NCBI RefSeq assembly: GCF_003703975.1 | Contig: NZ_QTJY01000020.1 | Span: 1 to 64,000, forward strand | DNA: 64,000 bases | DNA from: Larkinella soli | Lineage (GTDB): Bacteria > Bacteroidota > Bacteroidia > Cytophagales > Spirosomataceae | Direction: 5' to 3' | Part shown: positions 1-64,000 of the stretch, piece by piece | Layout: each line of letters opens with the position of its first letter | How positions within the stretch are numbered: the stretch's first letter is position 1 | Notes under the pieces: generated by a model | Databases searched by the model: none | What the model was told of the DNA's origin: nothing | Seen by the model: the letters and a program-made list of their open reading frames with translations, nothing else | Translations under genes and position numbers: made by a program

Positions 1-59
1 TTTGCATTGCGCCTATCAGTTGGATGACAGGGGCAAATATTACAGGACCGTAAAGCTCC

Positions 60-77
60 AACCGGTTACAACCGGTT
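60..77. repeat. Tandem AACCGGTT palindromes at end of hypothetical gene
   Basis: Two copies of the 8-bp palindrome AACCGGTT lie 2 bp apart (60-67 and 70-77), across the stop codon of the leftward gene. Nothing else in the flank resembles a terminator. It may be a protein-binding site or chance. Confidence 0.3.
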
Positions 78-968
78 AGAAAAATCATCCTCTAGTTTCC
101 TGATCTCCTCTTCTAATTTCCTGATCTCCTCTTCAGCCTGCAGCCAGTGCTGCTCTGGAAGATAGTCTAGGATCGTTTCTAAATCTTCAATTAAGTTTTC
201 AACCTTCTTTTTAGAGTTCTTACAATACCGGAGCCGCTTACGAGCCGTACAAAAATCAACATATAAATTGTAGACCTTAGCACCACTGGTTACTCCCCAT
301 TGTAAGGCGTACGCCTTAGCGTCGCTGCCTGAGCGAATAGGTGGACCACCCTGAATACAATGGATCAGAATCCGTTGGCGGATGGAGAGTGGGTTGTTTT
401 TTGGTGGCATTTTAGGGCCACCCCCGATCGCCATCCCGTAGCGTGCTTTCAAGGCCTCCAACTTGGGGTCCACGAAACGTTGAGCCGCATGCTTACTGAA
501 GTACTTTCCAAGCATTTCCTTGAGCGTTAACCCATCCATCGATTGGAGCCACTCCTCAAACACCGGCTCCAGATGCAACTGCTCATTGGCTTCTGGGTGG
601 CTCCGATTCCAAGTCGCCAGCTCTTTTTCCAGTTGCTCCTTTATCCAAAATATTTTACCCCTTAACTCCTGTTGGTGCTGGTGGAACCACCCCATAGCCC
701 ATACCTCCCACCGCAAACGGAGCTCCTCGGCCGTAGGCGAAGAGCTGAAAGGCGTGTTTGCTTCCCGAGTGATCTGAGATACATCCGGACACGGTAACAC
801 CTCTTCCCAAGTTTTAACCCCGAACAGGACCCGCCAACTCCCCTGAAGAAGACGTTGCTGGGCATCCTGCCAAAACCAGCCGAACGAGCCGGGCGATGGC
901 TCGGCGGAAAGAGTGACACCAAGGCTTTCAATGGCAGCTTGCACATTGCTTATACGAGACCGAGCCAT
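66..968 (-). CDS. Hypothetical protein of the integrated element
   Basis: A 300-residue soluble protein with no recognised catalytic motif; function unknown. It begins 6 bp after the recombinase stop on the same strand, so both are probably cotranscribed. The C-terminal third (about residues 200-300) is basic and helical, with the pattern LSIRQRILIHCIQGG followed by KKKVENLIEDLETILDYLP. I associate this arrangement with uncharacterised proteins of Bacteroidota genomic islands, from memory and not from a search. The end is a charged coiled coil with the heptad EEEIRKL twice in tandem, encoded by a 21-bp direct repeat near 88-130. ATG start at 968; no signal peptide or membrane segment. A role in recombination or element maintenance is only a guess from position. 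Confidence 0.75.
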   Translation of the reverse strand: MARSRISNVQAAIESLGVTLSAEPSPGSFGWFWQDAQQRLLQGSWRVLFGVKTWEEVLPCPDVSQITREANTPFSSSPTAEELRLRWEVWAMGWFHQHQQELRGKIFWIKEQLEKELATWNRSHPEANEQLHLEPVFEEWLQSMDGLTLKEMLGKYFSKHAAQRFVDPKLEALKARYGMAIGGGPKMPPKNNPLSIRQRILIHCIQGGPPIRSGSDAKAYALQWGVTSGAKVYNLYVDFCTARKRLRYCKNSKKKVENLIEDLETILDYLPEQHWLQAEEEIRKLEEEIRKLEDDFSNRL

Positions 969-974
969 CAGGGA

Positions 975-2387
975 TCAAAGGAGGTTTAAGTAAGCTTTGG
1001 CTTCCTCATCATCGAAGGAGCCTAAGTAGCTTTCCGTGGTTTTCAGATTGGTATGGCCTAAGGATTTGGAGATCATCGCCAAAGGGGCATGACCTTTGAG
1101 CAGGGTCGTGGCAAACGAGTGCCGGGCGGCATAGGTAGTCACCTCCTCTTCGATGCCCAACTGCCGGGCAATGCGACCCATCCACTGGTTGGTGACCTTG
1201 ACCAGCTGATGAATGACCCGGCGTTGCCGCACGGGGTCCATCCAGGCTTCCACAAAGGGAAATACCCGCTGGTCGGCTCGTCGGTCCCTAGTGCCCCAGC
1301 GATCCAGAATAGCTAAGGTCTCGGGTCGGAGGTAGGCCACGATGGGGGTCTGGTTCTGTTTGCGGCTGCGACGGGTCTTCTGACGAACGAACGTCAGCTT
1401 CTTACTGGCCAGGTCGACCGAGTCCCAGGTCAATTGACACAGGTCGGTCAGGTTGGCCCCATTGCAGTAGTAGGAAAACAGCCACAGGTCATGGCTGCGC
1501 TGCTCCAGCGTGCCCGGTAAGGGCTGGTAATCCTTAATCCGATCGAGCGTCTGGCGCGAGAGAGCCTTCTTGACATTGGCTCCGGCGGGGATCACGTAGC
1601 CATGCCGGCCAAAGGGGTAAGCTTCCCGGGACATATGCCCCTGTTGGATGGCCTCATTGACGACGGCCCGGAGGTGTCGCAGATAAATACCCACGGTGGT
1701 TGAACTGGCTCCAGTCGGTGGTTTGCCCGGACTCTGGGGCGTCTTTCCCTTAACCAGCATCCACTGCTCATAGGCCGTCAGAAACTCAGGCGTCAGATGA
1801 GCGAATTGTAAGGTAGCCGGTGCAGACGCCGTCGCGGTCTTGCGGCGGGGCACCGGAATCTGTAGGAAATCCCATCGCTGCTGATCGGAGAAGGAGTCGA
1901 CAAACCGGCGGAGCGACTTAGCGGCCAGCTCATAGTTGACGGCATTGCCGATGCGGCCCTCCTTGGACATGCTAGCGGACTTAGCCCAAAGAGCGGCCAG
2001 CACATCGGTTTTCTCTTCAGGGGTTTCTTTCAGCTTGCCATACTGAGTGATGGCCTGAGCGAAGGCTTCAAAGCTAAAAGCATTGCCCAACTGAGCCAAC
2101 ACCACCTGAGCTCGTTTCAGATAGCCGTCGTGCCGTTGGCCGGTAAAGGGCTCCTGGTATTGGTCTCCATACACCTTTTGCCAGAGATGGCGTCGTTCTT
2201 CATTCTTAACATGCCCTTTCAGCCCGCCCTTGTATTGCTGCAGAAACTCCCATTCTTCCAGAGATACTTTCAAACCGGTGGTGAACAGGCGTTGTTTGCG
2301 TTGGTAACAGACGGACCATTTGATGACACCGGTGCCTTCGCCGGAGGCCCGCCGATCCAAAAACAAGGAAACGGTAGCGAGAGTCAT
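975..2387 (-). CDS. Tyrosine recombinase / integrase (phage integrase SAM-like)
   Basis: A 470-residue site-specific tyrosine recombinase that should catalyse integration and excision of the element whose right border lies just upstream. Layout: N-terminal arm-binding region, SAM-like core-binding domain about 80-260, catalytic domain about 270-465. Visible active-site residues are Lys about 337 (VRQKTRR), Arg about 422 (AARHSF), His about 445 (SLGHTN) and nucleophile Tyr about 454 (TTESYLG). The position normally holding the first catalytic Arg reads CNGAN, with Asn about 309. I chose the ATG at 2387 because the reading frame upstream to 2480 encodes a Cys/Phe-rich tail unlike the family and crosses a direct repeat that looks regulatory. 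It is transcribed away from the tRNA-derived attachment site about 190 bp upstream, the usual orientation for tRNA-targeting elements. Confidence 0.93.
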   Translation of the reverse strand: MTLATVSLFLDRRASGEGTGVIKWSVCYQRKQRLFTTGLKVSLEEWEFLQQYKGGLKGHVKNEERRHLWQKVYGDQYQEPFTGQRHDGYLKRAQVVLAQLGNAFSFEAFAQAITQYGKLKETPEEKTDVLAALWAKSASMSKEGRIGNAVNYELAAKSLRRFVDSFSDQQRWDFLQIPVPRRKTATASAPATLQFAHLTPEFLTAYEQWMLVKGKTPQSPGKPPTGASSTTVGIYLRHLRAVVNEAIQQGHMSREAYPFGRHGYVIPAGANVKKALSRQTLDRIKDYQPLPGTLEQRSHDLWLFSYYCNGANLTDLCQLTWDSVDLASKKLTFVRQKTRRSRKQNQTPIVAYLRPETLAILDRWGTRDRRADQRVFPFVEAWMDPVRQRRVIHQLVKVTNQWMGRIARQLGIEEEVTTYAARHSFATTLLKGHAPLAMISKSLGHTNLKTTESYLGSFDDEEAKAYLNLL

Positions 2388-2430
2388 AGTGACCAAATAG
2401 AAAGAGAGGGCAGGAAAATGGGTTGACAAC

Positions 2431-2453
2431 TTGCAATACAAATTGCAATACAA
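2431..2453. promoter_or_regulatory. Direct repeat upstream of integrase gene
   Basis: TTGCAATACAA occurs twice (2431-2441 and 2443-2453) with a 12-bp period, 44-66 bp upstream of the chosen integrase start. Each copy contains the palindrome TTGCAA. Position and spacing fit an operator or recombinase/excisionase arm-type site; this is inference. It also argues against the longer integrase frame that would run through it. Confidence 0.4.
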
Positions 2454-2576
2454 AAATAACAATTCAACGCAGAACATCAATAAACCAAAATAAATACTTA
2501 ATTATAAGTTTCTGTAAAACAGCATAATAAATAAACCATAATAAATAAATATATAGAGAGTATAAGGTTTTCCACA

Positions 2577-2621
2577 TGACTACGGATCAGAAGGTTTGGG
2601 GTTCGAATCCCTACGAGTCCG
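2577..2621 (+). other. att site: duplicated 3' part of tRNA-Arg (ACG)
   Basis: From 2577 the sequence matches a tRNA from the last bases of the anticodon 5' stem to the discriminator base. It shows loop CTACGGA (anticodon ACG), 3' anticodon stem TCAGA, variable loop, a T-arm with TTCGAAT, and acceptor 3' strand CGAGTCC plus G. The 5' side breaks down beyond the three stem bases TGA, and no D-arm or acceptor 5' strand precedes it, so this is not a complete tRNA. It is best read as the 3' fragment left when an element inserted into tRNA-Arg; the restored tRNA would lie beyond the left window edge. Confidence 0.8.
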
Positions 2622-2634
2622 CAATGAAAATCAA

Positions 2635-2671
2635 GCAAAAAAGCCACCTTTAGAAAAGGTGGCTTTTTTGC
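2635..2671 (+). terminator. Strong rho-independent terminator after tRNA fragment
   Basis: A near-perfect hairpin has about 17 bp of stem, core GCCACCTTT/AAAGGTGGC, a 3-base loop AGA, and A- and T-runs on its two sides. It starts 14 bases after the tRNA 3' end. It is probably the original terminator of the tRNA-Arg gene, marking the chromosomal side of the junction. Confidence 0.85.
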
Positions 2672-2693
2672 TTGCATACATTTTTGCATACTT

Positions 2694-3209
2694 AATATGA
2701 GTTAACATTACTTTTAAGACAAAGGTTAAATTCTATTGATCTTATCGAAAAACAGGTTTCCTCCCACTTCTAGGCTTTGGAGGCCCCAACCATCGAAAGC
2801 GCAAATACTCGCCAACAGAAATTGAAGATATTAGATCATTAGTAGACAGCTTAACCCCTACCTTCCAAAAGCTATATCGGTAAGCTGTTAATAAGATCGC
2901 TGCCGTATCGCGCAGGGTGCCTGAAAAGGTAAAAAAGAGTCTCTGATTCCCTATCCGTAGAAGTGACCGTCGAGAAAACTCCAGAAGGTTCCATAAGGGA
3001 TCTTAGACCCATTCCGACTACCAGGCCACTCATCAGAGCCTGGTTCGGACGGCCATCTTCAGGTAAATCAAAAATGATGTTCACTTTTCGACTACCCCTC
3101 ATTGGGTGAGACTTCACTACCGGGCTGCCTTTTGAGCTGTACCGTGCGTATTTCAGAGCATCTCGTCCAAGTGAAAGTTAACTTGGTTTCCTAAGACGAG
3201 CCGGCCTTG
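2694..3209. other. Intergenic stretch without supported gene
   Basis: No convincing gene. Short open frames on both strands (for example leftward 2872-3117) lack a recognisable family and use codons unlike the neighbours. TTGCATAC occurs twice just left of this stretch (2672-2679 and 2685-2692) and may be a recombinase arm site. The right part is the 3' flank of the sugar transporter. Confidence 0.5.
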
Positions 3210-4220
3210 TCAACGTGCCACGATGAGCAATCCTAACCCAACGACGTAGCAGAGGAGCATACAGGCCAGCAACGTACTCACGCCCTTGGATGCGGTACCA
3301 AACTCGCGCCAGACGAAGATGCCCCATAAGGCTGCGACCACTGTAGCGCCCTGACCCAGTCCATAGCTGATGGCGGGGCCGGCTTTATCAGAAGCCAGAA
3401 TACTGAATGCCATACCCAGACACCAGATCATCCCACCGAGCACCCCCGTCAGGTGGTTACGTCGGCCGCCCCGGAAGTAATCAGCGTAGCTCACCGGCGT
3501 GCCTACAAACGGGCGGTACATCAGCAGTGTGTTAAACAGGAGATTACTGGCCAGAATGCCCAGTGCGAAGAATACCAGCGCGGTGTAGGGACTGAGCTTG
3601 CCCGGTTCGGGCTGGTCGAAGTTTGGGAACATTGCCTGCGCGACATAGCCGTAGAACAATCCCATCAAACCACCCGCTACCACGGATAAGAGGAGACCTT
3701 TCGCCGATACTCTGGCACCCGTCGTTTCGCCGGCCGCCGTGGCGGTGCGCCGGTATGCCACCGCATTAAGCAACATAGCCACCACAATCAGGGCCATGCC
3801 GCCGGCGAGTAGTCCGGCGCTGCCAACAGGCGCTTCGAGGTAGTTCACTACCACGCCGATCACCAGTGCCAGCCCAATACCTACCGGAAACGCCACTGAC
3901 ATCCCTGCAATGGCAATGGCCGCTACCAGCAATATATTGGCCGCGTTGAACAGCACCCCGCCCCAAATCGCCGAACCCAGGTTCGTTGGTTCGGCCTGTT
4001 GTAGGTCGATCCAAAACGAGCGGCCGCTTTCGCCGAAGTTTCCCAGGGTGAGCGCCAGTAGCAGGGCCAGTCCGACGATGCCCAGGACATAGTCCCAATA
4101 AAATAGCTCAAAACGCCAGTGTCCGGCCGAAAGCTTTTGGGTGTTAGCCCAGGAGCCCCAGCAGAGCATAGTAACCACGCAAAACAGCACGGCGGTGCCA
4201 TAAGACTCGATGATAAACAT
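3210..4220 (-). CDS. GRP/RhaT-type sugar transporter (DMT superfamily)
   Basis: A 336-residue inner-membrane protein with about ten hydrophobic segments, resembling the glucose/ribose porter (GRP) family within the drug/metabolite transporter superfamily. The N-terminus CVVTMLCWGSWANTQK and the later LSPYTALVFFALGILASNLL are typical of the family. It is the last gene of a three-gene leftward operon after ribokinase and an exported ADP-ribosylglycohydrolase-like enzyme, starting 13 bp after the latter. The context suggests uptake of ribose or a ribose-containing product released in the periplasm. Substrate is inferred from neighbours; rhamnose or another monosaccharide is possible. Confidence 0.85.
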   Translation of the reverse strand: MFIIESYGTAVLFCVVTMLCWGSWANTQKLSAGHWRFELFYWDYVLGIVGLALLLALTLGNFGESGRSFWIDLQQAEPTNLGSAIWGGVLFNAANILLVAAIAIAGMSVAFPVGIGLALVIGVVVNYLEAPVGSAGLLAGGMALIVVAMLLNAVAYRRTATAAGETTGARVSAKGLLLSVVAGGLMGLFYGYVAQAMFPNFDQPEPGKLSPYTALVFFALGILASNLLFNTLLMYRPFVGTPVSYADYFRGGRRNHLTGVLGGMIWCLGMAFSILASDKAGPAISYGLGQGATVVAALWGIFVWREFGTASKGVSTLLACMLLCYVVGLGLLIVAR

Positions 4221-4233
4221 GCTTCGGTTGGGG

Positions 4234-5847
4234 TTAGTAGCGGGCCAGAATGGGTTTATTGCCGAAAATGATCAGGCTTCTTAGGCGTACCGTGGCGTTC
4301 TTGTCGGGGTTGAGCAGCTTCAGCCGCAGGGTATGCTGACCGGGTGGCAGCTGGTACTTCCACGTCAGGTCGTAGCGACGACGGGTGAAACTGGCCGGTA
4401 AGTGGGCGGTCTCTACTTTCTTGTTATCTACATATACCTCCACCTGGGCGATGTAATCGCTTTCGTATTCGTATTGACCCGTCTGTACGTTTGGCCTGGC
4501 ATCGCCACTAAGTAGGAAGCCAATCCCCTCGAAACGGGTGGCGTATTCGTTTGCCTGATTGGGTGCATTCAGATTGGTATTGATCGCTCGCTTTTCAATT
4601 GGAAAATGGCCCGTAAAGTTCTGCTCCAGTCGGACGGGGGTAGGCGTTTGCAGGGCAATCGTCACCTGATCGCCGGTCACCTGCCCGCCCTGGCGCCCGA
4701 TCACCTGAAGAGCGTGCTTTAGGCCAAGGCGGTACACGTCATTGAGGGACAGGGTGGTGTACTTGAATTCAATGTCTTCGGCTTCTTTCAGGCCCATCTT
4801 CCAATAAGCGGGGATTTTATCGTAGCCAAGCATCACGCCTAGAATGCCGCCCGCCGAAGAAGGGTTACAGTCCGAATCCTGGCCGGCCCGAGTGCTGATC
4901 TGCATGGTTTTGGTGTAGTCGCCCTGCCCGTAGAGCAGCCCCAGCACGATGTAAGCCGAGTTGATTTTGGCGTCGATGTTGTAAGGAGCGAAGATGCCGT
5001 CGGAGCAACCCACATCGTCTGCCCATTTGCGCTGAATTTCCAGCCAGACCCGCTTCCAGTCGTTGGGGTACTGCTCATGCCAGTTGATTACGTCGGCAAT
5101 GCATTGATGGAACGTACTTTGGACTGGAATCGCTTTCAACCCCTGGCGAACTACGTAGTTTACATCGTTGCTTACAAAGGCCAGCGCATACATAGCGCCT
5201 ACGTACACCCCCCCGTACCAGCCGTCACCGGAGTTCATGATATGACCGATGGAGTCTCCCAGTTGGATGGCCGTATTGGGCATACCCGGCGCCATCAGTC
5301 CCGAGAAGTCCGCTTCAATCTGGAAGTCGATGTCGTCGGCGTGGGGATTATTCAGCCAATGGCCCGATTCAGGGGCCTTCATGCCATTAAGAATATTATA
5401 ACGACCCACTTGATTGGCATGCCAGAGCATATACTCCGCTTTGGCAAAGGCATTCGCGTGCTCACTGACCGGCGCGTCGAGACCTTTTTTCTCGAACACA
5501 TCGACAAACGTCAGATCCATGTAGAGGTCATCGTACAGGCCTACGTTTTCCAGCATTGTCTTTTTGATGTAGCCGTCATACCACGGAATAGGCTGGTAAT
5601 CGTTCATCATGGTGCCGTTGAACTTGAATTCCGTGGGTCCGCCAAAGGTGCAACCAATGACCTGACCGGCCCAACCGCCTTTGATTTTGTCCTGTAACAC
5701 CGCTTTGGTCATCGTGACGGCGGCACCCGGAACGGCGGCCTCCGGTACGCCGGCCGGCATTCCGACGACGAATGCTTTTTGGGTTGGCCTGGGGCCCCAG
5801 GCCAACAGGATCAATAAGGGAAGAAAGAGAAAAAAACGAAGTTTCAT
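4234..5847 (-). CDS. Exported ADP-ribosylglycohydrolase-family enzyme
   Basis: A 537-residue protein with an N-terminal signal peptide (about 1-23, FFLFLPLLILLAWG). An ADP-ribosylglycohydrolase-fold domain spans about 50-360, with GGWAGQ at 57-62, YDDLYMD about 105-111, HADDIDFQ at 159 and GQDSDCNPSSAGG at 322-334. The acidic clusters are the expected metal ligands of this dinuclear family. A C-terminal beta-rich domain (about 400-537) resembles a carbohydrate-binding or jelly-roll module. Family members cleave N- or O-ribosyl bonds. An exported version between ribokinase and a sugar transporter suggests periplasmic release of ribose from nucleosides, nicotinamide riboside or ADP-ribosyl compounds. 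The fold call is firm; the substrate is inferred. Confidence 0.88.
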   Translation of the reverse strand: MKLRFFLFLPLLILLAWGPRPTQKAFVVGMPAGVPEAAVPGAAVTMTKAVLQDKIKGGWAGQVIGCTFGGPTEFKFNGTMMNDYQPIPWYDGYIKKTMLENVGLYDDLYMDLTFVDVFEKKGLDAPVSEHANAFAKAEYMLWHANQVGRYNILNGMKAPESGHWLNNPHADDIDFQIEADFSGLMAPGMPNTAIQLGDSIGHIMNSGDGWYGGVYVGAMYALAFVSNDVNYVVRQGLKAIPVQSTFHQCIADVINWHEQYPNDWKRVWLEIQRKWADDVGCSDGIFAPYNIDAKINSAYIVLGLLYGQGDYTKTMQISTRAGQDSDCNPSSAGGILGVMLGYDKIPAYWKMGLKEAEDIEFKYTTLSLNDVYRLGLKHALQVIGRQGGQVTGDQVTIALQTPTPVRLEQNFTGHFPIEKRAINTNLNAPNQANEYATRFEGIGFLLSGDARPNVQTGQYEYESDYIAQVEVYVDNKKVETAHLPASFTRRRYDLTWKYQLPPGQHTLRLKLLNPDKNATVRLRSLIIFGNKPILARY

Positions 5848-5870
5848 GGTCGAACAAATTTGGAAGGAAA

Positions 5871-6851
5871 TCAGACAGTCAACAACGGCAACGAATCCAC
5901 TTCGTGGCGGTAAGGAAGCGAGGCCTGGGCGCCCATCCGGGTGACGGCGATCGACGCGGCTTTGCAGGCAAATGCCACGGCTTCGGGCAAGCGGCGCCCC
6001 TCCGCCAGTGCAACGGCAAGGGCTCCGTTAAAGCAGTCACCGGCCGCCGTCGTGTCCACCGCCGTGACCAGCGGAGCGGCGACCAGCGTACCAGCCCCTG
6101 ACGCGTTGGACACGTAGGCCCCCCGCGCGCCGAGCGTAATGACGACGTTGGGGACACCCGTCTGGTGCAACTTTTGGGCCGCCTGCCGGGCCGTGTTTTC
6201 GTCCGTGACGCGGATGCTCGTCAGCAGTTCGGCCTCCGTTTCGTTGGGCGTGATGGCATACAGGCAGGCCAGCACCGCCGGATCAAGAGGCTGAGCGGGG
6301 GCCGGGTTGAGCACCACGCGCATCCCGCGCTCGTGGCTCTGCCGGATGGCGTACTCGACGGTAGAGAGGGGCGTTTCCAGTTGCAGCAGCACCACGGTTT
6401 CTTCCGGATGGGTGAGGGAAGCCAGCGCCCCGGCCACCTGCTGCGCACCCAACCGGGCGTTGGCCCCCGAAGCCACCAGGATACAGTTTTCGCCCCGGCG
6501 GTCGACGCCAATCAGCGCCACGCCCGAGGGTTCGTCGGCGTCGGTTCTTATGTAGTCGCCCTTGATGCCTTCGCGCTCGAATTGCTGGAGCGCCTGCCGC
6601 CCAAAAACATCGTTCCCGACCGTGGCCACAAACAGGACCGATGTAGGGGCGACCAACGGGTTCGCCCCCGGCCGGGTCCCGGTCGACCCGACCGCTCCCA
6701 GCCGTGCCGCTGCCACGGCCTGGTTCGCGCCCTTGCCGCCGGGATTCATCAGAAACGTGCCGCCAATGACGGTTTCGCCGGGAGCAGGTAGTTTATCGGC
6801 CTTAATTACCATGTCGGTGTTGGAACTGCCGATGACACAAACAAAAGGCAT
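5871..6851 (-). CDS. rbsK: Ribokinase
   Basis: A 326-residue PfkB-family sugar kinase that phosphorylates ribose to ribose 5-phosphate in the cytosol. The first signature is GGKGANQA (residues 38-45); the second is DTTAAGDCFNG (256-266) with catalytic Asp about 262. The start is the ATG at 6851, giving MPFVCVIGSSN in the family-typical position; an upstream TTG at 6878 would add nine residues. An extra loop of roughly 15 residues (about 54-69, Gly/Pro/Thr rich) sits where ribokinases normally run straight from the helix after GGKG into the VGDD-like strand, here VGND. First gene of the leftward operon, 23 bp before the ADP-ribosylglycohydrolase gene. Confidence 0.92.
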   Translation of the reverse strand: MPFVCVIGSSNTDMVIKADKLPAPGETVIGGTFLMNPGGKGANQAVAAARLGAVGSTGTRPGANPLVAPTSVLFVATVGNDVFGRQALQQFEREGIKGDYIRTDADEPSGVALIGVDRRGENCILVASGANARLGAQQVAGALASLTHPEETVVLLQLETPLSTVEYAIRQSHERGMRVVLNPAPAQPLDPAVLACLYAITPNETEAELLTSIRVTDENTARQAAQKLHQTGVPNVVITLGARGAYVSNASGAGTLVAAPLVTAVDTTAAGDCFNGALAVALAEGRRLPEAVAFACKAASIAVTRMGAQASLPYRHEVDSLPLLTV

Positions 6852-7012
6852 AGGGGTCTGGAAGAGGTTGTTGAACAAACCTATGGAATATTTGCACCAA
6901 AAAAAGTCCTGTTTTTAAACCGCCAGCTATTCCTACCGACAACTTTGTCCCGTTATACAGGCTCTATTTTATCATTAAATGGTTTTCTTTGACAAATAAT
7001 AGCTATTTCTAC

Positions 7013-8560
7013 ATGACTATCGAGGTGCTGCATCCCCTGGTCCATTCACTCACTAAGTCTGAAAAACGGTACTGCCGCCTGATGGCGGGACGGCAGGGAG
7101 GAGATAAACCGGACGCGGCCCGACCGAACGCGGCCCGACCGGACGCGGCCCGGAGCTTTGTGCGCTTGTTCGACTGCCTGCTCCGCCACGAAACGCCTGG
7201 CGAGGCCCTGACTGCCGACCTGGCCCGGCAGTTTCCCGGTGCCACGCTCGAAGCTGCCCGCAAATACTTGTACCGGGTGCTGATGCAGAGTTTGCGACAG
7301 TACGAAGGGGCCAAACGCCTTGAAGTGCGCATCGGTCAGTTGCTGCACGACAGTCAGATTCTCTACGAGCGGGGTCTGGTACAGTTCAGTCAGGATCAGT
7401 TGGAGAAAGCCCGAATGCTGGCGGAACAACAGGAACGAGGGCTGTATGTCGTTCTCGCTGCCCGGCAGCAGGTCGACCAGTGGGTACGATGGCAATTCGA
7501 CGGAGTCGATGAACCAACGCTGGCCAATCAACATGCGCTCATTCGGACTCAGCTCGAAGGGACGCAGACGGCCTTGCACCACGCTGCCCTCTACGAAACG
7601 CTGCTGCTCCGCTACCGAACTCAGGGTATGATGACCAGTGCCGCCGACAAGCTGCGGCTCAACGACCTGCTACTGGAAGAATATCAACTGTTGAACCGCC
7701 AAAACCGGGTCGGACCGCACGGGCGACCCGGGCTTATGCGGTCGTTCGCCATGCAACAGCAGCATCTGCACTTTCAATCGGCCTACTTTCGCATGATTGG
7801 CGATGGGGAGGGTAGTCTGCGGGTGTACCGTGAGTTAGACGCTTTGTTTCAACAGAACCCAACCCTATGGGCCGAGCAGCCGCTCTACTATGTTCAACTA
7901 CTGGAAGGAATTCTATCGGATTTGCGGCTATTGGAACAATACGCAGACATGCCGTTTTTTATCGACCGCCTGCGGCTCTTCGACACGCCCCTTCAGGGAC
8001 TGAACCACGTGGTTCCGTACGTGGTCCTCTACCATTCGCTGCTGTCCTTGGTCGATCAGCGTGGTTATACGGATGCGGCTGACTTACTCAAAACATTCCT
8101 CCCCCAGGGTCCAGCCTTTGAGCGCGGCCTGGCTCATCTGGCCCTACCCGCCCGCACTGAATTTGAGTTATTGCTGATTCGACTTAGCGTTGGTCAGGGG
8201 CAGTTGTCGGTGGGGCTGCGTCGGCTGAACCGGGTATTGGCCCGCCCCGCCCGGTCGCTGCCCCGGCCTTTGTACACGCAGATTCGGCTGATGCACCTGT
8301 TGCTTCTGGCCCGGCTCGGCAACGCCGATTCCCTGACTTACGCCCTGCGCTCGGTGGAGCGGAAATTAAGCGCTACCGGTGGCGGATCGGAGGGTGAACA
8401 GCTGGTCATAGCCCTGCTTCGGCACTGGTTAGCAGGTAAGTCATCCGCTGAACTCCTGATTCACCTGGATACCTTTAATGGTTCCCCTGCCGATCACCAG
8501 TTACTGAGGAACCTGGACGTACGACCCTGGGCAGAAGCGATGACGGACGGTTCCCAGTAA
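7013..8560 (+). CDS. Hypothetical helical-repeat (TPR-like) protein
   Basis: A 515-residue cytosolic protein, almost entirely alpha-helical and rich in Leu, Arg and Gln, with TPR-like helical hairpins but no clean TPR consensus. It starts MTIEVLHPLVHSLTKSEKRYCRL; this opening, with KSEKR, recurs in uncharacterised Bacteroidota proteins (recollection, not a search). I chose the ATG at 7013 over an in-frame TTG at 6989. A 15-bp tandem repeat at 7111-7152 inserts PDAARPNAARPDAAR near residue 36. It diverges from the ribokinase operon with a 161-bp shared upstream region. Function unknown. Confidence 0.8.
   Translation: MTIEVLHPLVHSLTKSEKRYCRLMAGRQGGDKPDAARPNAARPDAARSFVRLFDCLLRHETPGEALTADLARQFPGATLEAARKYLYRVLMQSLRQYEGAKRLEVRIGQLLHDSQILYERGLVQFSQDQLEKARMLAEQQERGLYVVLAARQQVDQWVRWQFDGVDEPTLANQHALIRTQLEGTQTALHHAALYETLLLRYRTQGMMTSAADKLRLNDLLLEEYQLLNRQNRVGPHGRPGLMRSFAMQQQHLHFQSAYFRMIGDGEGSLRVYRELDALFQQNPTLWAEQPLYYVQLLEGILSDLRLLEQYADMPFFIDRLRLFDTPLQGLNHVVPYVVLYHSLLSLVDQRGYTDAADLLKTFLPQGPAFERGLAHLALPARTEFELLLIRLSVGQGQLSVGLRRLNRVLARPARSLPRPLYTQIRLMHLLLLARLGNADSLTYALRSVERKLSATGGGSEGEQLVIALLRHWLAGKSSAELLIHLDTFNGSPADHQLLRNLDVRPWAEAMTDGSQ
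7111..7152 (+). repeat. 15-bp tandem repeat inside hypothetical gene
   Basis: The unit GGACGCGGCCCGACC is present about 2.8 times (7111-7125, 7126-7140, 7141-7152) with one substitution. It is in frame and encodes a (P-D/N-A-A-R) repeat, so copy-number change would alter protein length without a frameshift. Confidence 0.85.
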
Positions 8561-8632
8561 TTGGTACTTCAGCTGGTAGCGGATCGGCCAACAGGAAAGT
8601 TCAGGTAAGCTCCATCGAGTGGATGGCAGTAA

Positions 8633-10114
8633 TTACTTCTCCGATCGAAACTTTACCTGCTCCGGTTTGCTGCCGCCGGATCGAAGCGGTATATCGTCTT
8701 CCGAGCTAATCAGTTTTCCGTTCACCCGCACGTTCTCGAACGTCACCCCGCTCGTTCGGTTGTTCACCAGGGAAGGCACCGGTACCCCAGCCACCGTTAC
8801 GTCTTTAAACAGCAGGTTGGTCAAGCTTGATTCGGGGTTTTGCAGACCCAGTAAGGCGATTGGTTCCTCAAACCGAACCCCTTCGACGCGGTAGTTCCGG
8901 TGGGAAGCCCGGCCCTTCCTGTTCGGGCTGACCATACAGAATAAAGACCAGGGGGCGTACCATTCGCCCTTACTGATGTGGATCACGTCGGTATTTTTTA
9001 CCACCACCTGATCGGTTCGCAGCGCCTGCCCGTTGAAGCCGATTCGGAAGACGTTCGCCAGCGTCGTCCACAGCACACAATTTTCGATGTGAATGTCCGT
9101 CACTGCCCCCTCGGTCTCTTTATTCACCGCCCACATATCCTGACTACTATTGGGGGTAAAAAAGGCAAAACAGTCGTCCATGGAACGGATAAAGCTGTTG
9201 ATCACTTTGGTGCGTCCGCCCCCATACCAGTCGATGCCGTCGCCGTTGATGTTCTGTGGGTTCACCGCGATGACCTTGATGTTGTCGAACACCGCATCGT
9301 AGGTCGTATGGGTTTGCAGTGACCAGGTCCGGCTTCGCCCCACGAAGGTGATGCCCTGCACGAGAAGACCCTGTACGTTGTGGGTAGTGAGGGGGTGCCA
9401 CCTCTTTTGGTGCTTCCAGCCATCGTCATGCGTTTCCGACTGCGGACCGTAGTACACCACCGTACCCCGCCCTACAATGCGCACATTCCGGGCATCCCAC
9501 ACGTTGATGCTGCCAAACAAAACGGCGCCTGCGTCCAAATACAGGGTCTGCCCGCTTTTCAGGTCAAGGTGCTGCTGATGAAGGCCCGGTTTCAGGTGAA
9601 TGACATTGGGTGAGTTGAGATCAGGCCGGTGGGGATCGGGTCGGTTGGCGAACAAAAGGAGCGCGTCGTCTTTGAAGTGATGAGCCCCGGTTAGGCCTAT
9701 TCCAGCCCTTTCGACCGAGTATTGGCCTGCTTCGGACAGTGAAAAGTCGACTGAAAGCCCGTTTACTTTGGTTTCAATGCCCTTGGACAGGGGTCGTACC
9801 AAAGCCGCGCCCCTCCAATAGCCCATCGAGTCTTCTTTCGCAATTTCTTTATTGGAGGTCTGCCCGGAATACGAACCGGAGTTGGAATTGGCCCTCACGC
9901 GCACGTCGGCCTTACCCGTAAAATCAAACGAAGCAAAATAGACGTTAAGCCCTGCGTGAAAGACGGGAACCGGCCGACCATTGACGGTTACTACATAATA
10001 ATCCGATGCAAACTCCTCTGGTACGGGATGCGGGGTGAGTGTCTGCCCATAACTGTGGATGCCGGCCAGCAAAGTCAGGCAAAAAGCGAGGATTGGGGTC
10101 AGGTTTAAGTTCAT
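8633..10114 (-). CDS. Exported parallel beta-helix glycosidase (GH28-like)
   Basis: A 493-residue exported protein. It has a signal peptide (about 1-24, cleavage after SYGQ), an N-terminal beta domain (about 30-160) with the pattern VVTVNGRPVPVFHAG, then a right-handed parallel beta-helix. The helix carries NGDGIDWYGGG (290-300) and SMDDCFAFF (311-319), which place Asp residues as in the NTDG and DD motifs of polygalacturonases (GH28). The domain order also recalls GH49 dextranases. It is probably periplasmic or surface-located and acts on a pectic or other acidic polysaccharide. It is convergent with the upstream TPR-like gene and not linked to a SusCD pair here. Confidence 0.82.
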   Translation of the reverse strand: MNLNLTPILAFCLTLLAGIHSYGQTLTPHPVPEEFASDYYVVTVNGRPVPVFHAGLNVYFASFDFTGKADVRVRANSNSGSYSGQTSNKEIAKEDSMGYWRGAALVRPLSKGIETKVNGLSVDFSLSEAGQYSVERAGIGLTGAHHFKDDALLLFANRPDPHRPDLNSPNVIHLKPGLHQQHLDLKSGQTLYLDAGAVLFGSINVWDARNVRIVGRGTVVYYGPQSETHDDGWKHQKRWHPLTTHNVQGLLVQGITFVGRSRTWSLQTHTTYDAVFDNIKVIAVNPQNINGDGIDWYGGGRTKVINSFIRSMDDCFAFFTPNSSQDMWAVNKETEGAVTDIHIENCVLWTTLANVFRIGFNGQALRTDQVVVKNTDVIHISKGEWYAPWSLFCMVSPNRKGRASHRNYRVEGVRFEEPIALLGLQNPESSLTNLLFKDVTVAGVPVPSLVNNRTSGVTFENVRVNGKLISSEDDIPLRSGGSKPEQVKFRSEK

Positions 10115-10282
10115 TTTCCAGTGGGTTTATACGCTCTGCTTGCTTCCTCATGGTGTCACCTCCTGCGCCCGTCTTCGAGCCGCCGAGGAAGAATCCGGGC
10201 CCAAACCGAATCCCCGGCCTCGTCCAGGGGCCTGGGGCAAGGGGCTATTGTTTTGGGTCCTGAAGCTGATTCTTTAAAGGAA

Positions 10283-10408
10283 ATGAAACCGACGGATCTC
10301 CTCAGGGTCAGCGAAATTAATGTTAGTGCGTTGCTAAAAAAGCCTGGCCAGTTAGTCGCGCTGGTGGTTCTGCAGGGGCTCCTGGGGGTTGTCGCTACCA
10401 GTAGTTAA
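10283..10408 (+). CDS. Candidate 41-residue small protein
   Basis: An ATG preceded by AAAGGA encodes a 41-residue peptide beginning MKPTDLLRVSEINVSALL and ending in a hydrophobic Leu/Val/Gly-rich tail. The amphipathic N-terminal half and hydrophobic end could form a membrane-associated peptide. No homologue is recognised; it may be spurious. Confidence 0.25.
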   Translation: MKPTDLLRVSEINVSALLKKPGQLVALVVLQGLLGVVATSS

Positions 10409-10479
10409 ACTCTTGGTTGAGATAGCGGTAGGAGTAACCCCTTAAGGGATGAAACAAGGTGAGGGACTGCCATAAAAAG

Positions 10480-10502
10480 GCCAGGTCAGTTGCAGACCTG
10501 GC
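10480..10502 (-). terminator. Possible leftward terminator hairpin
   Basis: The 8-bp stem GCCAGGTC/GACCTGGC has a 7-base loop. On the minus strand it is followed by CTTTTTATG, so it could terminate leftward transcription. The gene it would serve is unclear; the leftward fragment at 10662-10844 is the nearest. Confidence 0.4.
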
Positions 10503-10661
10503 TCCCTACTTTCTCGCAATAAGGGGCTATCGCATTCCCATAGGGAAGGGAAAGATACCCTAATGCTGCCCTAATTTCCTCGTGCTGCACTCTATTACCG
10601 TTACCACCTGCTCTGTAACGGCTTGGTGACGGCTCTGGTTTGGGTAACGAATCGGTGACGC

Positions 10662-10844
10662 CTACCGGCTGGCTTCTTCCAGCTCATACCACAACAGGCC
10701 CAGGTCTTGCAGAAATACCTCTACCAAGTTTAAGAATACAGGCTCAAAGTAGGCGACCTGGCGCCCTTTCTTTAGTTGATAGGTGGCTACGAACTTCCGT
10801 ACTTTTTGCTGAAGGAGCCGGTAACCGGCCTCCAGCCGGCCCAA
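10662..10844 (-). pseudogene. Start-less fragment of an unknown protein
   Basis: An open frame of natural-looking composition (LEAGYRLLQQKVRKFVATY then VFLNLVEVFLQDLGLLWYE) extends a little upstream to a stop but has no ATG; the only start is a TTG at 10844. It looks like the C-terminal remnant of a helical protein. Function unknown. Confidence 0.35.
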
Positions 10845-10986
10845 TGTCGAGCGAGCGCTCGGCCCATAGGGCTTGGGGCTTTTTTGAGGGTGCCTTCAAG
10901 TCTCGTTAAACATTTCTGAAAAGTCGTTTCAATAAGTTAAAAAGAGAAAGAGAGTCTACGTATTTTAAACCAGTCCTTAGTTCTGG

Positions 10987-11188
10987 ATGGCCAAGGAATC
11001 CATTTGGTCAGCTTTGCATTTCCCTGATGTGATTTATAGGTAGCGAGCCACACTTGCACTACCGCCCATTCGGACGTTCCAATCCGGAGCTATGGAAAAC
11101 AATCGATGACCTGGCCAACGACCGAGTGGGATTTCTGAAGTTAAAACAACCCTGGAGCCGGCTCTGGGGGATCACCCATAAAAAATAG
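10987..11188 (+). pseudogene. Frameshifted remnant of a small gene
   Basis: ATG at 10987 gives MAKESIWSALHFPDVIYR and then a stop at 11041-11043. The next frame, open across that point, continues GSEPHLHYRPFGRSNPELW and ends WSRLWGITHKK at 11188. The two pieces read as one protein broken by a one-base change. No family recognised. Confidence 0.35.
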
Positions 11189-11423
11189 TAATGCTTAAAT
11201 TAAAGCAAAAAGCAACCTAAGAAACAGACTGAATGAAAGTCGATCAGAGTTTCACTTTTAATTCTGCGGGAGATCGTCGATTCGTTGATGATTAGCCAGA
11301 ACCTGCTCAAACTGCATTTGATGACGTTTTCGCCGGGTAAGATAATTGTTCACCAATATTTCCTGAAGAAGCGAAAGAGGCCGAAGTTATGGATAGGATC
11401 ACCCAGATGGCATATCTACTTAA

Positions 11424-14204
11424 TTAGTCTCTGCCCGCCAAAGTCTGCCTATATTTTACTGTTACAATCGTTAGACCATAACCGACAACACCATAACCCA
11501 AACCGGTGACATAGACTTGGTTGGCTCTATCTACTACCAAGGCCGAGGGCAGATAATTCCAATTTCCTGGTCCACTGAGCCGAATATCCCACTCTTTATC
11601 TCCGCTCGGGTTGTATTTGATGGTAATAAAGTCGAAAACAATGCGAGAAAAATCAAGCACACCTGTATCCGTCACATAAATATTGCCTTCTGCATCTAAG
11701 GCCAAGTGTTCTGTTGGACGCCCCCCCCCGCTTCCGTTTGTAGCGTAACCCACGACCCACTGTTGTGCCCCACGGGCGTTGTACTTGACCGTAGTTAGCC
11801 CCTGTACCAGGTCCTCGGGTCGCCTACTCCCCCCAATACTACTACCAGTCACATAGACATTGCCCCCGCGATCTACTCTTAACGCCTGAGCGTGATCATT
11901 CCTATCCCCAGGGCCATTATAGCGAGCCACCCATTGCCGTTCGCCACGGGCGTTGTACTTAATGGTGGCATAATCCGTGTCTATGGCACTAGAAGTACCC
12001 ATACTACTACCGGTCACATAGACGTTTTCAAGCGGATCAATTACTAAGTCTGAGGGATAATCAGACTTATTTCCAGGTCCATTATAACGGGCTACCCATT
12101 GTCGTTCTCCGCGAGCATTGTACTTGATAGTGGCATAATCCGAATCCGTATCCCTTCCATCACTTGTACCCGTGACATAGACATTGCCAACGGGATCAAC
12201 CCTTAAAGCGGAGGCATTATCTCGTTTATTACCGGTTCCATTATAGCGAGCCGCCCATTGCTGTCTGCCATGGGCGTTATACTTAAGGGTAGCATAATCC
12301 CAATTCTCACCCTCATTATGACTTGATCCGGTAACATACACATTGCCGGCTCGATCAATCCCAATAGCCGTGGCGTAATCCCGTTTATTACTAGGGCCAT
12401 TATAGCGAGCCACCCATTGCCGTTCGCCATGGGCGTTATACTTGATAGTGGCATAATCCGATTCAATATCACTGCCATCACTTGTACCGGTGACATACAC
12501 ATTGCCGGCTCGATCTACCGCTATGGCCGTGGCCTCATCAAATCTATTCCCGGGTCCATTGTAGCGTCTTACCCACTGTAGTTCTCCTCCGGCATTGTAT
12601 TTAATGGTCACATAGTCGCTATAAACATCAACACCCCGGCCAGTCCCCGTGACATACACGTTACCGATCGCATCCACGGCCATCGCACTGGCTTTATAGG
12701 ACCCGTAAGAACCAGTGTAACGCACTACCCACTCTTGCTCTCCGAGCGAGGTATACTTAATCGTAACATAATCGTAATTCGTGCCCACGCCCCAACTTAC
12801 CCCGGTGATGAGAAGATGGCCGGCCCCATCCACGGTGATCGCCATAGCCTCATCGTTACTATTGGCCGGACCATTGAAGCGGGCTATCCATTGTTGTTCT
12901 CCCCGGAAATTGTACTTGATGGTGATATAGTCGGTGGTGGTACCACTGATCAGGCTATAACCGGTGACATAGACATTGCCCCCGGCATCCACGGCTAAGG
13001 CAGTGGCTTCGTCATAACTCGTAGGTGCTTCTGCATATCTCACTAACCATAGTTGCTCTCCCCGGGCGTTATACTTGATGGTGACAAAATCCGTACCCAC
13101 CATCCCGGTGCTAAACCCCGTGACATACACATTGCCGGCTTCATCTACAACCAAAGCTTTCACCTGATCCACTCGGGCACTCGCTCCGGAGTAACGAGCT
13201 ATCCATTGCTGTTCTCCCCGGGCGTTATATTTGAGCGTAGCGTAATCGATGAAGGTGCCTCGTCCTTGACTGGCCCCGGTGACATAGACATTGCCCTCGG
13301 CATCCACCCTCAGGGCAACGGCCTGATCACTCCAGTTGGCCGGCCCATTGTAGCGAGCCACCCATTGCTGTTCGCCACGGGCGTTGTACTTGAGGGTAGC
13401 AAAGTCATTATTAGTGCTACTAAAACTTTGCCCGGTGACATAGACATTCCCCCGTCTATCAACAGCCAGCGCGTTGGCTTGATCATGCCAATGGTTGAAT
13501 CCATGATACCGCGCCACCCACTGCTGTTCGCCCCGCGTGTTGTACGCAATGGTGGTGTAATCGAATCCGGTTCCACTCCCCCCACTGGCCCCGGTGACAT
13601 AGACATTGCCCAGGCTATCAATAGCCAACGCTTTGGCCTGGTCAATCCCATTGGCGGGGCCATTATACCGCGCCACCCATTGTTGTTCGCCCCGGAAATT
13701 ATACTTGATCGTCGCATAATCATCGTCTGAGTCACTTCCTTTGCTGTAGCCCGTTACAAAGACATTGCCGGCGTTATCGACGGCTAAGGATTGGGGCTGA
13801 TCCATCCCATTGGCCGGTCCATTATAATGAGCTACCCAAAGCTGCTCTCCCCGCGAAGTGTACTTAACGGTGGTATAGTCGAACGCGTTCTCCGCAGGGC
13901 CGCTAGACCCGATGACGTAAACGTTTCCTTCGGCATCCGTAACCAGACTAATTGCTTTATCAATTATCAATTCGTTTCCCCGGTAATATTTTACCCATTC
14001 CTGGCTGACCTGAGCACTCCCGGTTAAAGGCCAACTCAACAATAGGGAGCCAATGACTGCCCTCCAACGGCATAAAAGGAAAGCATTTCTCGGGCTAAAT
14101 TGATTTTTCCTCCGAGTGAACGTGGGGAGGGGCATCCAAGACCATTGCGTCCGAAGGAAAAGCGAAGAAAGATGAGGATAGCCTTTCATAGTATGAATAG
14201 TCAT
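11424..14204 (-). CDS. Exported SBBP beta-propeller repeat protein (16 repeats)
   Basis: A 926-residue exported protein made of 16 tandem repeats of about 52 residues. The core is VDxxGNVYVTGxS followed by DYATIKYNARGEQQWVARYNG, the SBBP (seven-bladed beta-propeller) repeat. A signal peptide lies about residues 40-65 (AVIGSLLLSWPLTGSAQ); starts at residue 6 or 24 would also keep it. Sixteen repeats do not divide evenly into seven-bladed propellers, so two or more propellers, or a pair of eight-bladed ones, are possible. Inner repeats are near-identical at DNA level, consistent with unit duplication or conversion; the first and last two are more diverged. No C-terminal sorting domain is obvious after the last repeat. 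Likely surface or secreted; ligand unknown. Confidence 0.9.
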   Translation of the reverse strand: MTIHTMKGYPHLSSLFLRTQWSWMPLPTFTRRKNQFSPRNAFLLCRWRAVIGSLLLSWPLTGSAQVSQEWVKYYRGNELIIDKAISLVTDAEGNVYVIGSSGPAENAFDYTTVKYTSRGEQLWVAHYNGPANGMDQPQSLAVDNAGNVFVTGYSKGSDSDDDYATIKYNFRGEQQWVARYNGPANGIDQAKALAIDSLGNVYVTGASGGSGTGFDYTTIAYNTRGEQQWVARYHGFNHWHDQANALAVDRRGNVYVTGQSFSSTNNDFATLKYNARGEQQWVARYNGPANWSDQAVALRVDAEGNVYVTGASQGRGTFIDYATLKYNARGEQQWIARYSGASARVDQVKALVVDEAGNVYVTGFSTGMVGTDFVTIKYNARGEQLWLVRYAEAPTSYDEATALAVDAGGNVYVTGYSLISGTTTDYITIKYNFRGEQQWIARFNGPANSNDEAMAITVDGAGHLLITGVSWGVGTNYDYVTIKYTSLGEQEWVVRYTGSYGSYKASAMAVDAIGNVYVTGTGRGVDVYSDYVTIKYNAGGELQWVRRYNGPGNRFDEATAIAVDRAGNVYVTGTSDGSDIESDYATIKYNAHGERQWVARYNGPSNKRDYATAIGIDRAGNVYVTGSSHNEGENWDYATLKYNAHGRQQWAARYNGTGNKRDNASALRVDPVGNVYVTGTSDGRDTDSDYATIKYNARGERQWVARYNGPGNKSDYPSDLVIDPLENVYVTGSSMGTSSAIDTDYATIKYNARGERQWVARYNGPGDRNDHAQALRVDRGGNVYVTGSSIGGSRRPEDLVQGLTTVKYNARGAQQWVVGYATNGSGGGRPTEHLALDAEGNIYVTDTGVLDFSRIVFDFITIKYNPSGDKEWDIRLSGPGNWNYLPSALVVDRANQVYVTGLGYGVVGYGLTIVTVKYRQTLAGRD

Positions 14205-14642
14205 TGTTCCTATTAAACGCTCGCCTGCTAAGTTAAGAGAACATGACGTTTGGTGTGGTCCGGTTTGGACTTACGGTGACCTATTCTGGTTCGAGTAACC
14301 TTCTCGTCCCAATAAAAAACCGACTATCCCAGGCTGGGCCTTCCGGAAAAACTATTGAAAGCCTTTTTGCAAGCGGGCTTAAATGAGCGAGAAATGAACC
14401 ACCGGCGCACGGCCGGGCATTTGAATTTGGGAGTCAATGCCTCCACCGCAATGGTTCCCTTCGGCACGACTCCTCCTTAGCCGCTGGAAGAAGGCTTACC
14501 CAAAAATAAAGATTTTTCGACCTCCGGCATTGCCGGCTAAAAATTGTTGAGTAGATGGTCAAACGGTAGCCACAGTCTGATTTCCCTTGACCGGATGATG
14601 GTAAAGTGGTAGCTTTAATAAGGCAAAACCTTGTTTGAAAGC
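14205..14642. other. Intergenic region between divergent genes
   Basis: The shared upstream region of the SBBP gene and the alpha/beta hydrolase. No gene or RNA recognised. An AT-rich stretch just before 14643 could hold the hydrolase promoter. Confidence 0.5.
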
Positions 14643-15506
14643 ATGTTATCGCGCCACTACCTTCGCCCCGGACGATCGGTTCTTCTATTATGGGTAGCAA
14701 TGCTGCCTGCATGGGCCAAAGCACAGTCCACAAGTTTGAGCCTTAAACCTGATACCTTAACGTTTACAAACGGCCCAATTACGCTGAAAGGCTTGTTATG
14801 GAAACCGGCAGGCTCAGGGCCTTTCCCCGTTGTTTTGTTTAATCATGGTAGTGAACCCTTAGCCAGACCCATCGGACAGACTTATCTGGCGGAACTGGCA
14901 CCAGCTTTTCTGGATCAGGGGTATGCCTTCTTCGTTCCCTTCCGTCGTGGGCAGGGCTTGTCCCGCGGACAGGGAAAATATATTCTGGACTCGCTCAGGA
15001 GTGCGGAGAAAATGGGCGGAGCTCAGGCACGTTCGAGGTTGCTGATCAGTCTCCATCAAACGGAACAGTTAAGTGATCAGTTGGCTGGTTTAACTCGTTT
15101 AAAAGAGCTGTCAGGTATCGACACAAACAGAATTGTGGTCGCTGGTGTTTCCTTCGGGGGCATTCAAAGCATCCTGATGGCTGCTCAACCCGTTGGCATC
15201 CGGGCTGTCATTAATTTTGCCGGAGGTGCCATGAACTGGGATCAGTCCGAATCGATCCGGATCTGGATGAAGCAGGCAGTAGTCAGGGCGCGTGTTCCGA
15301 TCTATTTTATTCAAGCTGAAAACGATTACAGTATCCGGCCCAGCCTGGAGTTAGGCGCGGAGATGAAGCGGGTCAATAAACCTCACCGGGTAACGATTTA
15401 TCCGCCCAGAGGGAAAGAGGCTAAAGACGGGCATACCTTTATCGATGCTGCGGATCGCTGGGGGCCGGATGTGTTTCGATTTTTGGAGGAACACTTAAAA
15501 AAATAA
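14643..15506 (+). CDS. Exported alpha/beta hydrolase (dienelactone-hydrolase-like)
   Basis: A 287-residue alpha/beta-hydrolase with a signal peptide (about 1-28, ending AWAKAQ). VVLFNHG forms the oxyanion strand-turn, GVSFGG gives nucleophile Ser about 170, AENDYSIRP gives the likely catalytic Asp, and DGHTF the catalytic His. The order and spacing fit the dienelactone-hydrolase / prolyl-oligopeptidase-like group, so an ester or peptide substrate is possible. The ATG at 14643 is preferred over a TTG at 14631. It stands alone, divergent from the SBBP gene; substrate unknown. Confidence 0.85.
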   Translation: MLSRHYLRPGRSVLLLWVAMLPAWAKAQSTSLSLKPDTLTFTNGPITLKGLLWKPAGSGPFPVVLFNHGSEPLARPIGQTYLAELAPAFLDQGYAFFVPFRRGQGLSRGQGKYILDSLRSAEKMGGAQARSRLLISLHQTEQLSDQLAGLTRLKELSGIDTNRIVVAGVSFGGIQSILMAAQPVGIRAVINFAGGAMNWDQSESIRIWMKQAVVRARVPIYFIQAENDYSIRPSLELGAEMKRVNKPHRVTIYPPRGKEAKDGHTFIDAADRWGPDVFRFLEEHLKK

Positions 15507-15574
15507 CCGGAAAACCTATACCGACTTACCGACAAAAATGCTTTTTTCAGACTCCAAACTCCTTCTTCACTCCG

Positions 15575-15922
15575 ATGGCCTACAACGAGCATTTAGCCGA
15601 CCGGGTGCGGGAAGCCCTGGCCTCCTTTCCGACGCTGGACGAACGACCTAAAATGGGTGGGCTGTCGTTTATGATTGATGACAAACTGGTCGTCCATGTG
15701 CAGGACAATGACCTGATGATCCGCTGCGAGAAAACAATGACGGACGAGCTCTTGGATCGGCCCGGTGCCCGGCCCTACACTATGAAAGGCAAGGGCGCTC
15801 TAAAAGGCTGGTTATTGATTGACCCTGGCGGAACAACCCGACAGGCGGATCTGATGACCTGGTTGACCGTTACGCTGACGGCTACAGCGGAGGCCAAAGT
15901 TAGTCGGAAACAACAGGGGTAA
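15575..15922 (+). CDS. TfoX N-terminal-domain protein
   Basis: A 115-residue single-domain protein matching the N-terminal domain of TfoX/Sxy: the KMGGLSFMIDDKLVVHVQDNDLMIRC strand pattern starts about residue 27, followed by a KGKGALKGWLLID strand. Full-length TfoX activates competence genes in gammaproteobacteria, but stand-alone N-terminal domains are widespread with unknown function. The C-terminal tail is short and basic. Monocistronic, 68 bp after the hydrolase. Confidence 0.82.
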   Translation: MAYNEHLADRVREALASFPTLDERPKMGGLSFMIDDKLVVHVQDNDLMIRCEKTMTDELLDRPGARPYTMKGKGALKGWLLIDPGGTTRQADLMTWLTVTLTATAEAKVSRKQQG

Positions 15923-16320
15923 AACGTGAATAGGACGACCTTCCCTATTTTGAAAAAATGCAATCACAAAAAGACTGAAATAGTATAAGCTTTTCAGGGC
16001 TATGCAGGTAATGAGGATTCATCAGCCGCGGCTGAAGCCGGCTTCCTGAAAGGATGATATAGCTCATTGCCCCTTTGCGGCACCTGTAAAGATTTCGCGG
16101 CAAACCTTATCACATTCCGGCGACATGTAAAAAATCCTGCCATTTGGCAAGGGTGTCCACTGATCCGGACACCCTTTGTTCCACTCGCTTCGAGTGCACC
16201 TCATTTTAACAATAAATCAAGAAAATTGCTCCTGATACTCCGGCAAGTTTATTTAGGGCGGATATTTAAACAATAGGTAGTGTTTTAGATTATCGAATGA
16301 ACTAATACTACTTTAAGCAA
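15923..16320. other. Intergenic stretch with one hairpin
   Basis: No gene. The 10-bp stem AAGGGTGTCC/GGACACCCTT at 16149-16176 has an 8-base loop and lacks a strong T-run, so a terminator role is doubtful. The last about 60 bp are AT-rich and likely carry the promoter of the small-protein pair. Confidence 0.5.
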
Positions 16321-16629
16321 ATGGTCCTTATCATAAATGGAATCAATGAAGGGGTAACCTGGAACAACCTGTTTTGCCCTGCGGGTACCTTAGAATCCGC
16401 TCTGGATCGGGTTACCGGTTTCGTAGAAAGCGGGCTAATTCTGTTCAGCGTTCAGCTGCGGGACAACGGTTCCTGCCTGAACATCCCGGTTGAGGTTTTC
16501 GATGGTCAGCCCTTCACCCCTCCGATAGCTGCGCTCCAGACGGAATGGCAACAGGTACTGGCCCCCCCCGGCGGTTCTCCAGAGTCAACCGGATATGTCC
16601 TCTGTCGTTACGTTGGAGCCTCCGGATGA
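16321..16629 (+). CDS. Hypothetical 102-residue protein
   Basis: A small acidic, beta-rich protein with no signal peptide or recognised family. Its stop overlaps the start of the next gene as ATGA (16626-16629), which is why I accept both as real. Features include a conserved-looking WNNLFCPAGTLESALDR and a C-terminal RYVGASG. It may form a complex with its coupled partner. Function unknown. Confidence 0.6.
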   Translation: MVLIINGINEGVTWNNLFCPAGTLESALDRVTGFVESGLILFSVQLRDNGSCLNIPVEVFDGQPFTPPIAALQTEWQQVLAPPGGSPESTGYVLCRYVGASG

Positions 16630-16832
16630 TTCAGTTAAATCAGAACCAGCTAAACCGTATCCAATCGGCCGCAGCCCGCTTGCGCGAACAACCTGGGGCA
16701 GATGCCGCCCACCTGCTCGACCTTTATTCGGACCTGTACGCTTACTATGATCAGCAGTTGAAAAAGGCCCAGGCTGATTACGACGACCTCCTCAGACAGA
16801 CGAAAGAGCCGTTGGAAGTGGAAGAACTCTAA
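16626..16832 (+). CDS. Hypothetical 68-residue helical protein
   Basis: The start ATG overlaps the upstream stop (ATGA), indicating translational coupling. The product (MIQLNQNQLNRIQSAAARL...) is predicted to be wholly helical, with heptad-like Leu/Ala spacing and an acidic end (LEVEEL). It may dimerise or bind the 102-residue partner. Function unknown. Confidence 0.6.
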   Translation: MIQLNQNQLNRIQSAAARLREQPGADAAHLLDLYSDLYAYYDQQLKKAQADYDDLLRQTKEPLEVEEL

Positions 16833-17126
16833 AAAAGACACCGGCCCCATTTGCCTGTTTAAACCATGACACCCTTTACTGAACATTCCCCTTTTAAAGT
16901 CTGAATGTACAGTAACTTTAGTTAATCCTGCAAGGCTTTCCCGGCTGCGGGCCATGACTTTGTGAGCACCTGCCCAGCCATGTACATTGCTTTTTCGTAA
17001 ACCTTTGTCCTCCCTCCCACTTCCCGGAACCGGCGCTCCCGTGCTTTTCCGTAGTCCCGTCATTCGCCGGCCTTGTCGGTCAAACCTCCTGGAGAAGCAC
17101 TGCTTTTTTGCTGTTTAAACGTTCCA

Positions 17127-18494
17127 TCATTTTTGGATAGAACCTGAAGCCGTTAGCTTGACGGTATTACGCACTACCTGCATCGTGGCTTTCTGCCGGT
17201 CGGCCACGAACTGCATCGCTTTTTTTACCTTCGCTTTGGCGGCAGGATAGTCCTGGTGAATGTCCATTACGGCTTTGGTAATCTCGGCAGACGATGCCTT
17301 GTCAATGTCGAACAGCCATTCGGGCAGACCAATATCGCGAAACATCCAGCCCTTGCGTCCGTGCAGCAGCGAACGGGCATGAACCACCGGCACACCCAGC
17401 GCCAGCCCCATAATGAGCGAGTGCGGTTCAATGCCAAACATCGAATGGGCGCGGGCATAGACCGACATAGCCTCGTCGCAGTTCCAGTACGTATCGCGCC
17501 AGACTACCTTACTCTGCACATCGGCGGGAAGCTGGTCATAGACTTTTTCCTTATTCTGGGCTACTTCCTTGCTGACTTCGGGAGCCAGCAGCACCTTCAG
17601 GCCGGTTTCGCGCACCCAGGTCGTGATGAGGTCGCGGACGTAGCCCATCCGTACCCGGTCCTGTTCCTGCTGTTCGGGCGTGGCCTGGGCCGGGTTCAAC
17701 AGGCTCCCCTTGCCGGTGTCGTATACGTGTTTGGTGTTGGTACGAATGACAATGGCCAGAAACTTTCCGTCTTCCAGGCCCGTCTTTTTCAAATACGCCA
17801 GTCCCCGCTCCTCATCGCGCACATCGATCCCGAAACAGCCGTCCGGTCCAAACTCCAGCACACCAGGCGTAAACCTGTTCTCGTTTAAAAACTTTCGTGA
17901 TTCATCCTCGCGGGTATAGATGAACGCGGCCCGGCTCAGGACGTCGCGATAAACGGGCATGGCCGGGTGGGCAAATTTATCGAACGACTGCCCGTATAGT
18001 CCGAAGGGAAGGCCCCGGTCGAGGCAATAATAAAACGGGGTCAGGCTCACCATCGAGGAAGGCCAGTCGTAGCCGAACAAGCCATAGTTAAACACCATGC
18101 CGGAGTTGACGATATACAGATTCGCGCGGTCGAAAGCGTCCTTTAGTTCACCGCCAAAGGGTTTGGCGCCATCCGAGAACGCCCCGCGCACGATGGTCAC
18201 ATTCGGAAAGTTTTTTGTAATCACCTTCTCGGTTTCGGGACGGGGGTCCTGATGCCAGAGCAGAATCTCGGCTTCAGGAACATACCGCTGCAATAACCGG
18301 AGCGTACCGGGCGTGTGTCCCTGATCGCCGATGTTATGATCGTTCCACGACGAGCGAAGCAGGATCGTCGGCTTGGCAGCCGAAGGTGAATGAAGAACCT
18401 GCGGGGCCTGTGTGACCCGCAAGTCAGAAACAGGGAGCGATGTAGCGGCTGCCGACAGAGCAGAAAGTTTGAGAAATTCCCGACGATTTTGCAT
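17127..18494 (-). CDS. Exported polysaccharide pyruvyltransferase-family protein
   Basis: A 455-residue protein of the polysaccharide pyruvyltransferase family (CsaB/WcaK-like GT-B fold). It carries KPTILLRSSWNDHNIGDQGHTPG after the leader and HSMFGIEPHSLIMGLALGVPVVHAR in the C-terminal half, which corresponds to the family's glycan-binding site. The N-terminus NRREFLKLSALSAAA is a Tat-type signal with the motif RREFLK, so it is probably exported folded. Usual family members are cytosolic and act on lipid-linked sugars, so an exported member downstream of SusCD is odd. It could modify or simply bind an incoming glycan. Last gene of the sigma-controlled cluster, 17 bp after susD. Confidence 0.85.
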   Translation of the reverse strand: MQNRREFLKLSALSAAATSLPVSDLRVTQAPQVLHSPSAAKPTILLRSSWNDHNIGDQGHTPGTLRLLQRYVPEAEILLWHQDPRPETEKVITKNFPNVTIVRGAFSDGAKPFGGELKDAFDRANLYIVNSGMVFNYGLFGYDWPSSMVSLTPFYYCLDRGLPFGLYGQSFDKFAHPAMPVYRDVLSRAAFIYTREDESRKFLNENRFTPGVLEFGPDGCFGIDVRDEERGLAYLKKTGLEDGKFLAIVIRTNTKHVYDTGKGSLLNPAQATPEQQEQDRVRMGYVRDLITTWVRETGLKVLLAPEVSKEVAQNKEKVYDQLPADVQSKVVWRDTYWNCDEAMSVYARAHSMFGIEPHSLIMGLALGVPVVHARSLLHGRKGWMFRDIGLPEWLFDIDKASSAEITKAVMDIHQDYPAAKAKVKKAMQFVADRQKATMQVVRNTVKLTASGSIQK

Positions 18495-18511
18495 AAAGAA
18501 TAATAAGCGGA

Positions 18512-19957
18512 TTAGTAGCCTTGATTCTGGGTTAAGTTCGGATTGGCATCCCGGTCAGACTGGGGAATGGGCAGCAGCACATGAAACGGCTGGATGGTGG
18601 CGTTCCGGTTAAAGCTGTTTTCGGCTTTTACGGCCTCCAGCAACCGGCCCGTCCGAACCAGGTCAAAACGCCGGTGTCCTTCAAACGTCAGTTCCAGCCG
18701 ACGCTCCAGCCAAACGGCTTCTTTAAATGCCTGATAGCTCAGATTCGACAGGGCGGTCAATCCGGCGCGGGTACGAACCCGGTTCAGCGCGGCATAGGCC
18801 TCGGCGGTGGGGCCGTTGTTGGCTTCGTTCAGGCTCTCGGCATACATCAGCAACACATCCGAATAGCGCAGAACAGGAATGCTCGTGCCTTCTCCCCCAT
18901 TGGTTTTGGCGCTTTTATCCCAAAGTTTCTGAAAAGCCACCGCTTTGGTCGGGTCGGGGTCGGTAATGGATAGGTTGGTGGTGACGCCGTTGAACACGTA
19001 GGACGTCAGGAACGTTACGGCTTTACGCTGGTCGGAGGCCGTATAGGCATTGAAAAGGCCGGCTGTGGGTCGGGCAATCCCTGCGCCACCCGCCGGATAA
19101 ATCGGTGCCGAACGAACCCCGAAGCCCCGGCCCAGGTTGTGCCCGCGCACATCGGTCAGGTATTGCACCTCGATAATATTTTCCTTACCACCCCGCGCCG
19201 TGAGTGCAAATGCATCGGCAAAATTGGCGTATAAATCATACACGCCGAGGTCGATGACTTCTTTGGCTTTGGCGGCCGCCTGCGCCCAATAGGGCGAGGT
19301 TTGGGTAACACCGGCCCGGGTCAGGTACACTTTAGCCAGCATCCCTTTGGCGGCCCCTTGCGTCAGGCGCCCCGACTCAGTGACCGCGTAGGCTTTAGGC
19401 AGCACCGATTCGGCTTCTTTCAAATCGGCTTCGATGAGTTCATACACTTTGCTCGCCGGGTCGCGCGTGACGGCCAGGCCGTCGAGCGAGGTGGTTTCGG
19501 TCGTAACGACGGGAACGTCACCGTACAGCCGCACGAGGTTAAAATAATGGAGCGCGCGCAACCCTTTAGCCTCGGCGATATAGCGTTTTTTCAGGGTTTC
19601 ATCCATTTGAATTCCCGGTAGCCGGCTAATGACGATGTTGGAACGGTTGATGCCGGCATAGGCCCCGGCATACGCGCCGATCAGGGTATTGGTCGAGACG
19701 ATGTTGTACCGCCAGAGCAGGGGGCGGTCGGCGGCTCCGGTCAGAAACGGAATCGCGTCGTCGGTGGTGGTCATGTCCACACTTTGTTCAATCGGCGCAC
19801 CCAGGGCGGCATAACAGGCACCGAGGGCCGCTTTGGCATCGTCCGCCGTTTTGAAGTAGGTGGCATCGGTCAGGTTGGTTACCGGGGTCAGATTGAGCTG
19901 ATTCTCACAGCCCAGCGATACCAACGCCAGAATAGGAAGGAGATGTTTTATGTTCAT
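18512..19957 (-). CDS. SusD/RagB-family outer-membrane lipoprotein
   Basis: A 481-residue glycan-capturing lipoprotein. The signal peptide ends at lipobox LVSLGC (lipidated Cys about 17), followed by the typical start NLTPVTNLTDATYFKTADDAKAAL. The C-terminal part has NRVRTRAGL, the RRLELTFEGHRRFDLVRTG motif and the LLPIPQSDRDANPNLTQNQGY ending that marks SusD proteins. It pairs with the SusC encoded 14 bp upstream and would form the lid over that transporter. Confidence 0.95.
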   Translation of the reverse strand: MNIKHLLPILALVSLGCENQLNLTPVTNLTDATYFKTADDAKAALGACYAALGAPIEQSVDMTTTDDAIPFLTGAADRPLLWRYNIVSTNTLIGAYAGAYAGINRSNIVISRLPGIQMDETLKKRYIAEAKGLRALHYFNLVRLYGDVPVVTTETTSLDGLAVTRDPASKVYELIEADLKEAESVLPKAYAVTESGRLTQGAAKGMLAKVYLTRAGVTQTSPYWAQAAAKAKEVIDLGVYDLYANFADAFALTARGGKENIIEVQYLTDVRGHNLGRGFGVRSAPIYPAGGAGIARPTAGLFNAYTASDQRKAVTFLTSYVFNGVTTNLSITDPDPTKAVAFQKLWDKSAKTNGGEGTSIPVLRYSDVLLMYAESLNEANNGPTAEAYAALNRVRTRAGLTALSNLSYQAFKEAVWLERRLELTFEGHRRFDLVRTGRLLEAVKAENSFNRNATIQPFHVLLPIPQSDRDANPNLTQNQGY

Positions 19958-19971
19958 GAGGGTAGCCGGCG

Positions 19972-22900
19972 TTAAAATTTAAGATTCAGACCAACGAGTA
20001 CGGTTTTAGCCGAGGGATAGGCCCCATAATCCAGGCCCTGACTTAATGACGAACTGCCGTAGCGGTTCACCTCAGGGTCATAGCCCGTATAGTTGGTCAA
20101 CGTCAGCACGTTCTGAGCCGCCACGTATACGCGGGCCGAACTGACCGACAACCGATCCAGCAACGTTCGGGGCAGGTCGTAGCCCAGCGAAATATTCTTG
20201 AACCTCAGGTAGGAACCGTCTTCCACCTGAAAATCAGACAGAATCCGCGATCCACCCGCCGAGTTGGCGCGGGGAATGGTGTTGCCTGGGTTCGCGGGTG
20301 TCCAGCGGTCCAGGACGCGGGCCGACTGGTTGTTGCCCCCCGTCAGGTTGACGAGGTCAAAGCTGCCGTAGTTGAGGATACGATTGCCCGAAACGCCCTG
20401 TACGAAGATGTTCAGTTCAAAGCCTTTGAACGAGAACGTGTTATTGAATCCGCCAAACAGTTTTGGGTTGGCATTACCGATAACGTCGCGGTCCAGATCG
20501 TTAATGACGCCGTCGTTGTTGAGGTCTTTGTAACGCAGGTCGCCGGGTTTGGCGGTTTTCTGGGCGGAGGCATCTATTTCGGCCTGATTCTGGAAAATAC
20601 CGTTCGTTACCCGCCCGTAGAAATTACCCAGCGGGCTGCCCACCCGCAGAAGAATCGGGTTGATGGCCGTAGCGAAAATAAGCGCGTCGGTTCCCGTCGT
20701 GAACTCCTGCCGCCCGTCGAGGGTCAGAATGGTGTTCTGGTTGAACGTCAGGTTGATGTCCGATGTCCAGCGGATTCCTCCGGCCCGGTCGCCTTTGGCG
20801 ATGTTGATCGTCGTCAGGGAAATTTCTACGCCTTTGTTCCTGACGCTGCCGATATTTTTGAGCGTGGAAATAAAGCCCGACGAGGTCGGAACGCCCACAT
20901 TGAACAGCAGGTCGGAGGTGGTTTTGATGTAGTAATCGGCCGTGAGTTGAATCCGGTTATTAAACAGCCCCACGTCGAACCCCGCATCGAACTGGGCGTT
21001 TTTCTCCCAGCGTAAATCGGGGTTGGCAATACCGCTGGTCGTGGCCCCCGAATTCAGCGTACCCCCCAGCACATAAGGCGCATTGCCGATGTTGGCTAAA
21101 TACTGATAATTACCGATTTCCTGATTGCCCGAGAGTCCGTAACTCAACCGCAGCTTGGTGTCCGACAACAGGTTCTGGTTCTTCAGCCATTTCTCGTTGG
21201 CGATTTTCCAGGCGAAGGCTCCCGACGGAAAGAAACCGAACTTATTGTTGGGACCGAAGCGCGACGAACCATCCCGCCGGGCCGTAAACGTGAGCAGAAA
21301 GCGGTCGTCGAAGCCGTAGTTGACGCGGGCCAGGTATGAAATCAGCCGCCAGTCGCTGGCCCCCGTACCCGGCGCCACCAGCGACGAACCTGCGCCGAGG
21401 TTATTGTACAGGGCAAAATCGTTGGGAAACGTGTTGGCATTGGCCGTTACATTTTCGGTGGTCAGCCCCTGAATGGTGTACCCCAGTAAACCGCTTACGG
21501 TATGGCGGGTCGTGAATTGCCGCGTGTAACTCAGCGTATTTTCGTTGAGCCAGCCGACGCTCTGCGAGGCCCCTACCGAAGCCACACCGCCCGCGGCCGC
21601 GCCCGCCAGGGCCAGCCGGGTGCTGTAGTTATTGCCCTTACCCGCCTGCAGATCGGTACCGAAACTGGTCCGGACGTTCAGTCCCTCCGTGATTTTGTAG
21701 TCGATAAATGAGTTGGCGAGCAGCCGGAGCAATGAATTTTTGCTGGTTATTTCATTGGCGATGGCGACCGGATTATCGACCGCGTACCCGTTCAGCGACC
21801 CCAGATTTATGTAGTAGGTGCCATTGGGGTTATAGACGGGAAACGTGGGGGAATAACTCAGCGAAGCACTCGTGACACCGCCCCCGCCATTCCCGTCCAC
21901 TTCCGTTCGGGCATTGCTGCCGGTTGTGTAGGCCGCCTGCATGGTCAGACCAACGCGCAGCCGCGAGGACACATCGTTATCGAGGTTCGCCCGCAGGGTA
22001 TACCGTTTAAAGTTTGAATTGACCACGATTCCCTGCTGATCGTAATAGCCGAACGAGACGGCATACCGCGACTTCTCCGAACCCCCTGAAACGCCCAGCT
22101 GGTGGTTCTGGATGGGAGCGGTACGCAGAACTTCCCGCTGCCAGTCGGTGCCTTCGCCGAGGGTAGCCGGCAGGGGCCGGTCGGCGGTGGTGCCGTCGAA
22201 GTAGGGTTTTCCCCCGCTGTTGGTCTGGGCTTCGTTTACAAACTCGGCAAACTGCCGGGCATTGAGCAGCGGAATGGTCCGGCGCACGGACTGCGAACCG
22301 TAATACATTTCGTAACTCACCACCGATTTACCCGCCTTTCCGCGTTTGGTGGTCACCAATACGACCCCGTTCGAGCCGCGTGAGCCGTAAATAGCCGTCG
22401 CGCTGGCATCTTTCAGCACTTCGATACTTTCAATGTCGCCTGGATTGATGGAGTTGAGGCCCGTGGTCGGAAACCCGTCAATGACGTAGAGAGGATCGTT
22501 ACTGGCATTGACCGATCCGGAGCCGCGAATCCGAATCGTGGCGGCACCGCCGGGCCGGGCTGAGTTCTGCACGACCTGTACACCGGCGGCCCGCCCCTGC
22601 AAGGCCCGGTCGAAAGCCACAATGGGCGTCGCTTTGATGTCGGTTTCACCCACCTTGGCTACGGCTCCGGTCAGGTCCGATTTTTTGACCGTGCCGTAAC
22701 CGACCACCACCACCTCCGCCAGCGATTTATCGTCCGTCTGTAACCGAACATCGACTACCGATTTATTGCCGACAGCAACTTCCTGCGACTGATAACCGAC
22801 GAATGAGAACACCAGCGTCACGGCCGATCCTTCAGGCACCGACAGCCGGTATTTTCCGTCCGTATCGCTGGTCGTACCTCGCTGGGTGCCTTTTACCACG

Positions 22901-23394
22901 ACGCTAACCCCCGGCAGCCCCTCGCCTTTTTCATCCGTAATACGACCGCTTATACTTTGGTCGGCGGTCTCATTGGGGAAAACAGGTTCGGGCAGGGCCT
23001 GACTGCTGCCGTCATCGCAGAACAGGGCAATTTGCCGTCCCGTCACCTCATAACGGATGTGCAGCGGCTGGAGTAAACCGTTCAGCACGGACCGGAGCGT
23101 CCCGGAGCGCGTGGCCAGGATGACCCGCCGGTTGATCTGGATCTCTTTGGGGTTGAAAATAAACCGCACCTTCGAGTTGCGTTCAATGGTCGAAAGTGCG
23201 GTTTTCAGGCTGGTTACTTCGGTAGCGAGGGTAAGCTGCTGGTCAAGCACTTCCTGCGCCAGCACGTCGTGGGCGTAGGTGGCACCGACAAGCAGCGTGG
23301 TTATCAGGAACTGCGTCACCGAGAATCGCATAAGCGTCCCAAGAAAAGAAGGAGTTAGGTAGTATCGGTTCATAAGCCGTACATGGTTTCTCAT
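19972..23394 (-). CDS. SusC/RagA TonB-dependent transporter with STN domain
   Basis: A 1140-residue outer-membrane importer. Domains: N-terminal leader (about 1-47), STN signalling domain about 52-125 (LKTALSTIERNSKVRFIF), carboxypeptidase-regulatory-like beta domain about 147-235, the SusC signature region with LAEVVVVGYGT, plug domain, and a 22-strand barrel ending VLVGLNLKF. The STN domain is the part that contacts FecR-type anti-sigma factors, matching the sigma/FecR genes directly upstream. Only this SusC of the three in the window has one, so only this locus should use trans-envelope signalling. Substrate unknown. Confidence 0.95.
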   Translation of the reverse strand: MRNHVRLMNRYYLTPSFLGTLMRFSVTQFLITTLLVGATYAHDVLAQEVLDQQLTLATEVTSLKTALSTIERNSKVRFIFNPKEIQINRRVILATRSGTLRSVLNGLLQPLHIRYEVTGRQIALFCDDGSSQALPEPVFPNETADQSISGRITDEKGEGLPGVSVVVKGTQRGTTSDTDGKYRLSVPEGSAVTLVFSFVGYQSQEVAVGNKSVVDVRLQTDDKSLAEVVVVGYGTVKKSDLTGAVAKVGETDIKATPIVAFDRALQGRAAGVQVVQNSARPGGAATIRIRGSGSVNASNDPLYVIDGFPTTGLNSINPGDIESIEVLKDASATAIYGSRGSNGVVLVTTKRGKAGKSVVSYEMYYGSQSVRRTIPLLNARQFAEFVNEAQTNSGGKPYFDGTTADRPLPATLGEGTDWQREVLRTAPIQNHQLGVSGGSEKSRYAVSFGYYDQQGIVVNSNFKRYTLRANLDNDVSSRLRVGLTMQAAYTTGSNARTEVDGNGGGGVTSASLSYSPTFPVYNPNGTYYINLGSLNGYAVDNPVAIANEITSKNSLLRLLANSFIDYKITEGLNVRTSFGTDLQAGKGNNYSTRLALAGAAAGGVASVGASQSVGWLNENTLSYTRQFTTRHTVSGLLGYTIQGLTTENVTANANTFPNDFALYNNLGAGSSLVAPGTGASDWRLISYLARVNYGFDDRFLLTFTARRDGSSRFGPNNKFGFFPSGAFAWKIANEKWLKNQNLLSDTKLRLSYGLSGNQEIGNYQYLANIGNAPYVLGGTLNSGATTSGIANPDLRWEKNAQFDAGFDVGLFNNRIQLTADYYIKTTSDLLFNVGVPTSSGFISTLKNIGSVRNKGVEISLTTINIAKGDRAGGIRWTSDINLTFNQNTILTLDGRQEFTTGTDALIFATAINPILLRVGSPLGNFYGRVTNGIFQNQAEIDASAQKTAKPGDLRYKDLNNDGVINDLDRDVIGNANPKLFGGFNNTFSFKGFELNIFVQGVSGNRILNYGSFDLVNLTGGNNQSARVLDRWTPANPGNTIPRANSAGGSRILSDFQVEDGSYLRFKNISLGYDLPRTLLDRLSVSSARVYVAAQNVLTLTNYTGYDPEVNRYGSSSLSQGLDYGAYPSAKTVLVGLNLKF

Positions 23395-23481
23395 GGATGG
23401 CAGACGATACCGGCAGATACTGGTTATTTGCGATTATTTTTAGAAAAAAATTACCTATAAAATTAATTCACTGACTATCAG

Positions 23482-24588
23482 TTAGTTATTATCACAACCG
23501 TTGCTATGAATGACGATCTGCCCATCGACAAGTTCGTACGACGACCGGGTTATTTTACAGATCAGTGCGAGCTTATCGAATAGCGACTCGTCGGTCAGGT
23601 TGGCCGTCAGGTAACAGCGGCTCATGGTCGAGGCATCGTACAGCACGGGCAGGCCATAGATGGTTTCGAGCCGGGCAAACACCTCCGCAATAGGCGTTTC
23701 CTCAAACACGAAGGCATCCGCCCGCCCCGGCTGCAACATGGTGGGCCGGGCCACTACCGTCTTCACCAGTTGCTCGTCGGTTTGCGTATACACCACCTGC
23801 TGGTTGGCCGTCAGAATCACCCCGATCTGCTCCGTCAGCCGGTCGCGCCTTGCCCGCTCCACGTCGCCTGACCGATACACCGATACCCGGCCCGACGTGA
23901 CCTGAACGTTTGCCTGACCGGCATCGGCATCGACCATAAACCGGGTGCCGAGCACCTGCGTCGAGAGGGTGCCGGTATACACCCAGAATGGTTTCTTGGG
24001 ATTGCGGGCAATGCGGAAGAAGGCTCGCCCGCGTAAAAACACCTCCCGGCTATTGGCGGCAAAATGAGCCGGGTAATTCAGCGAGCTGTTGGGATACAAC
24101 TGCACTATGCTGCCGTCGTCGAGCCGGATGTCCTGCACCTGTTGCGTGGTGTTGGTCCGGGTAATTGCTCCATCGGCCAGGGCCGGGCTGATCCGGCGAA
24201 GCCGGGCCTGCATCTGTCGTTCCGGCTGCCCGGTAAACCGGAGGGCGGCATACCCGAGTCCCAGCACCAGCAGCACCGAAGCCGCCACCCGGAAGGCCGT
24301 GTTGCGCCAGAAAGGAAGGGTCCGAACGGCGGTCCGGCGGTCCGGCTGCGTCTGAACGATTTCGTCCGTAATGTCGGCTAACCCAGCCGCGGGCAGGGAC
24401 GTATTTTCTTCTTCAAGCGCCAGCAGAAACGCCCGCGCCATCTGGATGGTATCGGCTTTATCAGGATTTTGGGTCAGCCATTCGAGCCAGAACCGTTCGG
24501 CTACGGGGTCGCGCTCGATTACCCACTGGCGAAATCGGTCGTCGTGAGTTAGTTCGTCAATCGTAAACGCTCGATAATGGGCTTCCAT
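23482..24588 (-). CDS. FecR-family anti-sigma factor
   Basis: A 368-residue inner-membrane regulator. It has an N-terminal cytosolic anti-sigma domain (about 1-90), one transmembrane helix (FRVAASVLLVLGLGYAAL, about 97-116), the FecR periplasmic domain with DGSIVQLYPNSSLNYP, and the C-terminal DUF4974 (STN-like) domain with FEETPIAEVFARLETIYG. It should hold the adjacent ECF sigma factor and release it when the STN domain of the loaded SusC signals. The ATG at 24588 is preferred over an upstream TTG at 24624. It follows the sigma gene by 68 bp. Confidence 0.93.
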   Translation of the reverse strand: MEAHYRAFTIDELTHDDRFRQWVIERDPVAERFWLEWLTQNPDKADTIQMARAFLLALEEENTSLPAAGLADITDEIVQTQPDRRTAVRTLPFWRNTAFRVAASVLLVLGLGYAALRFTGQPERQMQARLRRISPALADGAITRTNTTQQVQDIRLDDGSIVQLYPNSSLNYPAHFAANSREVFLRGRAFFRIARNPKKPFWVYTGTLSTQVLGTRFMVDADAGQANVQVTSGRVSVYRSGDVERARRDRLTEQIGVILTANQQVVYTQTDEQLVKTVVARPTMLQPGRADAFVFEETPIAEVFARLETIYGLPVLYDASTMSRCYLTANLTDESLFDKLALICKITRSSYELVDGQIVIHSNGCDNN

Positions 24589-24656
24589 AGCGTGAGTGGC
24601 TTTCTTTATAACAGGAGATGTCAAAAACCGGAGTCAGATACTGGTTTAGGATGATT

Positions 24657-25271
24657 TTATTCAAAAAAATTAATTTGCCATCCCATTGCCAGGGCCATTA
24701 TCACCATCCAGTTGTCGCGCATGGAGGCATAGGCTACCTGAAGCAGATTGGAAACCGACTGGGGCGTCACGTTCATAATGGCGGCAATTTCGTCGCGTTC
24801 AAGATTCTGGTAATAACGAAGGTAAATGACTTCCCGCTGCCGTTTGGTCAATTTCGCCAGCACGCCGGCGATGCGCCGGGTCGTTTCGGCCAGGGTTTCG
24901 CCTTCAATGACCGTCCACTCGGGAGAGAACTCCACGAACTGGTCGTTGTTCTCAAGGTTGACGGGTTGGTCATCCCGGATGATTTGCTGCCGGAACCCCT
25001 CCCGCACGACCCGCTTCCGGACGGAACTGAGCAGGTAAGCGCGCACACTGTCGGGGGTGGTGATGTGGTCGCGCCGGTTCCAGATTTCAATAAACACTTC
25101 CTGAACGCAATCCTTTACGAACGCTTCATCGCGCACGAATTTATGGCCGTAGTTCAGGAGTGGATTGAAAAATCGATTAATCAGTCTGCCCAGAGCCAGT
25201 TCGCTGCCCTGTTTGAGTTGCTGCCAGAGCAATCCATCCGATTGGGGCGGGTTTGATTTGGGCTGATTCAT
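24657..25271 (-). CDS. ECF sigma-70 factor (FecI-like)
   Basis: A 204-residue extracytoplasmic-function sigma factor. Region 2 contains FVKDCVQEVFIEIWNRRD, and region 4 contains LERDEIAAIMNVTPQSVSNLL, whose helix-turn-helix reads the -35 element. First gene of the sigma-FecR-SusC-SusD-pyruvyltransferase cluster, so it probably activates that cluster and perhaps itself. No extra C-terminal domain. Confidence 0.93.
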   Translation of the reverse strand: MNQPKSNPPQSDGLLWQQLKQGSELALGRLINRFFNPLLNYGHKFVRDEAFVKDCVQEVFIEIWNRRDHITTPDSVRAYLLSSVRKRVVREGFRQQIIRDDQPVNLENNDQFVEFSPEWTVIEGETLAETTRRIAGVLAKLTKRQREVIYLRYYQNLERDEIAAIMNVTPQSVSNLLQVAYASMRDNWMVIMALAMGWQINFFE

Positions 25272-25613
25272 GGGTTCCGGCGACGGCTTTCACATTCGTT
25301 AGGAAAGAGTCCTTAAAAAGTACAAGTAAGTACAAATAAATTCAAATTAAATTAAAAGGTAAGGTTCCTGATCCAAATCTTGAAGAGACTTCGGCACAGG
25401 TTCGTCCTAAGTCAATAAAGAGGCCGGGCCAGGGCGGCCCTGTACACCTTCTGTCCCTAGGTTGATGGGAAGCGTTTTGCCATCCCGACGCAGGAGGGGC
25501 CCTGTGCTCTGTTGACCAATCATTGTGAGCCCCGAAACACCAGATCCCTCGTTCCTCGGGAGGACAAAAGAGTCGGGCTAACATCAGCCGCCGTCTCGAT
25601 GGGGAAATATCGA
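25272..25613. other. Intergenic region upstream of ECF sigma gene
   Basis: Contains the AT-rich promoter region of the sigma gene (about 25300-25360). The remainder is GC-rich with no recognisable gene; a leftward open frame across it has no family-like content. Confidence 0.45.
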
Positions 25614-26015
25614 TCAATGGGATGGAGCCGATTCCGAACCCGATTTTGAAAAATGCTGCTTCACGCGCTCAACGGCCTGGTTCTGCTCGCCCCAGGTAAG
25701 CAGTTGTTCCAGGATGGGTATCAGCGATTGAGCCAATGAGGTTAGCGAATACTCCACCCGGGGGGGCACTTCGGGGTAAACAACCCGCTCTACAAAGCCG
25801 TCACGCTCCAGCTCCCGGAGCTGATCGGTCAGCATTTTTTCGGTCACCAGCGGAATGGCCCGGCGCAGTTCACCGAAACGGATGATGCCGCCGTTGATTT
25901 GCCACAGGATGATCAGTTTCCAGCGGCCATGGATCAGGATCAGGCTGCTCGTCAGAGGGCAGTTGGAAATCATTTGCAACTGGTTCTGCGAATTCGAGGA
26001 ATTCAACTTTCTCAT
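25614..26015 (-). CDS. HxlR-family transcriptional regulator
   Basis: A 133-residue winged-helix regulator. It has the family core HGRWKLIILWQINGGIIRFGELRRAI, recognition-helix region EKMLTDQLRELERDGF, and wing YPEVPPRVEYSLT. A Cys at about residue 19 (ISNCPLT) sits at the position used for thiol or quinone sensing in YodB/HypR-type HxlR proteins, so redox sensing is plausible. ATG at 26015 chosen: upstream residues in frame are not family-like. It is divergent from the DsbA-like fragment and ohr, its likely targets. Confidence 0.88.
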   Translation of the reverse strand: MRKLNSSNSQNQLQMISNCPLTSSLILIHGRWKLIILWQINGGIIRFGELRRAIPLVTEKMLTDQLRELERDGFVERVVYPEVPPRVEYSLTSLAQSLIPILEQLLTWGEQNQAVERVKQHFSKSGSESAPSH

Positions 26016-26141
26016 GGTCAGCACACTATCATTTTCGTAAGTGGCATACAATTTCGTAACTACTTGATTGACAGAGAATTTTGAAACCAACTTTGTATCG
26101 TTGATCGGGACGAAAAAGCAAAACCGGCCAACGCTACGAAG

Positions 26142-26476
26142 ATGAATCCCGTACAAATCGACCTACTTTCCGATCTGGTTTGCCCCTGGTGCTACATCGG
26201 CCGAAGACGGCTGGAGAAGGCACTGGCTCAGATTCCCGAGGTCGAAACACAGATTCGCTGGCAACCGTTCGAGTTGTTCCCGCAGATTCCGGTAAGCGGG
26301 GTGGAACGCCACGCCCATATGGCCCGGGTATTCGGCTCGGTTGGTCGACGACCCGGCTCGACCAGTTTCTGACCAGCGATGAAGGAGCCGCGCCGGTTCG
26401 GCACCAGCAACGGCTCTACCGGCTTGCGGGCATCACCCGGGCGACCCGAATCGCCCCATTCCCGACCAAAGAATAA
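26142..26476 (+). pseudogene. Truncated DsbA-family (FrnE-like) oxidoreductase
   Basis: The N-terminus MNPVQIDLLSDLVCPWCYIGRRR has the CPWC active site (Cys14, Cys17) and start of a FrnE/DsbA-type thioredoxin-fold oxidoreductase, normally over 200 residues. Here the frame ends after 76 residues at 26372. Another frame open to 26476 carries no recognisable remainder, and the helical insertion domain is missing. An internal deletion with frameshift is the simplest explanation. It could still yield a short peptide with the redox motif, but it is probably dead. Confidence 0.75.
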
Positions 26477-26512
26477 CCAGGTCTTTCGGCCTATCCAATT
26501 AAACAGATTATA

Positions 26513-26953
26513 ATGATGGAAACGCAGGCAAACAAAGGGCTCTATGTAGCCGAAGTAACCACCCTTGGCGGCCGTAACGGTCATGCCCAGTCATCCGACA
26601 ACCTGCTGAGTGTACATCTGGCCTTCCCCAAAGAGATTGGCGGGAATGGCGGAGCCACGAACCCCGAGCAACTTTTTGCGGCCGGTTTTTCGGCCTGTTT
26701 CGGGCAAAGTCTGTCCTTTGTGGCCTCTCAGCGTAAGCTGCCGGTGGACGTCAGGAACGTCCGTGTAACGACCAGGGTGCATCTGCTGGCAATTGAAGGC
26801 GGTTACGGCTTAGCCGCCGACCTGTTCATTCAGGTACCCGGTGTTAGCCGGGAACAAGCCGAAGAGCTTGTGGAAGCTACCAAAACCGTATGCGCTTACA
26901 GCAACTCCACGCGAGGCAACGTCCGGACGACGTACCGGGTAATCGAAGGCTAA
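26513..26953 (+). CDS. ohr: Organic hydroperoxide resistance protein (OsmC/Ohr)
   Basis: A 146-residue Ohr-type peroxiredoxin that reduces organic hydroperoxides. The two redox cysteines are visible: Cys62 in FSACFGQS and Cys127 in TVCAYSNSTR. The N-terminal GGRNGHAQSSDNLLSVHLAFP strand also matches. ATG at 26513 or 26516. It lies downstream of the broken DsbA-like gene and opposite HxlR, giving a small thiol/peroxide stress cluster. Confidence 0.93.
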   Translation: MMETQANKGLYVAEVTTLGGRNGHAQSSDNLLSVHLAFPKEIGGNGGATNPEQLFAAGFSACFGQSLSFVASQRKLPVDVRNVRVTTRVHLLAIEGGYGLAADLFIQVPGVSREQAEELVEATKTVCAYSNSTRGNVRTTYRVIEG

Positions 26954-27011
26954 CGCAGCGTGCGCCGGCCGAATCAAATCTCTTCATCAACCCTCTTCAC
27001 ATTTTACAACC

Positions 27012-27587
27012 ATGACTGCTTCCCGGTTTTTCCTACGCTCAGTGGTTCTATCCGTTTTCTTTTTGGTAACGGCCACGGCCTGCAATGATGAAAACGAAAC
27101 CGTAACGCCGAAGTCTTCCGACAGGACGGCCGCCAATGCTGCCCTGGGACGAGCCTTCTTTGAGGAGGGGCTCAATGCCGATTCGCCGGCGGCCCGGGCC
27201 GCCGGCTTCAGACGGGTTGTTTCTCCGGATTATCAGCAATACAACGCCATTGCCCCTCCGGGCCGTGATGGGCTGATCGGCTTTGTGGAAGAATTCTATA
27301 AAGCCATCCCCAACCTGAATGCCGTCATTCATGACGTATTTGCCACCGAAGACCGGGTGGTGGTGCGTTGGACGATTTCGGGAAACGTAACGGGGGCTCC
27401 TTTTCTGGGAGCGGCACCCCAGGGTCAGCGCCTGGAGTTTGACGTGATCGACATCTGGACGATCCGCAATGGCCAGCTCTATGAGCACTGGGACCAGTTC
27501 GACTGGCCGCGCTGCTTTATTCAAATGGGAATTCAGGGATTGCCGGCCCCCTTTATCGAAGCCGCCGGCCGACCGGTAAGACGCTGA
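27012..27587 (+). CDS. SnoaL-like (ester cyclase family) lipoprotein
   Basis: A 191-residue protein with a lipoprotein signal (SVFFLVTATAC, Cys about 24) followed by a SnoaL-like/NTF2-like domain (about 40-180). It has YQQYNAIAPPGRDGLIGFVEEFY and a C-terminal IDIWTIRNGQLYEHWDQFDW. Such small alpha+beta-barrel domains bind hydrophobic or aromatic ligands; members annotated as ester cyclases mostly lack proven substrates. It is 58 bp after ohr and may be cotranscribed. Confidence 0.85.
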   Translation: MTASRFFLRSVVLSVFFLVTATACNDENETVTPKSSDRTAANAALGRAFFEEGLNADSPAARAAGFRRVVSPDYQQYNAIAPPGRDGLIGFVEEFYKAIPNLNAVIHDVFATEDRVVVRWTISGNVTGAPFLGAAPQGQRLEFDVIDIWTIRNGQLYEHWDQFDWPRCFIQMGIQGLPAPFIEAAGRPVRR

Positions 27588-27594
27588 TTCGGTT

Positions 27595-27620
27595 ACAGGC
27601 CGGCAGAATTGCCGGCCTGT
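27595..27620. terminator. Hairpin after SnoaL-like gene
   Basis: The 11-bp perfect stem ACAGGCCGGCA/TGCCGGCCTGT has a 4-base loop, 8 bp after the stop codon. There is no clear T-run, so termination strength is uncertain. Confidence 0.5.
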
Positions 27621-27844
27621 CTGCTGAAGTCACCTCAGCAAGGGAGGGCGCTCTGCCTGCCCGGAAAACCGGAAATGATTGCGGATAACGCAAAAAATAA
27701 CTGTCAGCCGGTTAAAGGACTGGACCTTTCGGGTAAAAGTCTTTCCATCGTACCGGCAATTGCCACGACCCCCAACCGGCCCTTGCGGGTGTGGCGTTGC
27801 CTGATGAGGCAGATGATGGAAAGCCCCCGGCCTTCCGTCTCCTC

Positions 27845-28258
27845 CTATCGTCGGGCGGTTTCGACCGGCGCGGAAGACCTGGGGGCGGTAAAGGAAAGCC
27901 GCCGGTCGTTGGCATAGGCCCCCGCGTACATCAGCAGGCCCCCGACGACCATGGTATTGCGGAAGATATTGAGCAGGTCGTTTTCACTGGTGGCGGCACG
28001 GGGAACATGGACCAGGAAGATCATCAGGAACACATACAACGCCATGAGCAGGGAGGCCAGTTTATCATACCGACCCCAAATGCAACTGATGATGAACAGG
28101 AGGATGCAGATGCCGGTAGCGTAATTCCAGAACAGGGGAAAGGGCAGCCACGACGGAACGAACGACGCGCCCACGCCGGCTTTGCCGAAGTGCAGCAGAA
28201 TGTACATGGTAAACGGCAGCACAAATAGCCACCTTCCTAAACCAACGACTTTGTTCAT
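27845..28258 (-). CDS. DoxX-like membrane protein
   Basis: A 137-residue protein with four hydrophobic segments (RWLFVLPFTMYILLHF; FWNYATGICILLFIISCIW; LLMALYVFLMIFLVH; FRNTMVVGGLLMYAGAY), consistent with the DoxX/DoxD-like family of small membrane proteins linked in other bacteria to thiol and oxidative stress. ATG at 28258 preferred; the longer frame adds a non-hydrophobic leader. Convergent with the SnoaL-like gene. Exact role unknown. Confidence 0.75.
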   Translation of the reverse strand: MNKVVGLGRWLFVLPFTMYILLHFGKAGVGASFVPSWLPFPLFWNYATGICILLFIISCIWGRYDKLASLLMALYVFLMIFLVHVPRAATSENDLLNIFRNTMVVGGLLMYAGAYANDRRLSFTAPRSSAPVETARR

Positions 28259-28472
28259 GGACTTCGATTGTTTAAACGTTGAAAGCACGACGACATGCCT
28301 ACCGGGGTTTAGCCCCGGCCCAACCGGTATTCCGGTTTCCGTTTCAAAAGTCCGCAAACATCCGCGCCAAACTCTTGACAAAAGTCAATGGTTTAAAGGC
28401 AGGAACCGGGTGTATCTCCCCTTCTCAACAGCGGCTTTTCCGGATGAGTCAGAGCCCGTGCGAATCGTCGGC

Positions 28473-29159
28473 CTATGGAGTGATGACGGAGACATCCGGC
28501 GGCCGTGAAGCTCTGATCGCCTGAACGATAGCCTGAAAATGAACCGATAATGCCGGCCAGTTGCGTGCCTGAATATATTCCGGTAAAAACAACGGGCTGC
28601 CCATTCCCACCCCATCGGCTCCGGCCCTGAAATAATGCTCCATCGTTTGCCGGGTAATCCCGCCGGTGGGCAGGAGCTTTATCTGATTCAGGGGTGCTTT
28701 TACCTGTTTCAGATAGTCGGGGCCCAGCGTTCCGGCGGGGTAGACCTTCACCATCGTCGCACCCAGCGCCCAGGCCCGGTAGATCTCCGAAGGCGAAAAA
28801 GCACCCGGGAAGACGGGAACCCCCTGTTCGACACAGGCCCGAATGACGGCCGGGTTCACGATGGGCGTGACAATGAACTGCGCCCCCGCTTCCAGAGCCT
28901 CGTTCAGGTCCGCCGGCGTACAGACGGTTCCTGCACCGATGTTCAGGCTTCCGGCATACCGGTCCAGCGTTCGCCGGATCATCGCCGGGGCGCCGGGCGT
29001 ATTCATCGTAATTTCCATCGTCGTCAGCCCGGCCTGCTGATAGATCGGGAGAATCTCGTCGAGGTCGGCTGCGCTCAGGTTGCGAAGGATTCCAACCAGG
29101 GGCATGGCCGTGAACCGCTCCCACGAAAAATCGGGTGTATCGCTCCGTCTTACTGCCAC
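28473..29159 (-). CDS. 2-keto-3-deoxy-gluconate/phosphogluconate aldolase (KDPG/KHG)
   Basis: A class I aldolase of 228 residues from a GTG start, or 210 from the ATG at 29105. It cleaves 2-keto-3-deoxy-sugar acids (phosphorylated or not) to pyruvate and an aldehyde. Motifs: GILRNL, MEITMNTPGA (catalytic Glu), GAGTV, FIVTPIVNP, VFPGAFSPSE, and MVKVYPAGTLG with the Schiff-base Lys. LLPTGGI completes the phosphate-binding end. Last gene of the left arm after the enolase-superfamily dehydratase; the pairing predicts dehydration to a 2-keto-3-deoxy acid followed by aldol cleavage. No KDG kinase is seen, so a non-phosphorylated substrate is possible. Confidence 0.9.
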   Translation of the reverse strand: MAVRRSDTPDFSWERFTAMPLVGILRNLSAADLDEILPIYQQAGLTTMEITMNTPGAPAMIRRTLDRYAGSLNIGAGTVCTPADLNEALEAGAQFIVTPIVNPAVIRACVEQGVPVFPGAFSPSEIYRAWALGATMVKVYPAGTLGPDYLKQVKAPLNQIKLLPTGGITRQTMEHYFRAGADGVGMGSPLFLPEYIQARNWPALSVHFQAIVQAIRASRPPDVSVITP

Positions 29160-29269
29160 GTCGGTGTCCGGGTTAGGGTTGGGGCGAACGGCAGGTTCAA
29201 TGCCCGCAGGGCCTGTTCACTAAACGGGAACAGAGGTCCGCCCCACCCCGGGATGAGCCGATCAGTCAT
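29150..29269 (-). CDS. Candidate 39-residue small protein between dehydratase and aldolase
   Basis: An ATG lies three bases after the dehydratase stop and opens a 39-codon frame (MTDRLIPGWGGPLFPFSEQA...). It ends at 29150, overlapping the GTG start of the aldolase. The tight packing suggests translation, at least as coupling to the aldolase. The sequence has no recognised family and might be a remnant of a lost gene. Confidence 0.3.
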   Translation of the reverse strand: MTDRLIPGWGGPLFPFSEQALRALNLPFAPTLTRTPTWQ

Positions 29270-29272
29270 GGC

Positions 29273-30442
29273 TCAGGCGGTGAAATAGCTCGTCGCATCG
29301 GCGGGCCGGATCTCGGTCAGCGTTCCTTTGTAATGGCGAAGCGGACGCGGGTCGAAGGGGTGTTTGCCGATCTCGTCCAGATTCAGGTCGATACCCAAAC
29401 CCGGTTTGTCGGGAATCATCATCTCCCCATTCACAAACTGCACCTCCTCGGTCGTGATCTCCGAGCGCCAGGGGACGTCGGTATTCATGGTTTCGAGCAG
29501 ATAAAAGTTAGGAACGCAGGCCGCCAGTTGCAGGGTGGCGGCATTGGCCACGGGACCGATCGGGTTATGCGGACAAACCGGCAGGTGATAGGCTTCCGCC
29601 ATGGCGGCAATTTTTCTGGTCTCGGCCAGTCCACCCGCATGACTTACGTCGGGCTGCACGAAATCGGCCGCCCGCAGTTCGAACAGCGACCGGAAATTCC
29701 AGCGGTTGTAAAGCCGTTCGCCGGCCGCGATCGGTACGTTCACCCGGCGTTTCACTTCCGCCAGTCCTTCCAGATTTTCGGGCGGGAGCGGCTCTTCGAA
29801 CCAGAGGGGCTCGAATTTTTCCAGGGCGTGACCAATCCGCACGGCCGTCGGAACGTCGAAGCGGCCGTGTCCTTCAATGATGATGTCGGCCTTGCCCCGG
29901 GTGGCTTCCCGCACGGCGGCCACGACGGCCATCGACTGCTCGAACTCGACGCGGTTCATCGTGAGGTAAGCGGCCCCAAAAGGGTCCCACTTAAGGGCTT
30001 TAAAGCCTTGCCCAATCGCAAAAGCCGCTTTTTCGGCAAACTGTTCGGGGGTCTTGGCGGGCGCGAACCAGCCGTTGGCGTAGCAGGGCACGCTCCCGCG
30101 CACCTTGCCGCCCATAAGCCGGTACACCGGCACCCCGAGGTCTTTGGCGGTAATGTCCCACAAGGCCATTTCAACCCCCGACAACGCGCTCATCAGCACC
30201 GATCCGCCCCGCCAGTACACGTCGCGGTAGGCTTCGTGCCAGAGGGCTTCGATGTTGCGCGGGTCTTTCCCCACAAAGATGCGTTCCAGCTCGCGGCACT
30301 GCTGCGCCACGGTCAGTTCGTTGTGTTCCAGTGTGGCCTCGCCGATCCCGTACAGCCCGTCGACGCTGGTCATGACCCGGACAAACACCCAATTGGTTCG
30401 GTAGGCGTGGCAGATATAGGTTTCAATAGCAGTGATTTTCAT
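29273..30442 (-). CDS. Enolase-superfamily sugar-acid dehydratase (galactonate-dehydratase-like)
   Basis: A 389-residue mandelate racemase/muconate lactonising-type enzyme, expected to dehydrate an aldonate to a 2-keto-3-deoxy acid in the cytosol. Likely metal ligands and catalytic residues: LKWDP (Lys151), IEGHGRF (Glu190, His192), WFEEPLPPEN (Glu216), GERLY (Glu242), QPDVSHAGG (Asp265) and PHNPIGPV (His292). The GHGR and HNPIGP patterns are those of the galactonate dehydratase group, though many relatives have other substrates. Its start overlaps the MFS stop as ATGA. Glu at 190, where many members use Asp, is worth noting. Confidence 0.88.
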   Translation of the reverse strand: MKITAIETYICHAYRTNWVFVRVMTSVDGLYGIGEATLEHNELTVAQQCRELERIFVGKDPRNIEALWHEAYRDVYWRGGSVLMSALSGVEMALWDITAKDLGVPVYRLMGGKVRGSVPCYANGWFAPAKTPEQFAEKAAFAIGQGFKALKWDPFGAAYLTMNRVEFEQSMAVVAAVREATRGKADIIIEGHGRFDVPTAVRIGHALEKFEPLWFEEPLPPENLEGLAEVKRRVNVPIAAGERLYNRWNFRSLFELRAADFVQPDVSHAGGLAETRKIAAMAEAYHLPVCPHNPIGPVANAATLQLAACVPNFYLLETMNTDVPWRSEITTEEVQFVNGEMMIPDKPGLGIDLNLDEIGKHPFDPRPLRHYKGTLTEIRPADATSYFTA

Positions 30443-31695
30443 GGTAGTTCAGTAATGGTCAATTCAGATCGATGAAGGCTGTTCTTTTGAAAATACCGCC
30501 CGAGGGTCAGCCAGAGGCAAAAACCGCCCAGCAGGTACATGAAACCAAGTGACGACAGACCATTCGACAATCCGACCGTCGGCTTCAGATACCCCAGCAG
30601 GAACGGCGCAAGGGCCGCCGTGACGTAGGCGAACATGGCCGACAGCCCCACCGAGGTGGAGCGGTAGGGCGGTTCGATGACCTCGAACAGGGTCGTGTAC
30701 AGGTTGGCTTCGTAGAGACCGCGGCAGAGGCCGAAACCCGCCAGACAAACGATGGTCAGCGAAGGCGTTTCCGCCTGCCCCATGCCCACGATGAACGGCA
30801 CGCCGAGCAGGAGCCCTGCGGTCTGGATTATGAGCCGGTAACGCACCGATTTCCGGGCCAGCCGGTCCGACAGCCAACCGCCCCCCATGACGCCCACGAA
30901 GGCCGCCAGATGGTGATAGAACATGGAGGTAAACCCGGCTTCGGCTACCGACAAACCGAATTTTTCGTGCAGAAAAGTGGGAGTCCAGACCGTATAGCCG
31001 ACATTGACGACCACCAGCGACAGAAACGCACCACACAGCAGCAAAGCGGCCGGTTTCCGAAACAGGGCCAGTGTGGCTTCGCGGAAAAACCGTTTCTGGT
31101 CGGCCGACGAAATGGCCGTCACCGGAGCCGGGGTGGGTCGTAGCCGGAAATACAGAATGGCCGACAGGATCACCCCGGCCCCACCGAACCCAAAAAAGGC
31201 ATTTTTCCAGCCGTATTGCTGCGCGACGTATCCTCCGACCGCTCCGCTCACCACGACTCCGGCATACAGCGACGTCTGGTGAATCGACATGGCGACCGCC
31301 CGGGTTTTGTCGTGATGCTCGCTGATGAGGCCGTTGGCCGCCGGCGCGTAAAACGCTTCCCCACCGCCCACCGCCAGGCTCCGAAGCACAATCAGATGCA
31401 GCAGCGTATGGCTCAGGCCGGTCAGGAGGGTAGCCGCGCTCCAGAACAACAGCGAGAAGCCGATGATTTTTTTCCGGTTGAGCAGATCGCCGGCTATCCC
31501 CGCGAAAGGAATCATCAGCCCCAGGGTGAGCGAAAAAAGCGAACCGACCAGCCCGGCCTGGGCATCGCTCAGGCCCAGGTCGGCTTTAATGAGGGGCAGC
31601 GAGACGTTGAAAATCTGCCGGTCGGCCTGGTTGAAAAAGAAAGCCAGCCACAGCCACAGCAGCAACTCCCACCGGTAGGCATCTCGTTTCTCCAT
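30439..31695 (-). CDS. MFS transporter, sugar-acid (ACS-type), left arm
   Basis: A 418-residue major-facilitator permease with 12 predicted membrane helices, likely importing a hexuronate, aldonate or related anion across the inner membrane. The first helix region reads LLWLWLAFFFNQADRQIF, and loop 2-3 has GDLLNRKKIIG. It is closely related to the right-arm MFS at 57347, sharing NQADRQIF, VGGGEAFYAP versus TGGGEAFYAP, and SIHQT motifs. Its stop overlaps the dehydratase start by four bases, so import and dehydration are cotranslated. Confidence 0.9.
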   Translation of the reverse strand: MEKRDAYRWELLLWLWLAFFFNQADRQIFNVSLPLIKADLGLSDAQAGLVGSLFSLTLGLMIPFAGIAGDLLNRKKIIGFSLLFWSAATLLTGLSHTLLHLIVLRSLAVGGGEAFYAPAANGLISEHHDKTRAVAMSIHQTSLYAGVVVSGAVGGYVAQQYGWKNAFFGFGGAGVILSAILYFRLRPTPAPVTAISSADQKRFFREATLALFRKPAALLLCGAFLSLVVVNVGYTVWTPTFLHEKFGLSVAEAGFTSMFYHHLAAFVGVMGGGWLSDRLARKSVRYRLIIQTAGLLLGVPFIVGMGQAETPSLTIVCLAGFGLCRGLYEANLYTTLFEVIEPPYRSTSVGLSAMFAYVTAALAPFLLGYLKPTVGLSNGLSSLGFMYLLGGFCLWLTLGRYFQKNSLHRSELTITELP

Positions 31696-31698
31696 CGG

Positions 31699-32454
31699 TC
31701 AGCGCATGTTCATCCCCCCGTTCACGTCGAGGATGGTACCGGTGATGTAGTCGCCCCCTTCCCCGCACAGAAACGCCACCGCCAGCCCCACCGCGCGGGG
31801 TTTGCCGAGGCCCAGCGGCACGGACGCGCTCAACTTCTCGGTACCTTCGATGCCGTGCGTTTTCAGCATCAGTTCGGTTTCGATGATGCCCGGCGCCACG
31901 GCATTGACGTTGATGCCCAGCGGGGCACCGGTGCGGGCCAGCGTTTTCGTCATCCCCAGCATGCCGCTTTTGGTGGAGGTGTAATGCATATGTCCGAACA
32001 GCGACCCCCGCTCGGCGACGACCGAACTGATGTTGATGACCCGGCCGTACCGCTGCTTCTTCATGATCGTCATAGCTTCTTTCGCACACAGAAAGCAGCT
32101 GGTCAGGTTGGTATCGATGACGTAGCGCCAGTCTTCGAGATCGATTTCAAAGATGGTCTTGTTCTGTGAGGTCCCGGCGTTGTTGACCAGGATATCGAGC
32201 CGCCCGAACTCTTTTCCGACCTTGGCAAACATGGCCTTCACCTGGTCTTCCTGACTCACGTCGGCTTCACAGAGTAACACCCGGCGTCCGGTCTCCCGAA
32301 TCTGATCGGCGGTAACTTCGCCGTCCAGATTCATCTTTTTGTCGTTGAGTACGATATCGGCGCCCTGTTCGGCCAGCACCAGCGCAATCCCTTTCCCAAT
32401 GCCGCGGGCCGCGCCGGTAATCAGAGCCACTTTCCCTTCTAACGGTAAACACAT
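31699..32454 (-). CDS. SDR oxidoreductase (FabG-like)
   Basis: A 251-residue classical short-chain dehydrogenase. Motifs are TGAARGIG (13-20) for NAD(P) binding, NNAG (91-94), catalytic Ser about 143-144 (NISSVV), and Tyr158-xxx-Lys162 (YTSTK). In this cluster it probably oxidises or reduces a sugar or sugar acid (for example aldose to lactone, or ketouronate to aldonate), not a fatty acyl-ACP. I start at the ATG at 32454 because the frame upstream to 32601 adds about 49 Pro/Ala-rich residues absent from the family. It ends 3 bp before the MFS start. Confidence 0.88.
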   Translation of the reverse strand: MCLPLEGKVALITGAARGIGKGIALVLAEQGADIVLNDKKMNLDGEVTADQIRETGRRVLLCEADVSQEDQVKAMFAKVGKEFGRLDILVNNAGTSQNKTIFEIDLEDWRYVIDTNLTSCFLCAKEAMTIMKKQRYGRVINISSVVAERGSLFGHMHYTSTKSGMLGMTKTLARTGAPLGINVNAVAPGIIETELMLKTHGIEGTEKLSASVPLGLGKPRAVGLAVAFLCGEGGDYITGTILDVNGGMNMR

Positions 32455-32587
32455 GTTGATTTCAGGTTTTACACGTCGGGCGGGAGCGACCTGAGCCGCT
32501 CCACCGACATGTGGTCCGGAACTTAACGCTGCCGGGGCCGATCCATTGACCGGCTGGGGGTCGGAATAGGAACCGGGAGCAACGAGA

Positions 32588-34825
32588 TCATTTCTTTTCA
32601 TAAACAAGCAGGCGTATAGAATTGGCTTTCAGGGGACTTTCGGCCGACACCGTGGCCGAGCCGGAAACCGCCCGGTCGGACACCCTGCCCCCTTCCCGGC
32701 CGGCCACGCTGGCACTTAAGGGAGACGTTCCGGAACCGGAGTCCCCGATTTCCCGGGCGGTCGTCAGTTGGTAGCCCGGCACATTGATGCGGGCGGTGCG
32801 GGGGGTGGTGCGGCTCGTGTTCCAGACCACGACCCCCACTTGCCGACCGTTCCGGAAGCCCTTGGCGGTGATGTCTTCCCCAGCTACCTCGATTCCTTCC
32901 TCGTCGATGAACTGACCATAGCGGAAAAAGGCGGGGTTGTCGTTTTCGAACTGAATCAGGTCGTGCACGTACTTCGTGGCGACGGCTTCCGGGGCTTCCT
33001 TTATTTTGGCCGGCACGGGCGGATAATAGGTTACGTCCGCATAGCTGCCGGCGGTGGGCAGTTTCCCGTTGACCACGTAATCCACATCTTCGGCGTAGCG
33101 GGTTTCGATCTCATGGCGCAGTCCATACACGGCCGCGAAATTGGCTTCGGCGCGGGTAATCATCGGGTTGGCATTCCGCTGGGTTTCCACCAGTTCGGGA
33201 AAGGTGTAGCGGAACAATGCCGGAAACGAAAACTCCGCCGATCCGAAGCCGATGGGTTCGATGGCGGTGCCGATGCCCCAGCCGTGGTGATAATCGATGT
33301 TGTCGATGACCCCGTCGTGGGTAGCCTCGGTCATGATGATAAACTCCGGGTCCAGCTTTTTCAGGGCCGTACGGATGTCGTTGAGCATCTTCACCCGGTA
33401 TTTGGTACCGGACTCCTGAGGCAGCGTATGATCCTGGATTCTGGAAAAATTGAGCAGGGCGCCTTTGACTCCCGCCTGGTCGTACAGGATTCCGTCGGCC
33501 CCCAGGTCGCGGGCCTGCAGGGCCAGGTTCATCATGGTGCTGCGCCAGCGGCCCGAACTGTACGAACTTTCGACAAAGACGACGGGCGTGGCACTGTTGT
33601 ACTTGCGGATGCTGCTGGTGTAGGCCGACTGGTCCTCCCGGACGGCCATCGTTTCATTGCCGCTGTACTTGTAGTATTCGGTGGTGGCATCCATCATCGT
33701 GGCGTTGGCGTACAGGATGATCTTGAAGCCTCGTTTATGGGCCCGTTCGATGCCCTGTTTCAGAGCGGCCTGCCCGCCCAGCAGATCGTCCGGCACCCAG
33801 TTGGGAAAAAGCCGGTCGTGGCCCCCGTGCGCCCAGCCGAACAAACCGATGGTTTTGAATCCGAAGCGGTCGGCGATGTCGCATAGTTTATCCATTTCGT
33901 CGTACCGCCACATGACGTAGCCGTTCTGCTGTTTCAGGATGGCCAGATACCAGCCCGCATCCCGTTTGACCCAGTCGGGCAGCGTCGGCATGGTGAACTG
34001 AGTGTCGTACCAGGCCCGATAGCGTTTGGCTGCCGCATGCCAGGTCCCTTCATAAGGCGTTACCAATACGTCGGGAACGGCGAACGTCCGGCTGTACACC
34101 GGGAAGGTAATGGACGAGGTGAAAGCCGCCGACGGCTTGTCGAAAGCCAGGTCGAACTGTTTTTTGGACCGGGCGGCATCGTGGCATCCCACATACAGCC
34201 CGCCGGCGGGCGTATTGATGGAGAACCATTGCATACTGCCTCGTCCGCTGGGGTAGTCGAACGATTTCTGTCCGAACCTGGCCGGGTCGGTATAACACCG
34301 TCCCAGCGATTCGGGCCAGTATACGCTTGCTTTCCCGCCCGAAGCCTGGATTCCTGAAAGGATCGGATAGCTCAGTTCGCGGACCAGCCACTCATCGGAC
34401 TCACTCGTGAGGCTGCCCGAAAAGACAAAGGCTTCGTTTTGAACGGCAATCCGAAAGGCGGCCCGAACCGGCAGCGGGCGTCCCTGGCTCTGCAATCCGG
34501 AGTAGGTCAGCGTAACCTCACTCGCCGTCTGTTTGAGGTCGACGGCCGTCGTGGGCTGCACCTCCATCAGTTTCGGAGGAAACGAGTTGCCCTCTCCGGT
34601 ATTCTGAAGGGTCAGCTTCCACAGGCCGGTCAGCGGGGTGCGTGTCGTAAAGGAGGGAGTACCCCCCCGGGAAGCGATGGTCAGAGTGCCCTGGCGGTCG
34701 ATAGTCAGCGTGGCATTAGCAGTCGAGAGCCGGGCCGTCTGGGCCTGACCGCTCAGCGGCAGCAGACCGGCCGCCGGCAGCATCAGTCGGAGAAAAACGT
34801 GTCGTAGGAAATTCATAGAGTTCAT
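32588..34825 (-). CDS. Exported DUF6259-type putative glycoside hydrolase
   Basis: A 745-residue exported protein (signal about 1-29, ending GQAQ). An N-terminal beta-supersandwich runs about 30-300, followed by a TIM-barrel from KRDAGWYLAILKQQNGYVMWRYDEM, with GLFGWAHGGHDRLFPNW. Acidic residues at strand ends in GILYDQAGVKG and IIMTEATHDG are candidate nucleophile and acid/base. A C-terminal beta domain ends the protein. The arrangement matches DUF6259 and broadly recalls GH31/GH36-like clan architecture. Activity is inferred. Encoded directly after susD (34 bp), so it is probably the main periplasmic or surface glycosidase of the left arm. Confidence 0.78.
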   Translation of the reverse strand: MNSMNFLRHVFLRLMLPAAGLLPLSGQAQTARLSTANATLTIDRQGTLTIASRGGTPSFTTRTPLTGLWKLTLQNTGEGNSFPPKLMEVQPTTAVDLKQTASEVTLTYSGLQSQGRPLPVRAAFRIAVQNEAFVFSGSLTSESDEWLVRELSYPILSGIQASGGKASVYWPESLGRCYTDPARFGQKSFDYPSGRGSMQWFSINTPAGGLYVGCHDAARSKKQFDLAFDKPSAAFTSSITFPVYSRTFAVPDVLVTPYEGTWHAAAKRYRAWYDTQFTMPTLPDWVKRDAGWYLAILKQQNGYVMWRYDEMDKLCDIADRFGFKTIGLFGWAHGGHDRLFPNWVPDDLLGGQAALKQGIERAHKRGFKIILYANATMMDATTEYYKYSGNETMAVREDQSAYTSSIRKYNSATPVVFVESSYSSGRWRSTMMNLALQARDLGADGILYDQAGVKGALLNFSRIQDHTLPQESGTKYRVKMLNDIRTALKKLDPEFIIMTEATHDGVIDNIDYHHGWGIGTAIEPIGFGSAEFSFPALFRYTFPELVETQRNANPMITRAEANFAAVYGLRHEIETRYAEDVDYVVNGKLPTAGSYADVTYYPPVPAKIKEAPEAVATKYVHDLIQFENDNPAFFRYGQFIDEEGIEVAGEDITAKGFRNGRQVGVVVWNTSRTTPRTARINVPGYQLTTAREIGDSGSGTSPLSASVAGREGGRVSDRAVSGSATVSAESPLKANSIRLLVYEKK

Positions 34826-34859
34826 AATGGCTGAAACGACGTTAAACCGGCCGGCAGGG

Positions 34860-36350
34860 TCAATACCCCGGGTTCTGGTCGGCCTGGGTTAGGGCCAGAT
34901 TCGAGTTAAGTTCGGAAAGGGGAATAGGAAACAGGGTGGCTCCGTCCCGGACGTTTTTGCCCTGGGTTTTGAGGATGGCCGGAAACTGCCCCGTGCGCAT
35001 CAGGTCGAACAGCCGCTTGTTTTCAATCACGAATTCCAGGCTCCGTTCCCGGATGACCGCCTGCCGGAAGGCGGCCTTGCTCAGACCGGCCGGCACGTCG
35101 AATTCCGAGGGAGCGGTCAGCGGGACTTTATAGCCCCGGCGACGGACCTGATTGACGGCATCATAGGCGGCCGGGGTGGGGCCGTCGCCGGCCTGGGACG
35201 CGGCCTCGGCATAGATCAGCAGCACGTCGGCGTAGCGGTGAATGATCGGGTTGCAGGGGCTGTTGCCGTTTGAAACCTCGTTGGGGGCGTTGTACTTACC
35301 AAAGCCCGGAAACGGCTGGGGATAGTCGAATACGCTGACCAGTTTACCTGCCTTATTGATGAACTTGTCGTAGGTGGAAGCCGCCTTGCGCCCGTCTTTG
35401 CTGTCCCAGTTGAGCCAGATGTCGGATTTCTGCTCTACCGACCAGTTGGCGCTGCCCAGAAAACAATTTGGGTTGTCGGAGCCTCCGGCGTGGTTGAAGG
35501 AAGCGAACCAGGTGCCGATCGTCGGTCCGTCGAACTGAATCGACTGGATAATTTCGGCGTTGGCTTCATTGCTGACGGAAAAAACGGCTTTGAAATCCGG
35601 CAGCAGCTGGTACTGCTTCGAGTCGATCACTTCTTTGGCCTTATCGGCGGCCTGCTGCCAGCGCTCCATCGTCAGGTACACCTCCGCCAGCAGCGTCTGG
35701 GCAGCGCCCCGGGTGGCCCGCCCCCATTCGGCCGCCGGGCGCGTCAGGGGCAGCACTTTCTCGGCTTCCAGCAAATCGGCCACGATCTGCTCATAGACCT
35801 TTTCTTTGGGCACCTTCGGGTTATTGGTCTGGCCCGGCGACTGGATTTCCGTCGTCGGCATCGGGACGCCACCGAAGAGACGGACCAGGTTGAAGTAGTT
35901 GTACGCCCTGACGTACCGGCACTCGCCGACCAGCGTGGTCCGGCGCGTTTCGTCCATCGAAATGGCCGGGATGCGCTGAATGCCGGTATTGGAACGATTG
36001 ATGCACAGGTACATCTGTTGCCACAGCGCCGTATGAAACGGGTGGTCGGGGGTGACGTTGAAGTTATCGACGGCCTGGAAGGTGGCATTCCGGCCGATCA
36101 TCACCTGGTCGTCGGCCAGTAACCCGATGTTGTAGAAGTTGCGTCGGAAATAATCGTCGCTGGTGAAGGGCTGATAAGCCGCGATGACGGCGGCTTCGGC
36201 GTCGGCGGCCGTTTTGTAGAAGTTGTCGGCCGAAACGAAACTGTATACCTCTTCCTGCAACGAATCCTGACAGCCCGGAAACAGGCCAAGAGAGAGCGTC
36301 AGGGTCAGCAGAGTCAGGCCCCGACGAAGGAGTGTTTGACGCGTGTTCAT
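34860..36350 (-). CDS. SusD/RagB-family lipoprotein, left arm
   Basis: A 496-residue glycan-binding lipoprotein. Signal peptide with lipobox LFPGC, the start VSADNFYKTAADAEAAV, TPR-like helices around RYVRAYNYFNLVRLFGG, and C-terminal RERSLEFVIENKRLFDLMRTG and LFPIPLSELN motifs. Partner of the SusC 31 bp upstream. Confidence 0.95.
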   Translation of the reverse strand: MNTRQTLLRRGLTLLTLTLSLGLFPGCQDSLQEEVYSFVSADNFYKTAADAEAAVIAAYQPFTSDDYFRRNFYNIGLLADDQVMIGRNATFQAVDNFNVTPDHPFHTALWQQMYLCINRSNTGIQRIPAISMDETRRTTLVGECRYVRAYNYFNLVRLFGGVPMPTTEIQSPGQTNNPKVPKEKVYEQIVADLLEAEKVLPLTRPAAEWGRATRGAAQTLLAEVYLTMERWQQAADKAKEVIDSKQYQLLPDFKAVFSVSNEANAEIIQSIQFDGPTIGTWFASFNHAGGSDNPNCFLGSANWSVEQKSDIWLNWDSKDGRKAASTYDKFINKAGKLVSVFDYPQPFPGFGKYNAPNEVSNGNSPCNPIIHRYADVLLIYAEAASQAGDGPTPAAYDAVNQVRRRGYKVPLTAPSEFDVPAGLSKAAFRQAVIRERSLEFVIENKRLFDLMRTGQFPAILKTQGKNVRDGATLFPIPLSELNSNLALTQADQNPGY

Positions 36351-36381
36351 GCGAAGGTGATCTGTCGGTTTAAGAATGCTT

Positions 36382-39300
36382 TTAAAAACCCAGTCGAAGG
36401 CCGGCCGTCCACATTTTAGCCGCCGGATAGGCCCCGATATCGACGCCTTTGCGAAGATCGGAGCCGGCCGTAGAACTTACTTCCGGATCGAATCCGGTAT
36501 ACCGCGTTACCGTCAGCAGGTTCTGGCCGCTGAGGTAAACCCGTGCCGACCGGAACCACTTTACGCCCAGTGACCCCACCGGAAGGTTGTAGCCCACCTG
36601 AATGTTGCGCAGCCGGAAGTAGGAAGCATCCTCGAAGAAACGGTCCGACACGAGCGGACTGACGCTGGATGCGCGGGGGTATTTTGCGTTTACGTTGCGG
36701 TTTTCGGTCGTCCAGCGGTCGGTGATGTCGGCCAGTTGGTTATTGCCCCGGGCAAACACGTCGCTGAGCGTGAAATTGTTGGCGTTGAACACTGTGGCGC
36801 CCTGTACGCCCTGAAACAGAATATTCAGATCGAAGGGGCCGTAGGTAAGCTGCGAAGTAAGGCCGTAGATAAAATCGGGGTTCGGTTTTCCCAGAACCGT
36901 CCGGTCGTCGGCGGTGATCTTTCCGTCCCCGTTGAGGTCTTTGTAACGCTGCTCGCCCGCCCGGGCGTTCGGCATCAGGCTGGAAGCGCCCTGGTCCTCC
37001 CCCCACAGGCCGTCGCGGACGTAGCCGAAGAAAGCCGACACCGGCTGGCCCTCCCGGATGATGTTCACCGGCAGATCGACGGGGGACGTGATCAGGGGTG
37101 CAAAAAACTGCCCCCCGCGAACGGCCACCGACTGCACCCGGTTCCGGTTGGTCGAAAGATTTACCCCGGCATTCCAGCGCAGCCGGCTGCGGTTGAGGAT
37201 CGTCCCGTCGAGGGAAACATCGACCCCCCGGTTGCGGATGGAGCCGGAATTGAGCAGGATGCTGCTGAAACCCGAGGAGATCGCGACCGGTACCTGGGCC
37301 AGCAGATCGGTCGTGTTCTTGACGTAATAATCCAGGCTCAGATTGATGCGGCCGTTCCACAGACCCACGTCCAGGCCGGCGTCATACTGCGTGGTGGTTT
37401 CCCACTTCAGATCCGGGTTCGCCATGGTTGTGACGGCAAAACCTACTGCCGGCGACTGGGCTACGCCCTGGATGCTGCCGACCGTACTGAGCCGGTTCAA
37501 CGACTGGTAGTTACCGATTTCCTGGTTACCCGTTACCCCCACGCTCGTGCGCAGCTTCAGATCCGAAACCCAGTTCACGGCCTTCATGAACGGCTCTTCC
37601 GACACCCGCCAGGCCAGCGCGGCCGACGGGAAAAAGCCCCATTTGTTGCCGGACCCAAACCGCGAGGACCCGTCGGCCCGGGCTGAAACCGTCAGCAGAT
37701 ACCGGTCTTTGAAGCCGTAGTTGACCCGCCCCAGCCACGACAGCAGGGAGTTCTTGCTCCGGCCGGAGGCAGGCACGCCCGGGCTGTTGCCGGCCGACAG
37801 GTTGTCCGTTCCGAACAGGTCGACGGCAAAGTTCTGAGAACTGGCCGACAGCGAGGAGAACACGCTTTCCTGCCATGTAAAACCGCCGGTGGCGTCGAGG
37901 GTGTGATCCGCGCCGAACTGCTTTTTGTAGGTCAGGATGTTTTCGTTCAGGTAGGTCGATCCTTCCCCCGTGATGACGCCGGCCTGCCCGGTCGATCCGG
38001 GAAGTTTCCGGGAAAAATAGCGGTCCGTGCGGTCGTTGCTGTAGTCGATCCCCAGCCGGACGCTCAGGGTCAGTCCGGCCGTCAGGGCGTAGGTCAGATT
38101 GGTATTGGCCAGAATCCGGTTCGTTACCAGCTCGTTGCTGAATTCCCGGGCCAGGGCCAGCGGATTCGTGCCGAACGGCTCGGTAGCCGGAATGGTGCTG
38201 ACCGGAAAATAGCTGCCGTCCGGGTTGTACACCGAAGCCAGAGGGGAGCTGATCAAGGCGTTGTACACCACCCCATTCCCGAAGTTGATGCTGGTTCGCG
38301 CCTGCTGGTTGATGGTTCGCGATGCGGTGATGCTGGTCGACAGACTCAGTTTTCTGCTGAGCGTATTGTCCATGTTGGCCCGCAGGGAGCCGCGCCGGAA
38401 GCCGGAGCCGGTCACGATGCCCTGCTGATCGAACCAGTTGCCCGAGATGGCGTACCGGCTGGTTTCCGATCCGCCCGAAAACGTCAGGGCATAATTCCGG
38501 ATCGGGGCGGGCCGGAACAATTCCTCCTGCCAGTCGGTGCTGACGGGCCATTTGCTTTTGTCGGGGAACGGAAGGGTGGTCTGCCCGAGGTTCCGGGCTT
38601 TTTCGTTCGCCAGGTCCATGTACTGCGAGCCGTTCAGAAGCGGTATTTTTCGCCGGACGGTCTGCACCCCGTAGTAAGCCTCGACATCGACCGTTCCGGG
38701 GCCGGCCTTGCCGCGACGGGTCGTGACGATCACGACCCCGTTGGCGCCCCGGGCGCCGAAAATGGCGGTGGCCGAGGCATCCTTCAGGACTTCCATCGAG
38801 ACGATGTCGTTCGGGTTGATCGTCGCCAGCGGGTTTGTCGGCTGCGACTGGCCGTCGTTGGTCCCGATGCTGTTGTATACCGGAAAGCCGTCGATCACAT
38901 AGAGCGGTTCATTGCCGCCGAGGACGGAATTGCCGCCCCGCACCCGGATGCTGACGGCACCCCCCGGGGCCGAGTTCGACTGGATGACCTGCACGCCGGC
39001 CACCCGCCCCTGCAGGCCCTGTTCCGCGGAGGTGATGGGCATTTCCTTGATGGCCGCGGCCGACACCGACGCGATCGAGCCGGTAACGTCCCGGCGTTTC
39101 TGCGTACCGTAGCCCACCACCACCACTTCGGCCAGGTTGCTTTCGTCGGCCGTCAGGGCGATGGTCAGTTCGGTTCGGTTATCGACGGCCACCGAGCGGC
39201 TACGGTAACCGATAAAGCTGACCTGAAGCGTTGCGTTAAGGCCGGCCATCAGCTGGAAGCGGCCGTCGGCGTCGGTCGTCGTGCCTTTGTTGGTCGCCTG

Positions 39301-39459
39301 GATGAGAACCGTTGCACCGGGCAGCGGCTTTCCGTCGCTTTCCGAGATCACGATCCCACTGAGTCGTATTTCATTCGCTGTCTGGGCCAGGGCCGCCTGT
39401 GCCGATAAACACAGCAATAAAATCAGCGCGTGGAGCCATACGGTATAGGGTCTGTTCAT
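36382..39459 (-). CDS. SusC/RagA TonB-dependent transporter, left arm
   Basis: A 1025-residue outer-membrane importer: signal peptide (about 1-25), carboxypeptidase-regulatory-like domain (about 32-115), signature LAEVVVVGYGTQKRRD, plug with RVAGVQV and LYVIDGFPV, then the barrel ending AGLRLGF. There is no STN domain, so it is not expected to signal to an anti-sigma factor; control is more likely by the divergent LacI-family gene. First gene of the left arm. Confidence 0.95.
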   Translation of the reverse strand: MNRPYTVWLHALILLLCLSAQAALAQTANEIRLSGIVISESDGKPLPGATVLIQATNKGTTTDADGRFQLMAGLNATLQVSFIGYRSRSVAVDNRTELTIALTADESNLAEVVVVGYGTQKRRDVTGSIASVSAAAIKEMPITSAEQGLQGRVAGVQVIQSNSAPGGAVSIRVRGGNSVLGGNEPLYVIDGFPVYNSIGTNDGQSQPTNPLATINPNDIVSMEVLKDASATAIFGARGANGVVIVTTRRGKAGPGTVDVEAYYGVQTVRRKIPLLNGSQYMDLANEKARNLGQTTLPFPDKSKWPVSTDWQEELFRPAPIRNYALTFSGGSETSRYAISGNWFDQQGIVTGSGFRRGSLRANMDNTLSRKLSLSTSITASRTINQQARTSINFGNGVVYNALISSPLASVYNPDGSYFPVSTIPATEPFGTNPLALAREFSNELVTNRILANTNLTYALTAGLTLSVRLGIDYSNDRTDRYFSRKLPGSTGQAGVITGEGSTYLNENILTYKKQFGADHTLDATGGFTWQESVFSSLSASSQNFAVDLFGTDNLSAGNSPGVPASGRSKNSLLSWLGRVNYGFKDRYLLTVSARADGSSRFGSGNKWGFFPSAALAWRVSEEPFMKAVNWVSDLKLRTSVGVTGNQEIGNYQSLNRLSTVGSIQGVAQSPAVGFAVTTMANPDLKWETTTQYDAGLDVGLWNGRINLSLDYYVKNTTDLLAQVPVAISSGFSSILLNSGSIRNRGVDVSLDGTILNRSRLRWNAGVNLSTNRNRVQSVAVRGGQFFAPLITSPVDLPVNIIREGQPVSAFFGYVRDGLWGEDQGASSLMPNARAGEQRYKDLNGDGKITADDRTVLGKPNPDFIYGLTSQLTYGPFDLNILFQGVQGATVFNANNFTLSDVFARGNNQLADITDRWTTENRNVNAKYPRASSVSPLVSDRFFEDASYFRLRNIQVGYNLPVGSLGVKWFRSARVYLSGQNLLTVTRYTGFDPEVSSTAGSDLRKGVDIGAYPAAKMWTAGLRLGF

Positions 39460-39535
39460 GCTGACAAATGGTTAAAGGTCTGAACTGGATGCAATTCTAT
39501 TATAACATTTCTAATAAAAAAAATAATAATTTTAT

Positions 39536-39547
39536 GCAAACGTTTGC
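39536..39547. promoter_or_regulatory. LacI-family operator palindrome
   Basis: GCAAACGTTTGC is a perfect 12-bp palindrome with the central CpG typical of LacI-family operators; it resembles PurR/CcpA-type boxes. It lies between the left-arm susC (start 39459) and the divergent LacI regulator (start 39623), 77 bp from one start and 76 bp from the other, so it could control both. Binding is inferred. Confidence 0.8.
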
Positions 39548-39548
39548 G

Positions 39549-39559
39549 GCAACGTTTGC
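39549..39559. promoter_or_regulatory. Second, imperfect LacI-type half operator
   Basis: GCAACGTTTGC follows the perfect palindrome after one base. It keeps the right half CGTTTGC and has a shortened left half. The 12-13-bp spacing of centres places the two on roughly the same or adjacent DNA face, suggesting cooperative binding. Confidence 0.55.
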
Positions 39560-39622
39560 GAAAACAAAATATATTTGCAGCGGTTCTTATTTCTTTTTTC
39601 ACCCCGGAAAAACACCCCTTCC

Positions 39623-40741
39623 ATGCCACGCCTTGACCGCAGCCGCCGAACCAACGTTACGATTGTCGACATCGCCGAACAGCTCAGCATCTCGCCGTCC
39701 ACCGTATCCCGGGCCTTGCGAAACCATCCCGATATTCGGCCCGAAACGATCGAAGCCGTCAAGAAGATGGCTAAAAAGCTGAACTACCAGCCCAACACCC
39801 AGGCCCAGAGCCTTCGGGAGCGCCGAACCCGGCTGATCGGGGTCATTTTACCTGAAATTCAACAGTATGCCTATGGGGCCATTCTGAACGGCATCGAAGA
39901 AGTAGCGTTCCGGAAAGGGTATCAGGTGGTGGTCTGCAAATCCGGCGAAACCTACGAGCGGGAAATGCTTCAGGCTTCCTCCCTGTCGAACCAGGTAGAC
40001 GGGGTGATCGCCTGCCTGTCTCAGCAGACCCGCCGGATCGACCATTTCAAACAGCTCCGGCAGCAGGGCATGCCGCTGGTATTTGTCGAACGCGCGCCCG
40101 AGCGTCTGGCCGCCCACCGGATTCTTTACGACAACGAAGCCGGCACTTTTCAACTGACCGAGCACCTGATCCGGTCGGGTTTCGAGCGGGTTGCGCTGCT
40201 GACGGGGCCGGAGCATACCGGCGTTTGTCAGGAACAGCTCAAGGGGTTTAAGAAAGCCTTTGATCGTTATAATCAGCCGATTGCCGACGAATTGATCGTT
40301 ACCGCCGGTTTCGGCTACCTCGAGGGGCGGGGCGGCTTTCAGAAACTGATGAAACGGCGGCCGCAGCCGGATGCGGTGGTGGCGGGCAGTGATCAGATCG
40401 CCATTGCGGTGGTTGGGGAAGCCCGCCGGATGGGTGTCGTCATTCCCCACCAGCTGGGTCTGGCGGTCTTCGGGGCCGACCCCTTCCATTCCCGGCTGGA
40501 AACGACCATCACGGGCCTGTCGGCCAAAGGGTTTGAAATGGGCAGCCGGGCAGCCCACCTGTGCATCCTGGATATTGAACATACGGATAAAAACACCAAA
40601 TCCCGCCTGGAGCGGATCACCACGGAAGTGGTGGTGCGGCAATCAAGCCTGCGGCCTACGGACAGCGAGGGCATCGTCAGCTCGTACAGCCGGGTGCTGC
40701 GCACGGGGGAGTCGTCGGGCGAAGAGGTATATATCTATTAG
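39623..40741 (+). CDS. LacI-family transcriptional regulator
   Basis: A 372-residue regulator. The N-terminal LacI helix-turn-helix is VTIVDIAEQLSISPSTVSRAL (about 12-32), with hinge region KLNYQPNTQAQSLRERR. The periplasmic-binding-protein-like effector domain starts RLIGVILPEIQQYAYGAILNGIEEVA and includes VVAGSDQIAIAVVGEARRMG. It is divergent from the left-arm susC with operator palindromes between them, so it is the probable local repressor or activator, sensing a cytosolic sugar or sugar-acid intermediate. The ATG at 39623 is preferred over a TTG at 39575. Confidence 0.93.
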   Translation: MPRLDRSRRTNVTIVDIAEQLSISPSTVSRALRNHPDIRPETIEAVKKMAKKLNYQPNTQAQSLRERRTRLIGVILPEIQQYAYGAILNGIEEVAFRKGYQVVVCKSGETYEREMLQASSLSNQVDGVIACLSQQTRRIDHFKQLRQQGMPLVFVERAPERLAAHRILYDNEAGTFQLTEHLIRSGFERVALLTGPEHTGVCQEQLKGFKKAFDRYNQPIADELIVTAGFGYLEGRGGFQKLMKRRPQPDAVVAGSDQIAIAVVGEARRMGVVIPHQLGLAVFGADPFHSRLETTITGLSAKGFEMGSRAAHLCILDIEHTDKNTKSRLERITTEVVVRQSSLRPTDSEGIVSSYSRVLRTGESSGEEVYIY

Positions 40742-40758
40742 TTCGGCCCTGAAACCGA

Positions 40759-41505
40759 TCAATTCCCTCCGGCCGACAAACCGCCACTGATCCGCTCCGC
40801 CGTCTGCCGGAGGTGATCGATGACCAAAGCGGCTTTTTCGGGCGTGTGGCGGTATGTGGGCAGATAGACGCTCAGACTGGCCACTACTTCCTGCTGCCGA
40901 TACACCCCGACCGCATACCCGACCACCTGACGCGGACTTTCCTGGAAGGCGTAGCCCCGCTGCCGGACGGCCTGAATCTGCGCGTAAAAAGCCGGCTCGG
41001 AAGCGGCTTCTTCCCAAAGGTCGGTGGTCGGCAACCCATAGCGGTTCTTGAATTTAACCAGTTCGGCATCGTTCAGCAGGCTGACCAGCAGGCGCCCTGA
41101 GGCCGAATCGTAGGCGTGTTTTTCGTTGGCGGTCTGAACCTGAAGCGGCTGGTCGCACAGCTCGCGGTGAATGATGAGCCGCTGATCGCCGTTCAATACC
41201 GCCAGCAGGCAGCTCTCCTCCAGCCGGCGGGACAATTCGGCCATGGCCGGGCGGGCCTCTTCCAGAATGTCTTTCCGATAGGCGGTGTTGCCCGTCAGCC
41301 AGTAGGCCCGTGATCCTAAGCAATAGCCTTTTTTGGGGCCCGCCTGATCGAGATACCGCCGGCTCACCATGGTCTTCATGATGTTGGCACAGGTGCCGGG
41401 ATTCAATCCGGCCGCTTCGGCAACCTCCGTCAGCGTTTTGGGCCGATTCCCCTCCGAAGCTACAAATTCCAGAATGTCAAACGCCCGGTTGATAACCTGA
41501 ATCAT
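40759..41505 (-). CDS. IclR-family transcriptional regulator
   Basis: A 248-residue regulator with an N-terminal winged helix (MIQVINRAFDILEFVASEG; LTEVAEAAGLNPGTCANIMKT) and the IclR effector domain (about 75-240). IclR proteins commonly govern sugar-acid and aromatic-acid catabolism, for example KdgR. The gene is divergent from the right-arm susC and convergent with the LacI-family gene, so the two arms have separate regulators back to back. A palindrome overlaps its own translation start region, suggesting autoregulation. Confidence 0.93.
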   Translation of the reverse strand: MIQVINRAFDILEFVASEGNRPKTLTEVAEAAGLNPGTCANIMKTMVSRRYLDQAGPKKGYCLGSRAYWLTGNTAYRKDILEEARPAMAELSRRLEESCLLAVLNGDQRLIIHRELCDQPLQVQTANEKHAYDSASGRLLVSLLNDAELVKFKNRYGLPTTDLWEEAASEPAFYAQIQAVRQRGYAFQESPRQVVGYAVGVYRQQEVVASLSVYLPTYRHTPEKAALVIDHLRQTAERISGGLSAGGN

Positions 41506-41509
41506 CTTC

Positions 41510-41528
41510 TTACAATTTTATATTGTAA
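41510..41528. promoter_or_regulatory. IclR-type operator palindrome
   Basis: TTACAAT and ATTGTAA form a perfect inverted repeat separated by TTTAT, beginning 5 bp upstream of the IclR start codon. AT-rich 15-20-bp palindromes of this sort are typical IclR sites. Likely autoregulation and control of the divergent right arm (susC start 41771); inferred. Confidence 0.7.
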
Positions 41529-41770
41529 AATTAATCAAATAATTAGCAAACGCAATAGGAGAGGCAACTAATTTCTTGGGAATGGAACGGCTTCGTCTCA
41601 AATAGGCCGTTATTTCCACAAACTCCAAAAAAAGGCACCCTTTCGCTTTTAAACGCATTTAACTCTGCAAAGAAAAAATACCGTTTTATTTGGATTGCTC
41701 ATTTTCTATCTATACCATTATGTCATTATTGATTTCAATTTTATATAATTGAAAACACTCCCTTAAATAC

Positions 41771-44767
41771 ATGGTCAAATTTACTAACTTCCTGTACTGC
41801 CTGTGTCTCCTGCTGATCCTATCAGGCAGCGGTCTCGCCCAGTCCCTCACGCTGACGGGGCGGGTGACGAACGGCCCGGGCCGCGATCCGCTCCCGGGCG
41901 TCAACGTATCGGTGGAGGGAACCACCGTCGGAACGACCACCGACGCCGAGGGAACCTACCGGCTCAACCTGCCTTCAGCGAATCGCACGGTGGTTTTCTC
42001 CTATATCGGCTACGTCTCCCAGCGCGTGGAAGTGGGCAGCCGGACCCAGATCGACATTGCGATGGAAGAGGACAACAAATCGCTCAGCGAAGTAGTGGTC
42101 GTGGGGTACGGCACGGTGCGGAAAAGTGACCTGACCGGCTCGCTGGCGTCGGTGAAACCAAAGGAACTGACCGCCTTCCCGACGACGAGCGTCGTGCAGG
42201 CCCTGGCGGGCCGGGCACCGGGCGTTCAGGTGATTCAGAACAACGGGTCGCCGGGAGCGCCCGTCAGCGTCCGGATTCGGGGCACCAACTCCATCCAAGG
42301 CAACAACGAACCGCTGTACGTGATCGACGGCTTTCCCTTTTCGGGCAACCCGAACCTGCTCAACAACGCCGACATCGAAAGTATCGAAATTCTGAAAGAT
42401 GCCTCGGCCACGGCCATCTACGGCTCCAGGGGGGCCAACGGCGTGGTGCTGATCACCACCAAACGCGGCAAGGCGGGCCGGACCCAGGTCAACTACGAAG
42501 GGTCCTACAGCCACCAGACCCTCCGGAAGAAACTCGACCTGCTCAGCCCGCAGGAATACGTCGCCTTCTACAACGAGCAGGCCGTCAACGACGGATTGTC
42601 GCCCTACTTCAACGCGCAGCAGATCCAGCAGGTGGCCGCCCTTGGTGCCGGAACCGACTGGCAGGACGTGGTCATGAAGCCGGCCCCGCTGCACAACCAT
42701 GCCATTAACGTCAGCGGAGGCTCGGAAAAGACCCAGTTTTCGATCGGCGGCAGCCTGCTCAAACAGGGCGGCATCATCGTCAACAGCAACTTCGACCGGT
42801 ATGCGCTGCGGGCCAACGTCAACCACGACATCAGCCCTAAATTCAGCCTGTCGTACAGCACGAACCTGAGCCGGATTCAGACCAACCGGAAAAATACGTC
42901 CATCGGCAACCGGGGCAGCGGCCTCATCACGGCGATGATTTCCGCCCCGCCGACGCTCTCCCCCTACAACGACGACGGCACTTACCGCAACCTCTCGACG
43001 GCCTACCCGTTCATTTCCAACGTGATGGTCAACCCGCTGAACTTCCTGGAGCAGCAGTCCGACGTGCTGCGGTCGAACCGGGTGCTGGCTAATGCGGCCG
43101 TTACCTACAAACCGGTGGCGGGTCTGTCGATCCGGATTTCGGGCGGGGTCGAAAACGCCGACGACCGCACCGACGGCTACACTACCCGGCAGTTCGTCAA
43201 CTCGCAGGGGACGGCCGGCATCGGTACGCAGCAATACGTCAGTCTGCTCAACGAAAACGTGGTCAGCTACGTCCGCGACATCGGGCGGCACAGCCTCTCG
43301 GTCACCGGCGCCCTGACCTATCAGGACTTTAAAACCACGGGACTCAGCGCGTCGGGCAGCGGGTTTGTCAGCGACATCAGCGAAACCTACGACCTGGCCG
43401 CGGCCGCCCTGTTCAATACGCCTGAAACCCGCTATACCTTTTCCACCCTGCTTTCTTATCTGGGCCGGGTCAATTACAGCTTCAATAACCGCTACCTGCT
43501 CACGGCCTCGTTCCGCGCAGACGGCTCATCGCGCTACAGCGAAGGAAATAAATGGGGGTATTTCCCCTCGGCCGCCCTGGCCTGGCGGGTGACCGAAGAA
43601 GCCTTCATGAAGCAAGTACCGTTCATTTCGGACCTCAAGATCCGGGCAGGTTTCGGGGCCACGGGCAGCCAGGCCATCAGCCCCTATGCCACCCTGAACA
43701 GCCTCAGCTCCGGCAAGACCGTGTTCGACGACGCCCTCTTCACGACCTATGCGCCCGGCACCCGGCTTCCGGGAAACCTCAGGTGGGAGACGACCGTGCA
43801 GACCGACATCGGGATCGATGCCGCCTTCCTCAACAACCGCCTTCGCCTGACGGCCGACTATTACGTGAAAAACACCCGCGATCTCCTCAACAGCGTGCAG
43901 TTGCCTTCGTCGCTGGGCTATACCAGCACCATCCGGAACGTGGGTGAAATTCAGAACCGGGGCCTTGAACTGAGTCTGGACGCCGGCCTGTTCAGCGGGG
44001 GCGCCGACCGGGCCGGGTTCCGCTGGGACGTTTCGGCCAACATCGCCTTCAACCGGAACAAGGTGGTGAAACTCTACAACGGGCAGGACATCAACGGAAC
44101 GGCTTTTTTTGTCGGTCCGCTGAACGACTTTGTCAATATCCTGCGGGAGGGCCAGCCACTGGGCGTCTTTTACGGATACCGACAGGACGGATACACCGAC
44201 AAGGGCAACCTCAAATACGCCGACCTGAACGCCGACGGGGCCATCAACGCCAAGGACAAGACCTACCTCGGCGACCCGAACCCGGATTTCATCTACGGCT
44301 TCAATTCGACCATGGCCTTCCGGGGCTTCGAACTGACCGCCTTCTTCCAGGGATCGCAGGGCAACGACATCTTCAATCTGAACCTCAACCAGACGCTCGA
44401 CCTGAACTTCGGTATGAACATGCCCCGCGATATGGTCGGCAATACCTGGACGCCCACCAATCCGAATGCGAAGTACCCCCGGATCAGCCGGACCATCGCC
44501 GGGAACATCTCCGACCGGTTCGTGGAAGACGGCTCCTACCTGCGGCTGCGGAACATCCAGCTGGCCTATAACCTGCCGGCCTTCCGGGGTCTGCGCTCGG
44601 CGCAGGTGTACGTGAGCGGCCAGAACCTGCTCACCCTGACGAAGTATTCCTGGTATGACCCCGAAATCAACACCTACGGCTCCGGCAACAGCATCAACCT
44701 CGGCATCGACCACTACAGCTATCCCACCATGAAAGCCGTGACCGTCGGCGTACGGCTGGGCTTCTAA
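41771..44767 (+). CDS. SusC/RagA TonB-dependent transporter, right arm
   Basis: A 998-residue outer-membrane importer: signal peptide (about 1-23), carboxypeptidase-regulatory-like domain (about 27-105), LSEVVVVGYGTVRKSD signature, plug with RAPGVQV and LYVIDGFPF, barrel ending VTVGVRLGF. There is no STN domain. First gene of the right arm, 265 bp from the divergent IclR gene. Very GC-rich codon use begins here and continues to about 59.4 kb. Confidence 0.95.
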   Translation: MVKFTNFLYCLCLLLILSGSGLAQSLTLTGRVTNGPGRDPLPGVNVSVEGTTVGTTTDAEGTYRLNLPSANRTVVFSYIGYVSQRVEVGSRTQIDIAMEEDNKSLSEVVVVGYGTVRKSDLTGSLASVKPKELTAFPTTSVVQALAGRAPGVQVIQNNGSPGAPVSVRIRGTNSIQGNNEPLYVIDGFPFSGNPNLLNNADIESIEILKDASATAIYGSRGANGVVLITTKRGKAGRTQVNYEGSYSHQTLRKKLDLLSPQEYVAFYNEQAVNDGLSPYFNAQQIQQVAALGAGTDWQDVVMKPAPLHNHAINVSGGSEKTQFSIGGSLLKQGGIIVNSNFDRYALRANVNHDISPKFSLSYSTNLSRIQTNRKNTSIGNRGSGLITAMISAPPTLSPYNDDGTYRNLSTAYPFISNVMVNPLNFLEQQSDVLRSNRVLANAAVTYKPVAGLSIRISGGVENADDRTDGYTTRQFVNSQGTAGIGTQQYVSLLNENVVSYVRDIGRHSLSVTGALTYQDFKTTGLSASGSGFVSDISETYDLAAAALFNTPETRYTFSTLLSYLGRVNYSFNNRYLLTASFRADGSSRYSEGNKWGYFPSAALAWRVTEEAFMKQVPFISDLKIRAGFGATGSQAISPYATLNSLSSGKTVFDDALFTTYAPGTRLPGNLRWETTVQTDIGIDAAFLNNRLRLTADYYVKNTRDLLNSVQLPSSLGYTSTIRNVGEIQNRGLELSLDAGLFSGGADRAGFRWDVSANIAFNRNKVVKLYNGQDINGTAFFVGPLNDFVNILREGQPLGVFYGYRQDGYTDKGNLKYADLNADGAINAKDKTYLGDPNPDFIYGFNSTMAFRGFELTAFFQGSQGNDIFNLNLNQTLDLNFGMNMPRDMVGNTWTPTNPNAKYPRISRTIAGNISDRFVEDGSYLRLRNIQLAYNLPAFRGLRSAQVYVSGQNLLTLTKYSWYDPEINTYGSGNSINLGIDHYSYPTMKAVTVGVRLGF

Positions 44768-44801
44768 AGTCGCTACATTCACTCTGTTGTTCTCGAACCC
44801 T

Positions 44802-46286
44802 ATGAAACTCCTCTTCCATTCTCCCCTGCGGCAACTGGTATCGCTCCTGCCCGGCGCGGTCCTTTCGCTCCTGCTGCTGGCCTCCTGCAAGGATACCCTG
44901 GTCGAAGCGCCGAAGTCGCTGGCGGCCGAAACGTTCTATAATACCGCTTCCGAAGTCGAAGCCGCGACGAATGCGATCTACGCGGCCCTGCGGCTGGACG
45001 GCGCCATGAAAAGCCTCTACCCGATTCAGCAGGAAACCTACTCGGAACTGATCTTCGGGCGGGGCAGCTACGGGCCGCTGAACGACCATACCGGCCTCGA
45101 CAACACCAACGTCACCCGCGTGGGCCAGATGTGGGACGCCTTTTATCTGGCCATCCGGAACGCCAATCTGGTTATCGAGAACGCGCCGAAGGGAACGTCG
45201 CTCACCACCGCCGACAAGAACCGGTATGTGGCGGAAGCCCGGTTTCTGCGGGCCTATACCTATTTCCAGCTGGTGCGCAACTGGGGGCCGGTGCCCCTCC
45301 GCACGGAAGCCAACATGCTCGAACCGAACATCAAACGCAGCCCGGTGGAGCCGATTTACCAGCTGATTCAGGAAGACCTGGCGTTTGCCGAAACCAACCT
45401 GCCCGACAAGGCCGCCCAGTCCGGACGACCCACCAGATGGTCGGCCAAAACGTTGCTGGCCGACGTGCTGCTGCAGCTCGGCAAGTACGCCGACGTGGTC
45501 ACGAAGACCGACGAGGTCATCAAATCGGGCCGGTATTCGCTGTTCCAGGTCAAAACCTCGGAAGACTTTCTGGGTCTGTACGGCCCCGACGTGGTGACCA
45601 CCCCTGAGGAGGTCTGGTATCTGAAGTTCTCGCGGGCCAATAACGAAGGCTGGACGATGGTCATGTTCGCCCATCATCCCGGCGCCCGGTATCACGGGGC
45701 GGGCGGCTTCTTCGGCCACTACACCGACCCCACCCTGAACAAAAGCGTGGCCGCCTGGGACGACAAGGACCTGCGTAAAGCCTATAACCTCTATAACTGG
45801 AACATCGGGCTCGGCACCACCTCCTACCTGAACCGCAAGTACCGCGACCCCATCGCCACCAACCAGAACGGGGCCGCCAACGACTTCCCGGTCTACCGCT
45901 ACGCCGATGTGCTGATGATGTATGCCGAAGCCTCCGCCCGGGTGGCCAACGGCCCGACGGCGGCCACTCTCGAAGCGCTGAATCAGGTGCGTCGCCGGGC
46001 CTATGGGCTTCCTTCCGGCACACCGTCGGCGGTCGATTACAAACTGGCCGACTATCCCAATCTTCCCTCGTTCATGGATGCCCTGATTAAGGAACGGGGC
46101 TGGGAGACGATGTACGAAGCCAAACGCTGGCTGGAACTCAAGCGGCTGGGCATCGCCAAACAGTATATCAAAGCCGCCGAAGGCAAGGACGTCGCCGACA
46201 AGTTCCTGTTGTGGCCCATCCCGGTTTCCGAACTGAACTACAATACCGCCCTGGACCCGACGAAAGACCAGAATCCGGGGTACTAA
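44802..46286 (+). CDS. SusD/RagB-family lipoprotein, right arm
   Basis: A 494-residue lipoprotein with signal and lipobox LLLLASC, start VEAPKSLAAETFYNTASEVEAA, helices around RYVAEARFLRAYTYFQLVRNWG, C-terminal KERGWETMYEAKRWLELKRLG and WPIPVSELN. The ATG at 44802 is chosen over a TTG at 44787. Encoded 34 bp after its SusC partner. Confidence 0.95.
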   Translation: MKLLFHSPLRQLVSLLPGAVLSLLLLASCKDTLVEAPKSLAAETFYNTASEVEAATNAIYAALRLDGAMKSLYPIQQETYSELIFGRGSYGPLNDHTGLDNTNVTRVGQMWDAFYLAIRNANLVIENAPKGTSLTTADKNRYVAEARFLRAYTYFQLVRNWGPVPLRTEANMLEPNIKRSPVEPIYQLIQEDLAFAETNLPDKAAQSGRPTRWSAKTLLADVLLQLGKYADVVTKTDEVIKSGRYSLFQVKTSEDFLGLYGPDVVTTPEEVWYLKFSRANNEGWTMVMFAHHPGARYHGAGGFFGHYTDPTLNKSVAAWDDKDLRKAYNLYNWNIGLGTTSYLNRKYRDPIATNQNGAANDFPVYRYADVLMMYAEASARVANGPTAATLEALNQVRRRAYGLPSGTPSAVDYKLADYPNLPSFMDALIKERGWETMYEAKRWLELKRLGIAKQYIKAAEGKDVADKFLLWPIPVSELNYNTALDPTKDQNPGY

Positions 46287-46329
46287 TCAGGGTGAAAGTG
46301 TTTCCAGCCAGGGTAGACTTCAATAGGAA

Positions 46330-46362
46330 TCGGGCAGCCGGCGGTTCAAACCGGCTGCCCGA
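46330..46362 (+). terminator. Hairpin between susD and GH10 gene
   Basis: The perfect 12-bp stem TCGGGCAGCCGG/CCGGCTGCCCGA has a 9-base loop, 44 bp after the susD stop, without a T-run. It probably slows or processes the polycistronic mRNA so that susCD is made in excess over downstream enzymes; this is inference. Confidence 0.55.
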
Positions 46363-46381
46363 TCAAACACTCGCAGATCGA

Positions 46382-47725
46382 ATGAAAGGATTTCCTGTCT
46401 GTCTGATGGTATTGACCTGTACGCTGGTGCAGGCCCAGACCTCCCGTTATGATTCATTGTGGAACGATCCGGCCGTTGAAAAACGGATTCAGGACGGTAT
46501 CGAGACGAATCGTAAAGGCGATTTTACGCTGGAACTCGTGGATAGCCGGGGGAAGCCGATCCGGAATGCCACGGTCGAAATTCGACAGCGGAAGCATGCC
46601 TTTCAGTTTGGAGCCAATATTTTCATGCTGAACGGCTTCCCGACCGAGGCCGAAAACCGACGGTACGAAGCCACGTTCATGTCGCTGTTCAATACCGCCT
46701 GTGTGCCTTTTTACTGGAAAACTCTGGAGCCTGAACCGGGGAACGTTCGGTTTGCGGCCAACAGCACGCCCATCTACCGCCGTCCTCCCCCCGACCCGGT
46801 CCTTGCCTTTACCCGGCATAATCAATTGACCGCCAAAGGACACACCCTGGTCTGGGCGCACCCCAAACACGGCACTCCCGACTGGCTTCCTACCGATACG
46901 GCCGCCGTAAAACAACTGATTACGAAGCGCATCCGGGAGATCGCCGGTCGGTATGGCACCCGCATCAACACCTGGGACGTCGTCAACGAGGTGCTGCACG
47001 ACTTTCCGACGCTCCCCATGCCCCGGGAATACGCCCTGTTTGCGTTTCTCGAAGCGCAACGATACTTTCCTGCCGACACGCGCCTGTTTATCAATGAAGT
47101 AACGGGCGAGTCGTGGCAGAACTACCATAAGGAATACAGCCCGTATTACCTGCTCATTGAAAATTTACGGGCGAAGGGCGCGCGGATTGGGGGCATTGGA
47201 CTTCAGTTCCATTTTTTCAGCGAGCAACTGCACGAGGATGTGGCCAACGGTAAAGCCATGCGCCCGGCGGGGCTTTTTCAGGCACTGGACCTGTACGGGC
47301 GGTTCGGACTTCCGCTGCACGTTTCGGAAATCACCATCCCGACCTTGCCCAACAACGCCGATGGGCTGGAACGGCAGGCCCGGATGGCGCGCCATTTCTA
47401 CCGGCTCTGGTTCAGCCACCCGGCGGTCGAAGCGATTATCTGGTGGAATGTCGTCGACGGAACGGCGGTAGCGGGCGAAGATAAGTGGAACGGCGGCCTG
47501 GTCAATCGGGACTTTTCGCCCAAACCCGCCTATACGGTTCTGAACGAGCTGATCAACCACGAATGGAAAACGAACCTGACGCTTCGGCAGCAGGATGCGG
47601 CTCCCGTCACCTTCCGCGGATTTCACGGGGAATATCTCCTGAAGATAACCACCGGCGGCAGGACGGTCGAGAAGCGGGTAAACCTGGTGAAAGGGCCGTC
47701 CCATCACGTAAAAGTCATTTTGTAA
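46382..47725 (+). CDS. Glycoside hydrolase family 10 enzyme
   Basis: A 447-residue exported retaining glycosidase of the GH10 (endo-1,4-beta-xylanase) family. Signal peptide about 1-19 (VLTCTLVQAQ); a small N-terminal beta domain (about 47-80); TIM barrel with GHTLVWAHPKHGTPDW, acid/base Glu203 in WDVVNE, and nucleophile Glu316 in LHVSEITIP. IIWWNVVDG follows in the usual place. It probably cuts xylan-like backbone periplasmically; glucuronate-decorated xylan would fit the uronate genes beside it. The real start is the ATG at 46382, after the intergenic hairpin. Confidence 0.92.
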   Translation: MKGFPVCLMVLTCTLVQAQTSRYDSLWNDPAVEKRIQDGIETNRKGDFTLELVDSRGKPIRNATVEIRQRKHAFQFGANIFMLNGFPTEAENRRYEATFMSLFNTACVPFYWKTLEPEPGNVRFAANSTPIYRRPPPDPVLAFTRHNQLTAKGHTLVWAHPKHGTPDWLPTDTAAVKQLITKRIREIAGRYGTRINTWDVVNEVLHDFPTLPMPREYALFAFLEAQRYFPADTRLFINEVTGESWQNYHKEYSPYYLLIENLRAKGARIGGIGLQFHFFSEQLHEDVANGKAMRPAGLFQALDLYGRFGLPLHVSEITIPTLPNNADGLERQARMARHFYRLWFSHPAVEAIIWWNVVDGTAVAGEDKWNGGLVNRDFSPKPAYTVLNELINHEWKTNLTLRQQDAAPVTFRGFHGEYLLKITTGGRTVEKRVNLVKGPSHHVKVIL

Positions 47726-47767
47726 TACCCTTTTGCAGAAACTCCATCTTTGACGTAAACCGATCGA

Positions 47768-48958
47768 ATGAAAATTATTGACCTACGGACCCGCTGCGTC
47801 GCCATTCCGCTGAACGCTCAGCTGCGCCACAACACCGGCGTTCATCCCGGCTATTTTCTCCGGACCATCCTGGAACTCATTACCGACGAAGGGATTGTGG
47901 GCCTGGGCGAAGTGGGCGGGGGCGATCAGCGCGGGGCGTTGCAGAAGCTGAAACCGCGCATCCTCGGCGAAGACCCGTTCCATCTGGAGAAGATCAAGCT
48001 GAAAGTGCTGCGGAGCATCTATTACCTCTCCAATGCCCGGCTGTATGCCGCCATCGAAATGGCCTGCCTCGACATCCAGGGCAAGGCGATGAACCGGCCT
48101 CTCAGCGACCTGCTCGGCGGGCGGGTTCGCGACGAAGTGCCGTTCATCGCCTACCTGTTCTGGCGCTACGACCGGCCGCAGGGGGGCCACGACGAAACCG
48201 CCGAGGACATGGCCGACCTCTGCCAGGAACTGCACGAAACGCTGGGCGTGCGGGCCATGAAGCTGAAAGCCGGTGTCATGGCTCCCAAAGAGGAAGTCCG
48301 GGTGCTGGAACTGTGCCGCGACCGGCTGGGCGACGACTTCGGCCTGCGCATCGACCCCAACGGCGTGTGGTCGGTCGCCACGGCCGTGCAGATGGGCCAC
48401 CGCATGGAAGACCTGCACCCCGAATACTTCGAGGACCCCGCCTGGGGCCTGGAGGGCAATGCGGCCGTCCGGAAGCAGGTCCGCATTCCGGTCGCCACCA
48501 ATATGTATCCCGCCCGGTTCGACGACCTCGGCCCGGCCATCCGGCTCGGGGCCGTCGACATCGTGCTGACCGACCTTCACTACTGGGAAGGGCCCCGGGG
48601 CGTCAAGGACCTCGTGGCGGTCTGCAACACCTTCAACCTCGGCGTCGCCATGCACAGCGGGGCCGAGTTCGGCATCGAGCTGGCGGCCATGATCCATACG
48701 GCGGCCACCCTTCCGACCATGACGTTCGCCGGCGACGCCCACTACCACTACCTCACCGACGACATCATCGAAGGCGGCCCGATGAAGTACGAGAACGGCG
48801 CCATCCGGGTGCCGACCGGTCCGGGGCTGGGCGTCAGCCTGGACGAAGACAAGATGAAGCGTTACGAAAAATACTACGAGGAAAAGGGCGACTATTACGC
48901 CCGCTTCCACCAGGACCCCTACCGCCCCGACTGGTTTCCGACCGTCAGCGGCATTTAA
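47768..48958 (+). CDS. Enolase-superfamily dehydratase (glucarate-dehydratase-like)
   Basis: A 396-residue cytosolic enolase-superfamily enzyme. Active-site pattern: KLK at 165-167 (the KxK base), IDPNG (Asp196, Asn198), YFEDP (Glu222), TNMYP, LTDLHYWEG (Asp269) and AMHSGAEFGIE (His296). The Asn-containing metal triad and HSGAE match the glucarate dehydratase subgroup, whose members convert aldarates such as D-glucarate to 5-keto-4-deoxyglucarate. The exact acid is uncertain. 42 bp after GH10; left and right arms therefore each carry one enolase-superfamily dehydratase of a different subgroup. Confidence 0.88.
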   Translation: MKIIDLRTRCVAIPLNAQLRHNTGVHPGYFLRTILELITDEGIVGLGEVGGGDQRGALQKLKPRILGEDPFHLEKIKLKVLRSIYYLSNARLYAAIEMACLDIQGKAMNRPLSDLLGGRVRDEVPFIAYLFWRYDRPQGGHDETAEDMADLCQELHETLGVRAMKLKAGVMAPKEEVRVLELCRDRLGDDFGLRIDPNGVWSVATAVQMGHRMEDLHPEYFEDPAWGLEGNAAVRKQVRIPVATNMYPARFDDLGPAIRLGAVDIVLTDLHYWEGPRGVKDLVAVCNTFNLGVAMHSGAEFGIELAAMIHTAATLPTMTFAGDAHYHYLTDDIIEGGPMKYENGAIRVPTGPGLGVSLDEDKMKRYEKYYEEKGDYYARFHQDPYRPDWFPTVSGI

Positions 48959-48978
48959 CGGTATTCCCCGAACGAAAG

Positions 48979-51507
48979 ATGCGATATCTGACCATAGCCC
49001 TGTTTCTGCTGCTGTCCGCCTTCCGGCCGGGCCTGACCCAGTCGGTCAGCCTGTCCGTGACCGATCATGTCATCGACCTCACCCGGTTCGACTGGCGTTT
49101 TGTGGCTCTCGCCCCCAACCCGGCGTCTACCCTGAAGGAAGTCGACGCCCGGACGGACTGGCGTCCGATCCGGGTCGGGAAGCGCTGGGAGTTTCTGGGC
49201 CATCCCGAACTGAAGGACCAGACCGTCTGGGTCAAATTCACCTTCCGGGTACCGGCCGCCCTGAAGGCCTACCGGGTCGGCTTTTTCGCCACCATGATTG
49301 ACGACGAAGGTGCGGTGTATCTCAACGGCCGCCCGGCGGGCCGGTTCAAATACCTGACCGGGGGCAAGGTGCCCCATCCCGTCGATATCGATTTGACGCC
49401 CTACCTCGACTATGACGGCGAAAACACCCTACTGGTCGAGATTCGGGATGCGGTTACGCAGCGGATGGGGGGCATCATCGGCAGCGCCTGTCTGTACAAA
49501 ACCCTGCCCAACACCCTGACCGCCGACGGCGGCATCGGACTGGCCGCCCCGGCCGACGAGCCGCTGGGTGTGCTGCTGCACCAGGGCGATGCGCGGCTGG
49601 TGCAGGGCGAACGGCAAACCTTCACCGCCGGGCAACTGGCGGGCCTGCGTACCCCGCCGTCCATTCTGCGGGGAGATGAACTGATCATCGTCGCTCCGGC
49701 CCGGCACCTGCCCGCCACCCGGCTCCGGGTGGACCTGGATGCCGTCCAGCCGACTTCAGCCGACGACTCGCTGACGCTGACGAGCCAGCCCCTGCCGGCC
49801 ACGGTGGGACTGTATGAACTGCTCCGGATTCCGGTGGAGGTGCGGGGCACCTTCCGCAATCCCTTCGATCCGAAACAGATCAGCGTGACGGCCGTCATCG
49901 AGACGCCCTCGGGACGGATCGAGAAGGTGAACGCCTTTTTCGGGCAGGATTTCGAGCCGGTCGGCCTGAACGCCGAGGAGGAAATTCTGCTGCCGTTGAA
50001 GGGCAACCCGTGGAAGCTTTATTACCGGCCCCGCCAGAAAGGGCGGCACAAGGTGGAACTGTTCGCCCAGGACCGTCACGGCCTGAAGCGCATCGAAGCC
50101 GGTAGTTTCGAGGCCGTTTCCTCCGAGGCCCGGGGCTACCTCCGCAAAAGCGCCGTCGACCCCCGGCTGTATGAATTCGACAACGGCGAGCCGTATTTCG
50201 GACGGGGACCGAGCGGCTGGTTCCGGGGCAGCCGGTTTCTGTTCGGCGGCAATATCCGCTGGGTGCCCTATAAACTGCTGGACGAATACTACGACCGCAA
50301 GCAGGCCAACGGCAGCAATTTCGAATACCTGGCCACCTTCCATTTCGGAACCCTCTACCTAAAAGACGGTTTCATCGACCAGCACGTCGCCTGGAAGATG
50401 GAACAGGCCCTCCGGAGCATGGAACGTCACGGCCTGTACTGGATCGTGTTCCATGACGGGGTTCTCCGCTCCTACCAGAACGGGTTTGAAACGCTGCCCT
50501 ATTCGACCGCCCAGGGCGGCCCCTGCCGCACGATCAACGAGGTGTATACCCACCCGGTGGCGCTCGAAATGCAGAAAAACGAACTCCGCTACATGGTAAG
50601 CCGGATGGCCGACAGCCCCTCGCTCTGGCTCTGGAACTGTGGCGACGAATCACAGCCCGGCACCCGGCTCTCGAAGGTCATGGTCCGCGACTGGCTGAAG
50701 GAACTGCACGGTTTTATCCGGCAGACCGATATTTATGAACACTCGCATTCCATCGGAGAATATGAACTGGCCGTTCTGAACGGCGGGGACGTGGTCCTGC
50801 TGGGCGACTGGTATTACCACAACGACAACCGGGGCGATGAGTACGACCAGCTCTGCAACGGCGAGAAGAGCCGGGATGCCGTCGCCTATAATCTCTGTCT
50901 GCAGGAAAAATTCCGGGACTGGAAAATTCCGGTCGTCAACATCGAGGGCGGTATTTGCCAGTGGGAGAATTTCTCCTGGCTCAGTGGCGAGAAGTATAAA
51001 AAGTTTCCGGAAGCCATCGACTTTCATCAGCACCTGTGGCTCAGCCTGTTCACCAAAATGGCGGCCGGCGGCACCGAGTGGCTCAACCAGGCGCTGGACG
51101 AGATGAACGAACTGTACCATGCGAAAGCCGTCGAAAACTACCTCCGGGGAGAGCCGCTGACGCGGGTGTTCCATGAACCGGTCGCACCGGCGGTGTCGGA
51201 CCCGGGGTTGCAGGCCTTCGGATTGCAGACCGACCGCAAAACCCTGGTCTGGGTCAACAACCGGTTCTATAGCTGGTACCACATCGGGGTGGAGAAAAAA
51301 GCGCCGGTTCCGGTGCGGAACGCCCGGCTGGCGCTGTCCGTCAAACAGCCGGGCACCTATCGGGTCGAAGTCTGGGATACCCGGAAAGGCGTCGTGGTGG
51401 GAACCTCCTCCCTGAACGCCGAAAACCGGACCCTCACCATCCCCCTTCCCGAAGTGGACAAGGATGTAGCGCTCAAGATCGCCCGTCTGCAACCGCCCGC
51501 CCGTTAA
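48979..51507 (+). CDS. Exported unclassified glycoside hydrolase
   Basis: An 842-residue exported protein (signal about 1-20, ending RPGLTQS). An N-terminal GH2-like sugar-binding jelly roll (about 25-185) includes YRVGFFATMIDDEGAVYLNGR. A beta domain follows (about 290-380, DUF5060-like), then a TIM barrel from YEFDNGEPYFGRGPSGWF to about 720. Candidate catalytic acids are Glu in LWNCGDES (WNxGxE pattern) and Glu in VVNIEGG. A C-terminal beta domain closes the chain. I cannot place it in a numbered GH family; it loosely resembles GH5/GH140-type clan-A enzymes. The start is the ATG at 48979, 20 bp after the dehydratase; the open frame continues far upstream but only as a shadow of that gene. 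Confidence 0.78.
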   Translation: MRYLTIALFLLLSAFRPGLTQSVSLSVTDHVIDLTRFDWRFVALAPNPASTLKEVDARTDWRPIRVGKRWEFLGHPELKDQTVWVKFTFRVPAALKAYRVGFFATMIDDEGAVYLNGRPAGRFKYLTGGKVPHPVDIDLTPYLDYDGENTLLVEIRDAVTQRMGGIIGSACLYKTLPNTLTADGGIGLAAPADEPLGVLLHQGDARLVQGERQTFTAGQLAGLRTPPSILRGDELIIVAPARHLPATRLRVDLDAVQPTSADDSLTLTSQPLPATVGLYELLRIPVEVRGTFRNPFDPKQISVTAVIETPSGRIEKVNAFFGQDFEPVGLNAEEEILLPLKGNPWKLYYRPRQKGRHKVELFAQDRHGLKRIEAGSFEAVSSEARGYLRKSAVDPRLYEFDNGEPYFGRGPSGWFRGSRFLFGGNIRWVPYKLLDEYYDRKQANGSNFEYLATFHFGTLYLKDGFIDQHVAWKMEQALRSMERHGLYWIVFHDGVLRSYQNGFETLPYSTAQGGPCRTINEVYTHPVALEMQKNELRYMVSRMADSPSLWLWNCGDESQPGTRLSKVMVRDWLKELHGFIRQTDIYEHSHSIGEYELAVLNGGDVVLLGDWYYHNDNRGDEYDQLCNGEKSRDAVAYNLCLQEKFRDWKIPVVNIEGGICQWENFSWLSGEKYKKFPEAIDFHQHLWLSLFTKMAAGGTEWLNQALDEMNELYHAKAVENYLRGEPLTRVFHEPVAPAVSDPGLQAFGLQTDRKTLVWVNNRFYSWYHIGVEKKAPVPVRNARLALSVKQPGTYRVEVWDTRKGVVVGTSSLNAENRTLTIPLPEVDKDVALKIARLQPPAR

Positions 51508-51532
51508 CGAACCACCTCTTTCCGAACCGATC

Positions 51533-52537
51533 ATGCGCCCTGCCTTAGACCTGTTTTTTCCACCCACCCCCGAACAGCTGACGTTCGCCAAACAGATCGG
51601 CGTGGACGACGTCGTCCTGTTCGGTACCAGCCTCGAATCCTGGTCCGAGCTGTCGTTCAAGAACCTGATTGCCATCCGAAACCGGGTAGAGGACGCCGGC
51701 CTGCGCCTGTTTTCCATCGAAACCTTCCCGGCCCGCTTCTACGACCGGATCATGCTCGGCAAACCGGCCGGGACCGAGCAGTTGCGGGCCTACCAGGAAG
51801 CCGTCGACAACATGGGCCGGGCCGGCATCCGGCACCACAGCTACAACTGGATGCCGACGGGCGTCTGGCGAACCACCTACAGCCACCGGCTGCGGGGCGG
51901 TGCGCGCGGCATTGCCTTCAATCAGGCCGACATCGATCGGGCGCCCCTGAGCTTCGACCGGGTCTATGAGGAAGAGGAGTTCTGGGACCATTACAGCCGG
52001 TTCATCACCGAACTGCTGCCGGTGGCCGAGAGCGCCGACGTGAAGCTGTCCGTCCACCCGAACGACCCGCCCATCGCCAGCATCGGGGGCGTCCCGCAGT
52101 TGTTCCGGTCGCGGGAGGCTTTCGACCGGGCGTTGGCCCTTCGCCCCTCCGGCCACCACGGGCTGACGTTCTGCCTCGGGGGCTGGTCGGCCATGGGCTT
52201 CGGCGCCACGATGGCCGATGTAATCCGGGCCTACGGACCGCAGGGCAAACTGCATTATGTTCATTTCCAGTCCCATAACGGCGTGCCGCCTTTCTTCTCC
52301 GAAAACTTCGCCGAACTGGCCGATTACAACCCGTTCGCCGTGGTCCGGGCGTTGCAGGAAGTCGGGTTCGACGGGGTGATGATCCCCGGCCACGTGCCGC
52401 AGCTCGACGGCGATTCGGAATGGCGGAACACCTACACGGTCAGCGACGCCCGCTATACCCACCCCATGGGCGGCCACCGGGCACGGGCCTACACCATCGG
52501 CTTCATGAAAGGTCTGATCTCGGCATTGAACGCATGA
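51533..52537 (+). CDS. uxuA: Mannonate dehydratase
   Basis: A 334-residue UxuA-family enzyme that dehydrates D-mannonate to 2-keto-3-deoxygluconate in the cytosol. Family marks: KLSVHPNDPP (metal His), IGGVPQLFRSREAF, LHYVHFQSHNG, and the C-terminal GGHRARAYTIGFMKGLI. HFQ appears where E. coli UxuA has HFR. Slightly shorter than E. coli UxuA (about 394), as for compact family members. Its stop overlaps the next start as ATGA (52534-52537), coupling it to the solute-binding-protein homologue. Confidence 0.88.
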   Translation: MRPALDLFFPPTPEQLTFAKQIGVDDVVLFGTSLESWSELSFKNLIAIRNRVEDAGLRLFSIETFPARFYDRIMLGKPAGTEQLRAYQEAVDNMGRAGIRHHSYNWMPTGVWRTTYSHRLRGGARGIAFNQADIDRAPLSFDRVYEEEEFWDHYSRFITELLPVAESADVKLSVHPNDPPIASIGGVPQLFRSREAFDRALALRPSGHHGLTFCLGGWSAMGFGATMADVIRAYGPQGKLHYVHFQSHNGVPPFFSENFAELADYNPFAVVRALQEVGFDGVMIPGHVPQLDGDSEWRNTYTVSDARYTHPMGGHRARAYTIGFMKGLISALNA

Positions 52538-53679
52538 AAACCCTACGCGGCATCACCTGGAACCACACGCGCGGCTACGCTCCCCTGGCCGTCACCTCGA
52601 AGGTCTGGAACGACTTCCACCCCGAGGTCAGTATTCACTGGGACATCCGGTCGCTCCAGTCGTTCGGGGAGGAAGGGCTGGACACCCTGGTGCGGCAATA
52701 CGACCTGCTGCTGATCGACCATCCGTTTATCGGGACGGTCGCCCGTTCGCGTCTGTTCGTACCGCTGGACGACCATCTGCCGGCCTCCGACCTGGCCCTG
52801 CTCCGCAGCCGGACCGTGGGCGCTTCGTTCGGCAGTTACGAGTACGGCGGCCACCTGTGGGCACTGCCGGTCGATGCGGCCGCGCAGGGGTCTGTGGCCC
52901 GCCGGGACTGGTTCGAGCGCGAAAACCGGCCGCTTCCCGCCAACTGGAACGAGGTGCTCGAACTCGCCCGGGAAACGGGCAAAGTCGCCATGCCGATGGC
53001 TCCCATGGGTTTGCTGGGAGCGTTCTTCTCGCTGTATGCCAACCAGTTCGCTCCGCCGTTTCAGGATGAGGAGTGGGCCATGGACGACGAAAAAGCCGTT
53101 TTTGTCATCAATCAGCTGTCGGCCTTGTATGACCTCATCGGCTCCGACGCTCTGAACCAATACCCGGTGGCCCTGCTGAACCGGATGGGCCAAACCGACG
53201 AGCTGGTCTATATGCCGATCACGTTCGGCTATGCCAACTACGGCATGGCCGGGTATGTCCGGCACCCGCTGACGTTCGGCCCCCTGCCCGGCGCCCGGCC
53301 CGACGGAGCCACGCTGGGCGGGGTAGGGCTGGCCGTGTCGGCCTCCTGCGAGCACCTCGACGTGGCAGTGGCCTACAGCCGCTGGGTCGCCGGTCCGGAA
53401 TGCCAGTCGACGCTGTATCCGCTGAGTGGCGGGCAACCCGCCGGACGGGTTGCCTGGGACAGCCCCCTGCTGAACGAGCTGACCCACCAGTTCTACCGCA
53501 ACACCCGCGAAACCGTTGAACGGGCGTTTGTGCGGCCCCGGTTCGACGGTTTCCATGACTTTCAGTCCAAAGCCGCCCGGCTCCTGCAACGGAGCCTGAT
53601 AGGCGATCTCCAGCCCGGAACCGTTATCCGGCAATGGCAATCCTTTTATTCTGCCGCCTACTATGCGTTTAATTCATAA
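52534..53679 (+). CDS. Solute-binding-protein homologue lacking a signal peptide
   Basis: A 381-residue protein with the fold pattern of extracellular sugar-binding proteins (SBP family 1): KVWNDFHPEVSIHWD, YDLLLIDHPFIG, LWALPVDAAAQGSVARRDWF, PANWNEVLELARE, GGVGLAVSASCEHLDVAVAYSRWV. It begins MKTLRGITWNHTRGYAPLAV with no hydrophobic leader and no lipobox, and no in-frame upstream start supplies one; upstream is inside uxuA. No ABC permease or ATPase is near. It is coupled by ATGA to uxuA and overlaps the SDR gene by 17 bp, so it looks made in the cytosol as part of the pathway. Possible roles are intermediate carrier, sensor or enzyme subunit; none is proven. Confidence 0.85.
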   Translation: MKTLRGITWNHTRGYAPLAVTSKVWNDFHPEVSIHWDIRSLQSFGEEGLDTLVRQYDLLLIDHPFIGTVARSRLFVPLDDHLPASDLALLRSRTVGASFGSYEYGGHLWALPVDAAAQGSVARRDWFERENRPLPANWNEVLELARETGKVAMPMAPMGLLGAFFSLYANQFAPPFQDEEWAMDDEKAVFVINQLSALYDLIGSDALNQYPVALLNRMGQTDELVYMPITFGYANYGMAGYVRHPLTFGPLPGARPDGATLGGVGLAVSASCEHLDVAVAYSRWVAGPECQSTLYPLSGGQPAGRVAWDSPLLNELTHQFYRNTRETVERAFVRPRFDGFHDFQSKAARLLQRSLIGDLQPGTVIRQWQSFYSAAYYAFNS

Positions 53680-54451
53680 AAAAGCCCTCGTTACGGGCGC
53701 GTCTCAGGGAATCGGGCGGGCCATCGCCCTGCGGCTGGCCCAGGACGGCTGCACGGTGGTCGTGCATTATCACCACAACCGAGAGGATGCCGAGGACGTC
53801 GCCGGACTGATCCGGGCCGCCGGAAGCACCGCCCACCTGCTCCAGGCCGATCTGGCCGATGCCGCCCAGGCCGTGCGGCTGGGTGAGCAGGCATGGACCG
53901 TCGCCGGGGGGCTGGATTTCCTGATCAACAATGCCGGAGTCTCCTACAAAAAGCACTTCCTGGACGTCACGGAGGAGGATTTCACCCGGTTTTCGGACCT
54001 CAATTTCAAAGGAACGACGTTCCTGACCCAGGCCGTCGCCCGGAAAATGGTGAAAGCGCGGGTGGAAGGAAGTATTTACACGATCACCTCGGTGAACGGC
54101 ATCCGGCCAGGTCTGGGCCTGTCGTTGTACGGAGCCACCAAAGGCGCCCTGGAAACCCTGATGAAAGGCGTTGCGATGGAACTGGGGCCGCACGGCATCC
54201 GGGTCAATACCGTCGCCGTCGGGGCAATCGAAACCGACATGAACCGGGCGGTTTGGGAAGACCCCGACCGGCTCCGGGAAGTCAACGAAGGCATCCCGGC
54301 CGGGCGGTTCGGCCGGCCCGACGAGGTGGCGGCCGTGATCGCCGACCTGCTGGCGTCGGGCAGCTACCTCACCGGCGCGACCATTACCCTCGACGGCGGA
54401 CTCCTGCTCATGCGGGGCTACGGCAAACCGGGCCATTATGAAGAACCTTAA
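53663..54451 (+). CDS. SDR oxidoreductase, right arm
   Basis: A 262-residue classical short-chain dehydrogenase: TGASQGIG (11-18), NNAG (89-92), catalytic Ser about 143 (TITSVNG), and Tyr156-xxx-Lys160 (YGATK). The first 17 bp overlap the binding-protein gene. It lies next to uxuA and may act as an alternative fructuronate (UxuB-like) reductase or as an aldose/uronate dehydrogenase. The left-arm SDR has the same fold but is not adjacent to a mannonate dehydratase. Confidence 0.9.
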   Translation: MRLIHKKALVTGASQGIGRAIALRLAQDGCTVVVHYHHNREDAEDVAGLIRAAGSTAHLLQADLADAAQAVRLGEQAWTVAGGLDFLINNAGVSYKKHFLDVTEEDFTRFSDLNFKGTTFLTQAVARKMVKARVEGSIYTITSVNGIRPGLGLSLYGATKGALETLMKGVAMELGPHGIRVNTVAVGAIETDMNRAVWEDPDRLREVNEGIPAGRFGRPDEVAAVIADLLASGSYLTGATITLDGGLLLMRGYGKPGHYEEP

Positions 54452-54462
54452 CCTTTTATGTC

Positions 54463-57342
54463 ATGAAAAAACTGCTTTTTCTCGTGTTGGGTCTGTTCGT
54501 CGGTCAGGCGGCCGGGGCGCAGTCCGCGCCTGAAGCGAAGAAACTCTGGAGCCCCTACCGCATCACGCCCCGCCAGGGCGCCCAGCACCTCGATCTGTCG
54601 GGCAGCGGCTGGGAGCTGTCGTATGCCGACCAGCCGGTTGCGGACCTCCGCCAGCCCCGTCAGGGAGCCTTCCCGACCAGCGTGCCGAACTCGGTACACT
54701 GGTCGCTGCACAAGGCCGGCAAACTGCCGCATCCGTATTACGCCCGCCATTCCACGAAATACCGCTGGGTGGAGGAAAAAGCCTGGTACTATAAAAAATC
54801 GTTCGACCTGCCTGCCTCGCCCGAGGGCAGCTACGTGTTCCTGTGTTTCGACGGGGTCGATTATTTCTCGAAAGTCTGGGTGAACGACAGCCTGGCCGGG
54901 GTCCATGAGGGGATGTTCGGCGGGCCGTCGGTCGAGGTCAGCCGCCTGCTCAAACCGGGTCAGAAAAACGAAATCACCGTGGAGGTGCGGGCGGGCAACT
55001 GGGGAAACCGTGCTACCGATTACGAAAACCTCCCCCGGACGGCTTCGGGCGAGTTCGACTATTCGAAACGAACGGGCTTCAACCCCCGCGCCAGCGGCCG
55101 GATCATCAAGCCCTGGGTCATTTCGGGCGGCTCCGGCGGGGAAGCCTTCTTTACCGTCGGCATGTGGCAGGGCGTCCGGCTCGAAATCGTGCCGCCGATC
55201 CATCTCGAACGGCCGTACCTGACGACGAAAAGCGTGAGCGGCCGGTCGGCGCAGCTTCATCTGTCGGCGGAGCTGTTCGGCCGTGCCCATTCGCTCCAGA
55301 AACAGCTTCACCCCTGGAACAACACCCAATTGAACCACCCCAACGAAAAGGGAACGTCCTTCAGGCCGCTGGCCGACAAGCTGAGCGTTCTGGTCGAGTT
55401 CACCTTCGGCGGAGGCACCGCCCTGACGAAAGAATTTCCCGTCACGGCCTACGAGGGCCGCATCTGGCTCGAAGAAGACCTGAGCCTGCCCGACGCCCGG
55501 CTCTGGCAGCCCAACGGACTCGGTGAGCCGAACCTGTACCGGGTCCGCCTGACGCTGAAACAGAACGGCACTCCGGTGGATCGGATCGGCTTCGATTACG
55601 GCATCCGGACCATCGAGCGCATGCCGACCGCCGGCCCCCGGATCGCCGACCGCTGGGAAAACTGGCAGTTTATCGTCAACGGGCGCAAACTCTTCGTCAA
55701 GGGCATGAACTTCACCCCGCAGGACATCCTGCTCGACCTGCCCGCCGAGCGGTACCGCTGGACGCTCGAAGCCGCCCGGAAAATGGGGGTTCAGCTGGTC
55801 CGCATCTGGGGCGGGGGCCTGCTCGAAACCGAGACGTTCTACAAACTCTGCAATGAACTGGGCCTCATGGTCTGGCAGGATTTTCCGATCGGCAATCAGG
55901 ACACCCCCGACTACCCGCAGGACATCTGGGAGGCCCAGGTGGTTCAGAACATCGTCCGGCTGCGCAACCACCCCTCGCTGGTCGTCTGGAACGGCGGCAA
56001 TGAGTTCAACCCCTACTCCAGCGGCAACGCCACCTCCATGGGAATCATCGAACGGAACCTCGACATCTTCGACAAAAGCCGGTTTTATGTCCGCACGACG
56101 CCCGACGACGGCTCGATGCATGCCTACCCCGACATGGACCCGACCTGGTACAACCGCAGTTACCGCTTCGAGCCCTGGGTATCGGAAACGGGCATGCACA
56201 GCATCCCGGAAGCGGGCGTATTCTACGAAACCGTGGACGCCAAGGAGTTTACCGGCCTGGGCAAAATGTGGGACAAAAGCTTCGGCCCCTCGCATCCCGA
56301 ATTCATCCACCATTTTACCGAGTACGGCCCCGGCCGGGTGCCCCGGATGCTGAGCCGGGCGTCGCACATCTCGGACGTCACCGACCCCACCATCGAAGCC
56401 ATCTCGGAAGCCTCGCAGGTGGGCGCGGGCGAGTTCTACCAGATCCTTTCGGAGAAGATGCAGGGTAACTATCCGGTCACGGCCGGGCTGATGCCCTGGG
56501 TGTTCAAGCGGCACTGGCCCGTGATCGCCATTCAGATGATGGACTGGTTCGGTCAGGCGGCCGCCCCCTATTACTTTCTGAAACGGACCTACGAGCCCAC
56601 CCACGTCGCCGTGGACCTGCCGCGCCTGCTCTGGAAGGCGGGCGAAACCATCCCGCTCGCCGTTAAGGTCACCCACGCCGGGACGAACGCGCTGCCCGGC
56701 ACGGTTTCGGTCAGCGTGTGGGATGATGCCTTCCGACCCCTCTGGGCGAAGGAAGTCCGGCTGACGGCCTCGACCGGCCCTTCCGTGACGAGCGCATCGG
56801 CGGGCAGCTTTACCATCCCGCCTGCCTACAAAGACCGCTTTCTGTTCATCGTCTCGGAACTGAAGGATGCAGCGGGCAAACTGGTGTCGCGGTCGGTGTA
56901 TTTCCCTCGCTCCCTCACGAAGATGGACGATAAAGCCTTCTACGACCAGTATCTGGCTGAGCCGATTGCCTGGCCGACGCTGGAGAAGGGCCCCTTCCTG
57001 AAACCGACCGTGCAGAAATCGGCGACCCGCCTGGAAAGCCGGCTGCTGTCGATGAAGAAACTGGACGACACCCGCTCGCAGCTGGTGGTGCAGGTCCGCA
57101 ACACCGGCACCACGCCCGCCTTCATGACCAGGATCGACCTGACCGGGGTGAAAAGGGCGCTGGTGGCCGACGATAACTATTTCTGGCTCGCTCCGGGCGA
57201 AAGCCGGAGTCTGTCGGCGGACATCCTCTGGCGGGAAACCCCGGCCGGCAACGTGCAGGTCGTCGTTTCGGCCTGGAATGCTCCGGAAGTGACGGTGCCG
57301 CTGGACACCAAATCGGTCTTGATTCAATCCTCAGCCCGATAG
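54463..57342 (+). CDS. Glycoside hydrolase family 2 (beta-mannosidase-like)
   Basis: A 959-residue exported GH2 enzyme. Signal peptide about 1-19 (LFVGQAAGAQ); sugar-binding jelly roll (about 45-250); immunoglobulin-like domain; TIM barrel with LVRIWGGGLLETETFYKLC, acid/base Glu514 in NGGNEFN, and nucleophile Glu575 in VSETGMH. C-terminal beta domains follow. The RIWGGG and GNEF patterns are those of beta-mannosidase / exo-glucosaminidase subgroups, not of beta-galactosidases. It probably removes terminal mannose or an amino/uronic sugar in the periplasm. 11 bp after the SDR gene. Confidence 0.9.
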   Translation: MKKLLFLVLGLFVGQAAGAQSAPEAKKLWSPYRITPRQGAQHLDLSGSGWELSYADQPVADLRQPRQGAFPTSVPNSVHWSLHKAGKLPHPYYARHSTKYRWVEEKAWYYKKSFDLPASPEGSYVFLCFDGVDYFSKVWVNDSLAGVHEGMFGGPSVEVSRLLKPGQKNEITVEVRAGNWGNRATDYENLPRTASGEFDYSKRTGFNPRASGRIIKPWVISGGSGGEAFFTVGMWQGVRLEIVPPIHLERPYLTTKSVSGRSAQLHLSAELFGRAHSLQKQLHPWNNTQLNHPNEKGTSFRPLADKLSVLVEFTFGGGTALTKEFPVTAYEGRIWLEEDLSLPDARLWQPNGLGEPNLYRVRLTLKQNGTPVDRIGFDYGIRTIERMPTAGPRIADRWENWQFIVNGRKLFVKGMNFTPQDILLDLPAERYRWTLEAARKMGVQLVRIWGGGLLETETFYKLCNELGLMVWQDFPIGNQDTPDYPQDIWEAQVVQNIVRLRNHPSLVVWNGGNEFNPYSSGNATSMGIIERNLDIFDKSRFYVRTTPDDGSMHAYPDMDPTWYNRSYRFEPWVSETGMHSIPEAGVFYETVDAKEFTGLGKMWDKSFGPSHPEFIHHFTEYGPGRVPRMLSRASHISDVTDPTIEAISEASQVGAGEFYQILSEKMQGNYPVTAGLMPWVFKRHWPVIAIQMMDWFGQAAAPYYFLKRTYEPTHVAVDLPRLLWKAGETIPLAVKVTHAGTNALPGTVSVSVWDDAFRPLWAKEVRLTASTGPSVTSASAGSFTIPPAYKDRFLFIVSELKDAAGKLVSRSVYFPRSLTKMDDKAFYDQYLAEPIAWPTLEKGPFLKPTVQKSATRLESRLLSMKKLDDTRSQLVVQVRNTGTTPAFMTRIDLTGVKRALVADDNYFWLAPGESRSLSADILWRETPAGNVQVVVSAWNAPEVTVPLDTKSVLIQSSAR

Positions 57343-57346
57343 CGGT

Positions 57347-58624
57347 ATGGAAAAACCGACTCAGACCCTGCCTCCGGCTCCGGTGCGCCCCGGCTCCCCT
57401 GCTCCCTCCGGCCGGATGCGCTGGGAACTGCTGGTGCTGCTCTGGCTGGCCTTCTTCCTGAACCAGGCCGACCGGCAGATTTTCAGCGTCGTGCTGCCGC
57501 TCATCCGGGCCGACCTCGGCCTGACGGACGCCGAACTGGGGCTGATTGCCTCCGCGCTGGTGTGGACCTACGGCCTGCTGGTGCCCATCGCGGGTTTCCT
57601 CGGCGACCGCTTTTCGCGCCGGAACATCCTGGGGTTCTGCCTGCTGTTCTGGTCGGTGGCGACGCTGTCTACGGGCTTCTGCGCCACCCTGCTTCAGTTC
57701 ATTCTGCTGCGGGGTGTCGCCACGGGCGGTGGGGAAGCCTTTTATGCGCCCTCCGCCAATGCGCTGCTGGGTGAAACCTATCCCGAAAAACGGGCGTTCG
57801 TGCTGTCCATTCACCAGACGGCGGTGTATTTCGGGATCATTCTGAGCGGCCTGATCGCCGGCTACGTGGGCGAACGGTACGGCTGGCAGCGGGCGTTTTA
57901 TCTTTTCGGCGGGTTCGGAATCCTGCTGGCAGTTCTCTTCTTTTTAAGGATTCCCAAAGATCAAGTGCAGCCCCCGGCGGACGGTGAAACCCGCGCCGGG
58001 GTAGGCCGCACCGCCCGGGTGATCGTCCGGAAACCGACGGTCGTGCTGCTGACGCTGGGCTTCGGCTGTATGGTGTTCGTCAACGTCGGCTACCTGACCT
58101 GGATGCCTTCGTTTCTGGTCGAAAAGTTCGGGCTGAGCCTGACCCAGGCGGGGTTTTCGTCGCTTTTCTACCACCATCTGGGTGCGTTTCTCGGCGTTCT
58201 GTCCGGTGCCCGGATCGCCGACCATTTCGCCCGGACCAACGCCCGCGCCCGGCTGGTGGTCCAGGCGATGGGTCTGCTGCTGGGCGCTCCGTTCATCTAC
58301 GCGATGAGCCGGGCCGATACCCAGACCATCACCTACGTCGCCCTGTTCGGCTTCGGACTGTTCAGGGGCTGGTATGATTCCAATATCGTGGCCTCCCTCT
58401 ACGAGGTCGTTCCGGCCCGGATGCGCTCCTCGGCCTATGGGCTGATGCTGGCCTGCGCGTTCCTGATCGGGGCGTCGGCTCCGTACTGGCTGGGCGCGCT
58501 GAAACCGACGCTCGGCCTGTCCACCGGCCTGGCCTGCCTGGCCCTCCCCTATCTGCTGGGAAGCCTGTTCATCGGGACGGCCGCCTTCCGGTATTTTTCC
58601 CTGGATCAACAACCTGTTCAATAA
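57347..58624 (+). CDS. MFS transporter, sugar-acid (ACS-type), right arm
   Basis: A 425-residue 12-helix major-facilitator permease, paralogous to the left-arm MFS. Shared motifs are LAFFLNQADRQIF, the loop 2-3 GDRFSRRNILG, TGGGEAFYAP and SIHQTAVYFG. The first about 25 residues are Pro-rich and cytosolic. It probably imports the monomer released by GH2/GH10 or the unclassified glycosidase. It starts 4 bp after the GH2 stop. Confidence 0.9.
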   Translation: MEKPTQTLPPAPVRPGSPAPSGRMRWELLVLLWLAFFLNQADRQIFSVVLPLIRADLGLTDAELGLIASALVWTYGLLVPIAGFLGDRFSRRNILGFCLLFWSVATLSTGFCATLLQFILLRGVATGGGEAFYAPSANALLGETYPEKRAFVLSIHQTAVYFGIILSGLIAGYVGERYGWQRAFYLFGGFGILLAVLFFLRIPKDQVQPPADGETRAGVGRTARVIVRKPTVVLLTLGFGCMVFVNVGYLTWMPSFLVEKFGLSLTQAGFSSLFYHHLGAFLGVLSGARIADHFARTNARARLVVQAMGLLLGAPFIYAMSRADTQTITYVALFGFGLFRGWYDSNIVASLYEVVPARMRSSAYGLMLACAFLIGASAPYWLGALKPTLGLSTGLACLALPYLLGSLFIGTAAFRYFSLDQQPVQ

Positions 58625-58644
58625 TCGAAAAAACGTACAACTAT

Positions 58645-59358
58645 ATGGAAATCATCGCCAACACCTATCCGGTCCGGAAGCACGCCGTCAACTACGACCC
58701 GGCCGAAATTGCCGACCGCTATAAAAAGCTGTATGCGGCTTTAGTCTCCGACGCGCTCGAACACATGGGTTACCACAGCCAGTGCATGGCCAGCGGGATC
58801 TATCCGCTGGTCCACACGATGAAGGTGGCCGGGCCGGCCTTCACCGCCCACGGCATCGCCACCCCCAGCCGCGACGAAAAAGTCCACGACATCCGGCTCG
58901 GGATGTTCAAGAGCATGACGCCCGGGGTGGTGCAGGTGCGCGATACCCAGGGCGACACCTCCTGCGGGCAGTTCGGTGAGATTTCGGCCACGGCCGCGCA
59001 CGCGCACGGCTGCGTGGGAGCGGTCATCGACGGCTCGACGCGCGATTCGAACTATCTCATCGACATGGGATTTCCCACCTTCTGCCGGTTCCGGAATCCG
59101 GTGGAGGCCTTCGGGCGGTTCATGGTGGTCGATTATCAGATCCCGATCTACGTCAAGGGCATGGACGGGCTGCTGAAGATTCATCCCGGCGACTACATTT
59201 TCGGGGATAACGACGGCGTGGTGGTGGTCCCTCAGGAACTGACGATTCCCGTTCTCGAACTGGCCGAAGAATGGTTTGCCAGTGAAGGCCGCAGCCGCCA
59301 GGCGATGGCCGAAGGGCGCGACCCGTTCGACGTCTACGCGGAATACGGCCGGTTTTAA
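58645..59358 (+). CDS. RraA-like lyase (HMG/CHA aldolase family)
   Basis: A 237-residue protein of the RraA / class II HMG-aldolase family. The active-site motif is DGSTRD (129-134), preceded by GQFGEISATAAHAHG and SDALEHMGYHSQCM. Known members cleave 4-carboxy-4-hydroxy-2-oxo-acids or decarboxylate oxaloacetate; others are found in sugar-acid operons with unknown substrates. As last gene of the right arm it may process the aldarate- or uronate-derived 2-keto acid. It is not the RNase E regulator of E. coli by context. Confidence 0.85.
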   Translation: MEIIANTYPVRKHAVNYDPAEIADRYKKLYAALVSDALEHMGYHSQCMASGIYPLVHTMKVAGPAFTAHGIATPSRDEKVHDIRLGMFKSMTPGVVQVRDTQGDTSCGQFGEISATAAHAHGCVGAVIDGSTRDSNYLIDMGFPTFCRFRNPVEAFGRFMVVDYQIPIYVKGMDGLLKIHPGDYIFGDNDGVVVVPQELTIPVLELAEEWFASEGRSRQAMAEGRDPFDVYAEYGRF

Positions 59359-59441
59359 TTTTTAGGATCGATCCGGACCCCTGAAAGCTTGTTTGGGGAA
59401 GCGTTTTTGCTCCCAGATCGGATGGTTATCCGGGAGAACAA

Positions 59442-59579
59442 GGGCCGCCGGACCACCCCCGGCCCCCTCCTAAAACAGGAGGGGGAGTGCGCTGCCCGAT
59501 TCAAACCCTGCGGTGCCACCCCCTCCTTGGTAAGGCGGGGTCGGACCGGCGCTCCGGCCGGGGGGTGGTCCGGCGGCCC
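59442..59579. repeat. GC-rich inverted-repeat element with nested hairpin
   Basis: Outer arms of about 23 bp (59442-59464 and 59556-59579) are inverted copies with core CCGGACCACCCCCGGCC and a one-base bulge. Inside is a second hairpin, CCCCCTCCT/AGGAGGGGG (about 59463-59485), and an imperfect one around 59520-59545. It sits between the convergent RraA-like and cytochrome c genes. It could be a bidirectional terminator or a copy of a dispersed non-coding (MITE/REP-like) repeat. No short flanking target duplication is obvious. Confidence 0.8.
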
Positions 59580-59581
59580 GG

Positions 59582-60118
59582 TTATTTTCCGCGAACATAG
59601 AGAAACCCCTGCGGGGGTTTGGAATTGGGGGGATTGGTTCCCCGCAGGCGGTAGATGTAGTTGGAGACGGCCTGCTGCTCTTCGTCGGTCAGGCTGTGCT
59701 TCCAGGCCACCATGGGCGTGTTCGGGATGCCATGCCGGATGGTGCGGAAGATATCCCGAATGCTGCCTCCGTATATCCAGTAATCGTCGGTCAGGTTGGG
59801 CCCGACGGCCCCCTCACCCTGGGCGCCGTGGCAGCTGACGCAGCGCGTATCGTATATGGTTTTTCCCTGCTGCAGCACCGCCGGTTCGGATAAAACCGTG
59901 ACGGTTTCCTCGTCGATGCGGCCGGCTTTCTCCAGCGCCGACAGCCGGTCCGACAGGAGTTGGTAGGCACCCAGCAGGGCGTACCCCGGGACCACATACC
60001 CGATCATCCGCAGCCACGGCTTTCGGGACGCCAGCCGGCGCCGGAGCCAGACCAGCAGCCCGGCAAACAGCAGCGGTAAGCCCCAGAACAGTAAAGTATG
60101 CAGCATCGGAAAGGTCAT
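59582..60118 (-). CDS. Membrane-anchored c-type cytochrome
   Basis: A 178-residue protein. The N-terminal hydrophobic segment (LLFWGLPLLFAGLLVWL) and a second weaker one (VVPGYALLGAY) anchor it. The periplasmic cytochrome c domain has CVSCH (Cys93, Cys96, His97) and a likely axial Met136 in NTPMVAW. The domain resembles the C-terminal one of CcoP or small soluble class I cytochromes. It probably passes electrons between periplasmic dehydrogenases and an oxidase. Convergent with the RraA-like gene across the inverted-repeat element. Confidence 0.9.
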   Translation of the reverse strand: MTFPMLHTLLFWGLPLLFAGLLVWLRRRLASRKPWLRMIGYVVPGYALLGAYQLLSDRLSALEKAGRIDEETVTVLSEPAVLQQGKTIYDTRCVSCHGAQGEGAVGPNLTDDYWIYGGSIRDIFRTIRHGIPNTPMVAWKHSLTDEEQQAVSNYIYRLRGTNPPNSKPPQGFLYVRGK

Positions 60119-60537
60119 GACTTCAGGAAAAAAGGCGTTTTGGAAGGCCGTCCCGGCAGACGGTGACAGGCTCCTCCGGGCCGCTGCGGAATACCGCGGA
60201 AAAAGTCTTTCTTATTTAAAACCGGCCCGGGAGTAGTTCGTAAAACTACCGCATAAACGCATACGATGCCCTTATAAAGTTTCTTTGCGGGTCGATAAAG
60301 AAGTCGGCTCCGGCTTTGCCCCGCTCACAGGGACCACCGGTATTTTGAGCGCGTAAAAACCACATTTCAGACCTCATTTCGCCACTTTCACCAACTTACC
60401 GGCGAAATTTTTTAATTGTACAGGCTAAAGTCGTTAATTTACCGGGAGCGGGCAGAAAAATGCCTCGTAATATCCTTTATCTTAAGCGATTTCGACGAGG
60501 GTCTTCGTCAGAGGAAAGCCAACCAAACCGGATACGA
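60119..60537. other. Intergenic region between divergent genes
   Basis: Upstream region shared by the cytochrome c and FAD-enzyme genes. Two AT-rich stretches (about 60207-60225 and 60405-60440) may hold promoters. An open frame from 60460 enters the FAD-enzyme gene but is not family-like before 60538. No RNA gene recognised. Confidence 0.5.
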
Positions 60538-61884
60538 ATGACAAAACAACTAACCGTAGTTGGAGGGGGCATTACGGGCCTGGCCAGCGCTTACATCGCG
60601 GCTCTTAACGGCTATAAGGTTCGTGTTCTGGAGGCCAGTCATTCTTTCGGAGGATTGTTGAATACGTTTCCCATCGGCGGCAACCGGCTTGAACATTATT
60701 ACCACCATTTTTTTACCCACGATGTGGAGTTGAACTGGCTGGTGAATCAACTGGGTATCGAAGACAAATTAATTTATAAAAAAACGACGATGGGCGTGTA
60801 TCGGAACGGGACGATCTACCCGTTCAATTCGCCCGTCGATCTCCTTCGTTTCTCCCCCTTATCTCTGCTTGACAAAAGCCGTTTTGCCGCCACGAGCCTG
60901 TTCCTTGGGAAGATGGCCCGCTGGGAAGACTATGAAAATATCTCCTGCCTGGAATGGCTATACCGCTATGCGGGAAAGAATACCACCAACTCCTTATGGA
61001 AGCCCCTGCTGGATATTAAGTTCGGCCCGTATGCCGGAGAAGTGCCCCTCGCCTGGCTGATCGGCCGGCTACGGCAGCGGATGAATTCCCGGAATCGCGG
61101 GGAAGAGAAGCTCGGCTACCTGCAGGGCAGTCTGAATACACTGCTGAATGCCCTTCTGGAAAAGCTGAAAACGCATTCCGTCGAGCTGATCGGAAATACG
61201 GTCATCAAAAAACTCCGGGTGGCGGAGGGAAAACTGGTCGGCCTTGAAACGACTAAGGAGACATATTCCGGCGGAGACTATTTATTGACCATTCCAACCA
61301 GCTACGCGAAGGACCTGGTTCAGGGCGTCGATCCTGCTCTTTATCAGCAACTTGACAAAATCGAATACTTCGGGGCGGTCTGCGTCATTCTGGATTTAAA
61401 AAAACCGCTGAGCCGCACTTACTGGCTGAACGTCGCCGATAGCGGCTTCCCGTTCGGCGGTATTATCGAACATACGAACTTCATTCCGAGCGAGAGTTAT
61501 AATCACAAACACATCGCCTATCTGTCCCGCTATTATTCGCACCAGGAGCCGATTGCTGCCCAGAGTAATGAGGAGATCATCGATACGATGCTGCCCTATT
61601 TAAAGAAAATCTATAAAACTTTTCATCCGGATCTTATCAATGACATCCACGTTTTCCGAACGAAAACGGCCGCGACGGTTTGTCATCTGAATTTTTCCCA
61701 AAACGTTCATTCGTATAAATCCTCCGTTCCGCACCTGTGGTTTGCCAACATGGTCCATATTTATCCCGACGAACGCAGTGTCAACAATGCCATCCGGGTA
61801 TCGGCGGAAGCCTGCCGGGCCATGGGAATGGAAACAACGTTTATACCGGAAGGTAATTCGCTCTCCGGAAAAATCGGCCGATAA
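60538..61884 (+). CDS. FAD-dependent amine-oxidase-fold oxidoreductase
   Basis: A 448-residue flavoprotein. The N-terminal dinucleotide-binding motif VVGGGITGLASAYIAALNG (about 7-25) is followed by FGGLLNTFPIGGNRLEHYYHHFF. The rest matches protoporphyrinogen-oxidase / UDP-galactopyranose-mutase-like members of the amine-oxidase superfamily. Such genes often lie in glycan or lipid clusters beside glycosyltransferases and polytopic membrane proteins, as here (next gene 20 bp downstream). ATG at 60538 chosen so the FAD motif is N-terminal. Substrate unknown. Confidence 0.85.
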   Translation: MTKQLTVVGGGITGLASAYIAALNGYKVRVLEASHSFGGLLNTFPIGGNRLEHYYHHFFTHDVELNWLVNQLGIEDKLIYKKTTMGVYRNGTIYPFNSPVDLLRFSPLSLLDKSRFAATSLFLGKMARWEDYENISCLEWLYRYAGKNTTNSLWKPLLDIKFGPYAGEVPLAWLIGRLRQRMNSRNRGEEKLGYLQGSLNTLLNALLEKLKTHSVELIGNTVIKKLRVAEGKLVGLETTKETYSGGDYLLTIPTSYAKDLVQGVDPALYQQLDKIEYFGAVCVILDLKKPLSRTYWLNVADSGFPFGGIIEHTNFIPSESYNHKHIAYLSRYYSHQEPIAAQSNEEIIDTMLPYLKKIYKTFHPDLINDIHVFRTKTAATVCHLNFSQNVHSYKSSVPHLWFANMVHIYPDERSVNNAIRVSAEACRAMGMETTFIPEGNSLSGKIGR

Positions 61885-61904
61885 TCAACCTACTCTATTC
61901 GCTC

Positions 61905-63437
61905 ATGTTTCTTCCCGCCAAACACAATGCGATCCGGTATTTACATATCGCCACGGTTTCGTATATGGTATTGCCTGCGCTGCTGTTTTTACTGACCTGG
62001 GTGCGCCCGTCGATCGGCCTGCCGTGTGTCGTGTTATTATGCGGTATGGCCGCCTATATTTTCACCCGGCCCCGGCAGACGGCCGCCGGTTATTCGCCGG
62101 CCTTAAATCGGAAAAACGTACTGATCGCGTCGGTCCTGACGTTCGTTTATCTGCTGGTTTACGGTTTTGGGGAATTCAACTGGCAGTTATTCGATTTCCA
62201 GTTTCACAATGCCAAATACCATGATCTGATCGTTAATTCGTGGCCGGTGTATTACCCGAAGTATAACACCTATATGTGTTATTATAATGCCTATTACCTG
62301 CCGGTGGCTTTCCTGAGTAAATTTCTGGGCATCGGGTCTGCCCGCTATCTGGCCCTGCTGTGGACGTGGGCCGGTCTCCTGCTGGTGTGCGGCTGGGTCC
62401 TGAGTTTAAGCCCGAAACGGCCGTGGCGGGTCTTTCTGGTCCTTTTTATCTTCTGTAACTCATGGGTTTTCATCTGGGCTATCCGGGCCGCAGGGCTGGC
62501 CCTGGCTTACCTCCCTCCCAACTACATCGACCTGGGCAATTTTCCGATCATTCTGATGTCTCCCTTCTCGGATCATCTGGTCTGGGCGCCCCAGCATACC
62601 ATTCCGGCCCTGCTGGCGGCCCTTAGTTTAACCTCTTTTTACCGGCAGCGGCAGGCCGAGTGGCTGCCCATGATGGCCCTGCAATTGGGAGGGGCCCTAT
62701 TCTGGGGGCCGTTCGCCGTGGTCGGGTCGTTCCCTTTCGTGCTGTATCTGTTCTGGCTCGACCGGCGGCAGTTCCTGAAAAAGCCGTTGTACCTGCTGCT
62801 GCCTGTTCTGACCGGCCTGGGGCTGCTTCCGGTGGCTATCTATCTGACCAGTACGCAGATCACCTCCGATCCGGCGGTCAATATGTTCATTACCCAAACC
62901 GGCCTTCCCTCCTGGCCCTTCTTTTTTCTGCTGTATATCCTGACCAATTTCGTGATCTGGTACGTGCCGCTGCGGTGGCTGACGCCGAACGACCGGCAGC
63001 TGCACCCGTGGCTCACCGTGGCCATCCTTTCCCTTTGTGTGCTGCCCCTCTACCGCCTGGGCATCATGAACGACTGGCAGATGCGGACCAATATCCCCGC
63101 CTACAGCATCCTCATCCTGTTTTCGGCACAGTGGCTCGTGAATTACCAGGGCCCCAGACAATGGATACGCTGGGGTTTTATCGTGTTTTGGGCCGTTAAC
63201 GGACTTTCGACCCTGAAATTCACGGCCGCCTTTCTTCCCCCTCACCCCACCAATACGTTCATTTCGCACCCCTCTCCGTATGGGGACGAGACCACGCCCG
63301 ATCTGGCGGTCAGACACTACAATCCCGCGACGGCCGGACAGTACCTGCTGCGGTCGGATTCGTTGTTTGAGAAATATTTCATGAGTCCTCCGGCAGCCCG
63401 GAACCTTCCATCGACGGCGTCTCGATCGATGCCGTAA
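61905..63437 (+). CDS. Polytopic membrane protein of unknown function
   Basis: A 510-residue inner-membrane protein with about 10-12 hydrophobic segments. After the third segment a loop reads FGEFNWQLFDFQFHNAKYHDL, where the acidic and His residues recall the catalytic first loop of GT-C glycosyltransferases, though no DxD-type motif is certain. The C-terminal about 70 residues are soluble. Coupled to the FAD enzyme; together they may make or modify a cell-surface glycan or lipid. Confident only that it is a real membrane protein. Confidence 0.7.
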   Translation: MFLPAKHNAIRYLHIATVSYMVLPALLFLLTWVRPSIGLPCVVLLCGMAAYIFTRPRQTAAGYSPALNRKNVLIASVLTFVYLLVYGFGEFNWQLFDFQFHNAKYHDLIVNSWPVYYPKYNTYMCYYNAYYLPVAFLSKFLGIGSARYLALLWTWAGLLLVCGWVLSLSPKRPWRVFLVLFIFCNSWVFIWAIRAAGLALAYLPPNYIDLGNFPIILMSPFSDHLVWAPQHTIPALLAALSLTSFYRQRQAEWLPMMALQLGGALFWGPFAVVGSFPFVLYLFWLDRRQFLKKPLYLLLPVLTGLGLLPVAIYLTSTQITSDPAVNMFITQTGLPSWPFFFLLYILTNFVIWYVPLRWLTPNDRQLHPWLTVAILSLCVLPLYRLGIMNDWQMRTNIPAYSILILFSAQWLVNYQGPRQWIRWGFIVFWAVNGLSTLKFTAAFLPPHPTNTFISHPSPYGDETTPDLAVRHYNPATAGQYLLRSDSLFEKYFMSPPAARNLPSTASRSMP

Positions 63438-63468
63438 ACCCGAAACCGGATTCAGAGGTTAAGCCTGC

Positions 63469-64000
63469 ATGACTTTACCAACGTTGCCGGCCGCCGTCGA
63501 GGAGATTCTGAGGGCGGGCCACTCCCCGGCCGAAACCCTGAACCAGGTGGTGCGGGCCGTCGGAACGGCTCTGCAGGCCGACCGATGCTTCCTGTACGTA
63601 CGGCAGCCCGATCAGGGCCGGGGACGAACCGCTTTCTGCTGGCGGAGAAACGAGACCATACCCGACAAAAATACCATTCAGCCGGACTGGCAGCCCGACA
63701 CCGGTGAGCTTCCCGCCCAGGACCCCCTGATCCGGGCGGGGCTGGCCATGAAACCGTCGGTCTATGTCGATGATGTGGAAACCGCCGGCCCCGAGGTACT
63801 CAACCGGCAGTTCGAGCAGGAGACGTTCGGGCACCGGGCGTTGATTCATGCCCATATCCAGCATGACGGCCGGCTATGGGGCATCCTGCAACCCTGCCTC
63901 TTTGGCCGCCCCCGGCACTGGACCGACGACGAAAAGGCGCAGATCGAAGCCATCCTGCCGCGATTACAGCCCGTCATTGCCGCTTTTGTCGCCACTGCCT
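63469..64000 (+). CDS. GAF-domain protein, 3' end outside window
   Basis: ATG at 63469 opens a frame that stays open to the window edge (at least 177 residues). The visible part is a GAF domain (about 10-175): EILRAGHSPAETLNQVVRAVG, DRCFLYVR, FEQETFGHRALIHAHIQ, DGRLWGILQPCLF and an end EKAQIEAILPRLQPVI. GAF domains are sensory and are usually followed by kinase, cyclase or PAS modules; the effector part is not visible. It follows the membrane-protein gene by 31 bp and may be in the same operon. Confidence 0.8.
   Translation, partial: MTLPTLPAAVEEILRAGHSPAETLNQVVRAVGTALQADRCFLYVRQPDQGRGRTAFCWRRNETIPDKNTIQPDWQPDTGELPAQDPLIRAGLAMKPSVYVDDVETAGPEVLNRQFEQETFGHRALIHAHIQHDGRLWGILQPCLFGRPRHWTDDEKAQIEAILPRLQPVIAAFVATA

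Follow-up and report, generated by a model that had tools for sequence, protein, structure and literature searches.

Why is a protein with the sequence pattern of an ABC sugar-binding protein made without a signal peptide, inside an operon for sugar-acid catabolism? A sequence-only reading of the window (the whole stretch of Larkinella soli DNA that was analysed, 64,000 nucleotides) raised this question about one gene on the + strand (52534..53679), which runs from an ATG at 52534 to a TAA at 53677–53679 and encodes a MalE-type solute-binding protein (SBP) of 381 aa, here called SBP1, as judged by profile, predicted model and family motifs. Residues 55 to 289 match PF01547 (SBP_bac_1) with an E value of 7e-13 and 49.7 bits, above the curated cut-off of 26 and hence within the MalE-type SBP superfamily; with the SBP fold of the predicted model, this match bears out the binding-protein pattern that had been read from the letters. 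No NCBIfam model matched at E ≤ 0.01. SBP1 begins MKTLRGITWNHTRGYAPLAV and has neither the signal peptide or lipobox of ABC importer SBPs nor, at its locus, their cognate permease and ATPase. The start had been read as signal-less, with the proviso that an upstream start with a signal peptide would overturn the idea. The sole in-frame start 5′ of the gene, at 52420, adds 38 residues from within the uxuA-like gene, and because this extension is hydrophilic (best 10-residue Kyte–Doolittle mean −0.25) a hidden signal peptide is absent.

The neighbours of SBP1 lie on the + strand. Upstream are a sugar-acid dehydratase-like protein of the MR/MLE type (enolase superfamily; 47768..48958, from Pfam and NCBIfam profiles), whose closest NCBIfam model is glucarate dehydratase (160.6 versus a cut-off of 828.7), and a protein of about 842 aa with an N-terminus that by eye is signal-like (48979..51507), for which a scan from 48970 gave no Pfam match and whose relatives adjoin SBP1 in loci L028 and L029. 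Directly before SBP1 comes a UxuA-like protein of 334 aa (51533..52537), recognised by profile scores, motifs and its coupling to SBP1. Profile scans identified, downstream, an SDR oxidoreductase (53663..54451), a glycoside hydrolase family 2 protein (54463..57342) and an RraA-like aldolase family protein (58645..59358); between the last two lies an MFS transporter (57347..58624), closest to the NCBIfam D-galactonate transporter model (130.6 versus a cut-off of 395), which from its family may serve in uptake. The 3′ end of SBP1 shares 17 nt with the start of the SDR gene (ATG 53663), as the sequence-only reading had it, and the reported lack of ABC genes nearby held for the eight proteins scanned (SBP1 and seven neighbours, 47768–59358), which include neither an ABC permease nor an ATPase. 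The claimed coupling to uxuA stood in one respect, since the TGA stop of the upstream gene lies inside the SBP1 start (ATGA at 52534–52537), but the partner proved to be a divergent, UxuA-like protein that scores under both NCBIfam cut-offs (120.7 versus 191 and 82 versus 199.55 bits).

The signal-less start is a property of the family. A single profile scan of genome_contigs, with a query headed by the window protein, confirmed at least 584 relatives of SBP1. The 80 loci retained are the best matches among these, a non-random set that includes close relatives, and the phyla among them are Bacteroidota, Acidobacteriota, Chloroflexota, Pseudomonadota, Bacillota, Verrucomicrobiota, Kiritimatiellota, Planctomycetota and Deinococcota. 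Plasmid records matching SBP1 numbered 152, and seven plasmid loci added to the best 80 gave 87 loci with 88 SBP1 genes. Family members share the motifs G[IM]TWxHxRG, YDLLxIDHP, GGQP and RPR, and the window protein has the family signature of a signal-less start directly before LxG[IM]TWxHxRG, with IDHP, GGQP and RPR. Starts were assigned by a script that took the start nearest the aligned one, and upstream frames were then checked. The start lies 2 to 10 residues before G[IM]TW in 87 of the 88 genes and 22 before it in the other; for 53 of the 88 the 60 codons upstream contain no in-frame start, and just two, the close Flavobacterium relatives L071 and L072, have an upstream start with a hydrophobic stretch. 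None of the 99 SBP1 members examined has a signal-like N-terminus. The highest N-terminal 10-mer hydrophobicity over these 99 is 1.68, compared with at least 1.78 in 11 of 13 exported SBPs; the two low-scoring controls (L041 and L103) probably have misplaced starts. An exported SBP with a missed start was thus ruled out, both by the hydrophilic upstream frame of the window gene and by the N-termini of the family. Among the plasmid SBP1 matches listed (n = 30), 21 are labelled "extracellular solute-binding protein" or "ABC transporter substrate-binding protein" (or the carbohydrate form) and 9 are without a listed feature. On present evidence, public labels that make these proteins transport receptors are wrong on both place and role.

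An AlphaFold2 model of SBP1, computed from 45 family sequences (alignment A2, with 44 of the 66 listed ATG-start genes plus the window protein), has a mean pLDDT of 94.3 and a pTM of 0.92. It predicts the two-domain SBP fold, with a first strand formed by residues 2 to 9. The whole-length neighbours of the model in Foldseek and VIA-align are exported sugar SBPs, with VIA-align Z scores of 39.2 for 5iai (369 of 381 residues aligned), 39.2 for 6dtq and 39.1 for both SmoF (7ofy) and TMBP (1eu8). Because residue 1 of the model corresponds to residues 2 to 4 in 7ofy, 1eu8 and the 6j-series (in the numbering of the entries, taken as that of the mature chain), the predicted protein looks like a mature-type SBP made without its signal. 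Pocket residues were assigned from alignments rather than from the coordinates of the model. Two residues of TTHA0356 (6j9w), D70, which presumably has a ligand role, and R356, are kept in the SBP1 family as D62 and R334. Two others are lost, D118 being A116 in the family and W287 being Val264 in the window protein and mostly Thr in the family; the titles of TTHA0356 structure entries name the mutants D118A, W287A/F and R356A. Conservation across the 99 SBP1 sequences reaches at least 95% at 54 positions, and the window protein follows the family at 53 of these. Positions that are conserved in at least 98 of the 99 and by eye family-specific include H11, R13, W36, R39, H63, D114, Y233, Y236, Q301, W308, R336 and Q344. 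Such conservation suggests a pocket for one ligand class that differs from oligosaccharides, and by itself would also fit a dedicated binder.

The genes around SBP1 in other genomes point to catabolism. Neighbours in the 80 loci were labelled by BLAST at E ≤ 1e-6 against a reference set of about 50 proteins; the absence of a label is weak evidence in the 24 loci that span less than 16 kb. The partners are a class III CoA-transferase (CoAT) in 75 loci, a MaoC hydratase in 69 and a Gfo/Idh dehydrogenase in 60. The CoAT gene is on the same strand within 250 nt of SBP1 in 65 of the 80 loci and overlaps it in 44. UxuA adjoins SBP1 in the window, in three of the 80 loci (L028, L029 and L033) and on the Microvirga plasmid L021; in L021, L028 and L029, as in the window, it is the gene immediately upstream. 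The uxuA/SDR setting described in the sequence-only reading is a minority one (one small clade), and the usual partner is CoAT, mostly with MaoC. The CoATs belong to PF02515 in the three cases tested, and an Asp (D170 in L022) that we take to be the class III catalytic residue is kept in all 123 aligned, two of 125 having been left out for length. The two L022 CoATs tested score far under the carnitine, formyl, oxalate and glutarate cut-offs. L056 has two SBP1 genes, and beside one of them a crotonase takes the place of MaoC.

Five of the 80 loci (L028, L029, L032, L084 and L097) have no CoAT in the locus. The genome records of L032 and L097 have a CoAT elsewhere, which in L032 is split between two contigs and accompanied by a 33% homologue. 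A search of the L084 MAG gave no CoAT, and none was found at E ≤ 1e-30 in the genome records of L028 and L029, which is weak evidence for L028, with a record of 1.5 Mb. There was no fusion of SBP1 to an enzyme on the 87 loci checked; an SBP1–CoAT fusion was considered and rejected, as stop-to-stop frames show none and the CoAT frames of L040, L051 and L075 are over-extended and out of frame. Downstream of SBP1 and CoAT, many alphaproteobacterial loci encode a complete ABC importer, with two permeases, an ATPase and an SBP of its own. The further SBPs in importer-bearing SBP1 loci have a signal-like start in 11 of 13 cases (two of the 13 from other phyla). Since the neighbouring alphaproteobacterial importer has a separate SBP, SBP1 is probably not its receptor.

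We examined co-occurrence in a phylum sample of 296 genomes and an order sample of 390, some genomes being in both. The thresholds were E ≤ 1e-10 for SBP1 in the phylum sample and E ≤ 1e-60, fixed before the search, for CoAT; the SBP1 and CoAT samples were taken as the same genomes from their equal sizes and the handles shown. With the genome of the window left out, SBP1 was present in 15 of 295 genomes of the phylum sample and CoAT in exactly those 15; in the order sample, SBP1 was present in 24 of 389 and CoAT in the same 24 (Fisher p of 1.7e-25 and 8.9e-39, respectively, with relatedness ignored). The CoAT carriers are spread over 9 of 140 and 10 of 130 genera, respectively; within some genera, g40 and g187 for instance, genomes with the pair stand beside genomes without it. 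SBP1 is present twice and CoAT four times in each of four genomes (G398, G433, G446 and G524), a copy-number rule broken by G385, with one SBP1 match and four CoATs. In G341, SBP1 lies ∼60 kb from the CoATs on one contig. This strong correlation points to an obligate role of SBP1 with CoAT. A search of 22 SBP1 genomes for BPD_transp_1 (PF00528) gave at least one match in 20 and was positive in 14 of 14 controls, and gave no match at E ≤ 0.001 in the SBP1 carriers G163 and G206 (completeness given as 100). Thus, in these two genomes SBP1 can hardly serve an importer of the BPD_transp_1 type.

The genome of the window itself (G000; 6.9 Mb, 99.98% complete) has one copy of SBP1 and two SBP_bac_1 genes in all. 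The second (C4, L114:8075-9346) starts MRYLLLLSVLLVPACE, a lipoprotein-type signal, and 3′ of it are two permeases, one further gene and an ABC ATPase with a MalK OB domain. Four BPD_transp_1 permease genes were found in this genome, each in a system with its own SBP. The C2 permease is ModB (237.5 bits, cut-off 182.6) and lies beside ModA (162.3, cut-off 62.5) and an ATPase; the C14 permease is fused to an SBP domain of the betaine type and lies next to a ProV-like ATPase, with its best models under cut-off. A cognate transporter encoded elsewhere, which the sequence-only reading had named as an argument against itself, was thus not apparent, every BPD_transp_1 permease having another SBP, and on these sequences a sharing of permeases with SBP1 is still conceivable. 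At E ≤ 1e-60 there was no CoAT in the genome, which has the UxuA-like partner instead; a second UxuA homologue (31% identical) is on C11. Because the genome is without CoAT, we infer a catabolic partner for the window SBP1 from the three other UxuA-coupled loci.

In a quick tree of 109 rows, in which L021, L026 and L056_4662 are long branches, the SBP1 proteins of the window, L028, L029 and L021 form one group (SH-aLRT 99) among CoAT-coupled rows. The window SBP1 is 59% identical to that of L028; no SBP1 of the order sample is more than 41% identical to it, and in the other 389 genomes no match to the UxuA-like protein at E ≤ 1e-30 exceeds 33% identity. The UxuA-like protein aligns with 3ban at E 4e-30 and has the HPxDPP, LTFC and H/F motifs in common with UxuA (3ban, 1tz9). 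Unlike UxuA, which has the Asp of the RPDH motif, presumably a metal ligand, the UxuA-like partners of all four clade SBP1s have Gly, reading PGH where 3ban and 1tz9 show PDH. PDH is retained in the second UxuA of L021 and in the UxuA of L033. An ordinary UxuA mannonate dehydratase was rejected as the partner on the sub-cut-off score and the missing RPDH Asp, and the UxuA-like protein, to judge from these motifs, is probably something other than a typical mannonate dehydratase.

A second signal-less SBP, SBP2, was labelled in 30 of the 80 loci by similarity to that of L022 and in Bacteroidota usually comes after the CoATs. Both examples scanned match PF01547. The annotated start of the Rufibacter SBP2 is probably too far downstream; the extended frames begin ...FRIAVRKFGPFESA and by eye have no signal. 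A model built from 13 of 17 listed sequences (alignment A3) has a pLDDT of 90.9 and a Z score of 45.8 against 1eu8. In the tree the four sampled SBP2 proteins stand apart from SBP1, near exported SBPs and on long branches. SBP2 (30 of 80 loci) and an amidohydrolase on the SBP1 strand (21 of 80) never occur together (Fisher 6.7e-6, uncorrected); in eight SBP2 loci there is an amidohydrolase on the opposite strand. A single amidohydrolase was scanned, that of L024, which is on the other strand; its nearest model is L-fucono-1,5-lactonase (104.5 versus a cut-off of 400).

We consider it probable that SBP1 is a cytosolic, transporter-independent catabolic protein that acts in sugar-acid dehydration. 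Its likeliest role is that of an enzyme, failing which it would be an obligate subunit that presents the substrate. Its cytosolic place and its independence from transport are well supported; its ligand class, its reaction and its physical contact with partners we infer. The idea of an SBP fold made in the cytosol within catabolism, put forward from the sequence, is strongly supported by the N-termini (none of 99 signal-like), the two carriers in which no BPD_transp_1 permease was found and the matching genome sets of SBP1 and CoAT. An enzyme or obligate subunit is favoured over storage because of the strict co-occurrence and the conserved pocket positions. That SBP1 is instead an ordinary importer SBP, exported by an unrecognised route for a transporter encoded elsewhere, is highly improbable. 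The fold is that of importer SBPs, the genome of the window has one CUT1-like importer, and ABC genes lie near SBP1 in some alphaproteobacterial loci; yet none of the 99 N-termini is signal-like, the idea is contradicted in G163 and G206, all four BPD_transp_1 permeases found in the genome belong to systems with another SBP, and the importer-bearing loci have a separate SBP, with a signal-like start in 11 of 13.

A cytosolic sensor or buffer, which would bind the sugar acid and control an enzyme or regulator or hold a reactive keto acid, is unlikely, if the most serious of these competitors. It would account for the cleft with its equivalents of D70 and R356, and IclR-type regulators are labelled in 24 of the 80 loci. 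They are, however, not labelled in 56 of the 80 and absent from the eight window proteins scanned, whereas CoAT is in 75 of the 80, and the same-genome co-occurrence with CoAT is stricter than expected of an accessory buffer. We give still less weight to a structural or scaffold subunit of the CoA-transferase or dehydratase, in which the SBP fold would be a relic with no ligand role. Tight coupling speaks for such a subunit, with CoAT overlap in 44 of the 80 loci and UxuA coupling in the window, and CoAT1 and CoAT2 lie in one open frame at two loci (L074 and L095), which suggests assembly. But the conserved positions include sugar-pocket equivalents, and the window protein keeps 53 of the 54 top-conserved positions despite its non-CoAT partner, which is odd for a pure interface.

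For the enzyme or substrate-presenting subunit that we prefer, a pathway can be sketched, with its steps read from family names. SBP1 has, by its model, the full sugar-SBP fold with a binding cleft, and in the dehydration step of a nonphosphorylative sugar pathway it would act on a sugar acid or the corresponding lactone. A Gfo/Idh or SDR enzyme would oxidise the sugar to the lactone, which would be opened by an amidohydrolase, SMP-30 or possibly SBP2. With CoAT and MaoC (crotonase in one case) the acid would be dehydrated as its CoA ester, in a CaiB/CaiD-like module that charges the acid with CoA, removes water and hands the CoA to the next molecule. With UxuA-like or MR/MLE enzymes the free acid would be dehydrated, a UxuA-like protein having taken the place of CoAT and MaoC in the window clade, and aldolase-type proteins would act after dehydration. 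SBP1 would then be the constant part and its partner the one exchanged. More tentatively, although we regard it as a real possibility, a MalE-type SBP may have become a cytosolic enzyme or catalytic subunit at least twice (SBP1 and SBP2) in one CoA-dependent pathway of sugar-acid dehydration that occurs in many phyla, with SBP2 perhaps replacing a fuconolactonase-like amidohydrolase and SBP1 of the window clade having exchanged CoAT for a UxuA-like protein without the RPDH Asp. What SBP1 does can be tested directly, given the strict co-occurrence, the small operons and the hosts available in culture.

Compared with CUT1/MalE-type SBPs (SmoF 7ofy, TMBP 1eu8, TTHA0356 6j9w and 5iai), SBP1 has the whole fold in common (Z 39.0–39.2), as well as the GG and RP motifs and the D70 and R356 equivalents. 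It is unlike them in having no signal peptide (99 examined), in its CoA-transferase/MaoC or UxuA partners, in its two carriers without a BPD_transp_1 match and in the loss of the Asp118 and Trp287 equivalents. The known SBP-fold enzymes, MqnA and MqnD among them, stem from SBP branches other than the MalE-type, and we know of no cytosolic case of MalE type. With cyclohexadienyl dehydratase they set the precedent for the step from SBP to enzyme, and that SBPs have given rise to enzymes is stated in PMC7683729. No description of a cytosolic SBP of this kind or of its CoA-transferase cluster was found in the open PMC literature, which is weak evidence. If SBP1 is an enzyme, a MalE-type case would be added to the binding proteins turned catalysts, and it would point to a CoA-dependent route for sugar acids. 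We know of no description of such a route. CaiB–CaiD is a carnitine CoA-transferase/hydratase module, and like CoAT and MaoC it pairs a class III CoA-transferase with a hydratase that acts on a hydroxy acid. The CoAT loci differ from it in that sugar-pathway genes lie around them, that MaoC replaces crotonase, except beside one L056 SBP1, and that SBP1 is present as an extra component.

A second MalE-type solute-binding protein without a signal, termed SBP2 (for example, L022:10661-11788 and L098:11604-12842), was present in the same clusters as the signal-less SBP1 at 30 of 80 loci, the best of at least 584 SBP1 relatives, whereas an amidohydrolase was encoded on the strand of SBP1 at 21 of the 80; no locus carried both. 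In the Rufibacter record, the true SBP2 start probably lies upstream of the annotated one. Two SBP1 genes occur within one Ammoniphilus cluster (L056:4662-5813 and 7992-9137); each copy adjoins a CoA-transferase (CoAT), accompanied in one case by a crotonase as well as an AMP-binding protein and in the other by the hydratase MaoC.

CoAT1 and CoAT2 occupy a single open frame at L074:9135-11432 and L095:9321-11699, possibly a natural fusion, and this common frame suggests that the paired CoATs act as a single unit. A second, PF01144-type CoA-transferase of ∼570 to 640 residues (L030:4886-6805, L033:6268-8004 and L036:5073-6794) adjoins SBP1 and the class III CoAT, together with SDR and SMP-30 genes.

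In the UxuA-like proteins coupled to SBP1, namely that at 51533-52537 of the window and its homologs in L021, L028 and L029, the Asp of the RPDH motif is replaced by Gly. Relatives of the ∼842-residue window protein at 48979-51507, which has a signal-like N terminus and no match in Pfam, adjoin SBP1 in L028 and L029.

The window's own Bacteroidota genome encodes a complete CUT1-like importer (L114, G000:C4:216-222 kb), comprising, besides one further protein without a Pfam match, a lipoprotein-type solute-binding protein, two permeases and a MalK-type ATPase.
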